From NCBI RefSeq assembly GCF_013201825.1, contig NZ_CP053836.1, positions 186,001 through 250,000 on the forward strand: a stretch of 64,000 bases of DNA, in the 5' to 3' direction. The translations under genes and the position numbers were made by a program. Of the stretch, positions 1-64,000 are shown in pieces. Position 1 is the stretch's first letter. The number at the start of each line of letters is the position of its first letter. The DNA is from Halarcobacter ebronensis (lineage in GTDB: Bacteria; Campylobacterota; Campylobacteria; Campylobacterales; Arcobacteraceae). The notes beneath the pieces are model-generated. The model ran no database searches, had not been told where the DNA came from, and saw only the letters and a program-made list of their open reading frames with translations.

Positions 1-899
1 TCTTGAGGACCATCAAGGGCAACAGTAGCTGCAACTTGAATTGGTGTAAACATACCATAGTCAAGCCAAGATTTGATTCTTTTTAAAGCACCAACAAGTT
101 TTTCATTACCTACAATAAAACCAACTCTCCATCCTGCCATATTATATGATTTTGATAGAGTAAATGACTCAACTGCAACATCAAGTGCACCTTTAGCCTG
201 GAAAATTGATGGTGTTTTATATCCATCAAAAGTGATATCTGCATAAGCAATATCTGAGATTATGTAAAATCTCTCTTTTTTAGCCAAATCAACCAATCTT
301 TGATAAAAATCTGGTGTTACAGTTGCACAAGATGGGTTGTGTGGAAAGTTAACTAAAACATATTTTACTTTTGGAATAGACTCTTTTAATGTTTTGTTTA
401 ATCTCTCAAAAAATAGGTCTTCATCAACTCTAAAATTTTCTTCATCAAATGGTAACTCAAAGTTATGAATTGCACCACCAGCTAACATAAATGCATAAGA
501 GTGGATTGGATATGTTGGATCTGGAACAATAGCAACATCACCTACATTTACAATTGCTTGAACTAAGTGAACATATCCCTCTTTGCTTCCCATTGTTGCA
601 ACTGCGTGTTTATTTGGATCTAAATAATCAACTCCATATTTTCTTTTATACCAGTTACAAATTGCAAGTCTTAATTTGTAAATACCTGCACTAGCACTAT
701 AGCCATGATTTTTAGGCTTGTGTGCTGCTTCAATTAATTTATCTGTTATATGTTGTGGAGCTGGTCCATCAGGATTTCCCATTGAGAAATCTATAATATC
801 CTCACCGGCTCTTCTTGCTTCCATTTTAATAGCGTTAACTTCTGCAAACACATAGTTTGGAAGTCTTTTCATTCTTTCAAATTCAATCTCTGGAAACAT
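1..899 (-). CDS. Class I/II PLP-dependent aminotransferase, 3' end outside window
   Basis: This is a fold-type I aminotransferase that would transfer an amino group between an amino acid and a 2-oxo acid in the cytoplasm. About 299 N-terminal residues are visible and the C-terminus lies beyond base 1. The PLP-binding lysine sits in SKSYNMAGWRVGF, preceded by the NFPHNPS and SDIAYAD motifs typical of the AlaC / LL-diaminopimelate aminotransferase branch. The ATG at 899 is preceded by AAGGAG, which is also the last two sense codons (Lys-Glu) of the upstream gene, so translation is probably coupled. It is last visible in a minus-strand run with the secreted protein and rlmB. The exact substrate (alanine, aspartate or another) cannot be read from sequence. 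Confidence 0.88.
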   Translation of the reverse strand, partial: MFPEIEFERMKRLPNYVFAEVNAIKMEARRAGEDIIDFSMGNPDGPAPQHITDKLIEAAHKPKNHGYSASAGIYKLRLAICNWYKRKYGVDYLDPNKHAVATMGSKEGYVHLVQAIVNVGDVAIVPDPTYPIHSYAFMLAGGAIHNFELPFDEENFRVDEDLFFERLNKTLKESIPKVKYVLVNFPHNPSCATVTPDFYQRLVDLAKKERFYIISDIAYADITFDGYKTPSIFQAKGALDVAVESFTLSKSYNMAGWRVGFIVGNEKLVGALKRIKSWLDYGMFTPIQVAATVALDGPQ

Positions 900-905
900 C
901 TTTTT

Positions 906-1724
906 TTACTCCTTAATTATTACACTTAAACCACGCGAGATATTAGCAAGCGTGTATAAATCATCTATTTTTATATAAGTTGTTCCTTCAGGAATTTCTA
1001 ACTGAAGTGAACTCTTTTTATTGTTCTCTTTTATGATATTTAATATGCTTAAATGTTTATCATAAAAAACCACTTGAGGAAACCATTGATTACTCCATTT
1101 TGAAATAATTTTTATACTCTTTGCATTTGAAACTTTTATAAAATACGGAGTTAATGGCTTTCTAAAATCTACTCTTTCATTATTTGTAATAACTTGCGTA
1201 TCAGATAGAGTAGAGTATGATGTATCAATAACATACATCCATTTTATATACCCCTCTTGCTTGATATCTATAAGTTGACAACTATTTTTAGCCAACTCTT
1301 TTGATAACATAAGAGGGTCAATGGCGGCCTCTGTTTTAAGGCTAATAGTCCAAGTTAAAGTTTTATATTCATCATAAAATAGATTTTTTGTAAAATAGTG
1401 ATAATATCCTAAAGTTGTCAATGAATCAGAGATAATTTTCATAGATTTAACAGGATCATCAGAGATTTTAAATGTTATAAAAACCTCTTGTGGTGAGTTT
1501 AATCCCACTTTTAAAAGTCCATTCTCTTTTAATTTTTCCATTACGGCAATATAGTTTACTTTATCATTTATATAAAAATTATTTGCATTTTTAAATAGAA
1601 ACTCTATTAGTCCTTTGTTTTCGTTAAACTCACTACTACCAATAAGACTCTCTATTTTATTATCTAAAACAGAGGCATTTAAAATAATCGAAAATATGAA
1701 AATTAGACTTAGTTTTTTAATCAT
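906..1724 (-). CDS. Secreted/periplasmic protein of unknown function
   Basis: I do not recognise a named family. The protein is 272 aa. It begins with a lysine pair and a hydrophobic stretch of about 15 residues (LSLIFIFSIILNASV) that looks like a Sec signal peptide, with cleavage probably near residue 17-20. No lipobox cysteine and no later membrane segment is visible, so a periplasmic or cell-surface location is inferred. It lies 9 bp after rlmB and 6 bp before the aminotransferase, so the three are probably cotranscribed. I recall uncharacterised periplasmic proteins in this position in Campylobacter. Confidence 0.8.
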   Translation of the reverse strand: MIKKLSLIFIFSIILNASVLDNKIESLIGSSEFNENKGLIEFLFKNANNFYINDKVNYIAVMEKLKENGLLKVGLNSPQEVFITFKISDDPVKSMKIISDSLTTLGYYHYFTKNLFYDEYKTLTWTISLKTEAAIDPLMLSKELAKNSCQLIDIKQEGYIKWMYVIDTSYSTLSDTQVITNNERVDFRKPLTPYFIKVSNAKSIKIISKWSNQWFPQVVFYDKHLSILNIIKENNKKSSLQLEIPEGTTYIKIDDLYTLANISRGLSVIIKE

Positions 1725-1733
1725 TGTACACTC

Positions 1734-2417
1734 TTAGTTTTTTAAATTATAAATTAAAATTCCACCTGCAACAGAGACATTTAGAGAGTCAAAATCATTT
1801 GACATCTTAATAGAGACTTTTTCATCAAGTTTTTTAATCATTTTACTTGAAAGTCCTTCCCCTTCACTTCCTAAAACAAGTGCAATTTTTTCTTTTTTTT
1901 GTTCAAACTTTTTTAAATCTTTTCCATCCATTGCTGCACCAAAAAGTTTAAAACCATACTGTTTTAACTCATTTGCAACATCCAGTGAATTTGGATTATG
2001 GCAAAATGGAATATCAAAAAGAGCTCCACTACTTGTTCTTGCAATCCCCTCATAATTTAGCTGTTTTACACTGCTTGCTACAATTGCATCAACACCAAGT
2101 GAATAGGCAGTTCTGCAAATTGCACCTATATTACCAACATCGGTAATTCCATCTAAAACAACAATAAAGTCTGAGTCTTTTAACTCTTTTAATGTAGATA
2201 CTCCAAACTCTCTTAATCTTAAAAAAAATCCTTGGTGATTTCCACCTTTTGCTAATCCTTGTGCTTTTTTGTTGTCAAGTTTAATAACCTTTTTGTTTAA
2301 ACTTGTAAATTTTTTAAAAAGTTTAGGATCTATCTCTTTTGAAAAAAGTACTTCTTCAATAAGTTCTGGATGTTTCTCAAGTACGTAGAGCACTACTTGT
2401 TTTCCATATATAATCAT
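1734..2417 (-). CDS. rlmB: TrmH/SpoU-family 23S rRNA 2'-O-methyltransferase, RlmB-like
   Basis: This 227-aa SPOUT enzyme would 2'-O-methylate a guanosine of 23S rRNA using SAM. All three SpoU motifs are present: DGITDVGNIGAICRTA (about residues 90-105), LVLGSEGEGLS (about 180-190) and LNVSVAGGILIYNL at the C-terminus, which together form the trefoil-knot SAM site. The N-terminal part resembles the small L30e-like substrate-binding domain of RlmB. The stop is 9 bp from the downstream secreted-protein gene. The family also contains tRNA methyltransferases, so the exact target is inferred from length and the RlmB-like N-terminus. Confidence 0.88.
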   Translation of the reverse strand: MIIYGKQVVLYVLEKHPELIEEVLFSKEIDPKLFKKFTSLNKKVIKLDNKKAQGLAKGGNHQGFFLRLREFGVSTLKELKDSDFIVVLDGITDVGNIGAICRTAYSLGVDAIVASSVKQLNYEGIARTSSGALFDIPFCHNPNSLDVANELKQYGFKLFGAAMDGKDLKKFEQKKEKIALVLGSEGEGLSSKMIKKLDEKVSIKMSNDFDSLNVSVAGGILIYNLKN

Positions 2418-2557
2418 GGGCTAAATTTTATCTAAAAATTGTTGATACTTCACTTTTAAATTGGAACAAAGTATAAACTACTTTAAAAAGATACTATATT
2501 GATATATTTATTTGGTAAAATAAAAGTATTATTAATAGTTATAGTTAAGGAGACTCT

Positions 2558-4522
2558 ATGCAATATATTAAAATAGTAAATAGTGTTGAATCAAAAATTG
2601 ATAGCTCTTTAATTGAGAAATTATATTTTGATAATAGTGCACCTGCTTTCGTCTTAGGATATTTATCTCCACATATAAATTTTCATGCAATATCAGAAAA
2701 AATAAAATCTTTATTCCCAGATAGCACGAGAGTTATTTTAATTACAACAGCAGGAGAACTCTGTACTTTTAATATAGATCAAAAAAGGGATATGCTTTAC
2801 AATGATGCAAGTTCAAAATGGGAAAATGTAGTACTTCAATCTTTCTCATCGGAGATTATTCAAAGTATTGAAGTATTGACTATTCCTCTTTTTAGCGAAG
2901 ATTTAAATTCTACTTATATGAGTCATGCCCAAAGAGTAGAAAAAATAGCTCAAGAATTAAAAAAAATTAGTATAGATACAAAAATCAATTATGAAGATAC
3001 TTTTGCTTTGACTTTAGTTGAAGGTTTATCAAATAGTGAGAGTTTTTTTACTGAAGCTGTGTATAAAAGTGGAAAACTTCCATGTCTTATTGTTGGAGGG
3101 TCTGCTGGTGGGAAATTAGATTTTAAAGAGACCTATATTTTTAATAATAACGATGCAGTAAGACATAAAGCAGTAGTTTGTTTAATTAAATTAAAAAGAG
3201 GGATAAAATATGGAGTTTTCAAATCACAAAGTTGTGAAGAGACTAATGCTGCATATTTGATTGCAGAAGCAAATGTACTAAAAAGAACAGTAACTAGTGT
3301 ACTTAATAAATCAACAAATGAGATAGTGAATTTTTTAGATGTTCTTTGTCAACAGTTAAAATGCTCTTTAGTAGAGCTTCCTGAAGTTTTAAAAAACTAT
3401 ACCTTTGCTATTAAATTAGGAAATGATATATATATAAGATCCGTTGCAAATGTAGATATAGAGAATAAAAATATTGTATTTTTCTGTGATATCTCTTTTG
3501 GGGATATATTATATTTATTAAAAAATAAGGATTTTGTTGAACAGACTCAAAATGATTATAAAAAGTTTTCTTCTACTAAGCATGTAGAACCTTTGGGAGC
3601 TATATTTAATGACTGCATATTAAGAAGATTGCTTAATCAAACTCATTTAAATTCATTAAAAGTGTTTAACGACTTTCCTGTTGCAGGATTTTCAACTTTT
3701 GGTGAGCTATTGGGAGTAAATATAAATCAAACATTAACAGCAATATTTTTTTATAAAATTGAAAATGAGGAAAATTTTTCAGATGAGTTTGTGGATGGTT
3801 TTGTTCAAAAATATGCCCAATACTCTTCATATTATGAGAAAAAAGAGATATATCAGCTAAAATTGATAGCAAAAGTTAGAACAGCAGTAATTGGAACTTT
3901 AAGGGAAGCTTTTCCTCTAATTCAAGATATGATTCATATTATTAATGATGTTTATGGCAATACCCAAAAAAGTAATGTAATTATAGATGAGTTAAATAAA
4001 AAGTTTGAAGCTTTTACCAACGAAGTTAGTCATAATGTGGAGACTAATAATAATCTTGTTGAGAATATGCAAAAACTTACAAATAATACAGATGAAATAA
4101 AAAAGGTACTTGCATCAATCTCTGATATAGCAATTCAAACAAATCTTTTAGCATTAAATGCAGCAATTGAAGCTTCAAGGGCAGGAGAGTATGGAAAAGG
4201 GTTTAAAGTTGTTGCAGATGAGGTTAAAAAACTTGCAAAAAGAACACAAGATGGATTGAAATTAAGTAATGATTCAGTAGTTCTAACAGTAAACTCTGTA
4301 AAGAATACAGCAAAAATGATAGATACTAATACCGTTTCATTAAAATCAATTTCAGACAACACAAAAATTATTAGTGGTTCTTTTGAAGATATAAAACAAA
4401 GTACTATAGAAACAAACTCTTTTATATCAAATAAAAAAGACAAATTTGAGATGCTCTCTGAGAGTATACAAAGAATGGATAAAATTCAAAAAAGTTTAGA
4501 GAGATTAGAGAGATTTATGTAG
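2558..4522 (+). CDS. Cytoplasmic FIST-domain methyl-accepting chemotaxis protein
   Basis: This 654-aa receptor joins a FIST sensory module (FIST_N followed by FIST_C, about residues 1-420) to an MCP signalling domain. FIST domains are predicted to bind small ligands such as amino acids. The kinase-control tip is clear near residues 520-565: [20 protein letters not shown] followed by [17 protein letters not shown]. No transmembrane segment or signal peptide is visible, so it should act in the cytoplasm with CheW/CheA. The signalling hairpin is short, with only about 85 residues on each side of the tip. AAGGAG lies 8 bp before the ATG. It is transcribed alone, with rsmI convergent 7 bp away. 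Confidence 0.9.
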
Positions 4523-4529
4523 AGATTCC

Positions 4530-5336
4530 TTAAATTAGTTGGTTGTATATCTCTTTTACATTTTTGCCAGTCATTTTAGCTATTAATTTTGCTTTTGTTT
4601 TTGGTGAAATATCTAGGTTTTCAATGTCTGAAAGCTCTAGATTTTCACCAGTTGTTTTTGCATGTTCAATAACAATTACCCATTCCCCTTTGATATTCTC
4701 ATCTTTTAGTTTTTCATAAATATTTTTTGAGCTACCTTTGTAACTTTTTTCATAAAGTTTTGTTAACTCTTTAACTAAAAAAATAGTTCTATTTTCATCT
4801 ATATCTTTTATCTCTTCAAGAGTTTTGACAAGTCTATGGGGAGATTCATAAAGTATAGATAAAATAGGGCTTTGCATAACTTGTGTAAGTTTTTGGTGTC
4901 TCTCTTTACCTTTATGTGCCAAAAAACCATAAAAAGAGAACTCAGTTTGTTCAAATCCACTCATAGCAAAAGCAGTTAATAGGGCATTTGCTCCTGGAAG
5001 GACTACATATTCAAGCTCATTATCAATACAAAATTGTACAAGTGAAGCCCCTGGGTCTGAAACACAAGGCATTCCCGCATCACTAACATAAACAATATTT
5101 TTTTTAAAATCCTCTATTGATAAGCTTTTTAATACTTGTTTTTCATTGTGTGAATGAAAAGATTTAAAATCATTACAAGGAAATTGGAGATTCTCTTTTT
5201 GAGAAAGAAGTTGAAGAAGTTTTTTTGTAACTCTTGTATCTTCACAAAAAATAAGTTCTGCCTCCAATAGGGCAGTAATTGCACGCTTAGAGATATCTTC
5301 TAAGTTTCCTATTGGAGTTGGAACTAAGGTTAGCAC
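4530..5336 (-). CDS. rsmI: 16S rRNA (cytidine1402-2'-O)-methyltransferase RsmI
   Basis: RsmI adds the 2'-O-methyl of m4Cm1402 in the ribosomal P-site region. The tetrapyrrole-methylase fold is evident: LTLVPTPIGNLEDIS at the N-terminus, FCEDTRVT, YVSDAGMPCVSDPGA near residue 95, and a C-terminal segment ending in GKNVKEIYNQL. I chose the GTG at 5336 as start, giving 268 aa. Family members begin right before TLVPTPIGN, and the longer frame from 5420 would put 28 non-homologous residues inside rpmE. The GTG has no strong Shine-Dalgarno; coupling to rpmE, whose stop is 17 bp upstream, is likely. Confidence 0.88.
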   Translation of the reverse strand: MLTLVPTPIGNLEDISKRAITALLEAELIFCEDTRVTKKLLQLLSQKENLQFPCNDFKSFHSHNEKQVLKSLSIEDFKKNIVYVSDAGMPCVSDPGASLVQFCIDNELEYVVLPGANALLTAFAMSGFEQTEFSFYGFLAHKGKERHQKLTQVMQSPILSILYESPHRLVKTLEEIKDIDENRTIFLVKELTKLYEKSYKGSSKNIYEKLKDENIKGEWVIVIEHAKTTGENLELSDIENLDISPKTKAKLIAKMTGKNVKEIYNQLI

Positions 5337-5352
5337 GTCTGTAAAAGCTAAA

Positions 5353-5553
5353 TTAGTTTTTTGCGTATTTAGCTTTGAACTTCTCAACTCTACCAGCAGC
5401 ATCAACAATTTTTTGCTCACCAGTAAAGAATGGGTGACAAGCAGAACAAATATCTATTCTCATAGACTCTACATTTGATTTAGTTTCAAATGTATTTCCG
5501 CAAGCACAAGTTACAGTACAAGCTTTGTAATCTGGGTGAATATCTTTTTTCAC
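5353..5553 (-). CDS. rpmE: 50S ribosomal protein L31, zinc-binding type
   Basis: The 66-aa protein matches L31 throughout: MKKDIHPDY at the start, the KSNVES motif, and four cysteines in CxC...CxxC arrangement (CAC near residue 16, CSAC near residue 37). These mark the zinc-containing form rather than the zinc-free paralogue. That is of interest because a zinc-uptake operon lies near the other end of the window. The ATG is preceded by a purine-rich AAGGAAAA stretch. rsmI follows in the same direction with a 16-bp gap. Confidence 0.95.
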
Positions 5554-5641
5554 TTGATTTTCCTTAATTTGGTTAATGTCTAATAAAAGGTCGAATCCTT
5601 GCCGCCCTTTATTAAACTCTTAAAATGAACACGGATTATAT

Positions 5642-6508
5642 CTAAAAGAACTTAAGAATATCTGAATTTAAGCTCTCTATAAAGTTTGAAGTTTTCTCTT
5701 TGAATTGCCCTTTGTTAAAGGTATTTTGCCTTTTTGCAAGTTTTGCTGTATTTAAAGCAATTTTCTCTTCAAGTTCTGTTTTATTTAGCTTCCCATCAAG
5801 ATATTCTAAAGTTTCAATAATACCAATAGAACTCATGCAGTTTGGCACTCTTGTATACTTTTTTTCCAAGTAGATGACTTCATCAATGATTCCTTCTTCT
5901 AACATCAAAGAGGTTCTAAGATTTATCCTTTTTTTTAATTCTTCCTTATCCCAAACAATCTCAAAGATTTTAAGATCTTTTAGTATAGGTTCTTTTGGAT
6001 TTAGTTCGAAATATTTTGTAGGAATAAATCCTGTTTGTTTATAAATAGAGTAAGCTTTTTTTACTCTATAAGAATCATTTTGTGAGATTTTTTCCATATA
6101 CTCTTTATCTAAAGAGTGAAGAAGTTCATAGGTTTTATCAAGACTTAAATCCAGTTCAGCATCATTTACACCTGTTGATAAACCTTCTATCATAGCTTTT
6201 AAATAAAAACCTGTTCCACCAACAATAATAAGATTTTTACCATTTTCTTGGGCATAGTTTTTAGCTCTTTTATAGCAATCAAAAAATTGAACAACATCAA
6301 AGTTAACATTTGGATATACTTCATCTATACCAAAATGTATAATATCTCCCCTCTCACTTTTTGTAGGTTTTGCTGAGGCAATATCTATCTCTTTATAAAC
6401 TGAGAGTGAATCAAGTGATAGAATAATAGAGTCTGTTTTCTTTGCAATATCAATAGATAATGCAGTTTTTCCTGAGGCTGTAGAGCCAATAATTGCTATT
6501 TCTTTCAT
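5642..6508 (-). CDS. miaA: tRNA dimethylallyltransferase MiaA
   Basis: MiaA transfers a dimethylallyl group to N6 of adenosine 37 in tRNAs that read UNN codons. The 288-aa protein has a P-loop GSTASGKT at residues 8-15, DSLSVYKEIDIASAKPT after it, GGTGFYLKAMIEGL near residue 100, and a C-terminal KRQNTFNKGQF segment, all diagnostic. There is no Shine-Dalgarno before the ATG at 6508. Instead an extended -10 (TGCTACAAT) ends 6 nt before the start codon, suggesting a leaderless transcript. It diverges from the prenyltransferase gene across 59 bp. Confidence 0.94.
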   Translation of the reverse strand: MKEIAIIGSTASGKTALSIDIAKKTDSIILSLDSLSVYKEIDIASAKPTKSERGDIIHFGIDEVYPNVNFDVVQFFDCYKRAKNYAQENGKNLIIVGGTGFYLKAMIEGLSTGVNDAELDLSLDKTYELLHSLDKEYMEKISQNDSYRVKKAYSIYKQTGFIPTKYFELNPKEPILKDLKIFEIVWDKEELKKRINLRTSLMLEEGIIDEVIYLEKKYTRVPNCMSSIGIIETLEYLDGKLNKTELEEKIALNTAKLAKRQNTFNKGQFKEKTSNFIESLNSDILKFF

Positions 6509-6567
6509 ACAAAAATTGTAGCAAAAGATGAGTAAAAATTTACTCTATTTTTGATATACTTCGCCTT
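6508..6567. promoter_or_regulatory. Back-to-back promoters of miaA and mqnP with a central palindrome
   Basis: The 59-bp divergent spacer holds two extended -10 elements pointing outward. TGCTACAAT is on the minus strand, its -10 hexamer at 6515-6520, 6 nt from the miaA ATG. TGATATACT is on the plus strand, its -10 hexamer at 6555-6560, 7 nt from the mqnP ATG. Neither gene has a Shine-Dalgarno. Between them at 6530-6545 is GAGTAAAAATTTACTC, a 7-bp inverted repeat that could bind a regulator. Start sites are inferred from -10 spacing only. Confidence 0.5.
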
Positions 6568-7437
6568 ATGGAAAATATTAAGAAAAAAATAAACGATTTT
6601 AGTGAACTTGTTATGTTCAAACACTCAGTTTTTGCCTTACCTTTTATTTTTATTGCAATGATGGTAGCATCAGTTGAGGTAAATGGTAGTGCATGGTTTG
6701 GTTTAAAACTTTTTATATTGGGAGTTTTTGCTGCTGTAACAGCTAGAAACTTTGCAATGGGTTTTAATAGATATATGGATAGAGATATAGATGCTCTAAA
6801 TCCTAGAACAAAAAATAGACCAAATGTGGATGGAAGAGTAAGTGCTTCTCAAATGTTAGGTTTTATTATCATAAATGCCTTAGGGTTTATTGTTGTAGCA
6901 TACTTTATAAATACTTTAGCTTTTTATTTGAGTTTCCCAATTCTTTTTATACTTGCGTCATATTCATACTTTAAAAGATTTTCATATTTAGCACATATAA
7001 TTTTAGGAATCTCACTTGGACTTGCTCCAATTGCTGGAGTTGTAGCTATTACTGAAACTATAACTTTATGGTCAGTTCTACTTAGTATTGGAGTTATGTT
7101 TTGGGTTGCAGGCTTTGATTTACTCTACTCTTTACAAGATATAGAAGTGGATAAAAAACTTGGATTACACTCAATTCCAAGTGTTTTTGGTGCAAATAAA
7201 ACAATGCTAATCTCAAAAGTATTTCATTTTTGTACAGTTCTTTTTTGGTTACTATTTGTTATCACTTCAAATAGTGGATTTTTTGCCTATTTAGCTGTTG
7301 TTGTAAGTGCTGTAATGTTAAGTTATGAACACATATTAATAAATAGAGATTTCAATAAAATAGATAAAGCCTTTTTTACAGTAAATGGTTATCTTGGAAT
7401 AGTATTTTTCTTTTTAATACTAATAGACACATTTTAA
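6568..7437 (+). CDS. mqnP: UbiA-family prenyltransferase, probably MqnP of the futalosine menaquinone pathway
   Basis: This 289-aa integral membrane enzyme would prenylate the aromatic ring in menaquinone synthesis. The first Asp-rich motif is NRYMDRDIDALNPRTKNRP (about residues 70-88), and the second is DLLYSLQDIEVDKKLG (about 190-205). Eight or nine hydrophobic helices surround them, as in UbiA proteins. Campylobacterota lack ubiquinone and make menaquinone through futalosine, so MqnP is the best assignment, though UbiA itself cannot be excluded from sequence. The gene is followed by a stem-loop terminator. Confidence 0.85.
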   Translation: MENIKKKINDFSELVMFKHSVFALPFIFIAMMVASVEVNGSAWFGLKLFILGVFAAVTARNFAMGFNRYMDRDIDALNPRTKNRPNVDGRVSASQMLGFIIINALGFIVVAYFINTLAFYLSFPILFILASYSYFKRFSYLAHIILGISLGLAPIAGVVAITETITLWSVLLSIGVMFWVAGFDLLYSLQDIEVDKKLGLHSIPSVFGANKTMLISKVFHFCTVLFWLLFVITSNSGFFAYLAVVVSAVMLSYEHILINRDFNKIDKAFFTVNGYLGIVFFFLILIDTF

Positions 7438-7440
7438 TAA

Positions 7441-7469
7441 GTAAGCAATTTATAAAAAAAATTGCTTAC
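7441..7469 (+). terminator. Stem-loop after mqnP
   Basis: GTAAGCAATTT and AAATTGCTTAC form an 11-bp perfect stem around a 7-nt A/T loop, 3 bp after the stop codon of the prenyltransferase. There is no long U-run on the plus strand, so termination is inferred from position and symmetry. Confidence 0.6.
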
Positions 7470-7651
7470 AAGCTATTCCCTGCTTTCAAAGACCATATTT
7501 CCTAACTTAATAAAAAAACTAGATTCAAATCTTAAGATGAATAAATAAAAAAATTATTAGAATTATCTTAAATAGACTATTATATCAATAAAGTTGACAA
7601 TGGACTATAAATCATTTATAATAGTAATAAAATATAGAGAAAGGATATGTC

Positions 7652-7774
7652 ATGAGCATTTACAAAATTAGATTAGATGCGAATATGCAAACAAGTAGAA
7701 GAGCAAACTTTACTAACATCTCTCTATATGTTGGAATGATTGTAGCACTAGCTTGTATAATTGCACTAATATAA
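7652..7774 (+). CDS. Small single-span membrane protein, 40 aa
   Basis: A short reading frame starts at an ATG with AGAAAGGA 8-12 nt upstream and encodes 40 residues. The first half is basic and polar (SIYKIRLDAN, then TSRRAN). The second half is one hydrophobic segment (ISLYVGMIVALACIIALI) ending at the C-terminus, so an N-in, C-tail-anchored membrane protein is likely. It sits alone between the mqnP terminator and tRNA-Arg. I do not recognise a family. The good ribosome site and clean hydrophobic tail support a real gene. Confidence 0.6.
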   Translation: MSIYKIRLDANMQTSRRANFTNISLYVGMIVALACIIALI

Positions 7775-7867
7775 CAAAAGATAAAGACTCGGCTAAAACT
7801 AATTCAGAGTAGTTTAAAGATAGTATGTGTAAAATTCGCACTCTAAAGTGTAAATATACACACAAGC

Positions 7868-7944
7868 GCGTCTGTGGCTCAACTGGATAGAGCGCCGGGT
7901 TTCGGCCCCGGTGGTTGTGGGTTCGAATCCTACCAGGCGTGCCA
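7868..7944 (+). tRNA. tRNA-Arg, anticodon TCG
   Basis: The 77-nt sequence folds into a full cloverleaf. The acceptor is GCGTCTG/CAGGCGT with G73 and encoded CCA, the D-stem is GCTC/GAGC, the anticodon stem is CCGGG/CCCGG around loop TTTCGGC, and the T-arm is GTGGG TTCGAAT CCTAC. The anticodon is TCG (Arg, CGA codon and by wobble other CGN). Its 3' part is the insertion target of the element that follows, and is regenerated intact by the element's end. Confidence 0.97.
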
Positions 7945-7946
7945 TT
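7900..7946 (+). repeat. attL: 47-bp core repeat in tRNA-Arg
   Basis: From the TTT of the anticodon loop through CCATT, 47 bases are identical to 19824-19870. The base before the repeat (G versus A) and the base after it (A versus T) differ, which fixes the ends. This is the standard target of tyrosine recombinases in tRNA 3' halves, so this copy is attL. Confidence 0.93.
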
Positions 7947-7950
7947 AAGA

Positions 7951-7998
7951 AGCTCGATATAATGGACTCTATAGAGTTTTTATATCGGGCTTTTTTTA
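7951..7998 (+). terminator. Rho-independent terminator just inside attL
   Basis: AGCTCGATATAA pairs with TTATATCGGGCT (one G-T wobble) and is followed by seven T residues. It lies 5 bp after attL, so the element itself supplies the terminator for the interrupted tRNA-Arg transcript. Confidence 0.85.
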
Positions 7999-8078
7999 TT
8001 TCTAAAAAGTATTATTCCCACTAATTTCCCACTTAAATATATTACTAAAATTTAAGATTAAAAGTAAGTAGTTTATAT

Positions 8079-8957
8079 TTATGCATTATAGATATAGGTA
8101 ATTTCATTGATTGTATTGAATGACATAAGGCTTTCAAGATCAGGTACTTCATTAAGTACCCATGCACTAATTATTTCTCCATTAGATAATTTTATAGATT
8201 TATTTTCATTTATTGCTTTGATTCCATAACAATCTAGTATTGCATTTTGTCTTTCTTCTAATTCTTTTATTACTTTTTTTTGCATTTCTGTAATTGAGTT
8301 AATTGACTTTTTAATTAAGTCATTCAGATGAATATCTTTTTTTATCCCATTATTATCAAGGTGACTGCAAAAATTAATAATAAATTGTTTTGTTTTTTCC
8401 AAACATTTATTATCGTGATTATAATCACCAGGGTTTAAAAACTCTTTACTATTTAGATGGTTGAATAAAGGATAAAAAGTATTTTTTAAATTTAGTTGAA
8501 GATATTTTATATCTTCATTAGTTAATTTATTTATTATTTCAGAAAATAAAAAAAGATCCTCACCATTTATTTCTTTGTTTTTAATAAATTCATAGAAGAG
8601 TTTTTTAAATTGAACATTGTCATATGTTCCTCTCCAAATAAAAACTTTTTTATTATCATCAAAAGAAAATAAATCTTTATCTTTCAAATGTTCAACTAAA
8701 AATTCATAAAAATATTTAATATTAGAGTCTGATAGTGATAAAATACTTTCAATAAATTTAAAAAGATTTTTTGATAATTTATTTTCTGCAAAATCTAATA
8801 GTTCGAATACAGCAATATTCCCTGTTTCTAAAAATTCCTGGAGATAAGATTCTGTAAAATACTTTTCAATCAATTTAATAATTGGCCTTTTTTCCCTTTT
8901 CCATGTGTAATAAGTACCTCTAGAATATTTAAATAAATCTAAAATAACCTTTTCCAT
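8079..8957 (-). CDS. Element-encoded putative regulator with N-terminal HTH-like segment
   Basis: I do not recognise a named family for this 292-aa protein. Residues about 5-30 (LDLFKYSRGTYYTWKREKRP) resemble a helix-turn-helix of a phage-type repressor. The middle is a long acidic/lysine-rich helical region. The last 45 residues contain a module (NENKSIKLSNGEIISAW ending in EITYIYN) that recurs at the C-terminus of the 104-aa protein at 10383. It is transcribed away from the rest of the element across an operator-rich spacer, the usual position of an element's master repressor. AGGAT precedes the ATG. Confidence 0.65.
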   Translation of the reverse strand: MEKVILDLFKYSRGTYYTWKREKRPIIKLIEKYFTESYLQEFLETGNIAVFELLDFAENKLSKNLFKFIESILSLSDSNIKYFYEFLVEHLKDKDLFSFDDNKKVFIWRGTYDNVQFKKLFYEFIKNKEINGEDLFLFSEIINKLTNEDIKYLQLNLKNTFYPLFNHLNSKEFLNPGDYNHDNKCLEKTKQFIINFCSHLDNNGIKKDIHLNDLIKKSINSITEMQKKVIKELEERQNAILDCYGIKAINENKSIKLSNGEIISAWVLNEVPDLESLMSFNTINEITYIYNA

Positions 8958-9021
8958 TTTAATCCTATAGTCTAATTATTATACTATTATACAGTAATTT
9001 TATTAATATTAGTATAAATAC

Positions 9022-9095
9022 TTGACTTTGATATAAAAGTATAGTAATATAACAATTATGCTTTAAAATATAGAATAAAGTATAATAATTATACT
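9022..9095 (+). promoter_or_regulatory. Divergent control region: promoter plus 17-bp perfect palindrome
   Basis: TTGACT (9022-9027) and TAATAT (9045-9050) are 17 bp apart and point toward the 86-aa gene. AGTATAATAATTATACT at 9079-9095 is a perfect 8-1-8 palindrome just before that gene's AAGGAG. Additional TTATACT/AGTATA half-sites lie at 8977-9020 near the regulator's start. The layout fits a repressor-operator switch, with the 292-aa protein or the 86-aa protein as candidate binder. Confidence 0.6.
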
Positions 9096-9106
9096 AAGGA
9101 GAAGTA

Positions 9107-9367
9107 ATGACACAAGAAGAATTATTAAGATTCAATATTGAGCATGTAAAAAGTGCAATACCAAATATTGAAAAAAGAGCTGGTGCAAGTAAAAAAGAAC
9201 TTGCAATGTTTTTAGATAGATCTATAGCTTCAATTAACAGATCAATGGCAAGTGGAGGATATGGAATACCAGAATATATAAAAGGAGATAAGGAAAAGTC
9301 ACATGTGTATTTTCCCTTAATAAATATTGCAATATTTTTAACAAATAGCATAAATAAATCAGCATAA
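9107..9367 (+). CDS. Small winged/AlpA-like helix-turn-helix protein
   Basis: The 86-aa protein contains a predicted helix-turn-helix (KKELAMFLDRSIASINRSMA, about residues 28-47). A short wing follows (GYGIPEYIKGD), then a C-terminal helix with VYFPLINIAIFLTN. This pattern, in which a GIP-YI segment and a final helix follow the HTH, is typical of excisionase or AlpA-type DNA-binding proteins. It is the first plus-strand gene of the element, after AAGGAG, with an operator palindrome overlapping its leader. A role as a Cro-like regulator or directionality factor is inference. Confidence 0.6.
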   Translation: MTQEELLRFNIEHVKSAIPNIEKRAGASKKELAMFLDRSIASINRSMASGGYGIPEYIKGDKEKSHVYFPLINIAIFLTNSINKSA

Positions 9368-9369
9368 AA

Positions 9370-9404
9370 CTCTCTCTAAAGACTTTGGCGAGTGAAAGAG
9401 AGAG
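9370..9404 (+). other. Stem-loop in the spacer after the small HTH gene
   Basis: CTCTCTCT and AGAGAGAG are separated by 19 nt, directly after the 86-aa gene. There is no T-run, so it may be an attenuator or RNA-stability element rather than a classical terminator. Confidence 0.35.
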
Positions 9405-9511
9405 CTAATTAAATACCGAACTAAGGTTTTAATCGACTGCATTATAACACAACTACATTATAACTGTCTATCGATTATTAAATATTAATTAATAAAATAT
9501 AGAGGTCCTTT

Positions 9512-10108
9512 ATGGGAATACTAATTAATGAAATGTTTGGAAAATTTACACAAATACCAAACATTGTGATAAGTGATATTAATATAAAACATACAGCATT
9601 TCGTCAATATTGTTATTTACTAAGTAAACCTAGTGGTTGGATAATAAGGAATGATGATATAACAAATAGCATAGGAATATCTGAAGGCACTATTGCAAGT
9701 AACTTTAAAAATCTTCTTAATTGTAATTACATAAGAAGATATCCTTGTAAAGATAAAAATGGAAAGTTTATTGGTGGCTATGATTACCAAATATTCGTAG
9801 TTCCTACCGAATCAATAAAAAACACGGATTCCAAAAATACCAGTTCCGGTAAAACCATTGATTATAATAATACTAAGAGTAAAAAAAATTTAAGTTACAC
9901 TTTGCAAGATGCAGCTCGAGGCTTAAAATACCTTGAGAAAGTTGAAAAGTCTAAGCTGACAAAAAAATTTGGAACAGGCTACACCCAAATACCAAAAAAA
10001 ACCAAACAAACTGCTCATGAAACTGTTCGGCAACGTGATTCTATGCAAAAAGATATTACTTCTCACAGTTCGCACATTTTGACAAGCAAAATCGTGCCAA
10101 AAAACTAA
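9512..10108 (+). CDS. Winged-helix protein of the phage/plasmid replication-initiation type
   Basis: The N-terminal 85 residues (GKFTQIPNIVISDINI, then YLLSKPSGWIIRNDDI, then an HTH around ISEGTIASNFKNLLNCNYIRRY) follow the common pattern of winged-helix proteins found in phages and plasmids. Those proteins often act as replication initiators or DnaD-like helpers. The C-terminal 100 residues are basic, polar and low in hydrophobics, and probably disordered. The protein is 198 aa, preceded by AGAGGT. The element may therefore be able to replicate after excision, but no helicase-loader domain is visible and the role is inferred. Confidence 0.55.
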   Translation: MGILINEMFGKFTQIPNIVISDINIKHTAFRQYCYLLSKPSGWIIRNDDITNSIGISEGTIASNFKNLLNCNYIRRYPCKDKNGKFIGGYDYQIFVVPTESIKNTDSKNTSSGKTIDYNNTKSKKNLSYTLQDAARGLKYLEKVEKSKLTKKFGTGYTQIPKKTKQTAHETVRQRDSMQKDITSHSSHILTSKIVPKN

Positions 10109-10120
10109 GAAGCAAATATT

Positions 10121-10396
10121 ATGAATGACTTAATTAACTTACAACTTGATTTAATCAATAAGATTAATCCTAAATATGAAAAGAAACTTCTTTTAACTCA
10201 AGAAGAAGTAGCAGATATCATAGGGATAAGTACAGGTACTCTAAAAAACATTAGGAGTAAAGGATTTGGGCCTAGATACATAAAATTTAAATATGGAAAT
10301 AAAGAAAGAGTGTTATATCCCAAAACGGCTTTAGCTCAATGGGTTAACGAAACAGAAAAGATTAATGATGAATGGATAATCGATGAAAAGAATTAA
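10121..10396 (+). CDS. AlpA/excisionase-like helix-turn-helix protein
   Basis: This 91-aa protein has a clear MerR-like HTH at residues 25-65: LTQEEVADIIGISTGTLKNIRSKG, then GPRYIKF, then a YPKTALAQWV helix. That is the signature of AlpA and excisionase proteins that bend DNA near attachment sites or activate element promoters. It begins 12 bp after the replication-type gene and overlaps the next gene by 14 bp. It is a good candidate for the element's recombination directionality factor. This is inference from fold and context. Confidence 0.7.
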   Translation: MNDLINLQLDLINKINPKYEKKLLLTQEEVADIIGISTGTLKNIRSKGFGPRYIKFKYGNKERVLYPKTALAQWVNETEKINDEWIIDEKN

Positions 10397-10697
10397 TATA
10401 CAAACCTCGGTCGGATGTGGCAAACTTTACGAAGTAAAGGAAAACACACCGAAACCAACTGATCGAAGTGAAGGCGGTAGTGATTGGCAAGAATCTTTAA
10501 ATATTAAGAGTTTATATGCAGAAAAGTTAAGTGCTCTTAAAACTGTTTATGCAAAGTTAGATGAAAACTTAGAAATTGAACTTTCAAATAAAGAAGTTAT
10601 AACTCCTTGGCAAATAAATGATATTAAAAATGTTAAAGATCTAGAAGAACTCTATACAGATGAAGAAATTTTAATGATTTATGATAGTGGGTTGTAA
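10383..10697 (+). CDS. Unknown 104-aa element protein with repeated C-terminal module
   Basis: No family is recognised. The N-terminal half is polar. The C-terminal 45 residues (DENLEIELSNKEVITPW ending EEILMIYD) closely resemble the tail of the 292-aa regulator at 8079, with matching EN, LSN, E, I, W, N, EI and IY positions. The shared tail suggests a common interaction partner. The start overlaps the preceding HTH gene by 14 bp and the stop is next to the following membrane-protein gene, so it belongs to one transcription unit. Confidence 0.6.
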   Translation: MKRINIQTSVGCGKLYEVKENTPKPTDRSEGGSDWQESLNIKSLYAEKLSALKTVYAKLDENLEIELSNKEVITPWQINDIKNVKDLEELYTDEEILMIYDSGL

Positions 10698-10698
10698 T

Positions 10699-11328
10699 AT
10701 GAAAATAAGACAAAATAAATACCCTTATCTACTTTGGCTAACTCAAAGTATGGATTATGATGTTGATCTAAATAATATGGCTGTAAAGAACAAAGAAACT
10801 AATGAAGAGATCAAGTTAGAAAAAACACCTTTTTATGCTATCTTCTTTATGAAGTACCTACCTTTATTTTTTATACTTTATTGGTTTAACATACCTAACA
10901 ATATTTTAAACTTAAAACTGTTCGCAGTTGCAGCTGCTATTACATTAATTACTTTTTTAGTTTTTCTAAAAATACCTAAATATTTTAGTAAGTATATTAT
11001 GCTTATAACTGCAATATGTTTATATCTAATTTGGACGTACAACACAATTGCTTTATATCTAGATTATATTATGTTGCAAATGGTACAAATAACAGTTGTT
11101 GTACTTTTGATTAGAGATATACTAATTAAAAAAGCATATAGAAACTATTACCACCTGGAAGACAAGAGCTTAGAGACTAAAGTTACCTTTGCAAAACAAC
11201 ATAATAGACCTATATTTCCAATACTACCCAATTCAAAAAAAGGTTTATTTAAAATAAAAAGAGGTTTTAACTTAGGTTTTAATGCAAAACTAAATGGCTA
11301 CTACATAAGGATTGATGATGAAAAGTAA
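10699..11328 (+). CDS. Membrane protein of the element, about four spans
   Basis: The 209-aa protein (counted from the ATG at 10699) has four to five hydrophobic segments between residues about 43 and 140. A basic, soluble C-terminal tail rich in Lys and Asn follows. I chose 10699 over the in-frame ATG at 10681 because the latter lies inside the preceding gene and would add only MIVGCN. No family is recognised. It is the first of three consecutive membrane-protein genes that look like one complex. Its stop overlaps the next start region. Confidence 0.65.
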   Translation: MKIRQNKYPYLLWLTQSMDYDVDLNNMAVKNKETNEEIKLEKTPFYAIFFMKYLPLFFILYWFNIPNNILNLKLFAVAAAITLITFLVFLKIPKYFSKYIMLITAICLYLIWTYNTIALYLDYIMLQMVQITVVVLLIRDILIKKAYRNYYHLEDKSLETKVTFAKQHNRPIFPILPNSKKGLFKIKRGFNLGFNAKLNGYYIRIDDEK

Positions 11329-13789
11329 AATCTTATTAATCCTGGTGTTATGTATATACTCTTTTGGAAGTACTAACTTTGATGTTACCTTATCAAATAA
11401 AGGTATTACTCAAAGTAATCTTAAATCTATTGAAAGCAGAATTAATACAAGTGCGAGTGTTAGTATGCCTGATGGAACTAAAGTAGCTATTGAAACGGGT
11501 AAATTTAATTATATATCTGAAGATAACCCTGAGCCTACAAGTTGTGATATAACTTGCCCTACTGTTAAAGATGGCTTTTTTACTAGAAAAGCAAATTTTA
11601 ACCACTTAACGGGTGTTATTGAGTGCTATGTTTATGCAGATGACGCACCAACAACTCAAGTTGCAGTAGTGTCTCAAAAAAATAAATATTGTGTTGAAGC
11701 CATTACTCCAAATATTGAAACTCCCGATATAGATCAATATAATTATAGTAGTTCTATGGATGTCATTAAAAATAAATATGAGAACTATACGAATACAGGT
11801 AATGAAGAGTTTTTAAACTTACCTAAATACATGATTGCCGGACTTACAGTTGATAATGAGAAAGTAGATGTAAGTACTTCAATTGTAAATAATGAAGTTA
11901 CATTAAGAAGTGGATATACAGTATATCCAAATGCTAGTACTTCAAGTACTTCAAACTCATTTTTAGACCAGGTATATAACACAAATTTAGTATCAACTAT
12001 TAAGTTGGCACTTGATAATAGTGTAGTGTTTATTATGAACTTTTTAGATAGAGCTAATGTAACCTTTGTGGCTTTAAAAGTTACACTATTTTTTATGTTA
12101 GTACCTTTATCGGTTGTACTTGCTGCACAGTCTAAATTAACTAAATATATGAGTAGTGTAACAGATCATGAAGATGTAGCAGAAAAAGTCTTAATGGGTT
12201 TTATTTCATTCTTTTTATTCTACATGACAACTACTCAAGTACCAACTGATTCAGATAGGTATATATCCCAAAATGTATTCCAAAATACTACTAGACCATT
12301 TTTCTATAAAGTAAGTGAAAAAGCAGATGATCTTGCAACTAGTGCAACTATTGCACTACTTAGTTATAAGTATAAGCAAGTAGGTTTGAATACTAAAGAT
12401 GATATTAAAAATATCCAGGAGCAAATAGTAATTAAAAGTACTAAACAATTAGAAGATCTTAACTTCATAAAAGAGTGTTCAGATACTTACAACACAGCTA
12501 ACTTAAGACTATGGGGAGAACAAATAGGAGTTAATCAAACTTATCCGCCTACTGAAAGCATAAAAAACATAAATAAGTCTTCGGGGAAAGAAGAGGTAAT
12601 AAACTTTTATACTACTGGATCAAGTGGTTTTTTTAATAATGCAGCATACTTAAAACAAAGTAGCATACCTTCTGTTAGTTTTTGCTATAAAATGCAAAGA
12701 GACTACATGGAAGATAAAATAGCTTTAGAGAGTTTATATAAAAAATATAATCTATATACTCAAGCTATTGGCAATGGAACACTTAATAAACAAGTTACAA
12801 CTTTAACTGATTTAGTATTTAGAAATAATGCAGAATTGGGTTGGATAGGTATATCGTCACTTGCAGCAACTACACTTGCCTTTGATAAATTAGGTGTTAT
12901 TAATGTTCCTGATAATAAAGCAGAAAAAGAAAAAGCATTAAAAGACTTTAGGGATTCAAGTGGTTATGAGGTAGGTGGTTTAGTTAGTGGCGATGGTGCA
13001 GTAAAAAGTATGTTAAATAAGTTAATTAGTAGCTTTCCATATATGATGTTACCTGGTGCAGATACAATGCAAAAACTTTCTAAAGACTTTATGGACTCAG
13101 TTGGTAATCCAGTTACTGAATCATTAAATAAAATACCGGTTATAGGTGGTTTTTTAAGTGCTTTTGCCGGAGGTATATTATCAACACTAACTTTAGCTTC
13201 ATCTGTTTTTTTAACAGCTTATTTAATGGCACAATTTTTATCAATGCTACCTATTGTTGCAATTATTGCAGCTTCATTTATGGCAATAGGTTTTTATTAC
13301 TTAAGTGTTGAACTTTTTTACATGGCAATACCATTTGTTGCAGTATTTGCATTTAGTACCGGTAACCTAGATATACTAAAACATGTATTTAAAAACTTCT
13401 TTATACTCGCATTAAAACCTATATTAATCGTTATATCAGTTATTACAGCAATATTTATAATTGGTTTCTTTGATAGCTTTCATCAAATGCTAGTTAATAG
13501 TATGTTTGAGCCTATAAATATGCTACTTGCATATAGTAGTGATAATGAAACTCTTCTAAGTTCTTTCATGGATCTAGGTACAAATACATACATGATCTTC
13601 TTTAAAGGTTTAATACATATAGCCTCTTCAGTAATTGCTTTATTTACAGCATTTTACTTAGTGTTTAATGGTGCAAACATGATATTAGATATGTTTGGAC
13701 TAAGAGAGGTAGGACTTGATGTAGGTAATGCAATTGGAGATAAGGTAGAGAGTAATCCAACTGCTAAAAAAATGAATGTGGGAATTTAA
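11318..13789 (+). CDS. Large polytopic membrane protein, VirB6/TraG-N/DotA-like organisation
   Basis: The protein is 823 aa from the ATG at 11318, chosen for its AAGG 8 nt upstream. It starts with a signal peptide (ILLILVLCIYSFGS), then a cysteine-containing periplasmic domain (SCDITCP, IECYVY). A first membrane pair lies near residues 245-300, then a long soluble segment, then five or six spans from about 610 to 800. This order resembles conjugative inner-membrane channel proteins of the VirB6/TrbL/TraG-N/DotA types, but I see no diagnostic motif. With no transfer ATPases in the element, it may modify a helper's channel. Function is inferred. Confidence 0.55.
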   Translation: MKSKILLILVLCIYSFGSTNFDVTLSNKGITQSNLKSIESRINTSASVSMPDGTKVAIETGKFNYISEDNPEPTSCDITCPTVKDGFFTRKANFNHLTGVIECYVYADDAPTTQVAVVSQKNKYCVEAITPNIETPDIDQYNYSSSMDVIKNKYENYTNTGNEEFLNLPKYMIAGLTVDNEKVDVSTSIVNNEVTLRSGYTVYPNASTSSTSNSFLDQVYNTNLVSTIKLALDNSVVFIMNFLDRANVTFVALKVTLFFMLVPLSVVLAAQSKLTKYMSSVTDHEDVAEKVLMGFISFFLFYMTTTQVPTDSDRYISQNVFQNTTRPFFYKVSEKADDLATSATIALLSYKYKQVGLNTKDDIKNIQEQIVIKSTKQLEDLNFIKECSDTYNTANLRLWGEQIGVNQTYPPTESIKNINKSSGKEEVINFYTTGSSGFFNNAAYLKQSSIPSVSFCYKMQRDYMEDKIALESLYKKYNLYTQAIGNGTLNKQVTTLTDLVFRNNAELGWIGISSLAATTLAFDKLGVINVPDNKAEKEKALKDFRDSSGYEVGGLVSGDGAVKSMLNKLISSFPYMMLPGADTMQKLSKDFMDSVGNPVTESLNKIPVIGGFLSAFAGGILSTLTLASSVFLTAYLMAQFLSMLPIVAIIAASFMAIGFYYLSVELFYMAIPFVAVFAFSTGNLDILKHVFKNFFILALKPILIVISVITAIFIIGFFDSFHQMLVNSMFEPINMLLAYSSDNETLLSSFMDLGTNTYMIFFKGLIHIASSVIALFTAFYLVFNGANMILDMFGLREVGLDVGNAIGDKVESNPTAKKMNVGI

Positions 13790-13791
13790 AA

Positions 13792-14118
13792 ATGAACATA
13801 GGGAAATATTTAATTAAAAAATTCAAGTTAAAAACAATAACAATAGCCGGTTTTTTATTTATTCTAATGGGTGGTGCAATGCAATGGCACTTCCCTTATT
13901 TTTACGATAACTATTATAGACCATTTGCAGAGTTTATAGGATATCCAATATATTTAATTTTAGATATTTTTGAAATTAAAGATAGTTTAGCAATTGCAAT
14001 TATAGGATCAATAGGAATGGGTTTTATATTTTGGTTGATTCTTAACATAATTGCATATCTTCTTGAAATCCTTTCTGTAAGAAAAGGATTAATGAAAAAA
14101 GAAGATATAGGGAAATAG
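13792..14118 (+). CDS. Small two-span membrane protein
   Basis: The 108-aa protein has hydrophobic segments at about residues 18-33 and 65-90 with a tryptophan- and tyrosine-rich loop between (HFPYFYDNYYRPF) and a basic C-terminus. It starts 2 bp after the large membrane-protein gene and is clearly cotranscribed with it. No family is recognised. A role as partner of the preceding channel-like protein is inferred from spacing. Confidence 0.65.
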   Translation: MNIGKYLIKKFKLKTITIAGFLFILMGGAMQWHFPYFYDNYYRPFAEFIGYPIYLILDIFEIKDSLAIAIIGSIGMGFIFWLILNIIAYLLEILSVRKGLMKKEDIGK

Positions 14119-14135
14119 AAAATTTTAATTTTCTA
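14116..14135 (+). terminator. Stem-loop overlapping the stop of the membrane-protein operon
   Basis: TAGAAAATT and AATTTTCTA form a perfect 9-bp stem with a TT loop. The stem begins at the TAG stop codon. It is A/T only and is a weak terminator at best. Confidence 0.45.
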
Positions 14136-14367
14136 TTTGGTGTGGGTAAGCATTTTTAAATGCGTACCCTCTAAACAAAAAGCAGACCCTTGTGGTCAAG
14201 TTTTGCGAACAGATTTCTGAAAGGTATCTAGTGAGTACTCACTAGATACCCTAAAGGGTAACTGTGAGTTTTTTCTAGGTACAAGACCATACGAAAAAAG
14301 AATGCTTCCTTCCAGGAAGTACCCACATTTTTAATACTTAAAAATCGTGGTAAAATAAAGGAACATC
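14136..14367 (+). other. Palindrome-rich spacer before the relaxase gene, candidate oriT
   Basis: This 232-bp non-coding stretch holds several symmetric elements. An imperfect inverted repeat at 14144-14169 has arms GGGTAAGCATTT and AAATGCGTACCC. A short GACC/GGTC repeat lies near 14186. A perfect 28-bp palindrome at 14223-14250 has 14-bp arms starting GGTATCTAGTGAGT and no loop. Because oriT of MobV elements usually lies just upstream of the mob gene, this is the best oriT candidate. The AAAGGA ribosome site of the relaxase is at its right end. The nick site cannot be placed. Confidence 0.5.
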
Positions 14368-15867
14368 ATGGCTATTTCTAGCATACATATTGAAAATGGT
14401 AAACTAGGATACTTTGCACATAATAGTAGAGAAACTGAAACTAAAAATTCAATCTTTACTGATGAAAAAAATTATTGTAGCTGCAGTAAAGATGAAGCAT
14501 TTAAAATATATAGAAATGAACTTAATAAAAGAAAAGAAAACTATGTCAATAGTACTAAACAAAAGTTTCAACCTAAAACTATTACTCACTTATCTGCAAT
14601 ACTAAATTTTAATAAAGAACATACAGCAGAAGATATTAAAAAAGTATGCAACTACTTAGAAGAATTACTTGATACCAAAGTAATTCAATATTCAATGCAT
14701 AGAGATGAAGGGCATACTATTGAAAATAGTAGTGAAGATATTCACAATAGGTTATATGAAACAGTAGATATAAAGAACTATCATGCTCATATTGAACTTA
14801 TGGGTATAGACAGTAAAGGTAAATCTCTTAAACAAAAAATTGATAAACCTTTTTTAAAACAATTACAAACAGATGTAGCAAAGATTTTAAATATGCAAAG
14901 AGGGCAAGAGAGTGGTTATTCAAAAGAAGAATATAAAAAGATCCAAGAACAATTAGATCCACTTGCTAGTTATCCATCAAAGAAAGTATATAACCAGGCT
15001 TTTAATAAAGTTGCCAAAGAGCTTGGATATACAAAAGATAGAAAAAAACCAACAAATAGACTTGATACATATGAGTTTAAAGACTATGCAGCTAAATTAG
15101 GTAAAAAAGATAAAGAGATAAATATACTTAAAAAAGATCTAGCTAAACAAAAAGACTTAAAAGAAGAGATTGCTAAGTTAAGAATAGAACTAAAAGAAAA
15201 TACAGCAGTAAGAGAAGATTATGCTAAGTTGGAACAACTAAATAAAGAACTAAAACAACAAATAAAAGATAAAAATTTAACTATTGAAGAACTACAAAAT
15301 AAGTTAAAAGAACTTGAGTTTAGTATGACATCAATTAACAAGAAAGACAACAATACTCAGGCAACACACATTACACAAGTTAATAACACGCAATTAACAA
15401 GTTATGATATTGTTGAAAATAGTATGAATAATGTTGTTAATCAAGTAAATCAACCTAGTGATGATGAAGTAGTTAGAATAGAAGAGAACAACTCTCAACA
15501 AAGTATAAAAGATTATGAAATAGTTTCTACTAAGTATAATGAACTACTTAACAACTTAGAAAATCTAGGTACTAACTTAAATGCAAATGAGACAACTCCA
15601 AAGAGTCTACTTAATTGGATTAGATCTAAGTGGAAAGAGTTCAAAGAAAAGATAGTGTACTTAGAGAATAAAGTATTCAACTTAGAAAAAGAGAATGAAC
15701 AACTTAGAATGAGAATTGAACAACCTACAAAAGTAAGTAAGTACATAGAAAAGGTAGTAAATAGTTCAGAAGAAAGTCTAGAAAAAATTTCATCTCTAAG
15801 AAGCTTAAAGGAATATACTAAAAATGAATCAAATGTACCTAAAAAAAGTAGGAAAAACTATGAATAG
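14368..15867 (+). CDS. MobV-like (Pre/Mob) relaxase
   Basis: The 499-aa protein would nick oriT and pilot the strand during mobilization. The HUH-type metal motif is split: H111, D113 and E114 in HRDEGH, then H139 and H141 in NYHAHIEL, about 25 residues later. In classical MobV the HxDE and PHxH elements are closer together, so the spacing is unusual. Residues about 240-320 and 380-480 are long coiled coils, as in other MobV C-terminal parts. It follows the palindrome-rich spacer and overlaps a small gene by 8 bp. I infer a relaxase at moderate confidence because motif I (the catalytic residue) is not obvious. Confidence 0.68.
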   Translation: MAISSIHIENGKLGYFAHNSRETETKNSIFTDEKNYCSCSKDEAFKIYRNELNKRKENYVNSTKQKFQPKTITHLSAILNFNKEHTAEDIKKVCNYLEELLDTKVIQYSMHRDEGHTIENSSEDIHNRLYETVDIKNYHAHIELMGIDSKGKSLKQKIDKPFLKQLQTDVAKILNMQRGQESGYSKEEYKKIQEQLDPLASYPSKKVYNQAFNKVAKELGYTKDRKKPTNRLDTYEFKDYAAKLGKKDKEINILKKDLAKQKDLKEEIAKLRIELKENTAVREDYAKLEQLNKELKQQIKDKNLTIEELQNKLKELEFSMTSINKKDNNTQATHITQVNNTQLTSYDIVENSMNNVVNQVNQPSDDEVVRIEENNSQQSIKDYEIVSTKYNELLNNLENLGTNLNANETTPKSLLNWIRSKWKEFKEKIVYLENKVFNLEKENEQLRMRIEQPTKVSKYIEKVVNSSEESLEKISSLRSLKEYTKNESNVPKKSRKNYE

Positions 15868-16084
15868 TAAAAAACTACCGGATGGTGTAGTATATGACAA
15901 AATAAGTACATATTTAGAGAGTGAAAAAAAACCACTCTTTAAAGAGTTATGTACTGAAAAAAAGTTAGGTGCATATATAGATCAAAGAGTTAAAATTGTA
16001 CAAGAAGAAGTAGAAGGTTTATTAAGTAATGGTATGTACCAAAATGAAGCTTATGAAATAGCTTTAAATAGTGTTTGTTTATAA
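15860..16084 (+). CDS. Small relaxase-linked protein, 74 aa
   Basis: The ATG at 15860 has AGGA 8 nt upstream and overlaps the relaxase stop by 8 bp, so translation is probably coupled. An upstream in-frame ATG at 15824 lies inside the relaxase gene without a ribosome site. The protein is charged and helical (KISTYLESEKKPLFKELCTEKKLGAYI). No family is recognised. Its position is that of a MobC-like accessory protein, which is only an inference. Confidence 0.6.
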   Translation: MNSKKLPDGVVYDKISTYLESEKKPLFKELCTEKKLGAYIDQRVKIVQEEVEGLLSNGMYQNEAYEIALNSVCL

Positions 16085-16099
16085 TTAAAAAGGATTAAA

Positions 16100-16375
16100 A
16101 TGAGTGAAGTAGATTTAATAATTGAAGAATTAAATGTAATTGTTATTGAGCGACTAGAGAGAATCAATACTAAACTTGAAAAAGATAGTACTCTTAAATT
16201 CTATAAAAATGATATTATAAAAGATGAAGATTTTGAAGAAATAGACAAGATATATCCAAATACATACACTTTATTTGATAGAATGAATTTTGTAAATAAT
16301 ATACAAATACTTATTCATAAATATCCTCTTTTAAAAGAACATTTTGAAGATGAACAATTTATTGATATTAACTAA
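16100..16375 (+). CDS. Unknown acidic protein, 91 aa
   Basis: This small protein starts after AAAAGGATTAAA, 15 bp downstream of the previous gene. It is acidic and helical, with no signal peptide, membrane segment or cysteine motif. No family is recognised. It belongs to the same plus-strand run as the relaxase and the phosphatase that follows. Confidence 0.6.
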   Translation: MSEVDLIIEELNVIVIERLERINTKLEKDSTLKFYKNDIIKDEDFEEIDKIYPNTYTLFDRMNFVNNIQILIHKYPLLKEHFEDEQFIDIN

Positions 16376-16391
16376 AAAGAAAGGATAAAAA

Positions 16392-17078
16392 ATCGAAAAA
16401 GAAATATATGTTATTGGCGATGTGCATGGATGTTATGATACATTAATGGACTTACTTAAATTGATACCTAAAAATGCTGAAATCATTTTCTTAGGAGATT
16501 TAGTAGATAAAGGACTTAATAGCAAAAAAGTTATAGATTTTGTAATTGAGGGTAACTATAAATGTATTTTAGGTAACCATGAAAAATATATGTTAACTTA
16601 TATTGAAGAATCTTTATATAAAAGTATTGATAATAAATGGTCGGTAAGTGATGAAAAGTATGGTGGAAAACAGACTTTAGAAAACTATATTAATGATGAT
16701 AGTTCTTTAGAAAAACACCTGGATTGGATTAAAAATTTGCCTAGCTATATTTTAATTGAAAACTATTTTATTACACATGGATATGGACTTCCATATTTCA
16801 ATAGAAAAGATGATCCAAACTATAAAAAACAATTAATGACAAATAGACTAGATAAATCAAAATATGAGTCTGAGTGGGAAGATATAAATAGTCATAATAT
16901 TATTAATATATTTGGACACTGTGCTTTTAAAGAAGTTAATATTGGGGGAAAATATTTTGGTATAGACACTGGCTGTGTTTATAACAATAAACTAACTGCA
17001 ATAGAGTTAAATTCTAAAAAAATCATTCAAGTACCAACTCATCAAAATGATATAACAAATGTTAGAATGTTTGATTAA
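16392..17078 (+). CDS. PPP-family metallophosphatase with apparent ATC start codon
   Basis: The protein has all metallophosphoesterase motifs of the ApaH/PrpA type: GDVHG at residues 9-13, GDLVDKG, GNHE, a later THG and a FGHC segment. It would hydrolyse phosphoserine/threonine or dinucleotide polyphosphates. The frame is open upstream of GDVHG but has no ATG, GTG or TTG there. The only normal start (GTG at 16422) would remove the metal-binding Asp of GDVHG. AAGGA at 16381-16385 is ideally spaced for the ATC codon at 16392, so I place the start there. Either ATC is used or a former ATG has mutated. Confidence 0.65.
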   Translation: MEKEIYVIGDVHGCYDTLMDLLKLIPKNAEIIFLGDLVDKGLNSKKVIDFVIEGNYKCILGNHEKYMLTYIEESLYKSIDNKWSVSDEKYGGKQTLENYINDDSSLEKHLDWIKNLPSYILIENYFITHGYGLPYFNRKDDPNYKKQLMTNRLDKSKYESEWEDINSHNIINIFGHCAFKEVNIGGKYFGIDTGCVYNNKLTAIELNSKKIIQVPTHQNDITNVRMFD

Positions 17079-17429
17079 TGATTATAAAATATTGGCTAGG
17101 GTTATAAAACCCTAACTTACACTTCCGCTAAAGTTGCCTTTAATTAATCGTTAAAGGTTAATTGATGTGAGATAAAGTGATATATTTGTACCGCAAATAC
17201 AAATATATACTAGTCGGTTAAAAGCTTTATCTCTTTTTCTAAAAACAATTATTACCAATATAACCTTAAATAGTTCTATTGTTGAAATAGTATATTTATT
17301 AATTATTAAATAGCCAAATTAAACTATATTAGTCTAAATTAAATTATTTTTATTTAAATGAGACACTTGAGAGACATTGTTTTGATACTATTTTAATTTT
17401 AAAGAACTTATAGAAAGATAGAGTTAATA
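17079..17429 (+). other. Structured non-coding region with nested inverted repeats
   Basis: No convincing gene is seen here. A stem-loop TAGGGTT/AACCCTA at 17097-17114 follows the phosphatase stop and may terminate it. CCTTTAA/TTAAAGG pairs at 17137-17157. A larger nested structure follows: GAGATAAAG at 17169 pairs with CTTTATCTC at 17225, enclosing ATATATTTGT (17180) paired with ACAAATATAT (17199) around loop ACCGCAAAT. The rest, to 17429, is A/T-rich without clear features. Confidence 0.55.
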
Positions 17430-17533
17430 ATGGAAAAATTTAAAATGAGTATATAGATAATGTGATAAATGAATTAAGAAAGAGAATAAATAATAAAATA
17501 TATACTTATTCAGTTTTAGCTCCCAAAGGTTAA
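17430..17533 (+). pseudogene. Frameshifted small ORF upstream of the PIN-domain gene
   Basis: An ATG at 17430 reads MEKFKMSI and stops at 17456. In another frame the sequence continues as DNVINELRKRINNK and ends SVLAPKG at a stop at 17533, 4 bp before the next ATG. Joined, it would be a basic 33-35 residue protein in the place of an antitoxin for the PIN protein. That role is a guess; the frameshift reading is based only on coding appearance. Confidence 0.35.
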
Positions 17534-17537
17534 AGAT

Positions 17538-18506
17538 ATGAAAAACATAATATGTGATAGTAATGTGTGGTATGATATATTAAGTGGTAATTCAAATATA
17601 TTAAATACATTAAAAGCAACAGGTGGAAAATTATGTGTAACGCCAATTAATATTTTAGAAATAGCATCAAAAGTAGATTCAAATAATTTCAACTATAGAC
17701 AAAATGTGGCAAAAGCAATTATGGATTATGCCGATAGATATTTAATGTCTAATGAAGTATATCTAGCTAGATATTGGGGTTTTAAAGTTAATGATGAAGT
17801 GCATTGGAAAGAGGCCGTATTAACTTTATTAAGAGCACCATCTTATAATGATTTAGTTAATGGATATATTGATCCAATTGATAATGTAAAAAGAAAACAA
17901 GATTTAAAACTTCTTGAATCTTGGAGAGAATATCATTATAAGGATTTTAATACAGGTATTATTAATGCTATACAAAGTATTCATCCTAAATACATGGAAA
18001 GAAAAGCAGATGGAAATTTAAAAAAACATAAAAAATCAAAAAATTTATTTGAGGTTAAAGAAGAAGACATTGGTGCTTCAATACTTGCATGTTATGAAAG
18101 AGCAAAAGTTGTGGCAAAGGATAATAGAATTAAAGAATTATCCAAATATAAAGATAAAGTTTTATTCATTGAAGAAGGTAACTATTTAGAGGTATTAAAA
18201 AATAAAATGGAAGACATCACAGAAGAAACATTTATTTATTTTGATCCACCATATGTCAATAAAGCAAAAAATCTTTATAATTTTTATTTTATGGAAAATG
18301 ATCATATTATTTTAAGAGATTATATAAAAAAACTAAAAAGTAATTGGCTTCTCAGCTATGATTATGATACTTCAATTGAAAACTTATATAAAGATTCAAA
18401 AATTTTTCAAAAAGGATGCTTTGAAGTCACTTATACTATTTCTGAATCAAAAAGAAATAAAATTAAAGAATTTTTAGCAAGTAATATTAATCTTTCGGAT
18501 TTGTAA
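17538..18506 (+). CDS. Chimera: PIN-like N-terminus fused to C-terminal half of a D12 adenine methyltransferase
   Basis: Residues 1 to about 190 begin IICDSNVWYDI with Asp7 and contain NILEIAS with Glu41, typical of PIN-domain nucleases. From about residue 195 the sequence changes to a Dam/D12-type N6-adenine methyltransferase: NRIKELSKYKDKVLF, catalytic DPPY at 236-239, then NKAKNLYNFYF, HIILRDYIKKL and WLLSYD. The SAM-binding FxGxG motif I and the target-recognition region, which should precede DPPY, are absent, so methyltransferase activity is unlikely. The fusion probably arose by deletion between two genes. It is 322 aa in one open frame. Confidence 0.65.
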   Translation: MKNIICDSNVWYDILSGNSNILNTLKATGGKLCVTPINILEIASKVDSNNFNYRQNVAKAIMDYADRYLMSNEVYLARYWGFKVNDEVHWKEAVLTLLRAPSYNDLVNGYIDPIDNVKRKQDLKLLESWREYHYKDFNTGIINAIQSIHPKYMERKADGNLKKHKKSKNLFEVKEEDIGASILACYERAKVVAKDNRIKELSKYKDKVLFIEEGNYLEVLKNKMEDITEETFIYFDPPYVNKAKNLYNFYFMENDHIILRDYIKKLKSNWLLSYDYDTSIENLYKDSKIFQKGCFEVTYTISESKRNKIKEFLASNINLSDL

Positions 18507-18527
18507 ATTAGTTATAATATTAGCTTT

Positions 18528-19661
18528 TCATTTGATTTTTTTAAAAATCAAATCCACCATATCCCTACCACTATCAGGAGATAATTTAGCATATCGCAAA
18601 GTCATATTTATATCTCTATGGTTCATTAACTTTTGAATAGTATAAATTGGAGTTCCTTTTATTGCAAGATTACTTGCGAAACTATGCCTAAAAGTATGTA
18701 TTACAACTCTATTTTTTGAATCTTTTACATCTAACCCATCATTAAATAATCTATCAAGTATGGGTTTTAATCGTTTTTGAATTTGACTAATTGAAATAGG
18801 TTTGTTATTGATCTGCAGTATATTATCGTTAGCTTTTAAGGTACTAATATGATCTTTTAGTATGGTAACCATATCAGTAGTTATAAAACCTTTGTATGTA
18901 CTCTTATTTTTAAAGTCTGTAAGGGTTATAGTTCTATTATTTAGATCTATATGCTTTTTTTGTATATTGATTATTGTTGTAGCTCTACCACCAGTTGAAA
19001 GTGATAGTAAGCAAAATAAATAGAGCAGTTTATTGTCTTTAACTTCATTAATTAAAGTTTTTATCTCTTCTGTACTTAAAAACCTTTCTCTTTTATTATC
19101 AATTTTTAGTTTTTTTAGATTTAGTATAGAGTTAGTACCTTTATACAGTTCTTTAGTTATTGCATAGTTAAAAATAGTACCTAAAAGAGTAGTTATATGG
19201 TTTACTGTTTTGGGAGCTAGAGTTTTAAGTTTTTCATGTTGCAGCTTTTCTATATCTTGAATAGAAATTGTATATAAAAGCTTATGATCAAAAAAAGGTT
19301 TTAAGTGAGTATCATATCTATATTTCTCATTTTGATTACTTCTAGCACTATTATGGACTTCTCTATATTCAAAATACTTTGTTGCTACTTGACCTAGTGT
19401 TAGCTTAGATTTTGTTTGTCTATTTGCAATTTTAGGCAGTTCTTCTCCATGTCTAATTTTATGTAATATTTCATTTCTTTTTGCATTACAAAGATTAACA
19501 TTATATCCCTCTGATAGTTTTCCTACTCTAAGTTCTCTATCTTTTAAAAATTCATCTTTATATCTAATATAAAATGTTTTGTCAGCTCTTCCATTAGTTG
19601 TAGTCTCAATATAAAAAACACCTGCATATTTTGTTTTTTGTCGTTTATATGTTCTACCCAT
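18528..19661 (-). CDS. Tyrosine recombinase (integrase) of the element
   Basis: The enzyme catalyses site-specific integration and excision at the tRNA-Arg att sites. It has an N-terminal DUF4102-like/arm-binding part, a SAM-like core-binding domain (about residues 85-180) and a catalytic domain. The catalytic residues are R226 (STGGRATT), H322 and R325 (HTFRHSFAS), H348 (LMNHRD) and nucleophile Y357 (LRYAKL). I chose the ATG at 19661 because AAAGGG lies 5 nt upstream. An upstream ATG at 19682 would add MGNKRVK without a ribosome site. It is read away from attR, 160 bp from it. Confidence 0.95.
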   Translation of the reverse strand: MGRTYKRQKTKYAGVFYIETTTNGRADKTFYIRYKDEFLKDRELRVGKLSEGYNVNLCNAKRNEILHKIRHGEELPKIANRQTKSKLTLGQVATKYFEYREVHNSARSNQNEKYRYDTHLKPFFDHKLLYTISIQDIEKLQHEKLKTLAPKTVNHITTLLGTIFNYAITKELYKGTNSILNLKKLKIDNKRERFLSTEEIKTLINEVKDNKLLYLFCLLSLSTGGRATTIINIQKKHIDLNNRTITLTDFKNKSTYKGFITTDMVTILKDHISTLKANDNILQINNKPISISQIQKRLKPILDRLFNDGLDVKDSKNRVVIHTFRHSFASNLAIKGTPIYTIQKLMNHRDINMTLRYAKLSPDSGRDMVDLIFKKIK

Positions 19662-19717
19662 TTTTACCCTTTTATTTCCCATACAAAATGACTATATATG
19701 AGATAAATTATAGTTGA

Positions 19718-19801
19718 ATGATATAAGATTAAATATTTGTAATTACTTTAAAAAGCCTATGATATAAGACTTTGAGCTAATTTGATAAACGATGATATAA
19801 G
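19718..19801 (+). repeat. Three direct repeats ATGATATAAG beside attR
   Basis: Identical 10-bp copies start at 19718, 19759 and 19792, between the integrase gene and attR. Short direct repeats in this position are typical arm-type sites for the integrase or sites for its directionality factor. They also lie in the integrase promoter region. Confidence 0.6.
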
Positions 19802-19823
19802 TTGATATATTTATGGCTTGTTA

Positions 19824-19870
19824 TTTCGGCCCCGGTGGTTGTGGGTTCGAATCCTACCAGGCGTGCCATT
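19824..19870 (+). repeat. attR: second 47-bp copy of the tRNA-Arg 3' part
   Basis: These 47 bases equal 7900-7946. There is no tRNA 5' half upstream, so it is not a functional tRNA gene but the right attachment site left by integration. Confidence 0.93.
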
Positions 19871-19956
19871 TTTATTGTACCTACCTAAAATACGAATTTT
19901 CAAAGTTTTTAAATTTTAATTGTTCCAATTTTGTGCTAAATTTTTTTATAAAAATC

Positions 19957-19985
19957 TTGACAATATTTAGATATCTAACTATAAT
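19957..19985 (+). promoter_or_regulatory. Consensus promoter with MarR operator in its spacer
   Basis: TTGACA at 19957 and TATAAT at 19980 are both perfect and 17 bp apart. The spacer contains the palindrome TTAGATATCTAA (19967-19978). The MarR start codon is 6 nt after the -10, so the mRNA should be leaderless, and no Shine-Dalgarno is present. The same palindrome precedes the cupin gene, indicating autoregulation by this MarR protein. Confidence 0.8.
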
Positions 19986-19991
19986 TCCAAT

Positions 19992-20420
19992 ATGAATCAT
20001 AGAAAAATAGTTTCACTTTCTAGTAAATTAAGTGACAAGGCAAACAAATTTATCATATCAGAATTAAAACAAAATGGGCTTAGTGATATTGCTCCTAGTC
20101 ATGGGGATATCTTAGCTATTCTTTTTGATGGGAAAGCATATGAGATGGGTGAGATTGCTAAAAAGATATATAAAACAAATGCAACAGTCTCAGTTCTTGT
20201 AGAAAAGCTTGTAAAAGCGGGATATATAGACAAAATCAAATGCGATGAAGATGCAAGAATATCAAGAGTCTCTTTAACTTCTAAAGGGTTTGATTTAAAA
20301 GAGATTGTTGACCTGATTTCTGTTAAGCTTAATAATAAAGTTTGTAAAGGTCTTAGTGAATCAGAAGCCATGCTTTTAGAAATTTTATTAGAAAAATCTA
20401 TAGAGAGTTTTGATAAGTAG
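19992..20420 (+). CDS. MarR-family transcriptional regulator
   Basis: The 142-aa protein has the MarR winged helix: YEMGEIAKKIYKTNATVSVLVEKLVKAGYIDKI (about residues 53-85), then a wing with DARISRVSLTSKG. It would bind as a dimer to palindromic DNA and release on ligand or redox cue. It lies outside the mobile element, 121 bp after attR, and probably controls itself and the cupin gene downstream through the shared TTAGATATCTAA site. No cysteine-based sensing motif is obvious. Confidence 0.88.
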   Translation: MNHRKIVSLSSKLSDKANKFIISELKQNGLSDIAPSHGDILAILFDGKAYEMGEIAKKIYKTNATVSVLVEKLVKAGYIDKIKCDEDARISRVSLTSKGFDLKEIVDLISVKLNNKVCKGLSESEAMLLEILLEKSIESFDK

Positions 20421-20454
20421 TTAATTAAAAAAAAGTGAAAAAATTTTATTCTAT

Positions 20455-20472
20455 TATTTAGATATCTAAATA
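20455..20472 (+). promoter_or_regulatory. MarR operator before the cupin gene
   Basis: TATTTAGATATCTAAATA is an 18-bp perfect palindrome ending 18 bp before the cupin ATG. Its 12-bp core is identical to the site in the marR promoter. Confidence 0.75.
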
Positions 20473-20490
20473 TTTATAAAGGATTAGAAA

Positions 20491-20877
20491 ATGAAAAGTT
20501 ATGAGTTAGTATCATTTGGGAATGAGTTAGAGTCAGGGAGAGTTGAGCTTCATGATAAATTGAACTTAACAGGAGCAGAAGTATCTTTTAATAATCTTCC
20601 AAAGGGTGTAAGTGTACCTTTTGTACATAAACACAAAGAGAATGAAGAGATTTATGTGGTATTAGAAGGAAAAGGATTTTTATACATAGATAAAGAAGAA
20701 ATTGAGATTAAAAAAGGTGATGCTTTTAGGATTGATCCAAATGGTGCAAGATGCATAAAAGCTAGCGATGAATCATCTTTATACTTTTTTTGTGTACAAG
20801 CAAAAGTAGGAAGTTTAAAACAGTTCACAAGAACTGATGGATTACCATGTGAGGATGAAAAACCATCATGGCTTTAA
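20491..20877 (+). CDS. Cupin-fold protein
   Basis: The 128-aa protein is a single cupin barrel. Motif 1 is visible as VPFVHKHKENEEIYVVLEGKG (His-Lys-His with a later Glu, metal ligands), and motif 2 is less strict, around DAFRIDPNGARC. It may be a small dioxygenase, isomerase or sensor; the substrate is unknown. It is the apparent target of the MarR regulator just upstream. AAAGGA precedes the ATG. Confidence 0.82.
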   Translation: MKSYELVSFGNELESGRVELHDKLNLTGAEVSFNNLPKGVSVPFVHKHKENEEIYVVLEGKGFLYIDKEEIEIKKGDAFRIDPNGARCIKASDESSLYFFCVQAKVGSLKQFTRTDGLPCEDEKPSWL

Positions 20878-20880
20878 AAT

Positions 20881-20909
20881 AGACGTAGGAGAAAACTCTC
20901 CATACGTCT
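20881..20909. terminator. Bidirectional stem-loop between cupin gene and hsp20
   Basis: AGACGTA-GGAGA and TCTCC-ATACGTCT pair around a 4-nt loop between two convergent genes. It includes the end of the hsp20 stop codon region. Confidence 0.6.
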
Positions 20910-21453
20910 AAGAGATAGTTATTTTCTTAATATCTTTTTTTTCAATTTGTAGTTTTGGTATCTCAATTGAAAGAACACCATCTTTAAATGATGAGGTAAT
21001 CTCTTCAACATTTGCATTATTAGGAAGATTTAGGACTCTTTTAAAAGAACCATAAACTCTCTCAACTGCATAGAAATCATGTTCTTTTTTGTGTGATTCT
21101 TGTTTTTTTTCACCTTCAACTATTAGCATATCATTTTCAATATGTATATTAATATCTTTTTTTTCAACACCAGGTAACTCTATTTGAATAAGATATTTTT
21201 CATCTTTAGATGAAATGTCTAAAAAAGGTTTTAGCATAGTTGTTCCAAAACTATTATTTTGAGATGGTTGAAATAGTGATGAAAGATTTCTATGAAAACT
21301 GTTAAAGAGCTCATCTAATTCATGATGTAAAGTTAAATGATGACGACTTGGAATTTTTGTTTCAAGAGTAGTTTTATTTTCTGGAATAATATTTACATTT
21401 GCTGATTGTTCGTTTTTAAACCAATTCCATGGAGCCAATTTAGATAAATTCAT
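20908..21453 (-). CDS. Hsp20/alpha-crystallin small heat-shock protein
   Basis: This 181-aa ATP-independent holdase carries an N-terminal arm of about 75 residues. An alpha-crystallin domain follows (about 80-170: FLDISSKDEKYLIQIELPGVEKKD, then GSFKRVLNLPNNA, then SFKDGVLSIEIPK). A short C-terminal extension ends the protein. The conserved ELPGV and GVLSIEIPK elements are intact. A strong AGGAGGTAA precedes the ATG. A CIRCE-type inverted repeat upstream points to control by the HrcA repressor. Confidence 0.94.
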   Translation of the reverse strand: MNLSKLAPWNWFKNEQSANVNIIPENKTTLETKIPSRHHLTLHHELDELFNSFHRNLSSLFQPSQNNSFGTTMLKPFLDISSKDEKYLIQIELPGVEKKDINIHIENDMLIVEGEKKQESHKKEHDFYAVERVYGSFKRVLNLPNNANVEEITSSFKDGVLSIEIPKLQIEKKDIKKITIS

Positions 21454-21501
21454 AATTATTACCTCCTGTATATAATTAAAGAAATAATTATAGCACCAAC
21501 A

Positions 21502-21528
21502 CTAGCACTTGTCAATAATAAGTGCTAA
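21502..21528 (-). promoter_or_regulatory. CIRCE element (HrcA operator)
   Basis: TAGCACTT, a 9-nt spacer and AAGTGCTA match the CIRCE consensus (TTAGCACTC-N9-GAGTGCTAA) with one changed base per arm. It lies about 50 bp upstream of hsp20. Confidence 0.88.
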
Positions 21529-21551
21529 AAATAGATAGAATTTTATTATTT

Positions 21552-23522
21552 TTATTTATTATGAATAGGAACAATAATTACAAATTTTGCGCCAGTATAC
21601 TTTTTATCATCAACAGTATAGGTCTCATTATTAGCATAGATATAGCCATGAAGGTGTTTTACAATAATTTGATAGGTCATATAAAGACCAATTCCAGTCC
21701 CTTGTGTTTGATGTTTAGTTGTAAAATAGGCATCAAATATTTTATCAATTATATTAGAAGATATTCCCCCTGCATTATCTTTTATTCTTATATAAAGATA
21801 ATCTTTATTATTTTCTAATTGAAAGTTTTGATTTTTGATAATAAGATGATTGCTATTTTGCCTATTAATAGAGATAAATATTTTTCTATTATCTTTATTA
21901 TTATCCAAATCTTTTAGGGCATCAACAGAATTATTGATTATATTTATTAGTGCTTGAATCAACTCATTTTCATAGGTTTCAAACTCAAACTCTTCAAGTT
22001 CAGTTTCAAGTTCAATATTATGATTTTTTAATCTTCCTTCTATAAGCTTAATTGCTTTTTCATACATTGTTTTGCTATTTACAACAATCTCTTCTTTATT
22101 AGGATTAAAAAAACTCCTAAAATCATCAATTGTTTTTGATAGATATTGTGTTGAATCCAATATGGCATCAATTGAGGCTATTTTTGATTTTTCAGTTGAA
22201 ATTCCTAGTTCATCTTGAAGTTTCATTCCACTAGCAGCTGTGCTAATTAGATTTAACGGTTGTCTCCACTGATGGGCAATATTACCTATCATCTCTCCCA
22301 TAGAAGCCATTTTTGATTGCTGATATAAGATTATATCTTTATTTCTATTTGCTTGTAACTCTTTTTCAATTTGTAACTTATATTCATCAAAAAATTTATT
22401 TAAAATTTTTGAAATATATAGTGCTATAAAAATAAGTATAATTGAAAGAAATAAACTAATTAAAACGATTCTTTTATAGGTTGAATTATTTATTTTTTCC
22501 AATTCTATTGATTTTTTTTCCAAATAATCATACATATCTTTTGTATAAAATCCTGAGGCAATTGCCCATTTCCAGTCTGATAATCCTAATACATAGGTAA
22601 TTTTTTCAGCTGGTTTATTTGTTGCAGGCATAATTGTGCCAACATATGAAACATAACCTGGACCTTTTTTAGCTTGTTCTATAATTGTTTTTGTAATATA
22701 AACACCATTGCTATCTTTTAAATCAATTCGATTTTGACCCACATAAGATCTTTTCACATGGGCCAATTGTTTCCCTTCATAATCAAAAACAAAAACATAA
22801 CCATTCTCTCCAAAAGTGACATTTTGAATATATTCAAGAATTTTATTTTTTGTATATTCTTCAAAATCTGAACGGTACTCAGCTGTTCCAATAAAAATAT
22901 TTAGGGGTTTAAAAAGTCTGTAAAAGGCAACTTTTTCATATTTTTGTTTTGTGTCTTTTGGTTTGTACCACTCTATTTTTGTAAAAGTTTTATCCTCTTT
23001 TTTTAGAATATTTATTACTGTTTTAAGAGTATTTATTGTATTTGATTCTGTCTTTTTGAAGATATTAATCCCTTCATAGTTGGAATTAATTGGATGCATA
23101 ACAATATCCCCATTCATTCCTGTAAGAGTAAAATAACCTCTATTATCATTAAATCTTACACCCCTTAAAGATTCTTTTACAATTTGTAAAAGCTCTTCTT
23201 CTCTTTTATTTGGAAATTTTTTATAAATATTATCTATTGTTAAATAAGCCTCATTGACTCTTTGTTCTAGACTCTGCCTCAATTGAATTTCAAGAGTAAC
23301 CCTCTCTTTATTTATTAAATCAAGAATTTTTTCCACATGAAGTTTTATATCTTGTTTATTTGTTTTTATATAGTTCTCTTTATAAAACTCCAAATCTTTT
23401 TTTAGATTACTTTCATTTTGATAATAAACTAAAGAGTTTACAATGATGGCAACAATAACAATAATAATAATTGGGGAGTATTTTACAAAAGATAAGAGTT
23501 CTCTCTCATTTTTAATAAACAT
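21552..23522 (-). CDS. Membrane sensor histidine kinase with tandem Cache domains
   Basis: The kinase is 656 aa from the ATG at 23522. A TM helix (about residues 13-31) precedes an extracytoplasmic region with two sCache_2-type domains (GYFTLTGMNGDIVMHP near 130, GYVFVFDYEGKQLAH near 245). A second TM helix (about 355-375), a short coiled coil and the catalytic core follow. The H-box is IGNIAHQWRQPLN; the N, G1 and G2 boxes are NIINNSVDAL, DNAGGI and GTGIGLYM. The start overlaps the upstream lipoprotein stop (TGATG). No partner response regulator is adjacent, so the output is unknown. Confidence 0.92.
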   Translation of the reverse strand: MFIKNERELLSFVKYSPIIIIVIVAIIVNSLVYYQNESNLKKDLEFYKENYIKTNKQDIKLHVEKILDLINKERVTLEIQLRQSLEQRVNEAYLTIDNIYKKFPNKREEELLQIVKESLRGVRFNDNRGYFTLTGMNGDIVMHPINSNYEGINIFKKTESNTINTLKTVINILKKEDKTFTKIEWYKPKDTKQKYEKVAFYRLFKPLNIFIGTAEYRSDFEEYTKNKILEYIQNVTFGENGYVFVFDYEGKQLAHVKRSYVGQNRIDLKDSNGVYITKTIIEQAKKGPGYVSYVGTIMPATNKPAEKITYVLGLSDWKWAIASGFYTKDMYDYLEKKSIELEKINNSTYKRIVLISLFLSIILIFIALYISKILNKFFDEYKLQIEKELQANRNKDIILYQQSKMASMGEMIGNIAHQWRQPLNLISTAASGMKLQDELGISTEKSKIASIDAILDSTQYLSKTIDDFRSFFNPNKEEIVVNSKTMYEKAIKLIEGRLKNHNIELETELEEFEFETYENELIQALINIINNSVDALKDLDNNKDNRKIFISINRQNSNHLIIKNQNFQLENNKDYLYIRIKDNAGGISSNIIDKIFDAYFTTKHQTQGTGIGLYMTYQIIVKHLHGYIYANNETYTVDDKKYTGAKFVIIVPIHNK

Positions 23523-24085
23523 CAATCTTCTAAAACCTTTAATAACTCTTCATAAGCTCTATTTGATAAGATATTTTCATATAGATTTACATCTACTTTA
23601 AAAAGTTGTTTACTCTCATATTGAAGCTCACTGGCAACTTTTGAATAATCAACTCTGATTTGCGTATATAAGTTTTCTGAATCTTTCCAAAATCCGTCAA
23701 TTTTACTAGCTTTCATAGAGCTAATAGCAACTTGTTTTGCTGCTTTTTTTAAATCATTTTCAAAGATTGAACTCTCTTTTGTTTTTTCTAAATACTCTTT
23801 GTAGATAGCTAGTGTTTTTACATAGATTTTTCTTGATAGATTGTTTCCTGCAATAATTAAGGCTTTTCTTTTTAAAATCTTTTCATCTTCATTTTTTAGA
23901 ATTTTTGAAATTCCCATTGCGTAAATAGTACCATCTTTATTTGGTTCTTCTAACCATAAAGGTGCATCATCTGGTATTTCAATTTGTTTCAATCCATTCT
24001 CTGTTGAATCAGAAAATGGATTTATAGATGAAAAACAACCACTAAATTGTAGTAAAAAAATTGATAGGAAAAGAACTCTTAGCAT
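23522..24085 (-). CDS. LPP20-family lipoprotein
   Basis: The 187-aa protein has a lipoprotein signal (LSIFLLQFSGC, lipid on Cys17) and the LPP20-type core APLWLEEPNKDGTIYAMGIS, in which a short Trp-containing strand leads into the domain. Such proteins are outer-membrane or periplasm-facing lipoproteins known from Helicobacter. It overlaps the histidine kinase start by one base and follows purT by 5 bp, so all are in one operon. It might be functionally linked to the kinase as a surface component, which is inference. Confidence 0.8.
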   Translation of the reverse strand: MLRVLFLSIFLLQFSGCFSSINPFSDSTENGLKQIEIPDDAPLWLEEPNKDGTIYAMGISKILKNEDEKILKRKALIIAGNNLSRKIYVKTLAIYKEYLEKTKESSIFENDLKKAAKQVAISSMKASKIDGFWKDSENLYTQIRVDYSKVASELQYESKQLFKVDVNLYENILSNRAYEELLKVLED

Positions 24086-24090
24086 AAATT

Positions 24091-25260
24091 TTAATAATCT
24101 GAAAATTTTTTTATTAACTCTTTAGCTTTGTCAAGGGCATTTTTACTTGAAGATTTATCAAAAGTAAGTGCAACCGCCATTCTTCTTCCCTCATGTGATT
24201 GAGGTTTACCAAAAACTCTAATAAAACTATCTTTTGTAAATACAGAATCATCAACTTCAATAACAGGATTAAAAGTATCAGCTTTTGCTTTATATGCAGC
24301 ACTTGCCCCACATCCATAATCAATATAATCAAGTGGAAGACCTAATACTGCTCTTACATGAAGTGCAAATTCACTTTGAGATTGCGTTATCATAGTAACC
24401 ATTCCCGTATCATGCGGTCTTGGGCTTACTTCACTAAAATATACTTCGTCACCTCTAATAAATAGCTCAACCCCAAAAATACCTCTACCACCTAAACCAT
24501 CAGTTACAGTTTTAGCTATCTTTTTTGCTTTCTCTTTTGCAATCTCTGTCATCTCCATTGGTTGCCAAGAGAAGATGTAGTCACCATTTTTTTGGATATG
24601 TCCAATTGGTTCACAAAATACTGTTTGAGTCTCATTTCTAGCTGTTAACATTGTAATCTCATAATCAAAAGTGATAAACTCTTCAACTATAAGTTCACTT
24701 GCATCTCCTCTTGCCTCTTTCGCAAGTTCCCAAGACTCTACTAAATCTGATTCATTTCTTGCAATGCTTTGACCATGTCCAGATGAACTCATAACTGGTT
24801 TAATAACACAAGGGAATCCTATCTCTCTTGCAGCTATTTCAAGCTCATCTAAGCTCTTTACAAATTTGTAAGCACTTGTTGGAAGATTTAATGTTTCAGC
24901 AGCAAACTCTCTTATGTTTTTTCTATTCATTGTTTTATTAACTGCTTCGGCATTTGGAATTACATGAAATCCCTCTTTTTCGGCCTCGAATAGAGCCTGA
25001 ATATTTATAGCTTCTACTTCAGGTAAGATATAATCAGGTTTCTCTTTTCTAATTACATCTAAGATCTCTTCTTTATTTTTCATATTTATTGTATAAGCTC
25101 TGTTTGCAACTAGATGTGCAGGTGCATTATTATATGAATCTACAGCAATTGTCTCAATACCTAATCTTTGAGCCTCAATTATTACCTCTTTTCCTAATTC
25201 TCCGCTTCCTAAAAGCATAATTTTTGTTGAATTAGATTTTAATGGTGCAGCAAATTTCAT
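24091..25260 (-). CDS. purT: Formate-dependent phosphoribosylglycinamide formyltransferase PurT
   Basis: PurT makes formyl-GAR from GAR, formate and ATP in purine synthesis, avoiding formyl-tetrahydrofolate. The 389-aa protein has the N-terminal pre-ATP-grasp motif [11 protein letters not shown], the ATP-grasp segment [17 protein letters not shown] (about residues 150-166) and [13 protein letters not shown] near 285. Length agrees with the family. A purM gene is 3 kb away, on the other strand. Confidence 0.95.
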
Positions 25261-25269
25261 TGTTTACCT

Positions 25270-26004
25270 CTATTTTAAATTATTTATTTTTTCATGAAAA
25301 TTTTTATCAATTTCAATTAGATTGTTTTTTCTAATAACTGAACGCAAAATTTTAACATATTCGTAACCTATAGCAGAATATTTTGTCATTGTTTCACACA
25401 ATTTTAAACCGCTTATAAGTGATCCATTTATCCGCGCCTCTCTTCTTTTTATTCTAAATTTAGCATAGGCAACGGTTCTATTTAAATTTAACATATATGC
25501 AGCAATTGAAGCCTCTAAGTTAGGAAAAACTCTTACTAAATGTTTTTTCCCTTCTTCTCTTTGCAGAGGAAGCATTCCTATTTTAGCATTATATGTCCAG
25601 TGACCAAAAATATTGTTGGCCTCTTTAAAAAATCTGCTTTTCCCCCAGCCACTCTCTGTTGCAGCTTGAGCCAAAGCTAATGAGGGGGGAATTATATCTA
25701 TTCTTACCAAAAACTTAGGGTAATCGAATAGATTCTTTATCTTATATTTTTTTTGAAGATCTTGCAACCTTTTATAAGAAGGGGTTCCCTCCACAGGTTT
25801 TGGAGCATTTACTAGGTTTTCTATAAAAAGTCTATCAGCTAATATTTTCATATTTTCATTCTCTATTTTTGGAATGAAGTATTTGATAAAATATTTTTTA
25901 GCCTCTTTTGTTGACAAGCTGTAGTATTTTTTTGGAAAACCTGTTTGTGCATAAATTGAAGATGAGAAAAAAAGTACTAAAAGAAAGCTACAAACTATCT
26001 TCAT
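25270..26004 (-). CDS. Bax-like secreted glucosaminidase-domain protein
   Basis: The 244-aa protein has a signal peptide (IVCSFLLVLFFSSSIYAQ). The glucosaminidase/lysozyme-like domain is marked by PPSLALAQAATESGWGKSRFFKEANNIFGHW (about residues 110-140), including the catalytic Glu of the TESGWG motif. It resembles E. coli Bax and would cleave peptidoglycan in the periplasm. It sits between dapF and purT with gaps of 3 and 9 bp, and dapF also serves the cell wall. Confidence 0.85.
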   Translation of the reverse strand: MKIVCSFLLVLFFSSSIYAQTGFPKKYYSLSTKEAKKYFIKYFIPKIENENMKILADRLFIENLVNAPKPVEGTPSYKRLQDLQKKYKIKNLFDYPKFLVRIDIIPPSLALAQAATESGWGKSRFFKEANNIFGHWTYNAKIGMLPLQREEGKKHLVRVFPNLEASIAAYMLNLNRTVAYAKFRIKRREARINGSLISGLKLCETMTKYSAIGYEYVKILRSVIRKNNLIEIDKNFHEKINNLK

Positions 26005-26007
26005 ATA

Positions 26008-26751
26008 TTAACCTAAAGTTGCAGTGAAAACTCTTTTTACTGCCCCTTGAAAATATATTTTATCTTCAACTTTTGAGATAATCAACTCTTCATTACTTTT
26101 TGGATATACAAAAGTTTTGTCTCCCACAAGTTTTAGTTCATTTGCTCTTAAAAAACAAGCAACCATTCCAGTTCCACAAGCTAATGTTTCCCCTTCAACT
26201 CCTCTCTCGTAAGTTCTAACTCTTATTTTCCCATCTTCTATTTTTGCAAAGTTTACATTTGCATTATGTTCATATCTCATTTTTGCACACAAATCATGGT
26301 TAAATTTTTCTAAATCATCCACAATGGTTACCAAATGAGGAACTCCAGTATCTATTTTATACCAAGAAAAGCCCTCTTGCTCAAAACCTTCATCTAAAAC
26401 TGTTGGTTGAGTCATTTGAGTTTTTACAACATCTTCACTGATAATCTCTGATTCAATAACTCCAGCTTCAGTCAAAAATTTCATTTTTGATGGGGCAAGA
26501 TTGTTATTGTATGCATAGTGTGCAACAGCTCTAGTTGCATTTCCACACATTGCTGCATTACTTCCATCATTGTTATAAAATCTCCATCTGAAATTTGCAC
26601 TATCACATGGAAGTAGGGCAACAAACCCATCTGCTCCAATTCCCTCTGTTCTATTACATAGTTTTATTGCATCTTGCGTAAAATCCCTATCTACAAATGA
26701 GTGAAAAATCACAAAATCATTTCCACTTGCAGAGTATTTTGCATATGTCAT
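26008..26751 (-). CDS. dapF: Diaminopimelate epimerase DapF
   Basis: DapF converts LL- to meso-diaminopimelate for lysine and peptidoglycan. The 247-aa protein contains both catalytic cysteines, in MCGNATRAVAH (about residue 74) and ACGTGMVAC (about 192), along with the N-terminal KYSASGNDFV motif. Its start overlaps the coaE stop by 4 bp (ATGA), indicating coupled translation. Confidence 0.96.
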   Translation of the reverse strand: MTYAKYSASGNDFVIFHSFVDRDFTQDAIKLCNRTEGIGADGFVALLPCDSANFRWRFYNNDGSNAAMCGNATRAVAHYAYNNNLAPSKMKFLTEAGVIESEIISEDVVKTQMTQPTVLDEGFEQEGFSWYKIDTGVPHLVTIVDDLEKFNHDLCAKMRYEHNANVNFAKIEDGKIRVRTYERGVEGETLACGTGMVACFLRANELKLVGDKTFVYPKSNEELIISKVEDKIYFQGAVKRVFTATLG

Positions 26752-27338
26752 AAAATCTCCTTTATAATTCTCTCTACCTCATTTTGTAGATTTTTAAGAT
26801 TAGTTGAGTTATCTATTACAAAATCAGCCAACTCTTTTTTTTCCTCTATATCCATCTGATTAGATATTTTTAGTTTTGCTTCTTTTTCATCTATATTATC
26901 CCTTTGCATTAGTCTTTGAACTTGCAACTGCTTAGGAGTATAGATAACTAAAGATTTAGAAATAGGGTAGTGCATCTTCTCAAAAAATAGAGGAATATCA
27001 ATAAAGTAAGGTTTGCCTTGCTCTTCAAAGACTTTGGACTCTTTTTCTATCTCATCTTTAATCAAAGGATGAAGTAGAGCCTCAAGTTTTAGTTTATTCT
27101 CTTCGTTTGAAAATATAATTTTACCTAACTCTTTTCTTAGTACTTTACCATTTTCTACATACTCTTCACCAAACATTGAAGCTATCTTACCACTATTTTC
27201 GTCTAAAAGACGATGGGCAATCTTATCTGCATCAATTGTTAAAAAGCCGTGAAGCTTAAGTAGATTACATACTGTACTTTTACCTGTGGCAATTCCACCT
27301 GTTAGTGCAATTGCATGTTTAAATAAATCATTACTCAT
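26748..27338 (-). CDS. coaE: Dephospho-CoA kinase CoaE
   Basis: CoaE performs the last step of coenzyme A synthesis, phosphorylating the 3'-OH of dephospho-CoA. The 196-aa protein has a P-loop GGIATGKST (residues 14-22), DADKIAHRLL, the LLHPLIKDE segment and a lid region with QLQVQRLMQRD, all diagnostic. It overlaps dapF by 4 bp. Confidence 0.95.
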   Translation of the reverse strand: MSNDLFKHAIALTGGIATGKSTVCNLLKLHGFLTIDADKIAHRLLDENSGKIASMFGEEYVENGKVLRKELGKIIFSNEENKLKLEALLHPLIKDEIEKESKVFEEQGKPYFIDIPLFFEKMHYPISKSLVIYTPKQLQVQRLMQRDNIDEKEAKLKISNQMDIEEKKELADFVIDNSTNLKNLQNEVERIIKEIL

Positions 27339-27393
27339 AGCAGATATTCTACTAAAATAATGATTTATCTTTTATTATTAAATATATTTGAGC

Positions 27394-27936
27394 TTATCTT
27401 TTAGCAATTCCAGTTAGTGCTCTGTGTTGTGAAGCAGGGAAAATAAATGATGAAGTATGTATCTCTGTTGAGTAGTATTCAAGGTCATTTAATAAATCTG
27501 ATCTTTGAAGAATAATATCAGCTGTTGGGTGATATTTTTTAGAAGCTAAGATTGCTGTATCATGACCAAATCTAAAAGGCATAGCTATCCAGAAGTTTTC
27601 TCCAACTAGCTCTAAATCTTTTTTTAGACTCTCTTCATCTTTGTGGAAGCTCTCTGTCTTAAAAGTAATCAAACCATCATCTTTTAAAACTCTTTTTATA
27701 TTTGCTACTACCATCTCATCAAGATTTATATCAGTTAGAATAATTACATCAATATTTTTTTCATTTTTAGAATTAAGCGTTTGTAAATCTACAAACTCAA
27801 CATTTGTTTGATGTTTTAAAGCCTCATTTTTTAGATTTTGTGAAGCTGCCCCTACAATTAGAACATTTTGTGGGTCTTTATGGGTGCATAATGGAACATG
27901 TACCATCATTTCATTAAAAGTTTGATTCTCTCTCAT
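27394..27936 (-). CDS. Short spermidine synthase-like protein
   Basis: The 180-aa product (from the ATG at 27936, with AAGGA 9 nt upstream) resembles the spermidine synthase-like proteins of Helicobacter/Campylobacter relatives. It has VLIVGAA for the nucleotide-binding loop, VIILTDIN in place of the catalytic acidic region, and an AMPFRFGHDTAILASKKYHP and AFTxxQH-like tail. The usual N-terminal beta-domain and the GGGDG loop of SpeE are missing, so catalysis is doubtful. An earlier in-frame start at 27984 would add 16 residues without a ribosome site. Confidence 0.65.
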   Translation of the reverse strand: MRENQTFNEMMVHVPLCTHKDPQNVLIVGAASQNLKNEALKHQTNVEFVDLQTLNSKNEKNIDVIILTDINLDEMVVANIKRVLKDDGLITFKTESFHKDEESLKKDLELVGENFWIAMPFRFGHDTAILASKKYHPTADIILQRSDLLNDLEYYSTEIHTSSFIFPASQHRALTGIAKR

Positions 27937-28089
27937 TTTATACAAGTCCTTATAATTTATTAAAATTTCGATATAATACCACAAAATTTTTAAATATCAA
28001 GGGTAGAGAAATCTTGCTTTAGAATTTAAGCAACTTTTAATTACCTTGACCTAAATGGTATCATTTCAATCAAAAAAATAAGGAAAATA

Positions 28090-29085
28090 ATGGCTACTGT
28101 AAGTTACAAAGATGCTGGTGTAGATATTGATGCGGGAAATCAATTTGTAGAGAATATTAAACCATATGTAAAATCAACTAAGATTCCAGGAGTATTAGGT
28201 GGAATAGGTTCTTTTGCAGGTGCATTTGAGTTACCAAGTGGATATAAAAATCCAGTGCTTCTTTCAGGAACTGATGGTGTAGGAACAAAACTAAAACTTG
28301 CAATTGATTCAAAAAAGTTTGATACAGTTGGTATTGATTTAGTTGCTATGTGTACAAATGATTTATTATGTAACTTTGGTGAGCCTCTATTCTTTTTAGA
28401 TTATTATGCAACTGCAAAACTTGAAGTTGAGGAAGCAACAGCTGTTGTAAAAGGTATAGCAGAGGGTTGTATTAGAAGTCAGTGTGCATTAGTTGGTGGT
28501 GAAACAGCTGAGATGCCAGGAATGTACAAAGAGGGTGATTTTGACTTAGCTGGTTTTTGTGTTGGAATTGCAGAAAAAGACGAATTAAATAGAGTTGAAA
28601 AAATAGCTGTTGATGATGTATTAATAGCACTTCCTAGTTCAGGTATCCACTCAAATGGTTTCTCTCTTGTTAGAAAACTACTTTTAGAAAAACTTGGTAT
28701 GACTTTAGAAGATGAATTTGATGGAAAAATTCTAAAAGATGTACTTTTAGAGCCAACAAGAATTTATGTAAGAGAGTTCAAAGCAAACAAAGATAAAATT
28801 AATGCATTAGCTCACATTACAGGTGGCGGAATTACTGAAAACCTTCCTAGAGTTCTTCCTGATAATTTTAAAGCTGTAGTTGATAGAAGCAAAATCAAAG
28901 TTCTTCCTATTTTTGAATTTATGTCTCAATTTGTTGAAAAAGAGGAGATGTATAGAACATTTAATATGGGTGTTGGTATGGTTTTAGTTGTAAACCCAGC
29001 AAATGTTGATGCAATCTTAGCAAACACTGATGGTTATGTAATTGGTGAAATTAAAGAGGGTAAAAAATGTGTTGAGTTTATTTAA
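28090..29085 (+). CDS. purM: Phosphoribosylformylglycinamidine cyclo-ligase PurM
   Basis: PurM (AIR synthetase) closes the imidazole ring in purine synthesis with ATP. The 331-aa protein has SYKDAGVDIDAGNQFV at the N-terminus, LLSGTDGVGTKLKLA (about residues 57-71), ALVGGETAEMPGMY and IALPSSGIHSNGFSLVR, and HITGGGITENLPRVLP near 235. AAGGAAAATA precedes the ATG. Confidence 0.97.
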   Translation: MATVSYKDAGVDIDAGNQFVENIKPYVKSTKIPGVLGGIGSFAGAFELPSGYKNPVLLSGTDGVGTKLKLAIDSKKFDTVGIDLVAMCTNDLLCNFGEPLFFLDYYATAKLEVEEATAVVKGIAEGCIRSQCALVGGETAEMPGMYKEGDFDLAGFCVGIAEKDELNRVEKIAVDDVLIALPSSGIHSNGFSLVRKLLLEKLGMTLEDEFDGKILKDVLLEPTRIYVREFKANKDKINALAHITGGGITENLPRVLPDNFKAVVDRSKIKVLPIFEFMSQFVEKEEMYRTFNMGVGMVLVVNPANVDAILANTDGYVIGEIKEGKKCVEFI

Positions 29086-29094
29086 ACTCAACAC
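29069..29094. terminator. Bidirectional terminator between purM and the efflux operon
   Basis: GTGTTGAGTTTA and TAAACTCAACAC form a perfect 12-bp stem with a TT loop at the purM stop codon, between convergent genes. Confidence 0.8.
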
Positions 29095-29109
29095 TCCTTT
29101 TGATTTATA

Positions 29110-30507
29110 TTAATCTTCCACTGCTAAAACTCTATATAAAGTTACCCTATTATTTATTTTTGTTAAACGTAAAGAGATAAGACTTTGTTGTGCACTATAG
29201 AGAGTTCTTTGTGAAGTTAAAGCATCTAAATAGGTATCAATTCCCAGCTTATAACGTTTCTCAGAGAGAAAAAAACTGTTTTTAGCAGCTAGTACTAGAT
29301 TCTCCTCCGCCTTTAATTGTTCATCTATTGTTCCTTCTCTTGCAAGAGCATCAGAGACTTCACTAAAAGCTGTTTGGATAGCAAGTTCATATTTTGCCAC
29401 ATATAGATCCCTTTGAGCTTTTGCATAATCTAAAGATGCACCCCTTGAGTTCCAATCAAATATTGGTAAAGTAACATTTGGAGCAAAAGACCAAATATGT
29501 GAAGTACCACCCGTAAATAAATCTTTTAAAGCATTGCTTGCCACTCCAATTGCTGAGGTTATAGAGATAGTCGGAAAATAAGCAGCTCTTGCCACACTAA
29601 TATTTGCATTTGCTGCTTTTAAACTGTGCTCTGCTTCTAAAATGTCTGGTCTATTTAACAAAATATTTGAAGTTAGATTAACAGGAATATTTGCTAAATA
29701 CTCTCTGTTTTCATCCAAACTTTCAGGAAGCAAATCCTCACTAAGAGTCTCTCCCACTAATAGATTAAGAGCATTTAAATCTTGAGCAACTTGAGTTTTA
29801 TAAGCTTCAATATCAGCTAAAGCTTTATAATATACTGTTTGAGCATCATAAAGAGTAGCTTTTGAATCAACACCATGTTTTATTCTAGCCTCAACGAGTT
29901 CCAAACTTTTTTTACTGCTCTGTGCTGTTTTTTTTGCAAACTCTAATAAACTTTTATCAGAAGCCATTGTAAGCCAAGCATTTGCAACCTCTGCAATAAT
30001 AGTAATACGTGTAACTCTTTGTGCCTCTTTTGCTGACAAAAAGCTTTCAAAATCTGCTTTGGATAGATTTCTAGCTTTCCCAAAAAGATCCAGTTCAAAT
30101 GAGCTTAATCCTAAAGTTGCTTGATAACTCTCCGAAATATTTCCTGTATTTGTTTTTGCTTTTGACCCTGAAGCTTCTGCATTTATTGCAGGAAATTCTG
30201 CTGCATGTTGAACTCTATAAGTAGCTCTTGCTGATTCTATATTTGCTATCTCCTCTTTTAATGAACGATTTTGAGTAAGAGCAATTTTTATAACTTTTTT
30301 TAACTTCTCATCTAAAATCATTTCTTCCCATGACAAAGGTTCACTATTTTGTATTTCTAGTAAGGATTTATAAGCTTCTCCTTTTGGCCAAGCTTTTGGT
30401 ACGGGAGCTGTTGGTTGTTGATATTGTGAATCTATCATGCTACAAGCATTAAATAAAACTGCAAAACTTAAAGATAAAGAGATATGAACTATTTTATTTG
30501 TTTTCAT
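29110..30507 (-). CDS. Outer-membrane factor lipoprotein of RND efflux (OprM/CmeC type)
   Basis: The 465-aa protein is a TolC-like outer-membrane channel. It has a lipobox (LSFAVLFNAC, Cys22) and the tandem repeats of the OEP domain: SFELDLFGKARNLSKADFE in the first half, NLTSNILLNRPDILEAEHSLKAANANISVARAAYFP near 280-315, and SEKRYKLGIDTYLDALTSQRTLYSAQ near the end. It overlaps the RND pump gene by 14 bp and completes the tripartite complex. Confidence 0.93.
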   Translation of the reverse strand: MKTNKIVHISLSLSFAVLFNACSMIDSQYQQPTAPVPKAWPKGEAYKSLLEIQNSEPLSWEEMILDEKLKKVIKIALTQNRSLKEEIANIESARATYRVQHAAEFPAINAEASGSKAKTNTGNISESYQATLGLSSFELDLFGKARNLSKADFESFLSAKEAQRVTRITIIAEVANAWLTMASDKSLLEFAKKTAQSSKKSLELVEARIKHGVDSKATLYDAQTVYYKALADIEAYKTQVAQDLNALNLLVGETLSEDLLPESLDENREYLANIPVNLTSNILLNRPDILEAEHSLKAANANISVARAAYFPTISITSAIGVASNALKDLFTGGTSHIWSFAPNVTLPIFDWNSRGASLDYAKAQRDLYVAKYELAIQTAFSEVSDALAREGTIDEQLKAEENLVLAAKNSFFLSEKRYKLGIDTYLDALTSQRTLYSAQQSLISLRLTKINNRVTLYRVLAVED

Positions 30508-33500
30508 TTGTTAACTCTCCATTTTTTATACTGTTTAATTCTATCTCTTTATTTTTTCTAAAAATTGAAGTTACAAAGATAAAAAAGAGTGGAATCATAA
30601 ATACTCCAAGAATTGTTGCACTAAGAGTTCCACCTACAATACCTGTACCAATAGCTATTCTACTATTTGCTCCAGCTCCTGTTGAAACTGCAAGGGGAAG
30701 AACACCAACAATAAAAGCAATTGAGGTCATCAAAATAGGTCTAAATCTAAGTCTTGCTCCTTCAATTGCAGCTTCCATTAAAGAGTGCCCTTTTTTATAA
30801 CTCATCTCAACAAACTCAACAATTAAAATTGCATTTTTAGAAGAGAGTCCAATTACAGTAAGAAGTGCAACTTGGAAATATACATCATTGTCTAAACCTC
30901 TTAATGTAGTTATTGCAACGGCTCCAATAACTCCTAAAGGGATAACTAATAAAACAGAAAATGGTATTGACCAGCTTTCATAAAGCGCAGCAAGACATAA
31001 AAATACAACTAAAATAGAGACAGCATATAGAAAAATACTTTGACCGCTAGATTGTTTCTCTTGATATGATAACCCACTCCATGAAGAAGTAGTCCCTTTT
31101 GGTAGTTCTTTTTCTAATTTTTCCATCTCTTCCATTGCTATACCTGAACTAATTCCCGGAGCTCCTGAACCTTGTATTTCATAAGCTGCCAAACCATTAT
31201 ATCTTGATAAACTCTCTGGACCATAACTCCATTTTGTTGTTGCAAAAGATGAAAAAGGAGTCATATCTTCTCCTGCATTGTTTGAAACATACCATTTATT
31301 TAAATCATCTGGTTCTGAACGAAAAGGAGCATCACCTTGCATATATACTTTTTTAACTCTACCTCTATCTATAAAGTCATTTATATAAGTTCCTGCCCAA
31401 GCTGTATTTAATACGGAATCAATGTCTGATAAATTAACTCCTAATGAAACAGCCTTTTTGTGGTCAATATTCACATGTAGTTGTGGTGTTTCTGTAAAAC
31501 TTCCTAATCTAACTCCTGTTAATAAAGGGTTGTTTGAGGCATTTACCAATAGGGTGTCTCTCATCTCTTTTAATGTCTCTCTATTTGTTCCAGCTGTTGC
31601 TTGAAGTTGGAAAGTAAATCCATTGGAATTTCCTAATCCTCTAATTGATGGTGGATTCAGTGCAAAAATTGAAGCATCTCTAATTTTTGAGAGCTCTTTG
31701 TTGGCTCTATTTACTATGGCACCTGCACTATTTGTAGAACTGTCTCTTTCCTCCCAATCTTTTAATGAAAGAAAAACCATCCCTGCATTTTGACCACTAC
31801 CACTAAAATTAAATCCAGAAATTGTAAAGACATTTTCCACACTATCTTTCTCTTTTGTTAAAAAATAGTTTTCTACTCCTTTGATTACCTCTTGAGTTCT
31901 TTTCATTGATGCACCTTCAGGTAGTGAAATTTGAGCCATTACTCTACCTTGGTCTTCAAGTGGTAAAAAACTTGTAGGCAACCTATAAATTAAAACTAAC
32001 ATTGAAGCTACAAGAACTACATATATAAAAGCCCATCTAATAGGTTCTTTTAGTATTTTTGAAACACTTTTTTCATATTTTTTTGTCATAGAATGAAAAC
32101 TACTATTAAACCATTTAAAAAATCCAGATTTACTATCTAAATGATTTGAGTTTAACAAAGAAGCACAAAGTGCTGGAGTTAATGTTAGAGCAACAACAAC
32201 TGATAATAACATTGAAGATACTATTGTAATAGAGAATTGTCTATAAATAACACCAGTTGAGCCATCAAAAAATGCCATTGGGAGGAAAACAGCAGATAAA
32301 ACAGCTGCAATTCCCACTAATACTGTACTTACTTCTTTCATTGATTGAATGGTTGCTTCCCTTGCACTAATACCTTTTTCTCTCATAATTCTTTCAACGT
32401 TTTCAATTACAACAATGGCATCATCAACAAGTAATCCAATGGATAGAACCATACCAAACATTGTAAGGGTATTTATAGAGTATCCAAAGATTTGAAGAAT
32501 TCCAAAAGTTCCTAAAAGTACAACAGGAACAGCAATAGTAGGTATTATTGTTGCACGCCAACTTTGAAGGAAAATAAAAACAACTAATACAACTAAGATG
32601 ATCGCTTCAATAAGTGTTTTTACAACCTCTTCAATTGAGATACGAATAAATTTTGTACTATCAACAGGATAGGCAATTTTATAACCATCTGGCATACTAT
32701 GTTGCAAAGAGGCTAAAACAGATTTTACTCTTTCAGCTGTTGATAAGGCATTTGCCCCTGAAGATAACATAACCGCAAGACCTGAAGATGGGTGTTTATT
32801 TAGTCTTGATATAGCTTTGTATGATTCATTTCCTATTTCAACTCTCGCTACATCTGAAAGATGAACAATTGCTCCATTTGAGTCATACTTTATTATGATA
32901 TTCTCAAACTCTTCAGGCGTTTGTAGTTTTGATTCAGCAGTTACTGTTGCATTTAGTTGTTGATTAGGAAGAGAAGGTAGTGAACCTATACTTCCAGCTG
33001 ATACTTGTACATTTTGATTTTTAACTGCTGTTGCTATATCTGAGGGCATAAGATTATAAGAGTGAAGTTTTGAAGGGTCCAACCAGATACGCATTGCATA
33101 TTGAGAACCAAAAACCCGCACACTTCCTACTCCTTGAACCCTTGCCACGGCATCTTGAATATTACTTGTTAAATAATCAGACACATCAGAAGCAGTTGAG
33201 TTATCGGTCTCATCATAAATTGAAGCAATCATCAAATAATCTTTTTGTGATTTTGTAACAACAACTCCTTCCTCTTGTACAGATTTTGGTAACCTTGTAG
33301 TTACTTGAGAAACTTTGTTCTGAACTTGGACTTGTGCAGTATCTGGATCTGTTCCTTGTTCAAAAGAGACTTCAATTCTTACTTCTCCTGAAGAGGAACT
33401 TGTTGATGAGAAATATAATAAACCATCAAGTCCAGTTAATTGTTGCTCTAACAATTGAGTAACACTATTTTCAACTGTCTCAGCAGATGCACCTGTATAA

Positions 33501-33643
33501 GTAGTTGAGATTCTTATTGTAGGAGGTGCAATATCTGGGTATTGGGCTACAGGTAGTTTATAAATAGAGGCTAAGCCACCTAACATAATTATAATTGAAA
33601 TAACCCATGCAAAAATGGGTCTATTTATAAAAAAAGCTCCCAT
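30494..33643 (-). CDS. RND multidrug efflux pump, AcrB/CmeB-like (HAE1)
   Basis: This 1049-aa inner-membrane proton antiporter exports hydrophobic compounds. The N-terminal FFINRPIFAWVISIIIMLGG, the TM4 proton-relay motif GLLVDDAIVVIENVER (Asp-Asp near residue 407), PVSTGAGANSRIAIGTG and the twelve-span, two-loop layout are those of HAE1 pumps. The gene sits between and overlaps adaptor and outer-membrane genes (1-bp and 14-bp overlaps), in the order A-B-C of cmeABC. Confidence 0.96.
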   Translation of the reverse strand: MGAFFINRPIFAWVISIIIMLGGLASIYKLPVAQYPDIAPPTIRISTTYTGASAETVENSVTQLLEQQLTGLDGLLYFSSTSSSSGEVRIEVSFEQGTDPDTAQVQVQNKVSQVTTRLPKSVQEEGVVVTKSQKDYLMIASIYDETDNSTASDVSDYLTSNIQDAVARVQGVGSVRVFGSQYAMRIWLDPSKLHSYNLMPSDIATAVKNQNVQVSAGSIGSLPSLPNQQLNATVTAESKLQTPEEFENIIIKYDSNGAIVHLSDVARVEIGNESYKAISRLNKHPSSGLAVMLSSGANALSTAERVKSVLASLQHSMPDGYKIAYPVDSTKFIRISIEEVVKTLIEAIILVVLVVFIFLQSWRATIIPTIAVPVVLLGTFGILQIFGYSINTLTMFGMVLSIGLLVDDAIVVIENVERIMREKGISAREATIQSMKEVSTVLVGIAAVLSAVFLPMAFFDGSTGVIYRQFSITIVSSMLLSVVVALTLTPALCASLLNSNHLDSKSGFFKWFNSSFHSMTKKYEKSVSKILKEPIRWAFIYVVLVASMLVLIYRLPTSFLPLEDQGRVMAQISLPEGASMKRTQEVIKGVENYFLTKEKDSVENVFTISGFNFSGSGQNAGMVFLSLKDWEERDSSTNSAGAIVNRANKELSKIRDASIFALNPPSIRGLGNSNGFTFQLQATAGTNRETLKEMRDTLLVNASNNPLLTGVRLGSFTETPQLHVNIDHKKAVSLGVNLSDIDSVLNTAWAGTYINDFIDRGRVKKVYMQGDAPFRSEPDDLNKWYVSNNAGEDMTPFSSFATTKWSYGPESLSRYNGLAAYEIQGSGAPGISSGIAMEEMEKLEKELPKGTTSSWSGLSYQEKQSSGQSIFLYAVSILVVFLCLAALYESWSIPFSVLLVIPLGVIGAVAITTLRGLDNDVYFQVALLTVIGLSSKNAILIVEFVEMSYKKGHSLMEAAIEGARLRFRPILMTSIAFIVGVLPLAVSTGAGANSRIAIGTGIVGGTLSATILGVFMIPLFFIFVTSIFRKNKEIELNSIKNGELTNENK

Positions 33644-34809
33644 TATTTTACTTCTGAGTTAGAGTATATAAATTTTGATGAAAGATCAACTTCTTTAACT
33701 TTTTGGCTGGTTTTAATTTTATTTAAGCCTTCAACAATCAAGTGGTCACCAACATTAAGACCATTTTTTATTAACCAAAAATTATCTAGTGCTCTATCAA
33801 TTACTACATTATGTTTTTCAACTTCACCATTTGTATTAACAATCAATGCTGTAGGATAGCCTTTTACATCAAAAGTAATACCTTGTTGGGGAACTAAAAT
33901 TGCTTTTTTATTAATTGCTTCATTTACAATGATATTTACATACATTCCAGGAAGAAGTATATTTTTAGAGTTTGGGAATTCTGCTCTTAAAGTAACAGAA
34001 CCTGTATCTTCATTAACAACTAACTCTTGGAGTTTGAACTCACCTTTTTCTTCATATATAGAACCATCTTCCAGTTTTAATTTTACAGTTGGGCTGGCTT
34101 TTTCTATACCATCTTGTGTTAGAAGTTTTTTTAGTTTTAGCATTTGTACACTTGATTGTGTGAAATCAACATAGATTGGATCAAGTGATCTAACTGTTGC
34201 AAGTGCACTTGTTTGTGAAGCTGTAACTAAGGCACCTTTTGTAACACTTGATATCCCAATATGACCTGAAATTGGAGATTTTATTTTTGTATGTTCTAAA
34301 TCGATTTTTGCACTTTGCATTGCGGCTTCTTTTTCATCAACACTTGCAAGTGCTTGTAAATATGCCACATGAACATCTTCGTAATCTTCTTTTGATACAC
34401 CTTCAATTTTTAGTAGTTCTTCATATCTTGAATCTTTTAATTTTGCAGCTTCTACATCTGCTAAAACGTTTTTGTATGCAGCTTTTGCTTCATTGTAAGT
34501 TGCCTCATACCTTGAAGAGTCTATTTTATATAATATATCGCCTTTTTTAACGGTTGAACCTTCAACAAATAGTTGATCTTCAATTATTCCTCCCACTTGT
34601 GGGCGAATTTCTGATGTGAGAGCTATAACAGTTCTTCCTGGCAGCTCTTTTCTTAAAACAATTTCTTGTTGATTGATTGTAAATGTGCCAACTTCAGTTA
34701 TCTTTTTTTGAACTTCTTCTTTTTTTGTTTGTTCAGAACAACCAGTGAAGATTGTCATTAATCCAAGCAAGCTAATAAAGAGATAATTTTTCATGCTTAT
34801 CTTATACAT
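33643..34809 (-). CDS. RND periplasmic adaptor (AcrA/CmeA-like) lipoprotein
   Basis: The 388-aa membrane-fusion protein has a lipobox (LLGLMTIFTGC), a split lipoyl domain (RPQVGGIIEDQLFVEGSTVKKGD and HTKIKSPISGHIGIS) around an alpha-hairpin, and a beta-barrel with LRAEFPNSKNILLPGMYVNI. It would link pump and outer-membrane channel. The ATG at 34809 follows AAAGG by about 7 nt. No TetR-type repressor gene is adjacent, but inverted repeats lie upstream. Confidence 0.94.
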   Translation of the reverse strand: MYKISMKNYLFISLLGLMTIFTGCSEQTKKEEVQKKITEVGTFTINQQEIVLRKELPGRTVIALTSEIRPQVGGIIEDQLFVEGSTVKKGDILYKIDSSRYEATYNEAKAAYKNVLADVEAAKLKDSRYEELLKIEGVSKEDYEDVHVAYLQALASVDEKEAAMQSAKIDLEHTKIKSPISGHIGISSVTKGALVTASQTSALATVRSLDPIYVDFTQSSVQMLKLKKLLTQDGIEKASPTVKLKLEDGSIYEEKGEFKLQELVVNEDTGSVTLRAEFPNSKNILLPGMYVNIIVNEAINKKAILVPQQGITFDVKGYPTALIVNTNGEVEKHNVVIDRALDNFWLIKNGLNVGDHLIVEGLNKIKTSQKVKEVDLSSKFIYSNSEVK

Positions 34810-34829
34810 ATTTAACCTTTTTTATTAAG

Positions 34830-34862
34830 TACACAAGTGTAATATTAATATATGTATATTAA
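34830..34862 (-). promoter_or_regulatory. Inverted repeats upstream of the efflux operon
   Basis: TACAC-AA-GTGTA (34830-34841) and TTAATATA-TG-TATATTAA (34845-34862) lie 20-53 bp upstream of the adaptor start. They are plausible operators for an efflux repressor encoded elsewhere. Confidence 0.4.
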
Positions 34863-34967
34863 CCCAATTTTAATAAAATTTACAGAAGATAGCCAATTTT
34901 ATGGGTATTTGTAATATATAATTATTTTATATATTTTATATGTGCAAAAAATTATCTCTTTTTTTAG

Positions 34968-35672
34968 TTATTCTTCTTTCATCTCAATAAATAGAAAATG
35001 AGAATTTTCTAAAGCTTCTATCTCTATTGTATCTTCTTTTTGTATCTCTAAAGCATCTCCAAAATTTAAAATTTCTCCATTTATATTAGATGAACCCTCA
35101 ATTTGTACAAAATATATTTGTCTGTTTTTGAGAATATCAAAGGTAAGTTTTTTCTCTTTTTTTAGTTCGCTAACATAAATATTTACATCTTGGTACAATT
35201 TTATTGGTGCTTCACCCTCTTGAGATGAAACTATATTTAAAAATTTATCTTCTCTTTGCTCTTTTTTAAATTTATATGAGCCATAAAGTTTTGGAAGTGA
35301 TTTTTTAGGAGGTAAAATCCAAATTTGAAGAAGTCTTAATATTTTTGAATCGTGCTGGTTAAATTCACTATGAAATATTCCACTTCCTGCACTTAAATAT
35401 TGTACTTCTCCTCTTTTTAATACCTCTTCATTTCCCATTGAGTCTTTGTGAGTAATCTCTCCATCAATGATATAAGAGATAATCTCCATATCAGAGTGAG
35501 GGTGACTGTCAAAACCACTTTTTGGTTCAATCAAATCATCATTTATAACTCTTAATACTCCAAAGTTTATATTATCTGGGTTGTAATAATTAGCAAAAGA
35601 GAAATGAAATCTACTATTTAACCATCCAAGGTTTGATTTCCCCATACCTTCTTTTGATATTTTTCTTAACAT
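34968..35672 (-). CDS. Pirin family protein (YhaK/quercetinase-like)
   Basis: The 234-aa bicupin has the pirin metal site DSHPHSDMEIISYIIDGEITHKDS (about residues 55-78) and VQYLSAGSGIFHSEFN (about 92-108). Such proteins hold iron or another metal and act as quercetin dioxygenases or redox-sensitive factors. It is the last gene of the MarR-controlled YceI-dioxygenase-reductase-pirin operon, 9 bp after the FMN reductase. Confidence 0.9.
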   Translation of the reverse strand: MLRKISKEGMGKSNLGWLNSRFHFSFANYYNPDNINFGVLRVINDDLIEPKSGFDSHPHSDMEIISYIIDGEITHKDSMGNEEVLKRGEVQYLSAGSGIFHSEFNQHDSKILRLLQIWILPPKKSLPKLYGSYKFKKEQREDKFLNIVSSQEGEAPIKLYQDVNIYVSELKKEKKLTFDILKNRQIYFVQIEGSSNINGEILNFGDALEIQKEDTIEIEALENSHFLFIEMKEE

Positions 35673-35681
35673 CTTTAACTC

Positions 35682-36176
35682 TTATAAAAATTCTCTATAT
35701 TGTTCTAAAACTTTTTTTAAACTATCATCTTCTACATTTTTTGAATAAGTAGCAATAATCTCTCTTGGTGCAACAACAGCTCCAAGTTTTGTTAATTGAT
35801 TTCTAAAAGAGTTTAAAAAATCTTGTCCTCCAGCACCTGAATGTGTTGCTAACTGAATTTTTTTCATTGTAAATGTTTTTCTATAATCTTCTCCAATTCT
35901 ACTAACCCATGCAATCATATTTACTAGAATTGGTGGTACATTAAAGTTGTATTCAGGAGATACAAAAACATATCCTGTTGCGTTATTCATCTCTTCAAAA
36001 AGATCTTGTGCTTTTTGAGGAATTCCATTTTGAAGTTTATTTGTATCAAACATTGGTAGATTAAACTCAACCAAATTTATTGTTTTTGTCTCTATATTTT
36101 TACTATTTAACTCTTCTTCGATTCTTTTTGCTAATTTTACATTTTCATTCAAACTTGCTACAAAAATTAATACCAT
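35682..36176 (-). CDS. NAD(P)H-dependent FMN reductase
   Basis: The 164-aa flavodoxin-fold protein has the family's FVSPEYNFNVPPILVNMIAWV motif (about residues 75-95) and NLVEFNLPMFD earlier. It would reduce FMN, quinones or similar electrophiles using NAD(P)H. The glycine-rich start (VASLNENVKLAKRI) is shorter than the GSxR loop of many homologues. It is embedded in the MarR-controlled operon with pirin and a dioxygenase, consistent with response to quinones or phenolic compounds. Confidence 0.85.
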   Translation of the reverse strand: MVLIFVASLNENVKLAKRIEEELNSKNIETKTINLVEFNLPMFDTNKLQNGIPQKAQDLFEEMNNATGYVFVSPEYNFNVPPILVNMIAWVSRIGEDYRKTFTMKKIQLATHSGAGGQDFLNSFRNQLTKLGAVVAPREIIATYSKNVEDDSLKKVLEQYREFL

Positions 36177-36179
36177 TTT

Positions 36180-36968
36180 TTACTCCTTAAAAATAATCGT
36201 ATCCATAGATAGATTTCCATACATATATTCGTTGTGTAGACTCTCTCCTTTTTTATTTGAAGAGCTTCCAAGAACTACAAATAGTGGCAAAATATGATCC
36301 AGTGTTGGATGGTTTAATTTTAGATATGGTGCAGTTGCAAACTGATCCAAAAGGAGTTTATACTCTGCATTTTCTAATTTTTCAATTAACCAATCATGAA
36401 ACTCTTTTGCATATTTTTTAACTTTGCTATTTTCATCACCCCAAGATAAATCTGAGAGATTATGGGTGATAGAACCACTTCCTATAATAAGCATATCTTC
36501 TCTAAAACTTTTTAAAACTTCACCTACTTTGAATAGTTCATATTGATTAAAACTATATGGCAAAGATAGCTGTATTACAGGTATCTCTGCATTAGGATAT
36601 AGGAATCTAAGTGGTGACCATACACCATGGTCATAACCACCTCTTGAAGTATTCTTATTTACTTTAAATCCAGCTTTTTCTAAAGAAGTTATAATCTCAT
36701 CACTTTTTTCAATACTGCTATTTGCATTGTAAGTTAATTCATATAACTCTTTTGGAAAATTGTAAAAATCATATATTAAAGAGGGTGACTCTTCATATAA
36801 AATATTCAAATCATTTGTCACCCAATGCGCTGATATTACCAAAATATATTTGGGTCTTTTATATGTTGATGATACTTTTTTTAAAAAATTTGTTGTACTG
36901 TTATTCATTGTCATCAACTGTGGTGACCCATGAGATATAAATAGTGCTGGTAACATCATTTTCTCCAT
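36180..36968 (-). CDS. LigB-like extradiol dioxygenase (4,5-DOPA dioxygenase, YgiD type)
   Basis: The 262-aa protein follows the YgiD pattern: ALFISHGSPQ near residue 10, VISAHWVT near 45, YDHGVWSPLRFLYP near 110 and IIGSGSITHNLSD near 165. The histidines supply the metal site of class III extradiol dioxygenases. It would open catechol-type rings such as DOPA. It lies between the YceI and FMN reductase genes with 2-3 bp gaps, so all are translated from one message. Confidence 0.88.
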   Translation of the reverse strand: MEKMMLPALFISHGSPQLMTMNNSTTNFLKKVSSTYKRPKYILVISAHWVTNDLNILYEESPSLIYDFYNFPKELYELTYNANSSIEKSDEIITSLEKAGFKVNKNTSRGGYDHGVWSPLRFLYPNAEIPVIQLSLPYSFNQYELFKVGEVLKSFREDMLIIGSGSITHNLSDLSWGDENSKVKKYAKEFHDWLIEKLENAEYKLLLDQFATAPYLKLNHPTLDHILPLFVVLGSSSNKKGESLHNEYMYGNLSMDTIIFKE

Positions 36969-36970
36969 AC

Positions 36971-37537
36971 TTATTTTGCTAAAACACCTTCAAGCTCAGC
37001 ATTTATTTTAATTGTTTCTCCAACTAAAACTCCACCTGCTTCTAAAGCTTGATTCCAAGTTAATCCAAAGTCTTCTCTATTGATTTTTCCAGAAATTTCA
37101 AGACCAACTCTTTTATTTCCCCAAGGATCAGTTGCTGTTCCAGTTGTCTCTACATCAAACACTACATCTTTTGTTACATCTTTAATTGTAAGTTTTCCAT
37201 ATGCTTTATCATCATCAACTTTTGATACTTTAAATGTGATATTTGGATATTTAGCTACATCAAAAAAATCAGCAGATTTTAGGTGACCATCTCTTTTTTG
37301 ATCTTCAGTGTTAATAGATGATGCATCTACTACACCATTAAGTGCTGTAATTTTTCCACTTTTTTCGTCATATTCAAATGAACCATCAAATTTATTAAAT
37401 TTACCTGATACATTAGAGATCATTAAGTGTTTTACTTTAAACCCAACATGTGAGTGTGCTGTATCCACATTGTATGTTCCTGCAAATAGTGCAGATGCTG
37501 CAAGCGTTGAAGCTATTCCTGTTTTAATTAATTTCAT
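36971..37537 (-). CDS. YceI-family periplasmic lipid-binding protein
   Basis: The 188-aa protein has a signal peptide (ending about SALFAGT) followed by the YceI lipocalin-like barrel: YNVDTAHSHVGFKVKHLMISNVSGKFNKFDGSF and later KINREDFGLTWNQALEAGG. YceI proteins bind isoprenoid chains such as polyprenyl or quinone precursors in the periplasm. It is the first gene of the MarR operon. One operator copy lies 20 bp upstream of its start, next to AAAGGA. Confidence 0.93.
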   Translation of the reverse strand: MKLIKTGIASTLAASALFAGTYNVDTAHSHVGFKVKHLMISNVSGKFNKFDGSFEYDEKSGKITALNGVVDASSINTEDQKRDGHLKSADFFDVAKYPNITFKVSKVDDDKAYGKLTIKDVTKDVVFDVETTGTATDPWGNKRVGLEISGKINREDFGLTWNQALEAGGVLVGETIKINAELEGVLAK

Positions 37538-37556
37538 TTTATTCCTTTTTTTAAAT

Positions 37557-37568
37557 TACTAATTAGTA
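37557..37568 (-). promoter_or_regulatory. MarR operator 1, before yceI
   Basis: TACTAATTAGTA, a perfect 12-bp palindrome identical to the two copies upstream of the neighbouring marR gene, sits 20 bp before the YceI start. It is placed to block transcription of the operon. Confidence 0.75.
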
Positions 37569-37584
37569 CTATACTAGAAAAATT

Positions 37585-38034
37585 TTATGATTTATAAATT
37601 TTCCTAAGTAAGTCGTAAAGAGTATCAAGTTCATCTTCATCTAAAACACCCATATATGAAAGAATATTTTGGGCATGTTGAGGAAAAAGTGATTTCATTT
37701 TCTCTTTTCCTTTTTCTGTTATTGATAATATACTTGCTCTCTTATCATTAGGGTCAACAATTGAAGTTATCCACCCACCTTTTTTTAAATTCTTTACAAC
37801 TACAGTGATATTACCTGGAGTACTAAGTGTTAATTTAGTTATTGCTCCTATATTTAAATCACCTCTGTGGTAAAGAACTTCCAATACTTTAAATTGAATG
37901 AAAGTTAAATCATGTTCAGAAAAGTATTTAAGTTCTTGTGCAAAAAAACGATTAAAAGTTTTTGAAACTTGAACCCAAGATTTCATAGCTTTATCTGTTT
38001 TCTCACCATAACTGATTAGACTTTTTCTATTCAT
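37585..38034 (-). CDS. MarR-family regulator of the YceI-dioxygenase-reductase-pirin operon
   Basis: The 149-aa protein has the MarR winged helix: GDLNIGAITKLTLSTPGNITVVVKNLKKGGWI (about residues 57-88), then DPNDKRASILSITEKG. AAGGAG precedes the ATG. It is read toward the yceI operon with 47 bp between stop and start. Identical palindromes upstream of itself (two) and of yceI (one) argue that it controls both. The regulated enzymes suggest a quinone- or phenol-type inducer, which is inference. Confidence 0.9.
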   Translation of the reverse strand: MNRKSLISYGEKTDKAMKSWVQVSKTFNRFFAQELKYFSEHDLTFIQFKVLEVLYHRGDLNIGAITKLTLSTPGNITVVVKNLKKGGWITSIVDPNDKRASILSITEKGKEKMKSLFPQHAQNILSYMGVLDEDELDTLYDLLRKIYKS

Positions 38035-38059
38035 CTTAACTCCTTGGATGAAATTATAA

Positions 38060-38114
38060 TACTAATTAGTAATAAATGTCAAGGGGTAAAATTGATTAAA
38101 TTACTAATTAGTAA
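38060..38114 (-). promoter_or_regulatory. MarR operators 2 and 3 upstream of marR
   Basis: TACTAATTAGTA occurs at 38060-38071 and, within the 14-bp palindrome TTACTAATTAGTAA, at 38101-38114. The copies are 42 bp apart, about four helical turns, so two dimers could bind the same face of DNA. Confidence 0.75.
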
Positions 38115-38266
38115 TAAAAAACTTAGAAAAAGCCCAAAATATGGCACTAAAAAAATTTGAAAATTTTTTTAAAATTCTTTTTTAGGGATAAATATTTCTC
38201 ATTTTGTGTATCAAAATTGATAAAAATTGAAGTTTTGGCAGTAAAAAAATACTGCCAATTTAAAAT

Positions 38267-38452
38267 TTATGCAGCTTTTTTTGCAATCTTTTTTGCAACT
38301 GCTTTTGCTTTTTTAGGTTTAGATAGTTTCAGTTTTACTATTTTCTTTGTAACTTTTTTAGCAACTTTTTTTACGTCTTTCTTTTTTGCAACTTTTGTAG
38401 CAGCTTTTTTAGCTATTTTTGCAACCTTTTTCTCTTTTAATGTTTTTGCCAT
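38267..38452 (-). CDS. Histone H1-like lysine/alanine-rich protein
   Basis: The 61-aa protein consists almost entirely of Lys, Ala, Val and Ile in repeats of the KKxAKK type, and contains no aromatic residue. This is the pattern of bacterial histone H1-like (Hc1/AlgP-type) nucleoid proteins that bind DNA through lysines. An inverted repeat GGCAGTA/TACTGCC lies just after the stop (38237-38256). AAGGAC lies upstream of the ATG. A DNA-compacting role is inferred from composition only. Confidence 0.75.
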   Translation of the reverse strand: MAKTLKEKKVAKIAKKAATKVAKKKDVKKVAKKVTKKIVKLKLSKPKKAKAVAKKIAKKAA

Positions 38453-38644
38453 GTTAGTCCTTATATAATAGTATTTATCTATTACTTATGTAAAAAAGTA
38501 ATAAAATATAGATAATTTTAACCAAAAAATCATATTTTGTCAACACGCAATTTTAGACTAAATGCTTAACCTCTTCATAATATTAATTTAGATAAAATAT
38601 CACGCTTTACGGTAAAAGAATTTTATAAATTAGAGGAAATACAA

Positions 38645-39753
38645 ATGCTTTTAACACCAGGACCGACTCCTGTACCAGAATTTGTTAGAAAAGCTATGGC
38701 GGATGAGACTATCCATCATAGAACACCAGAGTTTGAAAAGATTTTTGAGCAAACAAGAGAACTATTGTTTGAATTATATGGAATGGATGAAGTAGTTATG
38801 CTAGCTTCAAGCGGTTCAGGTGCTATGGAAGCATGTGTAACCAATCTTACTCATAAAAAAGCCCTTACAATCAATTCAGGAAAATTTGGTGAAAGATTTG
38901 GAAAAATCTGCAAAGCTTTTGATATAGATTTTATTGAGATAAAACATGAATGGAACACACCAGTTAGTGTTGAAGAAGTAGTTGAAATAGTAAAAAAAGA
39001 TAAAGATATTGATGCAATATTTATTCAACTATGTGAGAGTGCAGGGGGATTAAGACACCCTGTAGAAGAGATTGCAAAAGAGGTTAAAAAAATTAATCCA
39101 AATATCTCTATTATTGCTGATGGTATCACTGCAATTGGAGTTGAAAAAATTGATGCAACAAACTTAGATGCAGTTATTACTGGAAGCCAAAAAGCTTTAA
39201 TGCTTCCTCCAGGACTTGCAATTATTGGATTATCAAATAGTGCAGTTGCAAAAATTGAGAAAAAATCAAGAGGTTTTTACTTTAACCTAGCAACTGAGAT
39301 TAAAAAACAAAGAACAAATACAACAGCATGGACAGCAGCTACAACTCTAATTATTGGACTTAAAGCTGTTTTGGTTCATTTAAAAGAGAATGGTGGATTT
39401 GAAAAATTGTATGAGGATACAGCAGCTAGAGCAAAAGCAACAAGAGAGGCTTTAAAAGCTATTGGTTGTGAAATTTATCCAAAAGTACCAGCAGATGCAA
39501 TGACAACAATCTACAGTGAACATGCAGCAGCAATTAGAAAAATATTAAAAACGAAATATAATGCAAATATTGCTGGTGGACAAGATGATATTAAAAATTT
39601 AATTTTTAGAATCAATCATATGGGACTTGTAGCGGATTTTGAAGCTTCATGGGCAGTAAATGCTGTTGAATTAGCTATGGATGAGTTAGGACTAAGAACA
39701 TTTGATGGAACGGCAAACAAGGTATTCTCAGAGAATATGTTTAAAGGGAAGTA

Positions 39754-39754
<1 letters not shown>
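38645..39754 (+). CDS. Class V aminotransferase (serine/alanine-glyoxylate type)
   Basis: The 369-aa PLP enzyme starts with MLLTPGPTPVPEFV and contains ASSGSGAMEA (about residues 58-67), IADGITAIGV with the cofactor-binding Asp, and TGSQKALMLPPG with the Schiff-base lysine (about residue 184). This matches the archaeal/bacterial alanine- or serine-glyoxylate aminotransferase group, also called soluble hydrogenase subunit-like. The exact substrate is unresolved. The stop overlaps the start of the hisZ-like gene (TAATG). Confidence 0.88.
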
Positions 39755-41858
<2,104 letters not shown>

Positions 41859-41862
41859 GCGC

Positions 41863-42414
41863 ATGAGAATGAAGTTACATCATACACCATATGTTTCAAG
41901 AAGAATTTCAAGAGATTTAGCAAATTGCTCTTTTGTAGAGATTAGAAGAACAAAAGATGAAATTACAGATGAAATTGAAAAAATTCTTGATGAAGACATT
42001 GAAAATGAGTATGCATTAGACGAAAAAGTAAGTGAGATTTTAGAGGGACAAGAAGAGAATATTGAGTTTTATAATGCCGACTATAGACAGTTATTTTGGC
42101 TAACTAAAAAGAGAATGGCTAATGACTTTGGTGTAATTTTAAATAATGAAGATAGATTTTCTGACATTGCACATAGAATTTTAGATTATTTATGGGAAGA
42201 GGATTATATTCACTATACTTGTTCAGATAATCAAGTAAAAAACGTAATTTTTGCTTCAATAAGTGAATTCTTAAAAGGTTTTGAAAAAGCTGATGATGCA
42301 GTTATGGAAAAAATAAAACACTATAAAAGAAAGTTGATACCAGGTACTGATGAATATGATATTGTATATCATAGACTATATGAGGAAGAACTAATTAAAA
42401 GAGGATTGATGTAA
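41863..42414 (+). CDS. DUF507 family protein
   Basis: The 183-aa protein has the DUF507 pattern: KLHHTPYVSRRISRDLANCSFVEI at the N-terminus, and RMANDFGVILNNEDRFSDIAHRILDYLWEEDYI near residues 84-116. The family is conserved in Campylobacterota and Aquificae, and its function is unknown. It lies between purA and carA with gaps of 4 and 1 bp, so it is tightly cotranscribed with nucleotide-synthesis genes. Confidence 0.88.
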   Translation: MRMKLHHTPYVSRRISRDLANCSFVEIRRTKDEITDEIEKILDEDIENEYALDEKVSEILEGQEENIEFYNADYRQLFWLTKKRMANDFGVILNNEDRFSDIAHRILDYLWEEDYIHYTCSDNQVKNVIFASISEFLKGFEKADDAVMEKIKHYKRKLIPGTDEYDIVYHRLYEEELIKRGLM

Positions 42415-42415
42415 T

Positions 42416-43540
42416 ATGCAAAAAGTATGGATTTATATCGAAAATGGTACATATTTAGAGGCGGAGTCTTTTGGTGCAACGGGAACTTCTGTTGGTGAGA
42501 TTGTATTTAATACTTCTTTAACAGGGTATCAAGAGATTATAACAGATCCAAGTTATGCAGGACAATTTATCACTTTTACAATGCCAGAGATTGGAAATGT
42601 GGGAGTAAATAAAAATGATATGGAGAGTTCAAAAGCTCACTGTAAAGGTGTGTTTGTAAGAAATTATCACCATGAATACTCTAGTTTTAGAGGTGAAAAT
42701 GATTTAGCTTCATTATTAAAAGATAACAATGTTCTTGGAATTTGTAATATTGATACTAGATATTTAACAAAAATGATAAGAGATGAAGGGGCTATGATGA
42801 TGATAGCTTCAACAGAAATCTCAAACAAAGATGAATTGGCAAAAATGCTAAAAGATAGCCCTAGAATTGAAGATATCAATTATATAAAAGAGGTTACTAC
42901 AAAAGAGCCTTATGTACATAAATATGGTGCATGGGATCATCAAAAAATGGCATATAAAAAAGCAATGATGAGTGATAAAAAAGTTATTGCAATAGATTTT
43001 GGTATTAAAAGAAATATCTTAAATGAGCTTGTTGAAGCAGGACTTGAAGTAGAAGTTGTACCAGCTTCTTTTAAAGCAGAAGATCTAATAGCTAGATATG
43101 AAGCTGGAGAGATTGGAGGAATTTTCCTTTCAAATGGACCAGGAGATCCTCTAACATTAACCCAAGAGAAAGCTCAACTTCAAAAACTTATAGATAAAAA
43201 TATCCCTATTTTTGCTATTTGTTTAGGACACCAAATGCTTTCAATTGCTCATGGGTTTGATACATATAAACTAAAATTTGGACAACACGGTGGAAACCAT
43301 CCTGTTGCAAATTCTGATACAAAAATAGTTGAGATAACAGCGCAAAATCATAACTATAATGTACCTGATAATATAGTAGAAATTGCAGATATAACACATA
43401 TAAATCTATTTGACAACACTATTGAGGGTGTCAAATATAAAAATAAACCTATTTTCTCAGTACAACATCACCCTGAGGCTAGTCCGGGACCGCATGAGTC
43501 AAAATATATTTTCGGCGAATTCGCAAAAATAGTGAAATAG
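42416..43540 (+). CDS. carA: Carbamoyl-phosphate synthase small (glutaminase) subunit
   Basis: CarA hydrolyses glutamine and passes ammonia to CarB for pyrimidine and arginine synthesis. The 374-aa protein has the N-terminal CPSase domain (TGYQEIITDPSYAGQFITFT) and a class I glutaminase domain with nucleophile cysteine in FAICLGHQMLSIAHG (about residue 270) and the His/Glu pair in FSVQHHPEASPGPHE near the end. The gene is the last before the accessory region. carB is not in the window. Confidence 0.97.
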   Translation: MQKVWIYIENGTYLEAESFGATGTSVGEIVFNTSLTGYQEIITDPSYAGQFITFTMPEIGNVGVNKNDMESSKAHCKGVFVRNYHHEYSSFRGENDLASLLKDNNVLGICNIDTRYLTKMIRDEGAMMMIASTEISNKDELAKMLKDSPRIEDINYIKEVTTKEPYVHKYGAWDHQKMAYKKAMMSDKKVIAIDFGIKRNILNELVEAGLEVEVVPASFKAEDLIARYEAGEIGGIFLSNGPGDPLTLTQEKAQLQKLIDKNIPIFAICLGHQMLSIAHGFDTYKLKFGQHGGNHPVANSDTKIVEITAQNHNYNVPDNIVEIADITHINLFDNTIEGVKYKNKPIFSVQHHPEASPGPHESKYIFGEFAKIVK

Positions 43541-44289
43541 TTCACTTTTTTTGCCGAATCTCGGCGTTAAAAATCTAAAATAACTCGTCACATACTTCTA
43601 GTATGCTCCTCACTAAAATCCACCATTTGCCTTGAATCTAAACATAACTAGCTGTTTTTGATATTGTAAAAACTCAAAACAGTAAACTTAACAACGAATT
43701 ACAAAATATAAATTGAGTATCACACCAATTAAAATAAAATGGTATTAAAAAAGCAAAGGTCAATTTCCACTCTCCCACATTTGAGAAGCCGAGTGTTTAT
43801 TTCTCTTTTCGAAAAAGTTTTTCAACTGTTTGAGCGTCAAAAATATAACTAATTTATGTTTTAGCGAGTTTTGAAAAACAGAAAAGAGAAAGAATAAACG
43901 AGGGCAGTTTCACCTTCGAAACTTTGTGGGATGGTTTCTTTCTTACTTTCTTTTTCATAAAAGAAAGTTGGTAAGAGAGAATAATATATAGTAAAAGTTT
44001 AGTTACACTTAAATATATTGATAATAGTTTTACAATAATACAACATAATATATTTATCATTTTGTTAAACTATCAAGATTTTCATCCGATAGTCATACAA
44101 AATAATAAGATATCAAGGATATACCTTGATAATCCAACATAAATAATTGCATATTCCTTGATATAATTTTATATTTTATTGAATTTAGACTAATTAAGGC
44201 TTAATTGAGTTAATATCTTTACATTTTTATTGTTAAAATATTAGATGTTTTTATATATTATTTATATATAATGTATTATTAATAAGTAG
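43541..44289. repeat. Non-coding spacer with a long imperfect inverted repeat
   Basis: No gene is supported in these 749 bp. A long imperfect inverted repeat spans 43773-43931, with terminal TCCCACA/TGTGGGA. Inside it, GAGTGTTTATTTCTCTTTTC (43791) matches the complement of the arm at 43881-43902, with a 3-nt insertion. A second hairpin at 43941-43976 has TCTTACTTTCTTTT/AAAAGAAAGTTGGTAAGA. This looks like a repeated extragenic palindrome or a small non-autonomous element. A 68-codon frame on the minus strand (43854-44060) overlaps the repeat and looks spurious. Confidence 0.5.
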
Positions 44290-44309
44290 TTATAGAGAAA
44301 AGAAGAAAC

Positions 44310-45464
44310 TTGAAAAACTTTACAGAAATTATTAAAGAAATAAAAGCACCAAGCATTGAAGATAATATTGAGTTAATCAAATCTTCAAAAGCAAAAAAAG
44401 ATAATGTTGAAAATTATAAAATAAGTAAAGAAATAAATGCTTACAATTTATATTTATATCTCTTTGCTCGTTTTGGAAAACCTAATGGATTATTATCTCT
44501 ATTTAGAGAAGAAGATAGCGACCAAATGTTTCACTGGCATTATATTTTTGAATATAACGATAGCATTATTCAAATAATGTGTACAACATATAGAATAGAA
44601 GTTTTTATGCCTACTAACTTAGTATCATCACAAGATGAATGTATATCATTTCTAAAACAATTAATAGAAGATATTCAAAATTATAAAGCAGAAGCTACAA
44701 AAACACGTAAAATAATTGAAAATTGGGAAATGATAGTCAATCCTTTTGCAAAAGTACAAAAGCAAATCAATATTTTTATAGATGAAATTGAAAATCTTGT
44801 AAGCGAAATACCAGACTTTAAACATTCTCATGTTGATGGCACAGAATTGTCTTTGGAAGAATTTTCAAAATGGGCTCAATTAACAGAAGAATTATCTGCA
44901 AAAAGTTATGCTCTTAAATGCTTAGTTCCTGTTTATATTGAGACTTTTTTAAATTTTACAATTCAAATTCTTGCAAAACAAGAGATAAAAGATGATAGAG
45001 ATAAATTTGAGGAATATATAAGAGAACAAATTCATATTAAAATACAAAAACTTCACGAAAAATGTATTGGATTTATTTATCCTATTGATTGGGAAGGTGA
45101 TATATGTAAATCCATCCATACAATATTTAATAAGAGAAATGATTTACTGCATGGTAATTTTAATATTAAAAGTTTAAAATATGGAGAAATAGGTTTTATT
45201 AAAAATATGCCATTATTTAAAAAGTTCTCTAGCTTTCAAGAAGATATATTGAATCTTTCTCTAGCAACTGAAAACTCAAATGTTGCAATAAAAGAAATAG
45301 AAGATGCTCAATTATTTATGATGTACGTTTTAATAAGTTTAGATACTTCAACTAGAAAAGAACTAAAAAGAATGTTAGAATCTTATACTTTAGGCTGGAA
45401 TAAATCTACAAAACGTTTTGGAATACTATTTAATAACAACTCAGTAGATTTCAAAGTTGGGTAA
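44310..45464 (+). CDS. Cassette 1: protein with C-terminal HEPN-like RNDLLH motif
   Basis: The 384-aa protein starts at a TTG preceded by AGAGAAAAGAAG, 20 bp into the cassette. No named family is recognised for the first 200 residues. In the helical C-terminal part, RNDLLHGN (Arg276, His281) matches the Rx4-6H active-site motif of HEPN ribonucleases, with the polar residue after Arg that is usual. The setting after KSIHTIFNK is also typical of Apea-like HEPN domains. A defence or toxin role is inferred. It is followed 8 bp later by attC1. Confidence 0.65.
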   Translation: MKNFTEIIKEIKAPSIEDNIELIKSSKAKKDNVENYKISKEINAYNLYLYLFARFGKPNGLLSLFREEDSDQMFHWHYIFEYNDSIIQIMCTTYRIEVFMPTNLVSSQDECISFLKQLIEDIQNYKAEATKTRKIIENWEMIVNPFAKVQKQINIFIDEIENLVSEIPDFKHSHVDGTELSLEEFSKWAQLTEELSAKSYALKCLVPVYIETFLNFTIQILAKQEIKDDRDKFEEYIREQIHIKIQKLHEKCIGFIYPIDWEGDICKSIHTIFNKRNDLLHGNFNIKSLKYGEIGFIKNMPLFKKFSSFQEDILNLSLATENSNVAIKEIEDAQLFMMYVLISLDTSTRKELKRMLESYTLGWNKSTKRFGILFNNNSVDFKVG

Positions 45465-45472
45465 TGGTAAAT

Positions 45473-45542
45473 GTATAACAAGTACGAGGAACGCAATAAT
45501 TTACCCTAGCGGGGAAATTATCGCTCACGACAAACGTTAGTC
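45473..45542 (+). other. attC1
   Basis: R'' GTATAAC and R' GTTAGTC enclose a folded region whose central hairpin is ATAATTT-ACCC / GGGG-AAATTAT. The flanking L boxes (ACGAGGAACG and CGCTCACG) pair imperfectly, with unpaired bases on one side. Recombination would occur after G45536. Confidence 0.85.
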
Positions 45543-45561
45543 TATACAAAAGGAACAAAAA

Positions 45562-45906
45562 ATGACAACAACAGTAAAAATTGATTTATTTAGTCCAAGA
45601 TGGGGACATACTGATGAGTATAAAATTGTTTTAGAAGAGAATATTATGACCATTTCAATGAGTGCAAGAAAAGCAACATGTGAATTTGATTCAGAAGAAA
45701 ATTACATATGGAGTAAAGATTTGGGTTCAGATGCTTTATTTAAAATATTAGATAATGATAGTATATGTTATCCAAGAAATTTAAAAAGTTCATTAGTCAA
45801 AATCTGGAGAACATGGGTAAGTGGAAAACTAAGTGATATTGAAATACAAGATAAATTTAAAGAACTTGAAACCACAATTAATACAACAACTAAAAATAAT
45901 TCATAA
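45562..45906 (+). CDS. Cassette 2: small unknown protein, 114 aa
   Basis: The protein begins VKIDLFSPRWGHTDEYKIVL and is soluble, without cysteine motifs, signal peptide or membrane segment. I recall small hypothetical proteins with a SPRWGHTD-like start from cassette arrays, but cannot verify this. AAAGGAAC precedes the ATG, which is 26 bp inside the cassette. The cassette of 446 bp is of ordinary size. Function unknown. Confidence 0.75.
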   Translation: MTTTVKIDLFSPRWGHTDEYKIVLEENIMTISMSARKATCEFDSEENYIWSKDLGSDALFKILDNDSICYPRNLKSSLVKIWRTWVSGKLSDIEIQDKFKELETTINTTTKNNS

Positions 45907-45919
45907 AAAGCAAGATAAA

Positions 45920-45988
45920 GACTAACAAAACAGTGGAGCCAATAAATTACCCTGCGGGCAATTCATCAGCTCATTTTAAACGTTATGA
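45920..45988 (+). other. attC2
   Basis: R'' GACTAAC and R' GTTATGA flank L boxes TGGAGC and GCTCA, which pair with one extrahelical G, and a central hairpin AATAAATT-ACCC / GGGC-AATTCAT. It is nearly identical to attC3, as in homogeneous arrays. Confidence 0.9.
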
Positions 45989-46007
45989 TTAGAAAGGAAT
46001 ATGATAT

Positions 46008-46745
46008 ATGGCAGGTGTTTTTTTAAGTCATTCCTCTGTTAATAAACCATTTGCTAGAAGACTAGGAAATGATTTAAGGCAGTATGGGGCGAAGGTATGG
46101 ATTGATGAAGCTGAAATTAAAATTGGTGATTCATTAATTGAAAAAATTTCAGAAGGATTATCTGAAACAGATTTTGTCATCGTACTACTGTCAAAAGCTT
46201 CTTGTGAATCAGAATGGGTCAAAAAAGAAGTTAATATTGCTTTAAATAAAGAGATTTATGGGAAACAAGTTGTTGTACTTCCTTGTTTAATTGAGGATTG
46301 TAATATACCTTTATTTTTAATTGATAAAAAATATGCAGATTTTAGGGATAGTACAAAGTATGTTCAACATAGACAAGAACTAATTTCAACTATGGGATTA
46401 GCCGAAAAATCAGATGATGATTTATTTTTAGATCAGCATATATTTTATGATTTAGAAGATTTAAATGACGGATTTGATGCAGATACAATAAGATATTTTT
46501 CAAAATCTGATTTTCAAAAAGTATTAGAAAGGGTAAAAATGTTTAATATAAATATTTATGGCATTGAACCTTGGCCTAATAAAGAATTTTATAATGTTAT
46601 TGTTTATGAAGAATTTGGAAAAGAGGCTAATGATTCTGAGTGGTATTATGAAGCATTTGAAAAGTTTGTAAAAGAAGGTGTAGAGGATTATTTTTCAGCT
46701 TCTTATGGTGTGCCTCAAGAATTAATTGAGATATTTAAGAAGTAA
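46008..46745 (+). CDS. Cassette 3: TIR-domain protein
   Basis: The 245-aa protein begins with a TIR domain (about residues 1-130): VFLSHSSVNKPFARRLGNDLRQYG, then VWIDEAEIKIGDS (BB-loop region), then FVIVLLSKASCESEW followed by VKKEVNIAL. Trp70 and Glu74 occupy the place of the catalytic Glu motif in NAD-cleaving TIR proteins. The remaining 115 residues are an unrecognised acidic domain that may sense the trigger. NADase activity and phage defence are inferred from family knowledge. GAAAGGAAT precedes the ATG, 26 bp into the cassette. Confidence 0.88.
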   Translation: MAGVFLSHSSVNKPFARRLGNDLRQYGAKVWIDEAEIKIGDSLIEKISEGLSETDFVIVLLSKASCESEWVKKEVNIALNKEIYGKQVVVLPCLIEDCNIPLFLIDKKYADFRDSTKYVQHRQELISTMGLAEKSDDDLFLDQHIFYDLEDLNDGFDADTIRYFSKSDFQKVLERVKMFNINIYGIEPWPNKEFYNVIVYEEFGKEANDSEWYYEAFEKFVKEGVEDYFSASYGVPQELIEIFKK

Positions 46746-46749
46746 GGAC

Positions 46750-46818
46750 TCATAACAAATCAGTGGAGCCAATAAATTACCCTGCGGGAAATTTATCGGC
46801 TCATTTTAAACGTAACCA
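46750..46818 (+). other. attC3 with altered right end
   Basis: R'' TCATAAC, L boxes TGGAGCC/GGCTCA and hairpin AATAAATT-ACCC / GGG-AAATTTAT match attC2 closely. The R' end reads GTAACCA instead of GTTRRRY, lacking one T. The array therefore ends here in a non-cassette junction or a mutated site. Confidence 0.82.
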
Positions 46819-46937
46819 TATATAATACCTTTTAAATACTAATCCTCAGTGCCATATGTATTGGACTAATACAAAAACTTGATTTAATTTAATTATATTG
46901 GTATAATACAACATAATTCGCCTACGGGCAGCCCCGT

Positions 46938-47348
46938 CTAGTCTTTAGACGGGATAAACAATCTAGAAATTTTTTCATTTATTTTCGCAAAATCTATTTT
47001 ATTTATCATTCCAATTCTTGTCATTAGTCTATTTTTATCAAATGTTTTTAATTGAAGAATCATAGCAGAATTTTCTACTAAGCCTTTTTTTGTATTATAC
47101 GAAAACTGATGAAAATAATCATTCTCTTTTAAGGTGCTCGTTAAAGGTAAGCCAACAAAAATATCCTTTGTTAATTTTCTTACAATTAAGACAGGTCTTT
47201 GAAATTCATTTCCTTTGCCATACTCTTCATTACCAATATTTTGTCCAAGTCTTAACCAAAAAATTTCACGCTGTTTAAAACCTACACTATTTATTTTCTT
47301 ATGAGTATCTTTTTTTATCCTATTCCATCTATCAAAATCTTCTTCCAT
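46938..47348 (-). CDS. MazF/PemK-like toxin family protein
   Basis: The 136-aa protein (ATG at 47348 with AAGGA 5 nt upstream; the frame extends 12 codons further without a better site) has the MazF/PemK-like barrel. Visible parts are REIFWLRLGQNIGNEEYGKGNEFQRPVLIVRK, VGLPLTST and a final LMTRIGMINKIDF strand. Members are mRNA endoribonucleases, often paired with an antitoxin. No antitoxin gene is adjacent. The stop codon lies in a CCCGTCTA/TAGACGGG hairpin that may act as terminator. It faces the cassette array on the opposite strand. Confidence 0.75.
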   Translation of the reverse strand: MEEDFDRWNRIKKDTHKKINSVGFKQREIFWLRLGQNIGNEEYGKGNEFQRPVLIVRKLTKDIFVGLPLTSTLKENDYFHQFSYNTKKGLVENSAMILQLKTFDKNRLMTRIGMINKIDFAKINEKISRLFIPSKD

Positions 47349-47427
47349 AAGAGTCCTTATAGTTTTTAAAACTATATCAAACAAATTAGTTTATATATAA
47401 AAATATTGCAGATTGTTATATTATTAA

Positions 47428-48990
47428 TTAAAGTCCTGGTGCTTTCCACATAGAAGTAGCTAATCCTTGATCCACAAGTTCCAACTGCTTTTTATACACC
47501 TCTTGCCATTTCTCTTTTATCTCATCATATAGCTTTTTATTTTCCATATTCGGTAAATACTCTTTATCCCATACTACAAGCTCTTTTGCGGCACTTTTAA
47601 GGTCTTTATATATTCCTGCGCCAACTGCTGCACTCATTACTGCTCCCAAGGCTGTGGCTTCTGTTACTTTTGGTATTTTGATTTTACACCCTGTTACATC
47701 TGCTAGGGTTTGGCACCAAAGTTTTCCTTTACTAGCGCCTCCTGCAAATACTATTGTATCAAATTCACTTTTTGTAAAGTTTTTTACTTTTTCTAAGTTT
47801 ATGGCACTAACTATACAAGCATTCTCTTGCAAGGCTTTAAACATTGAAGCTTTATTGCAAATATTTGGATTAAGGTTTAGGTTTATAAAACTTGGGCTTG
47901 CATGGTACCATTTACCATAATTCATAGTATCACTAAATATTGGCATAATTCCATATGAGCCTACTGGTACATCTTTTGCATTCTCTTCTAGAATCTCATA
48001 GGGATCTTTATTTTGTTTTTTTGCTTCAATTTTTTCCAAATCACAAAAGGCATCTCTAAACCATCTCATTATAAGACCACAAAAGAAAGTGATACACTCT
48101 GCTTGGGATTGCTCTGGGATAACATGGGGATTGATTCTAAGGCTCATATCTTTTGGTGGTAAAATGTCACTTGGGATATTTACTATTTGTTGCCAAAAAG
48201 AGCCACCTAAGATGGCAACTTGTCCAACTTCCACAACTCCAAGTCCAGCACTTCCCAGCTGTACATCTCCACCACCTGTTACAACTTTTGTATTTACACT
48301 TAATGTGGTCTCATGGCTTGCTTTTTGTGTAACATTTCCAATTACTGTTCCAACCTCATAACAAGGACAGAAGATATCATCTTTTATTCCAATCTCTTTT
48401 GCCATAGAGCTATCCCAAACTCTATTTTTTAGTGAGAAGATTCCAGTTGTTCCTGCGTTACTAGGGTCAGTTGCTATTACACCTGAAAGTTTTGCTAATA
48501 TCCAGTCCCCTATCATAGAGATAGTTGTAACTTTTTCATAAAGTTCAGGTTTATTGTTTTTAAGCCATAAGATTCTAGGAAGTGCACCAAGGGCAAAGGT
48601 CTGTCCAGAGGTTTTATAAAACTTCTCTTCAATATTTTCAAAAGAGGTTTTTAGATATTTTACTTCTTTGTAGGCTCTTGCATCAACATTTGCAACACCC
48701 CAAAGTTCATTCCCATCTTTATCATATAAAGCTATAGCTTCTCTCATACTTGTGGCACTAACAGCTAAGATATCTTCAGGGTTAATTGATGCTTTATCTA
48801 TAGCAGTTTTAATACATTTTTTTGTTAATTGCCAGTTTGTCTCAAAGTCAAAGCTCATACTATTTGCTATGCCGTTTTCTTCTAGGTGCGTCCACTCCTC
48901 TTGAAAAGATGAGATTTGCTTACCTTTTGTATCAAAAATAACAGCTCTTATACTTCCTGTCCCTGCATCAATTGCCATTAAATATTGCAT
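47428..48990 (-). CDS. lsrK: Autoinducer-2 kinase LsrK-like FGGY carbohydrate kinase
   Basis: LsrK phosphorylates the linear form of AI-2 (DPD). The 520-aa protein follows LsrK closely over its length: YLMAIDAGTGSIRAVIFD at the start, AVSATSMREAI, VTGGGDVQLGSAGLG, LRINPHVIPEQSQAE, MRWFRDAFC, MPIFSDTMN, and the ending LATSMWKAPGL. I chose the ATG at 48990 with AAAGGAA upstream. It ends a three-gene operon with a class II aldolase and an LsrG-like protein. Activity on a related sugar is possible, but similarity to LsrK specifically is strong. Confidence 0.88.
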   Translation of the reverse strand: MQYLMAIDAGTGSIRAVIFDTKGKQISSFQEEWTHLEENGIANSMSFDFETNWQLTKKCIKTAIDKASINPEDILAVSATSMREAIALYDKDGNELWGVANVDARAYKEVKYLKTSFENIEEKFYKTSGQTFALGALPRILWLKNNKPELYEKVTTISMIGDWILAKLSGVIATDPSNAGTTGIFSLKNRVWDSSMAKEIGIKDDIFCPCYEVGTVIGNVTQKASHETTLSVNTKVVTGGGDVQLGSAGLGVVEVGQVAILGGSFWQQIVNIPSDILPPKDMSLRINPHVIPEQSQAECITFFCGLIMRWFRDAFCDLEKIEAKKQNKDPYEILEENAKDVPVGSYGIMPIFSDTMNYGKWYHASPSFINLNLNPNICNKASMFKALQENACIVSAINLEKVKNFTKSEFDTIVFAGGASKGKLWCQTLADVTGCKIKIPKVTEATALGAVMSAAVGAGIYKDLKSAAKELVVWDKEYLPNMENKKLYDEIKEKWQEVYKKQLELVDQGLATSMWKAPGL

Positions 48991-49037
48991 TGAATTCCTT
49001 TTAAAATGTCCCATTTTAAAAGGGACTTCATAAATTA

Positions 49038-50213
49038 CTACTTTTTCAGTTTTGCCTGTTCTAGTTCCCAATACTCCATCTCAAAGCTATCTTTTAGACT
49101 AATACTTTCATATCCACCAAGCTTATCTGCTTTTAAGACTGCATTCATAGTATGGGTTATAATATCATCAATAATATTTGCCTCTTTTTCAGTTTTTCCA
49201 ATGGTTATAGTTCCGTAGTTTTTTACTACTATCCAGTTTGGACTTGGATTTAACATAACTTCATCTTTTGCAAACTTATTAAAATACTCTATATAGCTCT
49301 TTTTATATCTATCTATTGCTTTTTGAATATCTTTATCTTCTAAAATAAGTGGTTCTCTTTTTGTTCTAATAATATGCTCAGGTGTTAGAACTCCTCTTGT
49401 GGCAAAGGCGTTTAGGTTATTTTGACTTGCATAGTGTAAAGATAAGGCAGATTGATTTATTTTTAAAGATACTTCATACCCTTTTTCTTGTGATAATATT
49501 TTTTGAAGCTCTTCTAAGTTTACCTCAAATCTTGGCATAAATTTTTCTATTTTTAAACTCGCATTTTTTTCCAAAAACTCTTCCGCTAAACTAACAGCAG
49601 CAATCATTTTGTCATAAGATTTTTTTGCATCATCATCAAAGGTAAAAATCCCATGATTGTGTAAGATTATCCCCTCACAACTTTCCCAATTGATATCTTT
49701 GCACATCTCATAAATCTTTTTAGCCAAAATAAATCCAGGCATTACATAAGGAACTATTAGGAAATTTGGGAAGATTTTTTTTATATTTTCTATTCCTGTT
49801 TTACTATTTGAGATAGTAACCACTGCATCAGCATGGGTATGATCTACAAATTTATATGGAATAATGGCATGTAGAATTGCTTCAACTGATGGATTAGGAG
49901 CACTTTTGTCTATCATAGCAGCTTTTTGTTGACTAACCATATCAGAATCACTAAGAGTCTTTAACTTAGCCATCTCTTTTAGTACATCAAGTTTTACAGG
50001 GGCAAATCCTTCCTCTTTTATACTTACTAAATCCCAGCCACTTCCTTTTACATAAAGAATATCTTCTCCATCAACTTTTGATTTTACAGAAGTGTTACCA
50101 CCGCCATGTAGAACTAGCTCATCACTTTGTCCTAAAAGATTTGATGTATATACTCTAAACTCTAAATCAGTTTTAAGAGATGATGCTTTTTCTTGATTCC
50201 ACAGATTTTGCAT
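49038..50213 (-). CDS. Class II aldolase/adducin-family protein
   Basis: The 391-aa protein has the class II aldolase fold: LVLHGGGNTSVK (about residues 34-45), VDHTHADAVV with two zinc-binding histidines (about 130), and GIILHNHGIFTFDDD (about 190) with the third. A C-terminal extension of about 150 residues resembles the aldolase half of larger aldolase/dehydrogenase fusions, whose dehydrogenase half is absent here. It may cleave the phosphorylated product of the adjacent LsrK-like kinase, taking the place of LsrF. That role is inference from the operon. Confidence 0.82.
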   Translation of the reverse strand: MQNLWNQEKASSLKTDLEFRVYTSNLLGQSDELVLHGGGNTSVKSKVDGEDILYVKGSGWDLVSIKEEGFAPVKLDVLKEMAKLKTLSDSDMVSQQKAAMIDKSAPNPSVEAILHAIIPYKFVDHTHADAVVTISNSKTGIENIKKIFPNFLIVPYVMPGFILAKKIYEMCKDINWESCEGIILHNHGIFTFDDDAKKSYDKMIAAVSLAEEFLEKNASLKIEKFMPRFEVNLEELQKILSQEKGYEVSLKINQSALSLHYASQNNLNAFATRGVLTPEHIIRTKREPLILEDKDIQKAIDRYKKSYIEYFNKFAKDEVMLNPSPNWIVVKNYGTITIGKTEKEANIIDDIITHTMNAVLKADKLGGYESISLKDSFEMEYWELEQAKLKK

Positions 50214-50215
50214 AA

Positions 50216-50503
50216 TTAACCTAAAATCTCTAAATGCTCAGTATATTTATCTTCACAGTACTGCTCATAAGTTGATTTATAAACTGCATAGTGCTCTGTT
50301 TTTGCATGTCCTGCTAAAGCCTCTTGGTTAGCCCAAGACTCAACAGCATAAAACTTTCTTCTATTTTCAGTGCATTGAAAAATATTATAAAAAATCACTC
50401 CAGGTTCAGCTTTGCTTGGTTCTACCATAGCAGTTAAAAGATCTTTCATAATATCTTCACATCCCTCTTTTGCTATAAATGTAACTCTTTTTGTAATAGT
50501 CAT
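50216..50503 (-). CDS. LsrG-like antibiotic biosynthesis monooxygenase-fold protein
   Basis: The 95-aa ferredoxin-like barrel protein has the ABM pattern: RVTFIAKEGCEDIMKDLLTAMVEPSKAEPGVIFYNIFQ, then RRKFYAVESWANQEALAGHAKTEHY. LsrG, which isomerises phospho-AI-2, belongs to this fold. Being first in an operon with an LsrK-like kinase makes an LsrG-type role plausible, but ABM proteins are diverse. It ends 2 bp before the aldolase gene. Confidence 0.7.
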   Translation of the reverse strand: MTITKRVTFIAKEGCEDIMKDLLTAMVEPSKAEPGVIFYNIFQCTENRRKFYAVESWANQEALAGHAKTEHYAVYKSTYEQYCEDKYTEHLEILG

Positions 50504-50691
50504 TTTATTAATCCTTTCTTATTAAGTAAAGATTATATTATAAAGGAATCTTTCTTATAAAGTGAAAATAGATATAAATAGTAATATATAAAATATAAAT
50601 TCTTTAAAATTTAAAATACCTAAAAGATATAACTAAATCTTTATCACATATTATATAAAATCAAAATTCGATTTTATATATAAAGAGAATT

Positions 50692-51570
50692 ATGGAAAAC
50701 AAAAAAAATGCCATTATCATATTTTTACTTCTTGGAATAATTTGGGGAAGTAATTTTATCTATATGAAATGGGCTAGTGAGTTGATAACTCCACTTCAAG
50801 TAGTATTTTTAAGAGTTCTATTTGGCTTTATCCCTGTATTAGTTTATGCATATTACAAAAAAGCTATAAAAATTGAACATTTAAAATACAGTTTTCATTT
50901 TTTTGTAATGTCTTTACTTGGTACAACTGTATATTATTATTTTTTTGTAAAAGCAACTTCTTTACTCTTATCCGGAGTAACAGGAGCCTTAAGTGGTTCG
51001 ATTCCTCTATTTGCTTTTATATTAGCTGTGGTATTTCTAAAAGATGAAAAGTTTGATAAAAGAATAGTTGGAATCTTAGTTGGTATATTAGGTGTAATAC
51101 TAATTGCAAAACCTTTTGAAGCAAATATTTTTGAATCAAACCTAGAAGGTATAATGGATATTATTTTAGGTTCTTTGATAGTGGGTTCCTCTTTTGTTTA
51201 TGCAAAAAAATTTGTAATGCCTTTAAAAATCCATTTTTCAGCTTTAACTACCTATCAGTTGGGTTTTGCACTTTTAACGCTTCTTGTTGTAACAAAGTGG
51301 GAAGGTATCTCTAATATAACAACAAGTACACATGTGTTTTTAGGAACAGTAGTTGGCTTAGGATTACTTGGTACAGGATTGGCTTTTGTTTTATATTATT
51401 ATATAATAGAACATTTAGGAGCAGTTACAGCAGCTTCTACAACATATTTACCACCTGTTGTAGCATTGATAATAGGATATTTTTTTATAGGTGAAGATAT
51501 TGATTTAATTGATTGTTTAGGGACAGTTTTGATTTTTATAGGGGTTTTTATAGTGAATAAAAGAAAATAA
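50692..51570 (+). CDS. EamA/DMT-family transporter
   Basis: The 292-aa protein has ten hydrophobic helices in two EamA repeats. The first repeat starts IIFLLLGIIWGSNFIYMKWASE; the second contains LGLLGTGLAFVLYYYIIEHLGAVTAASTTYLPPVVALIIGYFFIGE, a very typical closing segment. It would export or import a small metabolite; the substrate is unknown. It is divergent from the LsrG-like operon and convergent with pgpA. An inverted repeat TATAGTGAA/TTCACTATA (51549-51579) at its end can terminate both genes. Confidence 0.92.
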   Translation: MENKKNAIIIFLLLGIIWGSNFIYMKWASELITPLQVVFLRVLFGFIPVLVYAYYKKAIKIEHLKYSFHFFVMSLLGTTVYYYFFVKATSLLLSGVTGALSGSIPLFAFILAVVFLKDEKFDKRIVGILVGILGVILIAKPFEANIFESNLEGIMDIILGSLIVGSSFVYAKKFVMPLKIHFSALTTYQLGFALLTLLVVTKWEGISNITTSTHVFLGTVVGLGLLGTGLAFVLYYYIIEHLGAVTAASTTYLPPVVALIIGYFFIGEDIDLIDCLGTVLIFIGVFIVNKRK

Positions 51571-51574
51571 TTCA

Positions 51575-52045
51575 CTATAAAACAAAATATACTAAAAGTT
51601 GATAAACTCCTGCTGCTGCAACTCCACCAGCAAATCCAGCAACTATATCATCTCCCATTACTCCCCAGCCACCTTTTACTTCTCTATCTATTTTCCCAAT
51701 AATAGAGGGTTTCCAAATATCAAAAACTCTAAAAAATACAAATGCAAGTGCACTAAGAATATAAAAATTTTCTTGATTGATTCCACATATAGAAAGAGCT
51801 ATCCACATACCTGCAAGTTCATCTATAACAATCTCTTTACCATCGTGCACACCAACCTCTTTTTCATACTTATCAATCTCTTTTGCAGCAATTACGCTTA
51901 TTAAAAATGCCAAAAGAAAAAGTGTTGATTCAGGAATATATTTAATTAAAAACATACCTAAAATTAAAGCTACAAATGAGCCTACAGTTCCAGGAGCTTT
52001 TGGACTAAGACCACTATAAAAGAGTGTTAAAAAAAGTTTTCTCAT
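51575..52045 (-). CDS. pgpA: Phosphatidylglycerophosphatase A
   Basis: PgpA removes the phosphate from phosphatidylglycerophosphate in the inner membrane. The 156-aa protein has SPKAPGTVGSFVAL near the N-terminus, KEIVIDELAGMWIAL (about residue 70) and GWGVMGDDIVAGFAGGVAA near the end, which are family hallmarks, with four hydrophobic segments. Its start overlaps the upstream regulator's stop by 4 bp. Confidence 0.94.
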   Translation of the reverse strand: MRKLFLTLFYSGLSPKAPGTVGSFVALILGMFLIKYIPESTLFLLAFLISVIAAKEIDKYEKEVGVHDGKEIVIDELAGMWIALSICGINQENFYILSALAFVFFRVFDIWKPSIIGKIDREVKGGWGVMGDDIVAGFAGGVAAAGVYQLLVYFVL

Positions 52046-52929
52046 TTATTTTTTTTCTCAATTCCTAATTTTTTTCTTTTTTCCCAGAGTGATTTTCTTG
52101 AGATTCCCAGTTTTTTAGAAAGCTCAGTATCTGGATATTTACCTTGATATGAAACAACAATCATTTTTACATAATCATTGATTGTCATAATACTATTAGT
52201 AGGGATTATTTGTTCATTTTTTTGGAACTCAATTTTTGTAAAAGGAAACTCATCTTCACTCTCCAAAGAGACCAATATAGCTTTTTTATCTTCTATTACT
52301 CTAATTAAATTATCTTTTGAGCTTTTCTTCAAAGCATGATAATCAGTTAGATAAAGCATCCCATTAAATCTTTCATTAACTTGTTTTTGCCAATTATCAC
52401 TACTAAGAGAGATAAATTTTATTTGTAAATCAAGTTTTCTTGATAAATCAAAAGCTAATTTATCTGCACTTATTTGTGAATTTGTTTCTATAAGCAGAGG
52501 AAAAGTTGTTGGTAAAACCGCACCTGAAGTATCAACATTCAAAAATTGAAAACTTTGATAATCCCTTAATGTTTGTAACTCTTTTCTTAATGATCTGCAC
52601 TCTCTATAGTGATATATTTTTCTAACCAATTCATCCATTATAAAAGGTTTCATTATATAATCTTTTGCACCCTCTTTTATTGGGTCAGTTACAGTTTCAT
52701 CTGAGATATATGAAACTAAAAGAATAATAATAGAGTCACTATATCTTCTAATAATTGTTTTGCACAAAGGTCCTGGAAGTGAAGTTGATAATAGAATAAT
52801 GTCATAATCTTTTGTCAAATTCTCAATATTTGGAGACTCAACAAAATCACAATTATGTCCATCATCTAACAATCTTGATACAACTTTCTGTGCCAAGTAG
52901 ATTTCACTTTCAATTATTAATATATTCAT
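52042..52929 (-). CDS. HP1021/Cj1608-like atypical orphan response regulator
   Basis: The 295-aa protein has an N-terminal receiver-like domain (about 1-115) and a C-terminal HTH (YPDTELSKKLGISRKSLWEKRKKLGI). The phospho-acceptor position reads YDIILLS48TSLPG, so Asp is replaced by Ser, and the acidic pocket at residues 7-8 is reduced. It therefore cannot signal by normal phosphorylation. This architecture, and its place beside ispDF, match HP1021 of Helicobacter and Cj1608 of Campylobacter, which link redox state, metabolism and replication. The ATG at 52929 overlaps ispDF's stop by 4 bp. Confidence 0.82.
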   Translation of the reverse strand: MNILIIESEIYLAQKVVSRLLDDGHNCDFVESPNIENLTKDYDIILLSTSLPGPLCKTIIRRYSDSIIILLVSYISDETVTDPIKEGAKDYIMKPFIMDELVRKIYHYRECRSLRKELQTLRDYQSFQFLNVDTSGAVLPTTFPLLIETNSQISADKLAFDLSRKLDLQIKFISLSSDNWQKQVNERFNGMLYLTDYHALKKSSKDNLIRVIEDKKAILVSLESEDEFPFTKIEFQKNEQIIPTNSIMTINDYVKMIVVSYQGKYPDTELSKKLGISRKSLWEKRKKLGIEKKNK

Positions 52930-54050
52930 TTTTTCGTCCAATCATAGTATTTTAATGTGGCAATACTTTGTACTGCAACACCTTCTTCTCTACCAATAAA
53001 TCCCAATTTTTCAGCAGTTGTTGCTTTAATATTAACAAATTGCTTTTCAAGATTTAACAATTTTGCAATAGTTGCTTTAATCTCTTGTTTATATGGATTG
53101 ATTTTTGGTTTTTGAGCAATTATTGTTAGGTCAATATTTACTATTTCATAACCAACATTGCAGATAAATTCAACTATATTATTAAGTAGAATTTTTGAAT
53201 CAATATTTTTATATTTTTCACTTGTGTCAGGGAAAAACTCACCAATATCTCCAGCGCCTACTGCACCTAATAAAGCATCAATTAATGAATGGATAAGTAC
53301 ATCTCCATCACTATGAGCTTTAAACCCATAATGTACATCAATATTTACTCCACCTAAAAACATTTTTTTATTCTCTTCAAAAGGGTGAATATCAAAACCA
53401 GTTCCAGTAAAGAAGTTATTTGAAGGGGGTTTTAAACAAGTAATTTCAGAAATATCACTATTTATAGTCAACTTTTTACTTGCAATATCTCCTTCTATAT
53501 ATTTAATAGAACCACCAATCGCTTTAATAGCTGAACTATCATCAGTAAACTCAACAGTTGTCTCTAAGGCTTTTCTTAAAGTATCACTTTTTGATAGTTG
53601 AGGTGTTTGGATTAGTTTTACTTCTTCTCTGTTAATTGTGTTACTTTCATAGACTACTGTATCGCTAACACTTAATGTAGGTACTATGCAATCAGCATCA
53701 TCTTTTGAAGCAATCAAATCCTCAATAACTTTTTTTGGAATACAAACTCTTGCTACATCTGTTACCATTACATATTTAGTTGTAACTTTTTTTAGGGCAT
53801 TTTTCATAGACTCTTGTCTACTATTTCCACCTTCTACAAATACAAAATCATCTGTAAAATTTTTCATATACTCTAATTCATCAGGATGTGAGGTAATAAT
53901 AACATTTTGAAAGGGATAAAAATCTTTTAATCTATTTGTAACAAATAACCACAATGGAGTATTATCAACTCTAAGCCATTGTTTCTTTGCCGTCAGTTGG
54001 AATCTTGAGGAGTTTCCAGCACTTAGCACAATTAATGTAATATCTGACAC
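52926..54050 (-). CDS. ispDF: Bifunctional IspD/IspF isoprenoid enzyme
   Basis: The 374-aa fusion carries out two steps of the MEP pathway. The N-terminal IspD domain (VLSAGNSSRF, VTDVARVCIPK) makes CDP-ME, and the C-terminal IspF domain from about residue 215 makes the cyclodiphosphate. IspF motifs are GTGFDIHPFEE, KAHSDGDVLIHSLIDALLGA with metal ligands Asp/His, and GFIGREEGVAVQS. The fusion is standard in Campylobacterota. It heads a coupled unit with the HP1021-like gene and pgpA. Confidence 0.96.
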   Translation of the reverse strand: MSDITLIVLSAGNSSRFQLTAKKQWLRVDNTPLWLFVTNRLKDFYPFQNVIITSHPDELEYMKNFTDDFVFVEGGNSRQESMKNALKKVTTKYVMVTDVARVCIPKKVIEDLIASKDDADCIVPTLSVSDTVVYESNTINREEVKLIQTPQLSKSDTLRKALETTVEFTDDSSAIKAIGGSIKYIEGDIASKKLTINSDISEITCLKPPSNNFFTGTGFDIHPFEENKKMFLGGVNIDVHYGFKAHSDGDVLIHSLIDALLGAVGAGDIGEFFPDTSEKYKNIDSKILLNNIVEFICNVGYEIVNIDLTIIAQKPKINPYKQEIKATIAKLLNLEKQFVNIKATTAEKLGFIGREEGVAVQSIATLKYYDWTKK

Positions 54051-54106
54051 TAGACACCTTTGAGTAAAAAAGTTACATATTATACTTTAATGTAACTTAT
54101 GAAAGC

Positions 54107-54928
54107 TTAAAGACTATTTTCTAGTTTAAATTTAATGGTGTCTATTGATTGTAGTAATAATTCAGCGTCAATACCATATTCATTGGCTTTATTAAGTGCT
54201 CTTTGTATATTCTGATCAGATAGAGGACTTCTCATATCACATAAAATTTTTATAATCTCTAAAATTTTTACTTTTTGTAAGTACTCTTTTGGACAATTTT
54301 CTAAATCTTCTACAAAACCAATTGTAAAAATTAGATTGTGGCTTAAGTTCCAATGTTTAAATATATTAGCTGTGATTCTTGCACATGTATATCCAAGAAA
54401 CTCTTTTTCTACTGTTGAAATATTTCTACTTATGTCAAGTCTACTTCTAAAATCCTCTTTTCTTCCAGTTTCATCAATGATTTCAGATATTACAAATTTA
54501 CCAACTTCTTGTAAAAAAGCAGGTAATAAAAGCTCCTCTTTTAAATCAAAGCTAATTTTTGAAACCCAACTATTTACTAAAGAAGAAGCCAAATTTGAAG
54601 AGAATATAAAATCATCAGTGGTGACATTATATGCGTCTAAATTTGTATTTATAAGGCTTTGAATTACAGTTCCAAGCGCGATTGATATAGTAAAATTAAC
54701 TCCAAGTAATGAAATTGCTCGACTAGGAGTCTCAACTTCACTTACAAAGCCAAACATCGCAGAGTTTGCAACTCTTAAAACAGTTGTAATGATTAAAGGA
54801 TCCTTCTCAATAATCTTTAGCAAATCTAAAGGTTCTTGATTAGGCATTTTTCTAAACTCTTCTAACTCTAGAACACTCTTTGGAAGTGGTGGTAATGAAT
54901 CAATCTTTTCGATAATAAGTTTCTTCAT
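54107..54928 (-). CDS. HDOD domain protein
   Basis: The 273-aa protein begins with an HDOD domain: IDSLPPLPKSVLELEEF, then IIEKDPLIITTVLRVANSAMFG, SRAISLLGVNFTISIALG and LPAFLQEVGKFVISEI. HDOD proteins are HD-related signalling modules lacking catalytic HD residues and often act in stress or motility signalling. No GGDEF or other partner domain is present. It is transcribed alone between ispDF and the divergent thiC gene. Confidence 0.9.
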   Translation of the reverse strand: MKKLIIEKIDSLPPLPKSVLELEEFRKMPNQEPLDLLKIIEKDPLIITTVLRVANSAMFGFVSEVETPSRAISLLGVNFTISIALGTVIQSLINTNLDAYNVTTDDFIFSSNLASSLVNSWVSKISFDLKEELLLPAFLQEVGKFVISEIIDETGRKEDFRSRLDISRNISTVEKEFLGYTCARITANIFKHWNLSHNLIFTIGFVEDLENCPKEYLQKVKILEIIKILCDMRSPLSDQNIQRALNKANEYGIDAELLLQSIDTIKFKLENSL

Positions 54929-55176
54929 CTAATTTCCTATTTCAAACGACTTTAATTTTTATATAATATCAATTAATTCTTTATACTCATCTGTAACAAA
55001 TAGAAACTAAGAGAAATTTTTTCCATTATAATTCTGATTATTATTTAAAAACTAATGTTTATAATATTAGTTATAATAAGAAACAAGCAAAAATTATAAA
55101 ATAAATTTAGTAAGGATAATTAAGTTTATATAAACTAAATTTGCTATAATCAAGAAAATTTTTATAGGGATATTAT

Positions 55177-56526
55177 ATGAGAGACTGGCTTGATAATCAT
55201 AAAGATGATAAAGTAAGAACACAGATGTACTACGCAAAACAGGGAATTATAACCCCTGATATGGAGTATGTAGCAAAAGTAGAAAATCTTGACCCTGAGC
55301 TAGTTAGAAGTGAAATAGCTAGAGGAAGATTAATAATTCCAGCTAATGTTAACCATAAACATTTGAAACCTATGGCAATAGGTATTGCATCTTCTTGTAA
55401 GATAAATGCAAACATAGGTTCTTCGGCATTAGCTTCAGATATTCAAGGTGAAATAGAAAAAGTTGATGTATGTTTAAAACATGGGGCAGATACAATTATG
55501 GATTTAAGCACAGGCGGGGATTTAGATTCAATTAGAAGAGCTGTTGTAGAACACTCAACTGTGCCAATTGGTACAGTACCTATGTATCAGATTTTGCACG
55601 ATTGCCATGATAAAATTGAAGATTTGACAATAGAGAGTATGCTTAAAGTTTTAGAAAAACAAGCTCAGCAAGGGGTTTCATATTTTACAATCCATGCAGG
55701 ATTTCTTTTAAGATTTATGCCACATATTGCAAAAAGAAAAATGGGAATTGTAAGTAGAGGTGGGTCATTAATGGCTGCATGGATGATGCATTACCACAAA
55801 GAGAATCCATTTTATGATGCTTATGATGACATTTTAGATATTTGTAGAAAATATGACGTCTCTTTATCTTTAGGAGATTCATTAAGACCAGGATGCCTTT
55901 TTGATGCTTCAGATGAAGCACAACTTTCAGAACTAAAAGTTTTAGGTGAACTTACATTAAGAGCTTGGGAAAAAGATGTTCAAGTTATGATAGAGGGTCC
56001 AGGACATGTTCCTTTAAACCAAATAGAGAGAAATATGAAACTTGAAAGAGAGTATTGTCATGAAGCTCCTTTTTATATTTTAGGACCTCTTACAACTGAT
56101 ATTGCTGCTGGATATGATCATATCTCTTCTGCAATTGGTGCAGCTGTTGGTGGATGGCATGGAGCATCAATGTTATGTTACGTTACACCAAAAGAACATT
56201 TAGGTTTGCCAAATGCAAATGATGTTAGAGAAGGAATTATTGCATATAAAATTGCAGCGCATAGTGCAGATATTGCAAGAGGAAGAAAAGGCGCAAGAGA
56301 TATTGATGATGAAATGTCTGATGCAAGATATGCTTTTGATTGGAATAAACAATTTGAACTATGTTTAGATCCAGAAAGAGCAAAAGAGTATCATGATGAA
56401 ACTCTACCTCAAGATGTATTTAAAGAAGCAGAGTTTTGTTCTATGTGCGGACCAAAATTTTGTTCATATAAAATTACACAAAAAATTGTGGATAAACATG
56501 GAGCAGAGATAGCTCAAGCTGTTTAA
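55177..56526 (+). CDS. thiC: Phosphomethylpyrimidine synthase ThiC
   Basis: ThiC is a radical-SAM enzyme converting aminoimidazole ribotide to HMP phosphate for thiamine. The 449-aa protein contains [45 protein letters not shown] and the C-terminal cluster motif CSMCGPKFC. It is the short form without the N-terminal extension seen in E. coli. I found no TPP riboswitch motif in the 248-bp upstream region, so control is not by the usual leader. Confidence 0.97.
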
Positions 56527-56574
56527 TTCAAATTTAAACTTTTTAATCAATTTAGGATAAAATTTCAAAGTAAA

Positions 56575-56594
56575 GGGAAAGTTTTCACTTTCCC
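56575..56594 (+). terminator. Stem-loop after thiC
   Basis: GGGAAAGT and ACTTTCCC pair perfectly around TTTC, 49 bp after the thiC stop. It has no strong U-tail but lies in an otherwise featureless gap. Confidence 0.5.
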
Positions 56595-56673
56595 ACTTTA
56601 GATAGTATAATTAAGACAAAAATTATCCTATTTTACATATAATACGAAAAATCTCTGAATATAAGGAAAATAT

Positions 56674-57837
56674 ATGGCAACAGTAGCTGATATAAAAGAG
56701 GAATTAAAAAAAGTTTTATACCCAGGATTTCAAAAATCTATTATTGATTTTGGATTTGTAAAAGATGTACAAGTTGGAGATAATAGCGCATTAATCTTAG
56801 TAGACATTACATCAAGTGCTCCTGAAGTTGAAGAACAATTAAAAAAAGATATTACAGTAGTACTTTCAAATGCTGGAGTATCAAATATTGAAATTAAAAT
56901 TACTAAACCAGAAGCACCAAAACAACAAAGTAATAGTGTAAGTGGACAAAATATTGCTCCACAAATCAAAAACTTTGTAATGGTTAGTTCTGGTAAAGGT
57001 GGAGTTGGTAAATCAACTACAACAGTTAACTTAGCAGTTGCAGCAGCAATGCAAGGTAAAAGAGTTGGTATTTTAGATGCAGATATCTATGGTCCAAATA
57101 TTCCTAGAATGATGGGAATTAATGGAAAAGAGGTTGAAATTGTTGGAAATAAAGCTAAACCTTTTAGTGCCTATGGAGTAGATGTTATGTCTATGGGTTC
57201 ATTAATGGAAGAGGGGCAGGCTCTTATTTGGAGAGGTGCTATGATTATGAAAGCAGTTCAACAACTTTTAAGAGATATTCTTTGGGAAGAGTTAGATATT
57301 TTATTTATTGATATGCCTCCAGGTACTGGTGATGCACAATTAACAATAGCTCAAAGTGTACCTGTAACATGTGGTATAAATGTAACTACTCCTCAACATG
57401 TGGCACTAGATGACAGTAGAAGAAGTTTGGATATGTTTAAAAAACTACATATTCCAATTGGTGGAATAGTTGAAAATATGAGTGGATTTATTTGCCCTAA
57501 ATGTGGAGAAGAGTCTGATATTTTTGGGATGGGAACTTGTGATGCATTAGCAGAACAATACGATACTCAAGTTTTAGGAAATCTTCCAATTGAACCAGCT
57601 ATTAGAGAAGGTGGAGATTCAGGGAAACCTGTAGTTTACTGTAATCCTGAGTCAGAATCTGCAAAAAGATATATGCAATCAGCTAATAAACTTATTGAAT
57701 TTATTGATAAAGTAAGTGCAAGTGCATCAAATGCTGAAATTCAACCTACAACACCTCCTGGTGTATCTGCTTGTTCAACTGCAGCAAGTGGTCAAAAAAG
57801 TTCTAATGACAGCGGGAGCTGTGGATGTGGACACTAA
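56674..57837 (+). CDS. mrp: Mrp/ApbC/NBP35-type iron-sulfur cluster carrier ATPase
   Basis: The 387-aa protein carries an N-terminal MIP18/DUF59-like domain (1-90) and a P-loop NTPase domain with deviant Walker A SSGKGGVGKSTTTVNLA (about residues 108-124). It also has DADIYGPNIPRMMG, IDMPPGTGDAQLT and the cluster-binding CPKC near residue 273. An extra Cys-rich tail ends SGSCGCGH. It would load Fe-S clusters onto apo-proteins. It stands just before the Fur segment, an iron-themed neighbourhood. Confidence 0.95.
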   Translation: MATVADIKEELKKVLYPGFQKSIIDFGFVKDVQVGDNSALILVDITSSAPEVEEQLKKDITVVLSNAGVSNIEIKITKPEAPKQQSNSVSGQNIAPQIKNFVMVSSGKGGVGKSTTTVNLAVAAAMQGKRVGILDADIYGPNIPRMMGINGKEVEIVGNKAKPFSAYGVDVMSMGSLMEEGQALIWRGAMIMKAVQQLLRDILWEELDILFIDMPPGTGDAQLTIAQSVPVTCGINVTTPQHVALDDSRRSLDMFKKLHIPIGGIVENMSGFICPKCGEESDIFGMGTCDALAEQYDTQVLGNLPIEPAIREGGDSGKPVVYCNPESESAKRYMQSANKLIEFIDKVSASASNAEIQPTTPPGVSACSTAASGQKSSNDSGSCGCGH

Positions 57838-57842
57838 AAAAT

Positions 57843-57869
57843 AAAAAGAGATAATTATCTCTTTTTATT
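57843..57869 (+). terminator. Terminator after mrp
   Basis: AAAAAGAGATAA and TTATCTCTTTTT form a perfect 12-bp stem without loop, followed by ATTT, 5 bp after the mrp stop. Confidence 0.8.
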
Positions 57870-57938
57870 TATCTTTTCCCTAACATTTCTTCAAATTTTT
57901 CATAACTCTAAGATTTTTTAATAAATCTTATTATAAAT

Positions 57939-57955
57939 ATGATAATAATTATCAT
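57939..57955 (+). promoter_or_regulatory. Fur box, perfect 8-1-8 palindrome
   Basis: ATGATAATAATTATCAT contains an exact match to the 7-1-7 Fur consensus TGATAAT-N-ATTATCA. It lies 62 bp before the 46-aa gene and just upstream of a TATAAT at 57982, so Fur would autoregulate its own operon. Confidence 0.85.
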
Positions 57956-58016
57956 TCAATTTACATTAAGTTTCCTATGAGTATAATTTTGATATTCATT
58001 ATTAAGGAACCTTGAT

Positions 58017-58157
58017 ATGGTTGTAAAAGAGAAAAAAAATAGTTTTGAGTCTTCAATGTTTTATAAAACAAATATGAAGATTAATAGAAATCTACCTAAA
58101 GTGTATGCATTTACATTACTTCTATCTGTCGCGATTTGCTGTGTTGGATTGAACTAA
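58017..58157 (+). CDS. Small membrane protein upstream of fur, 46 aa
   Basis: A short gene with AAGGAACC before its ATG encodes 46 residues. The first 28 are polar and basic (VVKEKKNSFESSMF, then NMKINRNLPK). A single hydrophobic segment follows (VYAFTLLLSVAICCVGLN) with two adjacent cysteines, ending at the C-terminus. Its TAA directly abuts the fur ATG with no gap, so the two are translationally coupled and Fur-regulated. No family is recognised. It resembles in layout the 40-aa tail-anchored protein at 7652. Confidence 0.7.
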   Translation: MVVKEKKNSFESSMFYKTNMKINRNLPKVYAFTLLLSVAICCVGLN

Positions 58158-58625
58158 ATGGGGAAATTAGAGGACAAGCAATTTGATATTTTTATTAAAA
58201 ATTACAAAGGGCATATAAGCAAACAAGGTTTTAAAAACACCATTCAAAAAGACTACATTCTAAAAGTTTTGTACTATAGTGAACATCATTTAAGTGCAGA
58301 AGAGATAACTGACAAAATTCAAAAAGAGTTTAATATTGATATTGGAATAGCAACTGTATATAGAAGTCTTAACTTTTTTGAAGAGATGAAGTTAGTTGAA
58401 ATACTAAATATTGGAGATGGAACAAGAAGATATGAGTTTAAGTTTAATAAAAAACATCATGATCATCTAATCTGCACCTCTTGTAATAAAATCATTGAAT
58501 TTAGTGATGATATTATTGAATTAAATCAAATAAAAATTGCAGAAAAAAATGGATATGTCCTAAATGACCATAGCATGATAATATATGGTTTATGTGATAA
58601 CTGCTGCGAAGAAACTCAAGAATAA
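58158..58625 (+). CDS. fur: Ferric uptake regulator Fur
   Basis: The 155-aa metalloregulator represses iron-uptake genes when bound to Fe(II). It has a winged helix (HLSAEEITDKIQKEF, then IGIATVYRSLNFFEEMKLVEI), the metal/dimerisation region KKHHDHLICTSCNKIIEF (HHDH plus CxxC), and a final CDNCCEE. Length and motifs are those of Fur rather than PerR or Zur, though these are close. A Fur box precedes its operon and a second lies after it. Confidence 0.9.
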   Translation: MGKLEDKQFDIFIKNYKGHISKQGFKNTIQKDYILKVLYYSEHHLSAEEITDKIQKEFNIDIGIATVYRSLNFFEEMKLVEILNIGDGTRRYEFKFNKKHHDHLICTSCNKIIEFSDDIIELNQIKIAEKNGYVLNDHSMIIYGLCDNCCEETQE

Positions 58626-58670
58626 TTCACAAAAGCTTTTTTTAACTTAAAAGGAATAGTAATTGTATAT

Positions 58671-58685
58671 TGATAATAGTTATCA
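58671..58685 (+). promoter_or_regulatory. Second Fur box, before the 38-aa gene
   Basis: TGATAATAGTTATCA matches the 7-1-7 Fur consensus with one mismatch. It lies 60 bp upstream of a small gene that is thus probably iron-regulated. Confidence 0.75.
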
Positions 58686-58744
58686 GTTACTTTTAATAAA
58701 GTATAGTGTACAATTTTAATAATTAATATCAATAAGGATTCAAA

Positions 58745-58861
58745 ATGCCATTATTATTACCATTAGCAGCACTGCTTACAACAGCACTTACAGTTCAAAC
58801 TGTAAATGGAACTATGAGAAAAATTGAAAGAAAAAGAAAAAGAAGAGAGAAAAAACTTTAA
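58745..58861 (+). CDS. Small Fur-controlled protein, 38 aa
   Basis: The gene has AAGGA 8-12 nt before its ATG and a Fur box upstream. The product has a hydrophobic N-terminal half (PLLLPLAALLTTALTVQTV) and a strongly basic C-terminal half (MRKIERKRKRREKK), with no Cys or His. It may be a small membrane or membrane-surface protein. It faces the 3' end of hisIE, 37 bp away. No family is recognised. Confidence 0.65.
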   Translation: MPLLLPLAALLTTALTVQTVNGTMRKIERKRKRREKKL

Positions 58862-58898
58862 AAAATATTTTAAGTAGGGGTAAATAAAAAAGTTACCT

Positions 58899-59582
58899 TT
58901 ACTTCTCTGTTCTTGAGTTTTTCTCTTCAATACCAGAAATACCAAACCTTCTAGCAAGTTCTTGTTTAACTCTATCAGGACTAATATTTTTAGATGCAAG
59001 GGCAACTAAAACGTGATATGCAATATCAGCAGCTTCATAAACAGCTTCATTTTCATCATTGTCTTTAATTGCAAAGGTGAACTCTCCTGCTTCTTCAACA
59101 ATCTTCTTAAGCATAGAGTTTTGTTTTCCTTTTAAAAGTTTTGCAGTATATGAAATATCTGGATTATCATTTTTTCTATCTTGAATAACATGATACAAAG
59201 TATCAACTATTCCATAAGCTAATGATGTATCAACTTCAATTTTAGAAGTCTCTTCTTTTGTTTCTAAATTAGTAAAAAAACAAGATTTTCGCCCTGTATG
59301 ACAAGCAACTCCATTTTGTTTTACTTTTAAAAGAAGAGTGTCATTATCACAATCGATTAGAATATTTTCAATCTCTTGGGTATGTCCAGAGCTTTCACCT
59401 TTTTTCCAAAGTCTTTGTTTACTTCTACTAAAGTAGTGAGCATATTTAGTTTTTAAAGATAACTCTAAAGCATCTTTATTCATATATGCAAGCATTAATA
59501 CTTCGTTACTACTAGAGTCTTGGGTTATTACAGGGATTAACCCATTCATTTTTTCCCAATCTATTGATTCTAAACTTTCCAT
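58899..59582 (-). CDS. hisIE: Bifunctional HisI/HisE histidine biosynthesis enzyme
   Basis: The fusion has an N-terminal phosphoribosyl-AMP cyclohydrolase domain (VLMLAYMNKDAL, SRSKQRLWKKGESSGHTQEI, ACHTGRKSCFF with zinc cysteines). The C-terminal part is a phosphoribosyl-ATP pyrophosphatase (KKIVEEAGEFTFAI, EAADIAYHVLVAL). I chose the ATG at 59582 (227 aa), beginning at MESLESIDW, as in the family. An upstream start at 59621 would add 13 residues. It precedes no other his gene here. Confidence 0.95.
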   Translation of the reverse strand: MESLESIDWEKMNGLIPVITQDSSSNEVLMLAYMNKDALELSLKTKYAHYFSRSKQRLWKKGESSGHTQEIENILIDCDNDTLLLKVKQNGVACHTGRKSCFFTNLETKEETSKIEVDTSLAYGIVDTLYHVIQDRKNDNPDISYTAKLLKGKQNSMLKKIVEEAGEFTFAIKDNDENEAVYEAADIAYHVLVALASKNISPDRVKQELARRFGISGIEEKNSRTEK

Positions 59583-59637
59583 TATATTGCCTTGTTTTTT
59601 AAGAAGAGCGAAGACAATCAATAAGAGTTAAATACTC

Positions 59638-60717
59638 TTATTGATTTATTGTAGTATCTCTTTTATTATCTTTTGTATCAACCCAAATATTTGGAGTAGA
59701 ACCACCAGGAGTTAAGAAGATTTTTGCATCTTTATTTTCTCTAAGTGCTTCGTTAAACTTACCTTGAACTTGAATTTGTTGCATATCAAGAAGTTTAGAA
59801 GTTAACGATGCCGCAATCTCTTGGTTAGCTTTTGCTTGTGCTTTAGCTTCAATAGTTACAGCATCTGCTCTACCTTGTGCTTCAATTCTATTTTTATCAG
59901 CTTCCCCTTTTGCTAGGGCTGCTTTTTTCTCTGCTTCTTGTTTCGCTCTTTCAACTTCGTATCTAACTCTTTGAGCTTCTTGATTTGCTATTTGAACTCT
60001 CTCAATTTGTTCTTTGATTTTTTGAGGAAGAACAATCTCTCTTAATTGAACAGATTCTATTGAAACAGGTTTATCTTCTAAGTCTTCAATTTTTGTTCTA
60101 ATACCATTTTCAATTTGAGTTGCAATTTCATTTCTTTTTGTTGGTAACTCTTCAGCGTTATATCCACCAACTACATTTCTTACAATATTTCTTACAACAG
60201 GGTCAACAATTTTATCTTCCCATGTTGGTCCCCAAGTTGCAATAGTAAGAGGTGCTCCACTTGCTGTTAATCTATATTGAACAGTTAACTCAATAGATAC
60301 AGGAAGTCCTCTTGAATCAAGGATATTGATTGCAGGATTACTTCTAATACTTTGGTCAAACCCAGTACTTGTCTCAACTGAAGCATAGTTCATAAGTCTA
60401 ACTTTTGTATCCACTACAGTAACTTTTTGGTATCCTGGAATTATAAAGTGAAAACCAGGATTTAATGGTTGATCATCATATTTTCCTAATGTTTGTTTAA
60501 TCCCAACATTACCTGACTCAATTGTCATAAATGGTTTAAAAATAAACAGAAGTGCAATTACAATAATAATTACATATATAACTCCTGCTTTTTTACCAAA
60601 ATTTTTAAAAAATTCTGGTGGTTCAAAAGGTGGTTGATAACCACCGTCTCCGTTTGAATTCCCGCTATTTTTATTCTGTTGTTGCCTGTTTTTAAAATAG
60701 TCGTTATCAATTGGCAT
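59638..60717 (-). CDS. SPFH/prohibitin-family membrane protein
   Basis: The 359-aa protein has a Pro/Gly/Asn-rich cytoplasmic N-terminus (about 45 residues), one TM helix (GVIYVIIIVIALLFIF) and an SPFH domain (IESGNVGIKQTLGKYDDQPLNPGFHFIIPGYQKV). A long Ala/Glu/Lys coiled coil (about 240-310) follows. It resembles prohibitin or HflK, which form large ring assemblies around membrane proteases. No HflC partner is adjacent, so the single-gene prohibitin type is likely. Confidence 0.9.
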   Translation of the reverse strand: MPIDNDYFKNRQQQNKNSGNSNGDGGYQPPFEPPEFFKNFGKKAGVIYVIIIVIALLFIFKPFMTIESGNVGIKQTLGKYDDQPLNPGFHFIIPGYQKVTVVDTKVRLMNYASVETSTGFDQSIRSNPAINILDSRGLPVSIELTVQYRLTASGAPLTIATWGPTWEDKIVDPVVRNIVRNVVGGYNAEELPTKRNEIATQIENGIRTKIEDLEDKPVSIESVQLREIVLPQKIKEQIERVQIANQEAQRVRYEVERAKQEAEKKAALAKGEADKNRIEAQGRADAVTIEAKAQAKANQEIAASLTSKLLDMQQIQVQGKFNEALRENKDAKIFLTPGGSTPNIWVDTKDNKRDTTINQ

Positions 60718-60730
60718 AATATTCCCTTTT

Positions 60731-61651
60731 TTAGTTTATATATGTTAAGTATTTAGTATACTTTTCATTCTTTCCTTGAACTACATCAAAGTATGCACTT
60801 TGAAGTTTTTCAGTGATAGGACCTCTTGAACCACATCCAATAATTCTGCTATCAACATCTCTAATTGGTGTAACTTCAGCTGCAGTACCTGTAAAAAATG
60901 CTTCATCAGCAATATAGATCTCTTCTCTTGTTACTCTTTTTCTTACAACTTCATAACCTAAATCTTTTGCAAGTTCAATTACTGTTGATTGAGTAATAGA
61001 TTCAAGAGAGTTATCATTTGGTGGAGTAATTACTACACCATCTCTAATTATAAATAGACACTCACCACTAGCTTCTGCTATATATCCATCAGTATCTTTT
61101 AAAAGAGCTTCATCATATCCAGCTTCAACCGCTTCAAATTTTGCCATTTGAGAGTTTAAGTAGTTTGCAGAAGCTTTAGCTTTACCCATAGTTGAGTTAT
61201 TTGAAGGTTTGTTAAATGAACTAATTTTTACTCTTACTCCATTTTTCATTCCCTCTTCACCTAAATATGCTCCCCATTCCCAAGCAGCAATACTAGCGTT
61301 TACTGGGCATTTTTTATGATAAATTCCCATAACCCCATATCCTAAATATACAAGAGGTCTAATGTATGCACCATTAAATAATTCATTTTTTTGTAATAAT
61401 TCAACTTGAGCTTTTTTCATCTCTTCAATTGAAAAAGGTATATCCAAAAGTAACATCTTAGCAGAGTTATAAAGTCTTTTTGTATGTTCATCTAATCTGA
61501 ATATTGCACATCTTCCATCATGAGTTCTATAGGCTTTAGTTCCCTCAAATATTCCATTACCATAATGTAATGTATGAGTTAAAATATGAACTTTTGCATC
61601 TTTCCACTCAACAAATTCTCCATCCATCCAGATGTATTTTGCTTCATTCAT
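60731..61651 (-). CDS. ilvE: Branched-chain amino acid aminotransferase IlvE
   Basis: The 306-aa class IV PLP enzyme makes leucine, isoleucine and valine from their keto acids. Motifs are HTLHYGNGIFEGTKAYRT near the N-terminus, the Schiff-base lysine in KASANYLNSQMAKFEA (about residue 158), EASGECLFII and EAFFTGTAAEVTPI. It lies 13 bp upstream of the SPFH gene on the same strand. Confidence 0.96.
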   Translation of the reverse strand: MNEAKYIWMDGEFVEWKDAKVHILTHTLHYGNGIFEGTKAYRTHDGRCAIFRLDEHTKRLYNSAKMLLLDIPFSIEEMKKAQVELLQKNELFNGAYIRPLVYLGYGVMGIYHKKCPVNASIAAWEWGAYLGEEGMKNGVRVKISSFNKPSNNSTMGKAKASANYLNSQMAKFEAVEAGYDEALLKDTDGYIAEASGECLFIIRDGVVITPPNDNSLESITQSTVIELAKDLGYEVVRKRVTREEIYIADEAFFTGTAAEVTPIRDVDSRIIGCGSRGPITEKLQSAYFDVVQGKNEKYTKYLTYIN

Positions 61652-61768
61652 CTAATTTATCCTGTCTAAAATTTTTAGATAATATGTTATCCAAAGAAAT
61701 ATTAAAATAAAGTGAGATATAAATATACATGGCAAATGTAACCTTATATTAAATAATATAATTAAATA

Positions 61769-62575
61769 CTATTTTTTTGTCAAAGATTTATAAATAAAAA
61801 CAAAAAAAAGTACTATTGAACCAACCAGTATTATAGATGGACCAGAGCTTAAATCATAAGTATAAGAGATATATAATCCAATTATTATAAAAGACAGAGA
61901 TAAAAATATTGATATAAGCATCATTGAAAATAGTGAGTTTGCAAATTTCTGTGCAATATAAATAGGAATTGTAAGCAGAGCAATAACTAAAATCAAACCA
62001 ACGATTTTTATTGAAATAACAATTGTAAGGGATGATAAAATGAGTATTAGTGTATAAATTAATCTACTTTTAACCCCTCTTAACGTTGCGTATTCGCTGT
62101 CATAGGATACACTTAATATATCTCTATAAAGTACTGATATAGTTAATAAAACGAATACTAAAAGTGTAATCATAAAAATAATATCATCATTTGAAACTGC
62201 TAATAAAGAACCAAATAAATAACTCATTAAATCTGTATTATATCCAGGAGTTAAATCTACAAGCAATATACCAAATGACATACCAAGTGCCCATGTTAGA
62301 CCAATGATAACATCTAAATTACCTCTTTGCTTATAGCTTAAAATTGCAATAATGATTGTAATAAATATAGAAAATATAGAAGTGCAGAGTAAAATAGGTA
62401 AGCCAAAAAATATTGCTATGCCAATTCCTCCATAGGCACTATGGGCTATGCCTCCTGATAAAAATACCATTTTATTCACTACAATTAGTGAACCAATAAT
62501 TCCTGAGATAATACCAATTAATACTCCTGATATAAGGGCATTTTGCATAAAAGTATAAGATAAAGATTCTAACAT
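61769..62575 (-). CDS. znuB: Zinc ABC transporter permease ZnuB
   Basis: The 268-aa inner-membrane permease has the ABC-3 family layout of about eight helices, with GIISGIIGSLIVVNKMVFLSGGIAHSAYGGIGIA at the N-terminus and LRGVKSRLIYTLILILSSLTIVISIKIVGLILVIALL later. I prefer the ATG at 62575, which has AGGGA about 8 nt upstream, over the ATG two codons earlier. It overlaps znuC by 7 bp. Confidence 0.92.
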   Translation of the reverse strand: MLESLSYTFMQNALISGVLIGIISGIIGSLIVVNKMVFLSGGIAHSAYGGIGIAIFFGLPILLCTSIFSIFITIIIAILSYKQRGNLDVIIGLTWALGMSFGILLVDLTPGYNTDLMSYLFGSLLAVSNDDIIFMITLLVFVLLTISVLYRDILSVSYDSEYATLRGVKSRLIYTLILILSSLTIVISIKIVGLILVIALLTIPIYIAQKFANSLFSMMLISIFLSLSFIIIGLYISYTYDLSSGPSIILVGSIVLFFVFIYKSLTKK

Positions 62576-63318
62576 TTGCATTTCCCTAACATCTCTAAAA
62601 GTTCAATTTCACATATATGAGAATTGATATTTTGAAATTCACTTTTCATTCTACTTAAATCATGAAAAGTAAGTTTTTTATTTATATATACTGCTTTTGT
62701 TGCATATTTTAAGACAATTGAAATATCATGGCTTACAACAATTATAGTTATCTCTTGGGAGAGTTCTTTAAGTACACTATAGATCTGTTCACAGCCTTGT
62801 AAATCGATATTTGATGTAGGTTCATCAAGTAATAAAATAGATGGATTTGAAAATAGAGCTCGTGCAATAAGAACCCTTTGCCTCTGCCCTCCTGATAAGT
62901 TAGAGATTTTATAATTAAAGAAATCCTTCATACCTACTTTTTCTAAAGCATCTAAAGCATTTCTTTTTTCATCTTTTTTATACCCAAAGAGTCTTTTTTT
63001 AAAGGAGTTTTGTCCCATCATTACAACTTCTAAAACTTTTATAGGAAAGTCAATGTTTATATTTGTATTTTGTGGGACATAACCAATATTTTGTAATTCA
63101 TTTAAATAGGGGTTTCCAAAAATCTCAATTTTCCCTTTTTGCAAAGGGTTTATTCCTAAAATTATTTTAAGAAGAGTACTTTTCCCTCCACCATTTGGTC
63201 CAAGAATTGTTAGAAACTCATTTTTTTTAATTTCCAAATTTATATTTTCTAAAACAACCTCTTTTTCATATTTGAAAAAAAGGTTGTTTATGGTTAGAAC
63301 ATTAGTTGATGTTATCAA
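62569..63318 (-). CDS. znuC: Zinc ABC transporter ATPase ZnuC
   Basis: The 249-aa ATPase has Walker A GPNGGGKST (residues about 39-47), Q-loop YVPQNT, signature NLSGGQRQRV, Walker B SILLLDEPTSNID and the switch VSHDIS. It lies between ZnuA and ZnuB, overlapping znuA by 17 bp, which defines a zinc or manganese uptake system. The Cys-terminal tail GKCKC is unusual. Confidence 0.94.
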   Translation of the reverse strand: MITSTNVLTINNLFFKYEKEVVLENINLEIKKNEFLTILGPNGGGKSTLLKIILGINPLQKGKIEIFGNPYLNELQNIGYVPQNTNINIDFPIKVLEVVMMGQNSFKKRLFGYKKDEKRNALDALEKVGMKDFFNYKISNLSGGQRQRVLIARALFSNPSILLLDEPTSNIDLQGCEQIYSVLKELSQEITIIVVSHDISIVLKYATKAVYINKKLTFHDLSRMKSEFQNINSHICEIELLEMLGKCKC

Positions 63319-64000
63319 TTGCTTTAGCCATTTTTATTAGATTTTCAGACCAATTTGCAGATAAAGGAGTCTCTTTTATAACTTTAATATTAAGTTCACT
63401 TGCAATTGCTTTTGCACTTTTATCAGAAAACTCTTCTTGTGCAAAAATTGCTTTTACATTCTCCTCTTTTGCTTCATCTATTATTTTTTCAAGCATTTTT
63501 GGCTTTGGTTCTTTCCCTTCAACTTCAATAGGAAATTGAACTAAATCATAATCTCTAGCAAAATATCCCCAAGAAGGATGAAAAACCATAAATTTAGATT
63601 TTTTAGGAATATTTGATAATATTTTTCTAATAGTAGAATCAGTTTTATCAATCTCAGCTAAAAATGTTTTATAGTTTGTTTCATAATATTTTTTATTTTT
63701 CCCATCAACTTTAACTAAAGCATCAAAAATATTTTTAGCCATAATTTTTACATTTGCTGGGCTAGTCCAAGTGTGTGGATCAAACTCTCCATGATGATGG
63801 TGCTCATGTTCACTCTCTTCTGGATGTGTTAATGAAGCTTCTATATCATTCTTGTTAATGTCTTTAAAAAAGTGTTCGTGTCCTTCAAACTCTGTTGGCA
63901 TATGCTCTGTAAAAAATAGATATTTTCCATCTTCTTTAATATCAATTTTAAATGTTGATACCTCTTTGTTTTTATCAAAATTTAATTCATAAAAACTATT
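63302..64000 (-). CDS. znuA: Zinc ABC transporter substrate-binding protein ZnuA, 5' end outside window
   Basis: The C-terminal 232 residues are visible and the frame stays open to the window edge. The cluster A-I site is recognisable: a histidine-rich loop (EHEHHHH), then FDPHTWTSPANVKIMAKNI, FMVFHPSWGYFARDY and IFAQEEFS. It would bind Zn(II) in the periplasm. Upstream of the His loop, the segment IDIKEDGKYLFFTEHMPTEF with GHEHFF does not look like the usual ZnuA N-lobe and may be an inserted metal-sensing domain. Regulation cannot be seen because the promoter is outside. Confidence 0.88.
   Translation of the reverse strand, partial: NSFYELNFDKNKEVSTFKIDIKEDGKYLFFTEHMPTEFEGHEHFFKDINKNDIEASLTHPEESEHEHHHHGEFDPHTWTSPANVKIMAKNIFDALVKVDGKNKKYYETNYKTFLAEIDKTDSTIRKILSNIPKKSKFMVFHPSWGYFARDYDLVQFPIEVEGKEPKPKMLEKIIDEAKEENVKAIFAQEEFSDKSAKAIASELNIKVIKETPLSANWSENLIKMAKAIDNIN

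Follow-up and report, generated by a model that had tools for sequence, protein, structure and literature searches.

A TIR-domain gene with an undescribed C-terminal domain carried in an integrase-less integron array of Halarcobacter ebronensis, a candidate single-gene anti-phage module

The window analyzed here is the whole 64,000-nucleotide stretch at positions 186,001 to 250,000 of contig NZ_CP053836.1 of Halarcobacter ebronensis, whose genome consists of one contig of 3.17 Mb. The TIR gene lies in this window as the third of three cassettes in a small integron array, with the following features (window coordinates).

43994-44292, plus strand: leader whose end coincides with the first cassette junction, recurring at other arrays of the genus
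44265-44292, plus strand: attI-like core, TATATAATGTATTATTAATAAGTAGTTA, kept directly before the first cassette of six arrays
44290-45536, plus strand: cassette 1, 1247 bp, delimited by R'' box complementarity
44310-45464, plus strand: open reading frame (ORF) of cassette 1, 384 aa, with an RNDLLH motif and no Pfam family above cut-off
45473-45542, plus strand: attC1 (covariance model 79 bits; bottom-strand hairpin z -2.8)
45537-45982, plus strand: cassette 2, 446 bp
45562-45906, plus strand: ORF of cassette 2, 114 aa, an M1E1E6-like integron cassette protein (PF21648; 78.8 bits, E 4e-22)
45920-45988, plus strand: attC2 (87.5 bits; bottom-strand hairpin z -2.3, no fold on the top strand)
45983-46812, plus strand: cassette 3, the TIR cassette, 830 bp, with end boxes that are perfect reverse complements
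46008-46745, plus strand: TIR gene, 245 aa (ORF list and Pfam match)
46017-46382, plus strand: TIR_2 domain (PF13676), residues 4-125 (Pfam, 99 bits against a cut-off of 28, E 3.5e-28)
46215-46229, plus strand: NADase motif from W70 (46215-46217) to E74 (46227-46229), placed by alignment with AbTIR
46422-46742, plus strand: C-terminal domain, residues about 139-245, predicted alpha/beta (Pfam search and structure model)
46750-46818, plus strand: attC3, end of the array (87.8 bits; bottom-strand hairpin z -4.9)

The sequence-only reading had taken the TIR gene to be an integron cassette, and this was borne out. The gene has attC sites with R'' and R' boxes on both flanks; the three sites of the array resemble one another, score 79-88 bits, and form bottom-strand hairpins more stable than those of shuffled sequences. 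The start of the TIR cassette with its preceding G (GTTATGA) is reverse complementary to its own R'' box (TCATAAC) at 7/7 positions, the corresponding figures being 6/7 for cassette 1 and 7/7 for cassette 2. The cassette contains a single ORF in array orientation, for which AAAGGA was read in the sequence as the ribosome-binding site, and the cassette gene recurs elsewhere with a different attC. The cassette setting thus stands, but the array, with three cassettes and no integrase, is not a Vibrio-type superintegron. A covariance model built from the three attC sites of the array detected nine sites in the genome (six beyond these three), in four places, and matched 13 of the 16 genomes of the genus. 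Rfam gave no match over threshold.

The RNDLLH motif of the cassette 1 protein is of the kind found in HEPN RNases, and the protein appears HEPN-like by eye only. Right after the array, on the minus strand (46938-47384), lies a PemK/MazF-like toxin gene (45.5 bits) with no evident adjoining antitoxin gene and no attC of its own.

With a TIGR02249 match over 265 bits as the criterion, no integron integrase was found in the whole genome, the best match being XerC-like at 77.8 bits (105 as a full protein). An intI gene beside the array was likewise rejected, as no remnant of one was seen in window 42000-48000. Among congeners, intI is intact in G226, G900, G898, and G1565 and broken in others. 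A counterpart of the leader precedes a second H. ebronensis array (L093; 85.6% identity over 299 bp), and another follows carA in congener G1563 (87% over 342 bp). Six arrays in five genomes, one of them (in G898) next to an intact intI, retain the final 28 bases of the leader, which were for this reason read as attI; recombination is expected after G44289. The attI-like core is common to loci L093, L094, L067, L032, and L044 and is repeated within one genome, and some of these arrays have no integrase next to them. More than one attI platform thus seems to be present in a single genome. By the usual terms the array would be classed as a CALIN, yet an attI-like site is retained. Both CALINs and integrons of Campylobacterota have been described before (PMC8618304).

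Between carA and the xylulokinase gene of congener G1563, at the same place as here, the leader is followed by a single cassette of different content (157 aa) that ends in an attC; in G900 and G1570 an EamA-type gene comes after carA. A dispersed element of about 250 bp (72-77% identity; window 43713-43962, L065:602-853, and L079:2985-3281) is situated downstream of carA here and in G1563, and it also precedes a further cassette in the same genome.

The second array of H. ebronensis, also integrase-less, lies at about 1197387-1202460 of contig NZ_CP053836.1 (L064, L093). It comprises an attI-like leader, a 303-aa gene, a 607-aa reverse transcriptase ending at an attC-like site, and a 451-aa cassette. 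The C-terminal part of the reverse transcriptase matches PADLOC RT_UG36 (142.7 bits), so that it is possibly a defense reverse transcriptase within an integron array. A third array beside guaA, at about 1895256-1899320 (L066, L096), carries PLD-like, HNH, and PIN-domain genes and has the attI-like core with no integrase remnant; to judge from coordinates alone, the corresponding site in several congeners appears to retain intI, in intact or broken form. The UG36-type reverse transcriptase and the HNH, PIN, and PLD genes at these other arrays are consistent with a defense role of the TIR gene.

Within the TIR domain, W70 and E74 correspond in alignment to the W and E of AbTIR, and all 12 aligned TIR sequences, the one from the window among them, have both residues; the proposed TIR gene with an NADase motif is hence upheld. 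The closest profiles are those of defense TIRs, namely the PADLOC candidate PDC-S66 (80 bits) and the retron RT-TIR, with NCBIfam Retron_TIR_antiphage at 77 bits, which favors a defense reading. A second TIR match in the genome (965979) was rejected as a thioredoxin-like protein.

ThsB profiles match the TIR protein at up to 44 bits, and W70 aligns with W204 of AbTIR, a residue that influences the cyclic product (PMC10937652). Both would be expected of Thoeris-like signaling, where an effector encoded elsewhere is switched on by a cyclic ADP-ribose isomer from the TIR domain, which does not itself drain NAD+. We consider this unlikely, since no ThsA-type partner is present in the array or its flanks within the 64-kb window, and no partner is shared among the three phyla in which the gene occurs singly, in two of them as a cassette.

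The C-terminal part of about 107 residues matches no Pfam family even at E 10, which agrees with its earlier description as a domain of no known family fused to the TIR domain and leaves no housekeeping adaptor family to which it could be assigned. Searches against PHROG gave nothing better than E 0.06, and no solved structure in the PDB was matched by sequence. The domain is rare, with matches in 5 of roughly 1,700 genomes, which counts against a phage-sensing role, as does its absence from the viral contigs, phages, phage-like contigs, and plasmids searched. It also occurs without TIR, as a lone 116-aa protein in one Bacteroidota genome (L023), and so has some function of its own, a further point against the sensor reading. 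One Pseudomonadota genome has a distant match; another, in L009, was dismissed as chance, the L009 protein being a sensor/GGDEF protein.

Structure prediction from an alignment of three sequences, which did not draw on loci retrieved by the genome search, gave a model of the C-terminal domain (mean pLDDT 75.5, pTM 0.70) with roughly a helix-strand-strand-helix-strand order, the second strand being very short. A full-length AlphaFold model of the TIR protein was set aside owing to a pLDDT of 53 from three sequences, and a BFVD fold search with the C-terminal domain found nothing convincing. The best PDB match of the domain model was chain A of 2fhz, from the colicin E5/immunity complex (Foldseek probability 0.82, E 0.54; Z 7.6 over 80 residues at 2.7 A and 14% identity), scores of a level (E 0.54, Z under 8) that can stem from a common arrangement. 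The colicin E5 RNase domain has a beta meander, and the order of elements in the model seems to fit the immunity protein better. We take the likeness as a hint of a protein-binding domain and no more.

The same match could suggest a self-contained toxin, in which the C-terminal domain would be an immunity-like inhibitor in cis and the cassette would be kept as an addiction or stress module rather than primarily as a phage sensor. The existence of the domain as a small free-standing protein would suit such an inhibitor, and toxin-antitoxin modules are common in cassettes, one being present in the array of Fodinibius halophilus described below. Nevertheless, there is no separate partner gene, and the structural match may reflect a common alpha/beta arrangement, which makes this explanation very unlikely in our estimation.

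In a scan of species genomes, two full-length relatives of the TIR protein were found, in F. halophilus (57% identity) and in an Acidobacteria MAG (56%). The Fodinibius orthologue is again an integron cassette, with ends complementary at 12/12 positions, in an array whose attC sites are quite different from those of H. ebronensis. That array also holds a toxin-antitoxin pair, a neighbor consistent with a defense role. The Acidobacteria orthologue has a C-terminal extension and, as far as seen, no cassette; it adjoins an AbiJ_NTD3-TIR gene (L010:5085-6674, minus strand), likewise consistent with defense. The two-domain protein is thus conserved across three phyla, with a cassette context in two.

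The TIR halves of the H. ebronensis and Fodinibius proteins are 66% identical and the C-terminal domains 49%, as expected if the latter is a faster-changing sensor. The remaining relatives share the TIR half only, with different partner domains (the "WIDEAEIK.GDSL" group), and such joining of related TIR domains to many domains is what is usually seen when a single effector is combined with interchangeable sensors. A different undescribed C-terminal stretch, YNV.F.LS..P..EWV.IF..ERRFPRHTMWR.AWIE, is common to the TIR proteins of a Thermotogaceae and a Bathyarchaeota MAG (L013, L015).

Host immunity is the target of some bacterial TIR proteins, and the protein could accordingly be a host-directed effector or scaffold with no NADase role in phage defense. 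This is highly improbable, as the relatives belong to a halophile and an Acidobacteria MAG with no evident animal host, the catalytic residues are kept, and the closest profiles are defense TIRs.

Since a second phylum harbors the same gene, again in an integron cassette, we regard a mobile one-gene phage-defense module as probable. Our preferred explanation, to which we give a probability of roughly 0.55, is an abortive-infection NADase effector carried in an integron cassette, with the C-terminal domain as its sensor. SpbK binds a phage portal via its non-TIR domain, and its clustered TIR domains then cleave NAD+ (PMC12847820). As SpbK has the same plan in reverse domain order, we propose a corresponding course of events. 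The TIR domain, predicted from its sequence to be an NAD+-cleaving enzyme, would be idle as a monomer or dimer. The C-terminal alpha/beta domain would, by analogy, act as the sensor and bind a trigger, most simply a phage protein, and binding would bring TIR domains together and build composite active sites. The clustered domains would then deplete NAD+, and infection would be aborted. The TIR gene is probably transcribed from the attI-side leader, with read-through of cassettes 1 and 2; against this part of the explanation, a promoter scan found promoter-like sites at the level of chance for A+T-rich DNA. NADase activity, C-terminal sensing, the defense role, and expression are all inferred.

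A wider interpretation is that the protein represents a new class of one-gene sensor-TIR defense proteins, sensing through an undescribed binding domain of the immunity-protein-like type and passed between phyla in an integron cassette. In the genus of Halarcobacter it would reside on attI platforms that lost, or never had, an adjacent integrase. We regard this interpretation as a whole as tentative and rather unlikely.

Anti-phage integron cassettes and single-gene sensor-TIR NADases (SpbK) are already known kinds. What is new is that an orphan domain is fused to TIR, that the fusion recurs as a cassette in two phyla, and that it sits on an integrase-less array with an attI-like site; in the open papers searched, no TIR integron cassette and no Arcobacter integron was found. 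If the proposed explanation is true, TIR sensor-effectors join the defense genes moved by integrons, cassette-borne defense extends to Campylobacterota and Balneolota, and a new, small domain becomes available for a direct ligand search. The attI-like platforms without integrase across one genus offer a test case for the origin and cassette change of integrase-less arrays.

Several known systems resemble the one described here in part. The colicin E5/immunity complex provides the best structural match to the C-terminal domain, at a likeness below the level of confidence and with no sequence relation found. Thoeris ThsB belongs to the same TIR domain family, but its match is weaker, and the protein studied here has an extra C-terminal domain. 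The retron type XII RT-TIR and PDC-S66 have the closest TIR profiles (77-80 bits); the former, however, has a reverse transcriptase domain, which is absent here, and the match is confined to the TIR residues. The anti-phage integron cassettes of V. cholerae, V. parahaemolyticus, and mobile integrons (PMC12409362 and works cited therein) are likewise single compact genes between attC sites, and according to that review about 10% of V. cholerae integron cassettes have anti-phage activity; such genes are thus frequent in integrons, which favors a defense role of the TIR gene, whereas here the cassette holds a TIR gene in a Campylobacterota genome without an integron integrase. SpbK of Bacillus subtilis, which served as the model for the proposed mechanism, likewise combines a small sensor and a TIR domain in one protein. 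Its N-terminal part is a helical bundle and its TIR domain is C-terminal, whereas in H. ebronensis the order is reversed and the non-TIR domain is alpha/beta, so that the two proteins are likened by their domain plan.

Follow-up and report, generated by a model that had tools for sequence, protein, structure and literature searches.

Which compound is processed by a compact operon that carries an autoinducer-2 (AI-2) kinase, an ABM protein and a class II aldolase, and does this aldolase do the job of LsrF? The question is raised by three minus-strand genes of Halarcobacter ebronensis, which lie in the window analyzed here, a stretch of 64 kb (C1:186001-250000, where C1 is contig NZ_CP053836.1). 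An earlier note on this DNA had described a small set of AI-2 processing genes at 47428-50503, and all three were found at that position, in the tight order ABM protein, class II aldolase and LsrK kinase (50503-47428). Our reading, to which we assign a probability of roughly 0.7, is that the operon is a module for the phosphorylation and breakdown of AI-2 (DPD) that acts on the LuxS product of the cell itself. The features are as follows:

50216..50503, minus strand: ABM-fold protein of 95 aa (Pfam ABM), first gene of the operon; proposed phospho-AI-2 isomerase
49038..50213, minus strand: class II (zinc) aldolase of 391 aa (Pfam Aldolase_II), without a short-chain dehydrogenase half; proposed substitute for LsrF
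47428..48990, minus strand: LsrK, autoinducer-2 kinase of 520 aa (equivalog NF008187), start corrected from 49071
50537..50566, minus strand: weak promoter-like site ahead of the ABM gene (TTCACT-18-TATAAT, 10/12)

The start codon of the aldolase gene is located 2 bases past the stop codon of the ABM gene. For the kinase, a TTG start at 49071 had been assumed, which is 27 codons too early and falls within the aldolase gene. An ATG at 48990, right after an AAGGA motif, is the likely start, and 18 of 29 kinase homologues align only from residues 24-28 onward. Therefore, the start was moved to this ATG. The promoter scan yielded 28 sites in the region versus 23.9 expected, and the site upstream of the ABM gene is not significant by itself; the terminator scan of the region gave a count close to the shuffled expectation. 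In the window genome and at two further loci (L074, L075), the operon block is flanked by carA and pgpA, while the carA-pgpA site is present without the block in seven genus members that lack LsrK above the cut-off (seven read of 11; genus n = 16). Within the genus, the block is thus present or missing as one unit between carA and pgpA. The association of the three genes is not due to chance, because the set recurs across the Campylobacterales with different flanks.

The kinase scores 861.5 bits against the NCBIfam autoinducer-2 kinase equivalog NF008187, with a cut-off of 528 bits, and 273 of 519 aligned residues (53%) are identical to E. coli LsrK. The best match in the PDB is the autoinducer-2 kinase 5ya0 with 612 bits, followed by a glycerol kinase with 91.9 bits. 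The C-terminus SMWKAPGL, which the earlier note had called typical, was confirmed. An alignment of nine LsrKs, including those of Salmonella, Ensifer and Deinococcus, contains 150 invariant positions. Five LsrK residues, T21, S23, F312, R322 and D384, are located near the substrate or ATP sites according to the accessible part of a published study (PMC8028047). The first four are identical in all nine sequences, the window kinase included, and the position of D384 is occupied by N in the window kinase. Family membership strongly supports that the kinase is LsrK, and it would accordingly be expected to phosphorylate DPD.

The earlier note had suggested to look in the genome for LuxS and for an AI-2 uptake system. 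LuxS is encoded at C1:257120-257572, 22 kb from lsrK and just beyond the window. It is present in 117 of 120 genomes (the own genome and 119 relatives), and because it is nearly universal it does not discriminate. The genome-wide search for lsr components covered LsrB, LsrF and LsrR. In the own genome, no match was obtained with E. coli LsrF as query at E 1e-3, with E. coli LsrB as query, or with the LsrR family PF04198, so that the claimed absence of LsrABCD, LsrR and LsrF holds for LsrB, LsrR and LsrF. Across all 120 genomes, the matches did not exceed 34.1 bits for LsrF (15 genomes) and 30.9 bits for LsrB (11 genomes). As to uptake, the search thus yielded no LsrB, while two AI-2E-family proteins are present; these say little about import, because the same family was matched in 13 of 14 control genomes.

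These results bear on the possibility that the genes belong to a true AI-2 sensing and uptake system, which is served by an unrecognized transporter and regulator encoded elsewhere in the genome. The presence of LuxS and of a gene for an EamA transporter, which is adjacent to and divergent from the operon in the window, would fit. EamA was rejected as a part of the system, since the gene occupies the same site in three relatives without the operon (G010, G002, G008) and is not beside the operon at L074 and L075. With no LsrB or LsrR family protein in the own genome, and no transporter or regulator recurring beside the operon in the loci listed across the genomes, a sensing system is very improbable. 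Salvage or detoxification of the cell's own DPD is the preferred reading, because LuxS is encoded in the genome and the genes are not accompanied by an importer or regulator; the operon probably recycles or detoxifies the cell's own signal and does not listen to AI-2.

The distribution of the genes links the aldolase to the kinase. LsrK is present in 44 of the 120 genomes, counting only matches above the cut-off (53 genomes gave a match of any strength, and nine of them have only weak ones under 85 bits). The aldolase was found in 42 of these 44 genomes versus 1 of 76 without LsrK (a 17.5-bit match in G103 was left out), and the ABM type in 34 of 44 versus 1 of 76, counting only matches with E < 1e-18 (35 of 62 genomes). 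The p-values of the Fisher tests of co-occurrence are uncorrected for shared ancestry. The two LsrK genomes without the aldolase, G073 and G090, are 83% and 90% complete, respectively; ten LsrK genomes are devoid of the ABM protein. In the 42 genomes with both genes, aldolase and LsrK are less than 1 kb apart in 20 and 1-10 kb apart in five, while they are more than 30 kb apart on the same contig in one and on different contigs in 16. Therefore, the link exceeds mere neighbourhood, even if many of the assemblies are fragmented.

The function of the ABM protein is less clear. It scores 52.4 bits against Pfam ABM (cut-off 23.1), and its predicted fold (mean pLDDT 90.7) superimposes on E. coli LsrG 3qmq with a Z score of 16.1 and 1.5 Å over 95 residues, and on 2gff with a Z score of 15.4. 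Several ABM proteins that are not LsrGs tie with 3qmq as fold matches. Against the LsrG equivalog, the protein reaches only 27.4 bits at a cut-off of 135 bits, and three relatives reach 28.6 to 35.8 bits; the identity to E. coli LsrG is 33% over only 43 residues, and in the alignment it lacks the GPR(T)K-type stretch that LsrGs have at the C-terminus. The designation "LsrG-like" is therefore justified for the ABM fold, but full LsrG membership was dropped in view of the equivalog score. The gene order in two relatives connects the ABM protein directly with AI-2 synthesis: in G024, the ABM gene precedes luxS by 69 bp on the same strand, with aldolase and lsrK together elsewhere, and in G032 it lies one gene upstream of luxS. 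Fold and gene linkage suggest that the ABM protein may be a phospho-AI-2 isomerase. This isomerization step may be wrong, because the protein is below the LsrG cut-off and does not have the GPR(T)K-type stretch.

A small cupin gene directly follows lsrK in several Campylobacterales (e.g. L062, L065 and L055), and it occurs in 13 of the 44 genomes with LsrK and in 1 of the 76 without. Among the LsrK genomes, it is present in 7 of the 10 that lack the ABM type versus 6 of the 34 that have it. The window genome contains no match at E 1e-8. Cupins with 52% and 47% identity follow lsrK in a Salmonella lsr locus and in Deinococcus psychrotolerans, respectively, and a "mannose-6-phosphate isomerase" described beside lsrK is probably the same cupin. 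The accessible part of a published study describes this "mannose-6-phosphate isomerase" as consistently adjacent to lsrK and as a member of the Salmonella LsrR regulon (PMC3420918).

The aldolase scores 78 bits against Pfam Aldolase_II and is not a homolog of LsrF, which has a class I aldolase-type barrel. Its best NCBIfam family is NF006197 with 471 bits, below the cut-off of 627 bits, and the match covers positions 1-410 of 583. With 391 aa, the protein lacks the C-terminal short-chain dehydrogenase domain and is thus not a bifunctional aldolase/dehydrogenase. E111, H125, H127 and H187 as well as N40-T41-S42 of the GGNTS loop are shared by no fewer than 43 of 44 sequences and invariant in 13, and the window aldolase has the residues of a class II aldolase of the FucA/AraD type. 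By analogy with FucA, we take the Glu and the three His to be the zinc and catalytic residues and GGNTS to be the phosphate loop. The fold of the domain matches 3m4r (Z 31.0), the fuculose-1-phosphate aldolase FucA (Z about 18) and the Bacillus thuringiensis class II aldolase 6btd/6btg (Z 18.0, 3.0 Å over 175 residues), the substrate of which is 5-deoxyribulose-1-phosphate. The closest characterized relatives split 1-phospho-deoxyketoses and yield dihydroxyacetone phosphate (DHAP). A search of viral contigs gave no relative of the aldolase.

In Pararhizobium, a bifunctional enzyme of the same family is encoded near mtnK/mtnA, and the mtnK/mtnA pathway yields 1-phospho-5-deoxypentuloses; other members sit in rhamnose clusters. 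The proximity to methylthioribose genes and to rhamnose genes, together with the missing AI-2 importer and regulator, would be in agreement with another substrate of the operon, i.e., a five-carbon deoxyketose or dicarbonyl, e.g. 5-deoxyribose from radical-SAM reactions, with a kinase that has drifted away from DPD. However, such a drift is unlikely in view of the kinase score far above the LsrK cut-off and the invariant positions shared by nine LsrKs. In addition, the ABM gene is beside luxS in G024, the same type of aldolase occurs in lsr loci with LsrACDB, and the operon does not contain a sugar isomerase, which an aldose route would need. DPD is thus retained as the substrate of the preferred reading.

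The lsr loci with this type of aldolase include those of rhizobia. On pSymB of Sinorhizobium meliloti 1021, lsrA, lsrC, lsrD, lsrB and the aldolase gene at 638061-639299 follow one another on one strand in the order of transcription, and lsrR, lsrK and lsrG are on the opposite strand. The same arrangement was found in Ensifer canadensis, Rhizobium sp. WL3 and a record named Roseateles sp. XES5, and none of the four loci contains LsrF (three by a search with E. coli LsrF, WL3 by annotation). In all 18 records common to the aldolase and LsrB listings, the aldolase gene lies 67-72 bp past lsrB on the same strand; four further aldolase records have no counterpart among the 60 LsrB matches listed. 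Among the listed matches in plasmid records, true LsrF (>50% identity) comes from enterics, Sagittula, Shinella and a few others, and the listed Sinorhizobium matches to LsrF are about 30% identical and located elsewhere on the replicon. Hence, in loci with an AI-2 importer, a class II aldolase occupies the position that lsrF has in enterics, and the replacement of LsrF is not peculiar to H. ebronensis.

The earlier idea that the aldolase replaces LsrF is thus supported twice, by the co-occurrence with LsrK in the 120 genomes, non-neighbouring pairs included, and by the aldolase of the same family in the place of lsrF. Because the aldolase tracks LsrK and its rhizobial counterpart holds the place of lsrF after lsrB, the window aldolase very probably does the job of LsrF, as judged from linkage and position. 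When 44 aldolase domains were arranged in a tree, the campylobacterial enzymes (99/98) and those of the rhizobial lsr loci (100/100) came out as two groups and not as one clade, and the rhizobial lsr aldolases cluster with other rhizobial bifunctional enzymes (95/84). Orthology of the two was therefore rejected, and a function cannot be transferred by orthology from the rhizobial to the campylobacterial aldolase. The tree favours two separate recruitments, with some uncertainty since it is midpoint-rooted and long branches were flagged (partial L033, L013, L023 and L017 were left out).

In E. coli, LsrK adds the phosphate to C5 of AI-2, and the product is processed by LsrG and LsrF, according to the accessible part of a published study (PMC2728841). 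The E. coli annotation names an isomerase activity for LsrG and a thiolase activity for LsrF. In the window organism, LuxS, encoded 22 kb away and recognized by its family match, would make DPD, and LsrK, assigned by family membership, would phosphorylate it and thereby trap it in the cell. The ABM protein may turn phospho-DPD into 3-hydroxy-2,4-pentanedione-5-phosphate, as LsrG does. Phospho-HPD, the product of LsrG, can be regarded as the 4-keto form of a 1-phospho-5-deoxypentulose. The class II aldolase would grip the phosphoketone end via the zinc, cut the C-C bond that its relatives also split, and free DHAP. The second product would most likely be acetate, formed by hydrolysis (retro-Claisen), because the LsrK-linked aldolases of both lineages mostly lack a dehydrogenase half. 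If a dehydrogenase is fused to the aldolase or otherwise at hand, reduction before cleavage would lead to acetaldehyde in place of acetate. The operon would serve to recover carbon and to remove a reactive dicarbonyl, with no role in signalling.

In a reductive variant, a short-chain dehydrogenase would reduce phospho-HPD to 5-deoxypentulose-1-phosphate, and a retro-aldol reaction would yield DHAP and acetaldehyde. Dehydrogenase-fused aldolases are encoded in five of the 120 genomes (G028, G044, G054, G076, G095), four of which have LsrK, and in G054 the fused gene is immediately followed by lsrK; moreover, relatives in the family act on such compounds. However, the dehydrogenase half is missing from the window aldolase, from most of its relatives and from the rhizobial lsr aldolases, and a search of the own genome at E 1e-25 gave no close separate copy of it. 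The bifunctional relatives may also apply the dehydrogenase to the aldehyde product instead. Prior reduction therefore seems rather unlikely.

For the Campylobacterales, we tentatively propose, at somewhat less than even odds, a receptor-less and importer-less AI-2 salvage that consists of LuxS, LsrK, an ABM or cupin isomerase and a class II zinc aldolase. Hydrolytic retro-Claisen cleavage would lead to DHAP and acetate, and this aldolase class would have been recruited twice, i.e., also in rhizobial lsr operons, in place of the CoA-dependent thiolase LsrF.

Compared to known systems, the operon appears to be a variant of the AI-2 pathway that is new in its cleaving enzyme. With the lsr operon of E. 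coli and Salmonella (lsrKR lsrACDBFG) it shares LsrK, an ABM-fold protein and probably a C-C cleaving last step; in contrast, the searches of the window genome gave no LsrB, LsrF or LsrR, a class II zinc aldolase stands in for the LsrF thiolase, and the ABM protein is below the LsrG cut-off. The S. meliloti-type loci share LsrK, an ABM/LsrG protein, an aldolase without a dehydrogenase half and the absence of LsrF from the locus, but carry LsrACDB and LsrR in addition. The aldolase of these loci shares 36-39% identity with that of the window and is outside the campylobacterial clade, and the LsrG shares 42-44% identity with E. coli LsrG. The same aldolase domain family includes the bifunctional class II aldolase/short-chain dehydrogenases (PRK08324 series, RhaD TIGR02632), whereas the window protein is the aldolase half only and is linked to LsrK instead of rhamnose genes. 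The B. thuringiensis aldolase 6btd/6btg resembles it in the fold of the catalytic domain and in the type of substrate proposed here, and differs by an identity of 22% in the structural alignment, a single domain and another pathway. No report of the aldolase in place of LsrF was found in the open literature searched. In the accessible parts of that literature, lsrK and a class II aldolase are mentioned together only in a paper on the LsrF structure, in a general sentence on aldolase classes.

In Campylobacterales, AI-2 may be either a signal or a by-product: luxS is nearly universal in the 120 genomes, yet lsrB was not detected in either Helicobacter or Campylobacter according to the accessible part of a 2008 survey (PMC2561040). 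A module of kinase and aldolase without receptor and importer makes the by-product or salvage reading testable, and the operon gives a concrete, testable fate of AI-2 in a group with luxS and without the lsr receptor. It also predicts that S. meliloti, which has the lsr importer, would degrade AI-2 by a class II aldolase and not by LsrF.

In two genomes the ABM gene, which encodes the proposed phospho-AI-2 isomerase, lies 5' of luxS, immediately ahead of it in G024 and separated from it by one gene in G032. The distribution of the ABM gene is partly complementary to that of a small cupin gene, and the cupin is a candidate for an alternative phospho-AI-2 isomerase. The order lsrK, small cupin gene was seen in Campylobacterales, Salmonella, and Deinococcus.

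L064:5275-6147 and L094:174-2536, ABM gene 5' of luxS
L003:3064-3435, L084:4470-4820, and L086:9968-10366, small cupin gene 3' of lsrK

Second lsrK copies and a plasmid lsr locus were also found. The gene order of the latter (L085, Roseateles sp. XES5) is rhizobial, and the record carries the flag UNVERIFIED_ORG; possibly the organism is misnamed or there was a recent transfer.

G018:C16:28477-29952, second lsrK copy with four internal stops
G092:C36 and C50, second lsrK copy, apparently intact

In the window, the carA-lsrK interval encodes a 384-aa protein without assigned function, a PemK/MazF-type toxin, and a protein with a TIR domain, the last resembling antiphage TIR proteins. Other relatives have different genes at this spot, which suggests an insertion or defence hotspot.

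43541-47427, variable interval, carA to lsrK

One Arcobacter metagenome assembly has an intact lsrK beside an aldolase gene that is divided between two frames, which overlap; the cause is either a sequencing error or decay. In Pararhizobium, the cluster that holds a bifunctional aldolase/dehydrogenase also includes mtnK, mtnA, and a sugar transporter, and this grouping suggests a salvage route for 5-deoxyribose or methylthioribose.

L033:3-1171, split aldolase gene, the same in L013
L088:7001-15275, Pararhizobium bifunctional aldolase/dehydrogenase cluster
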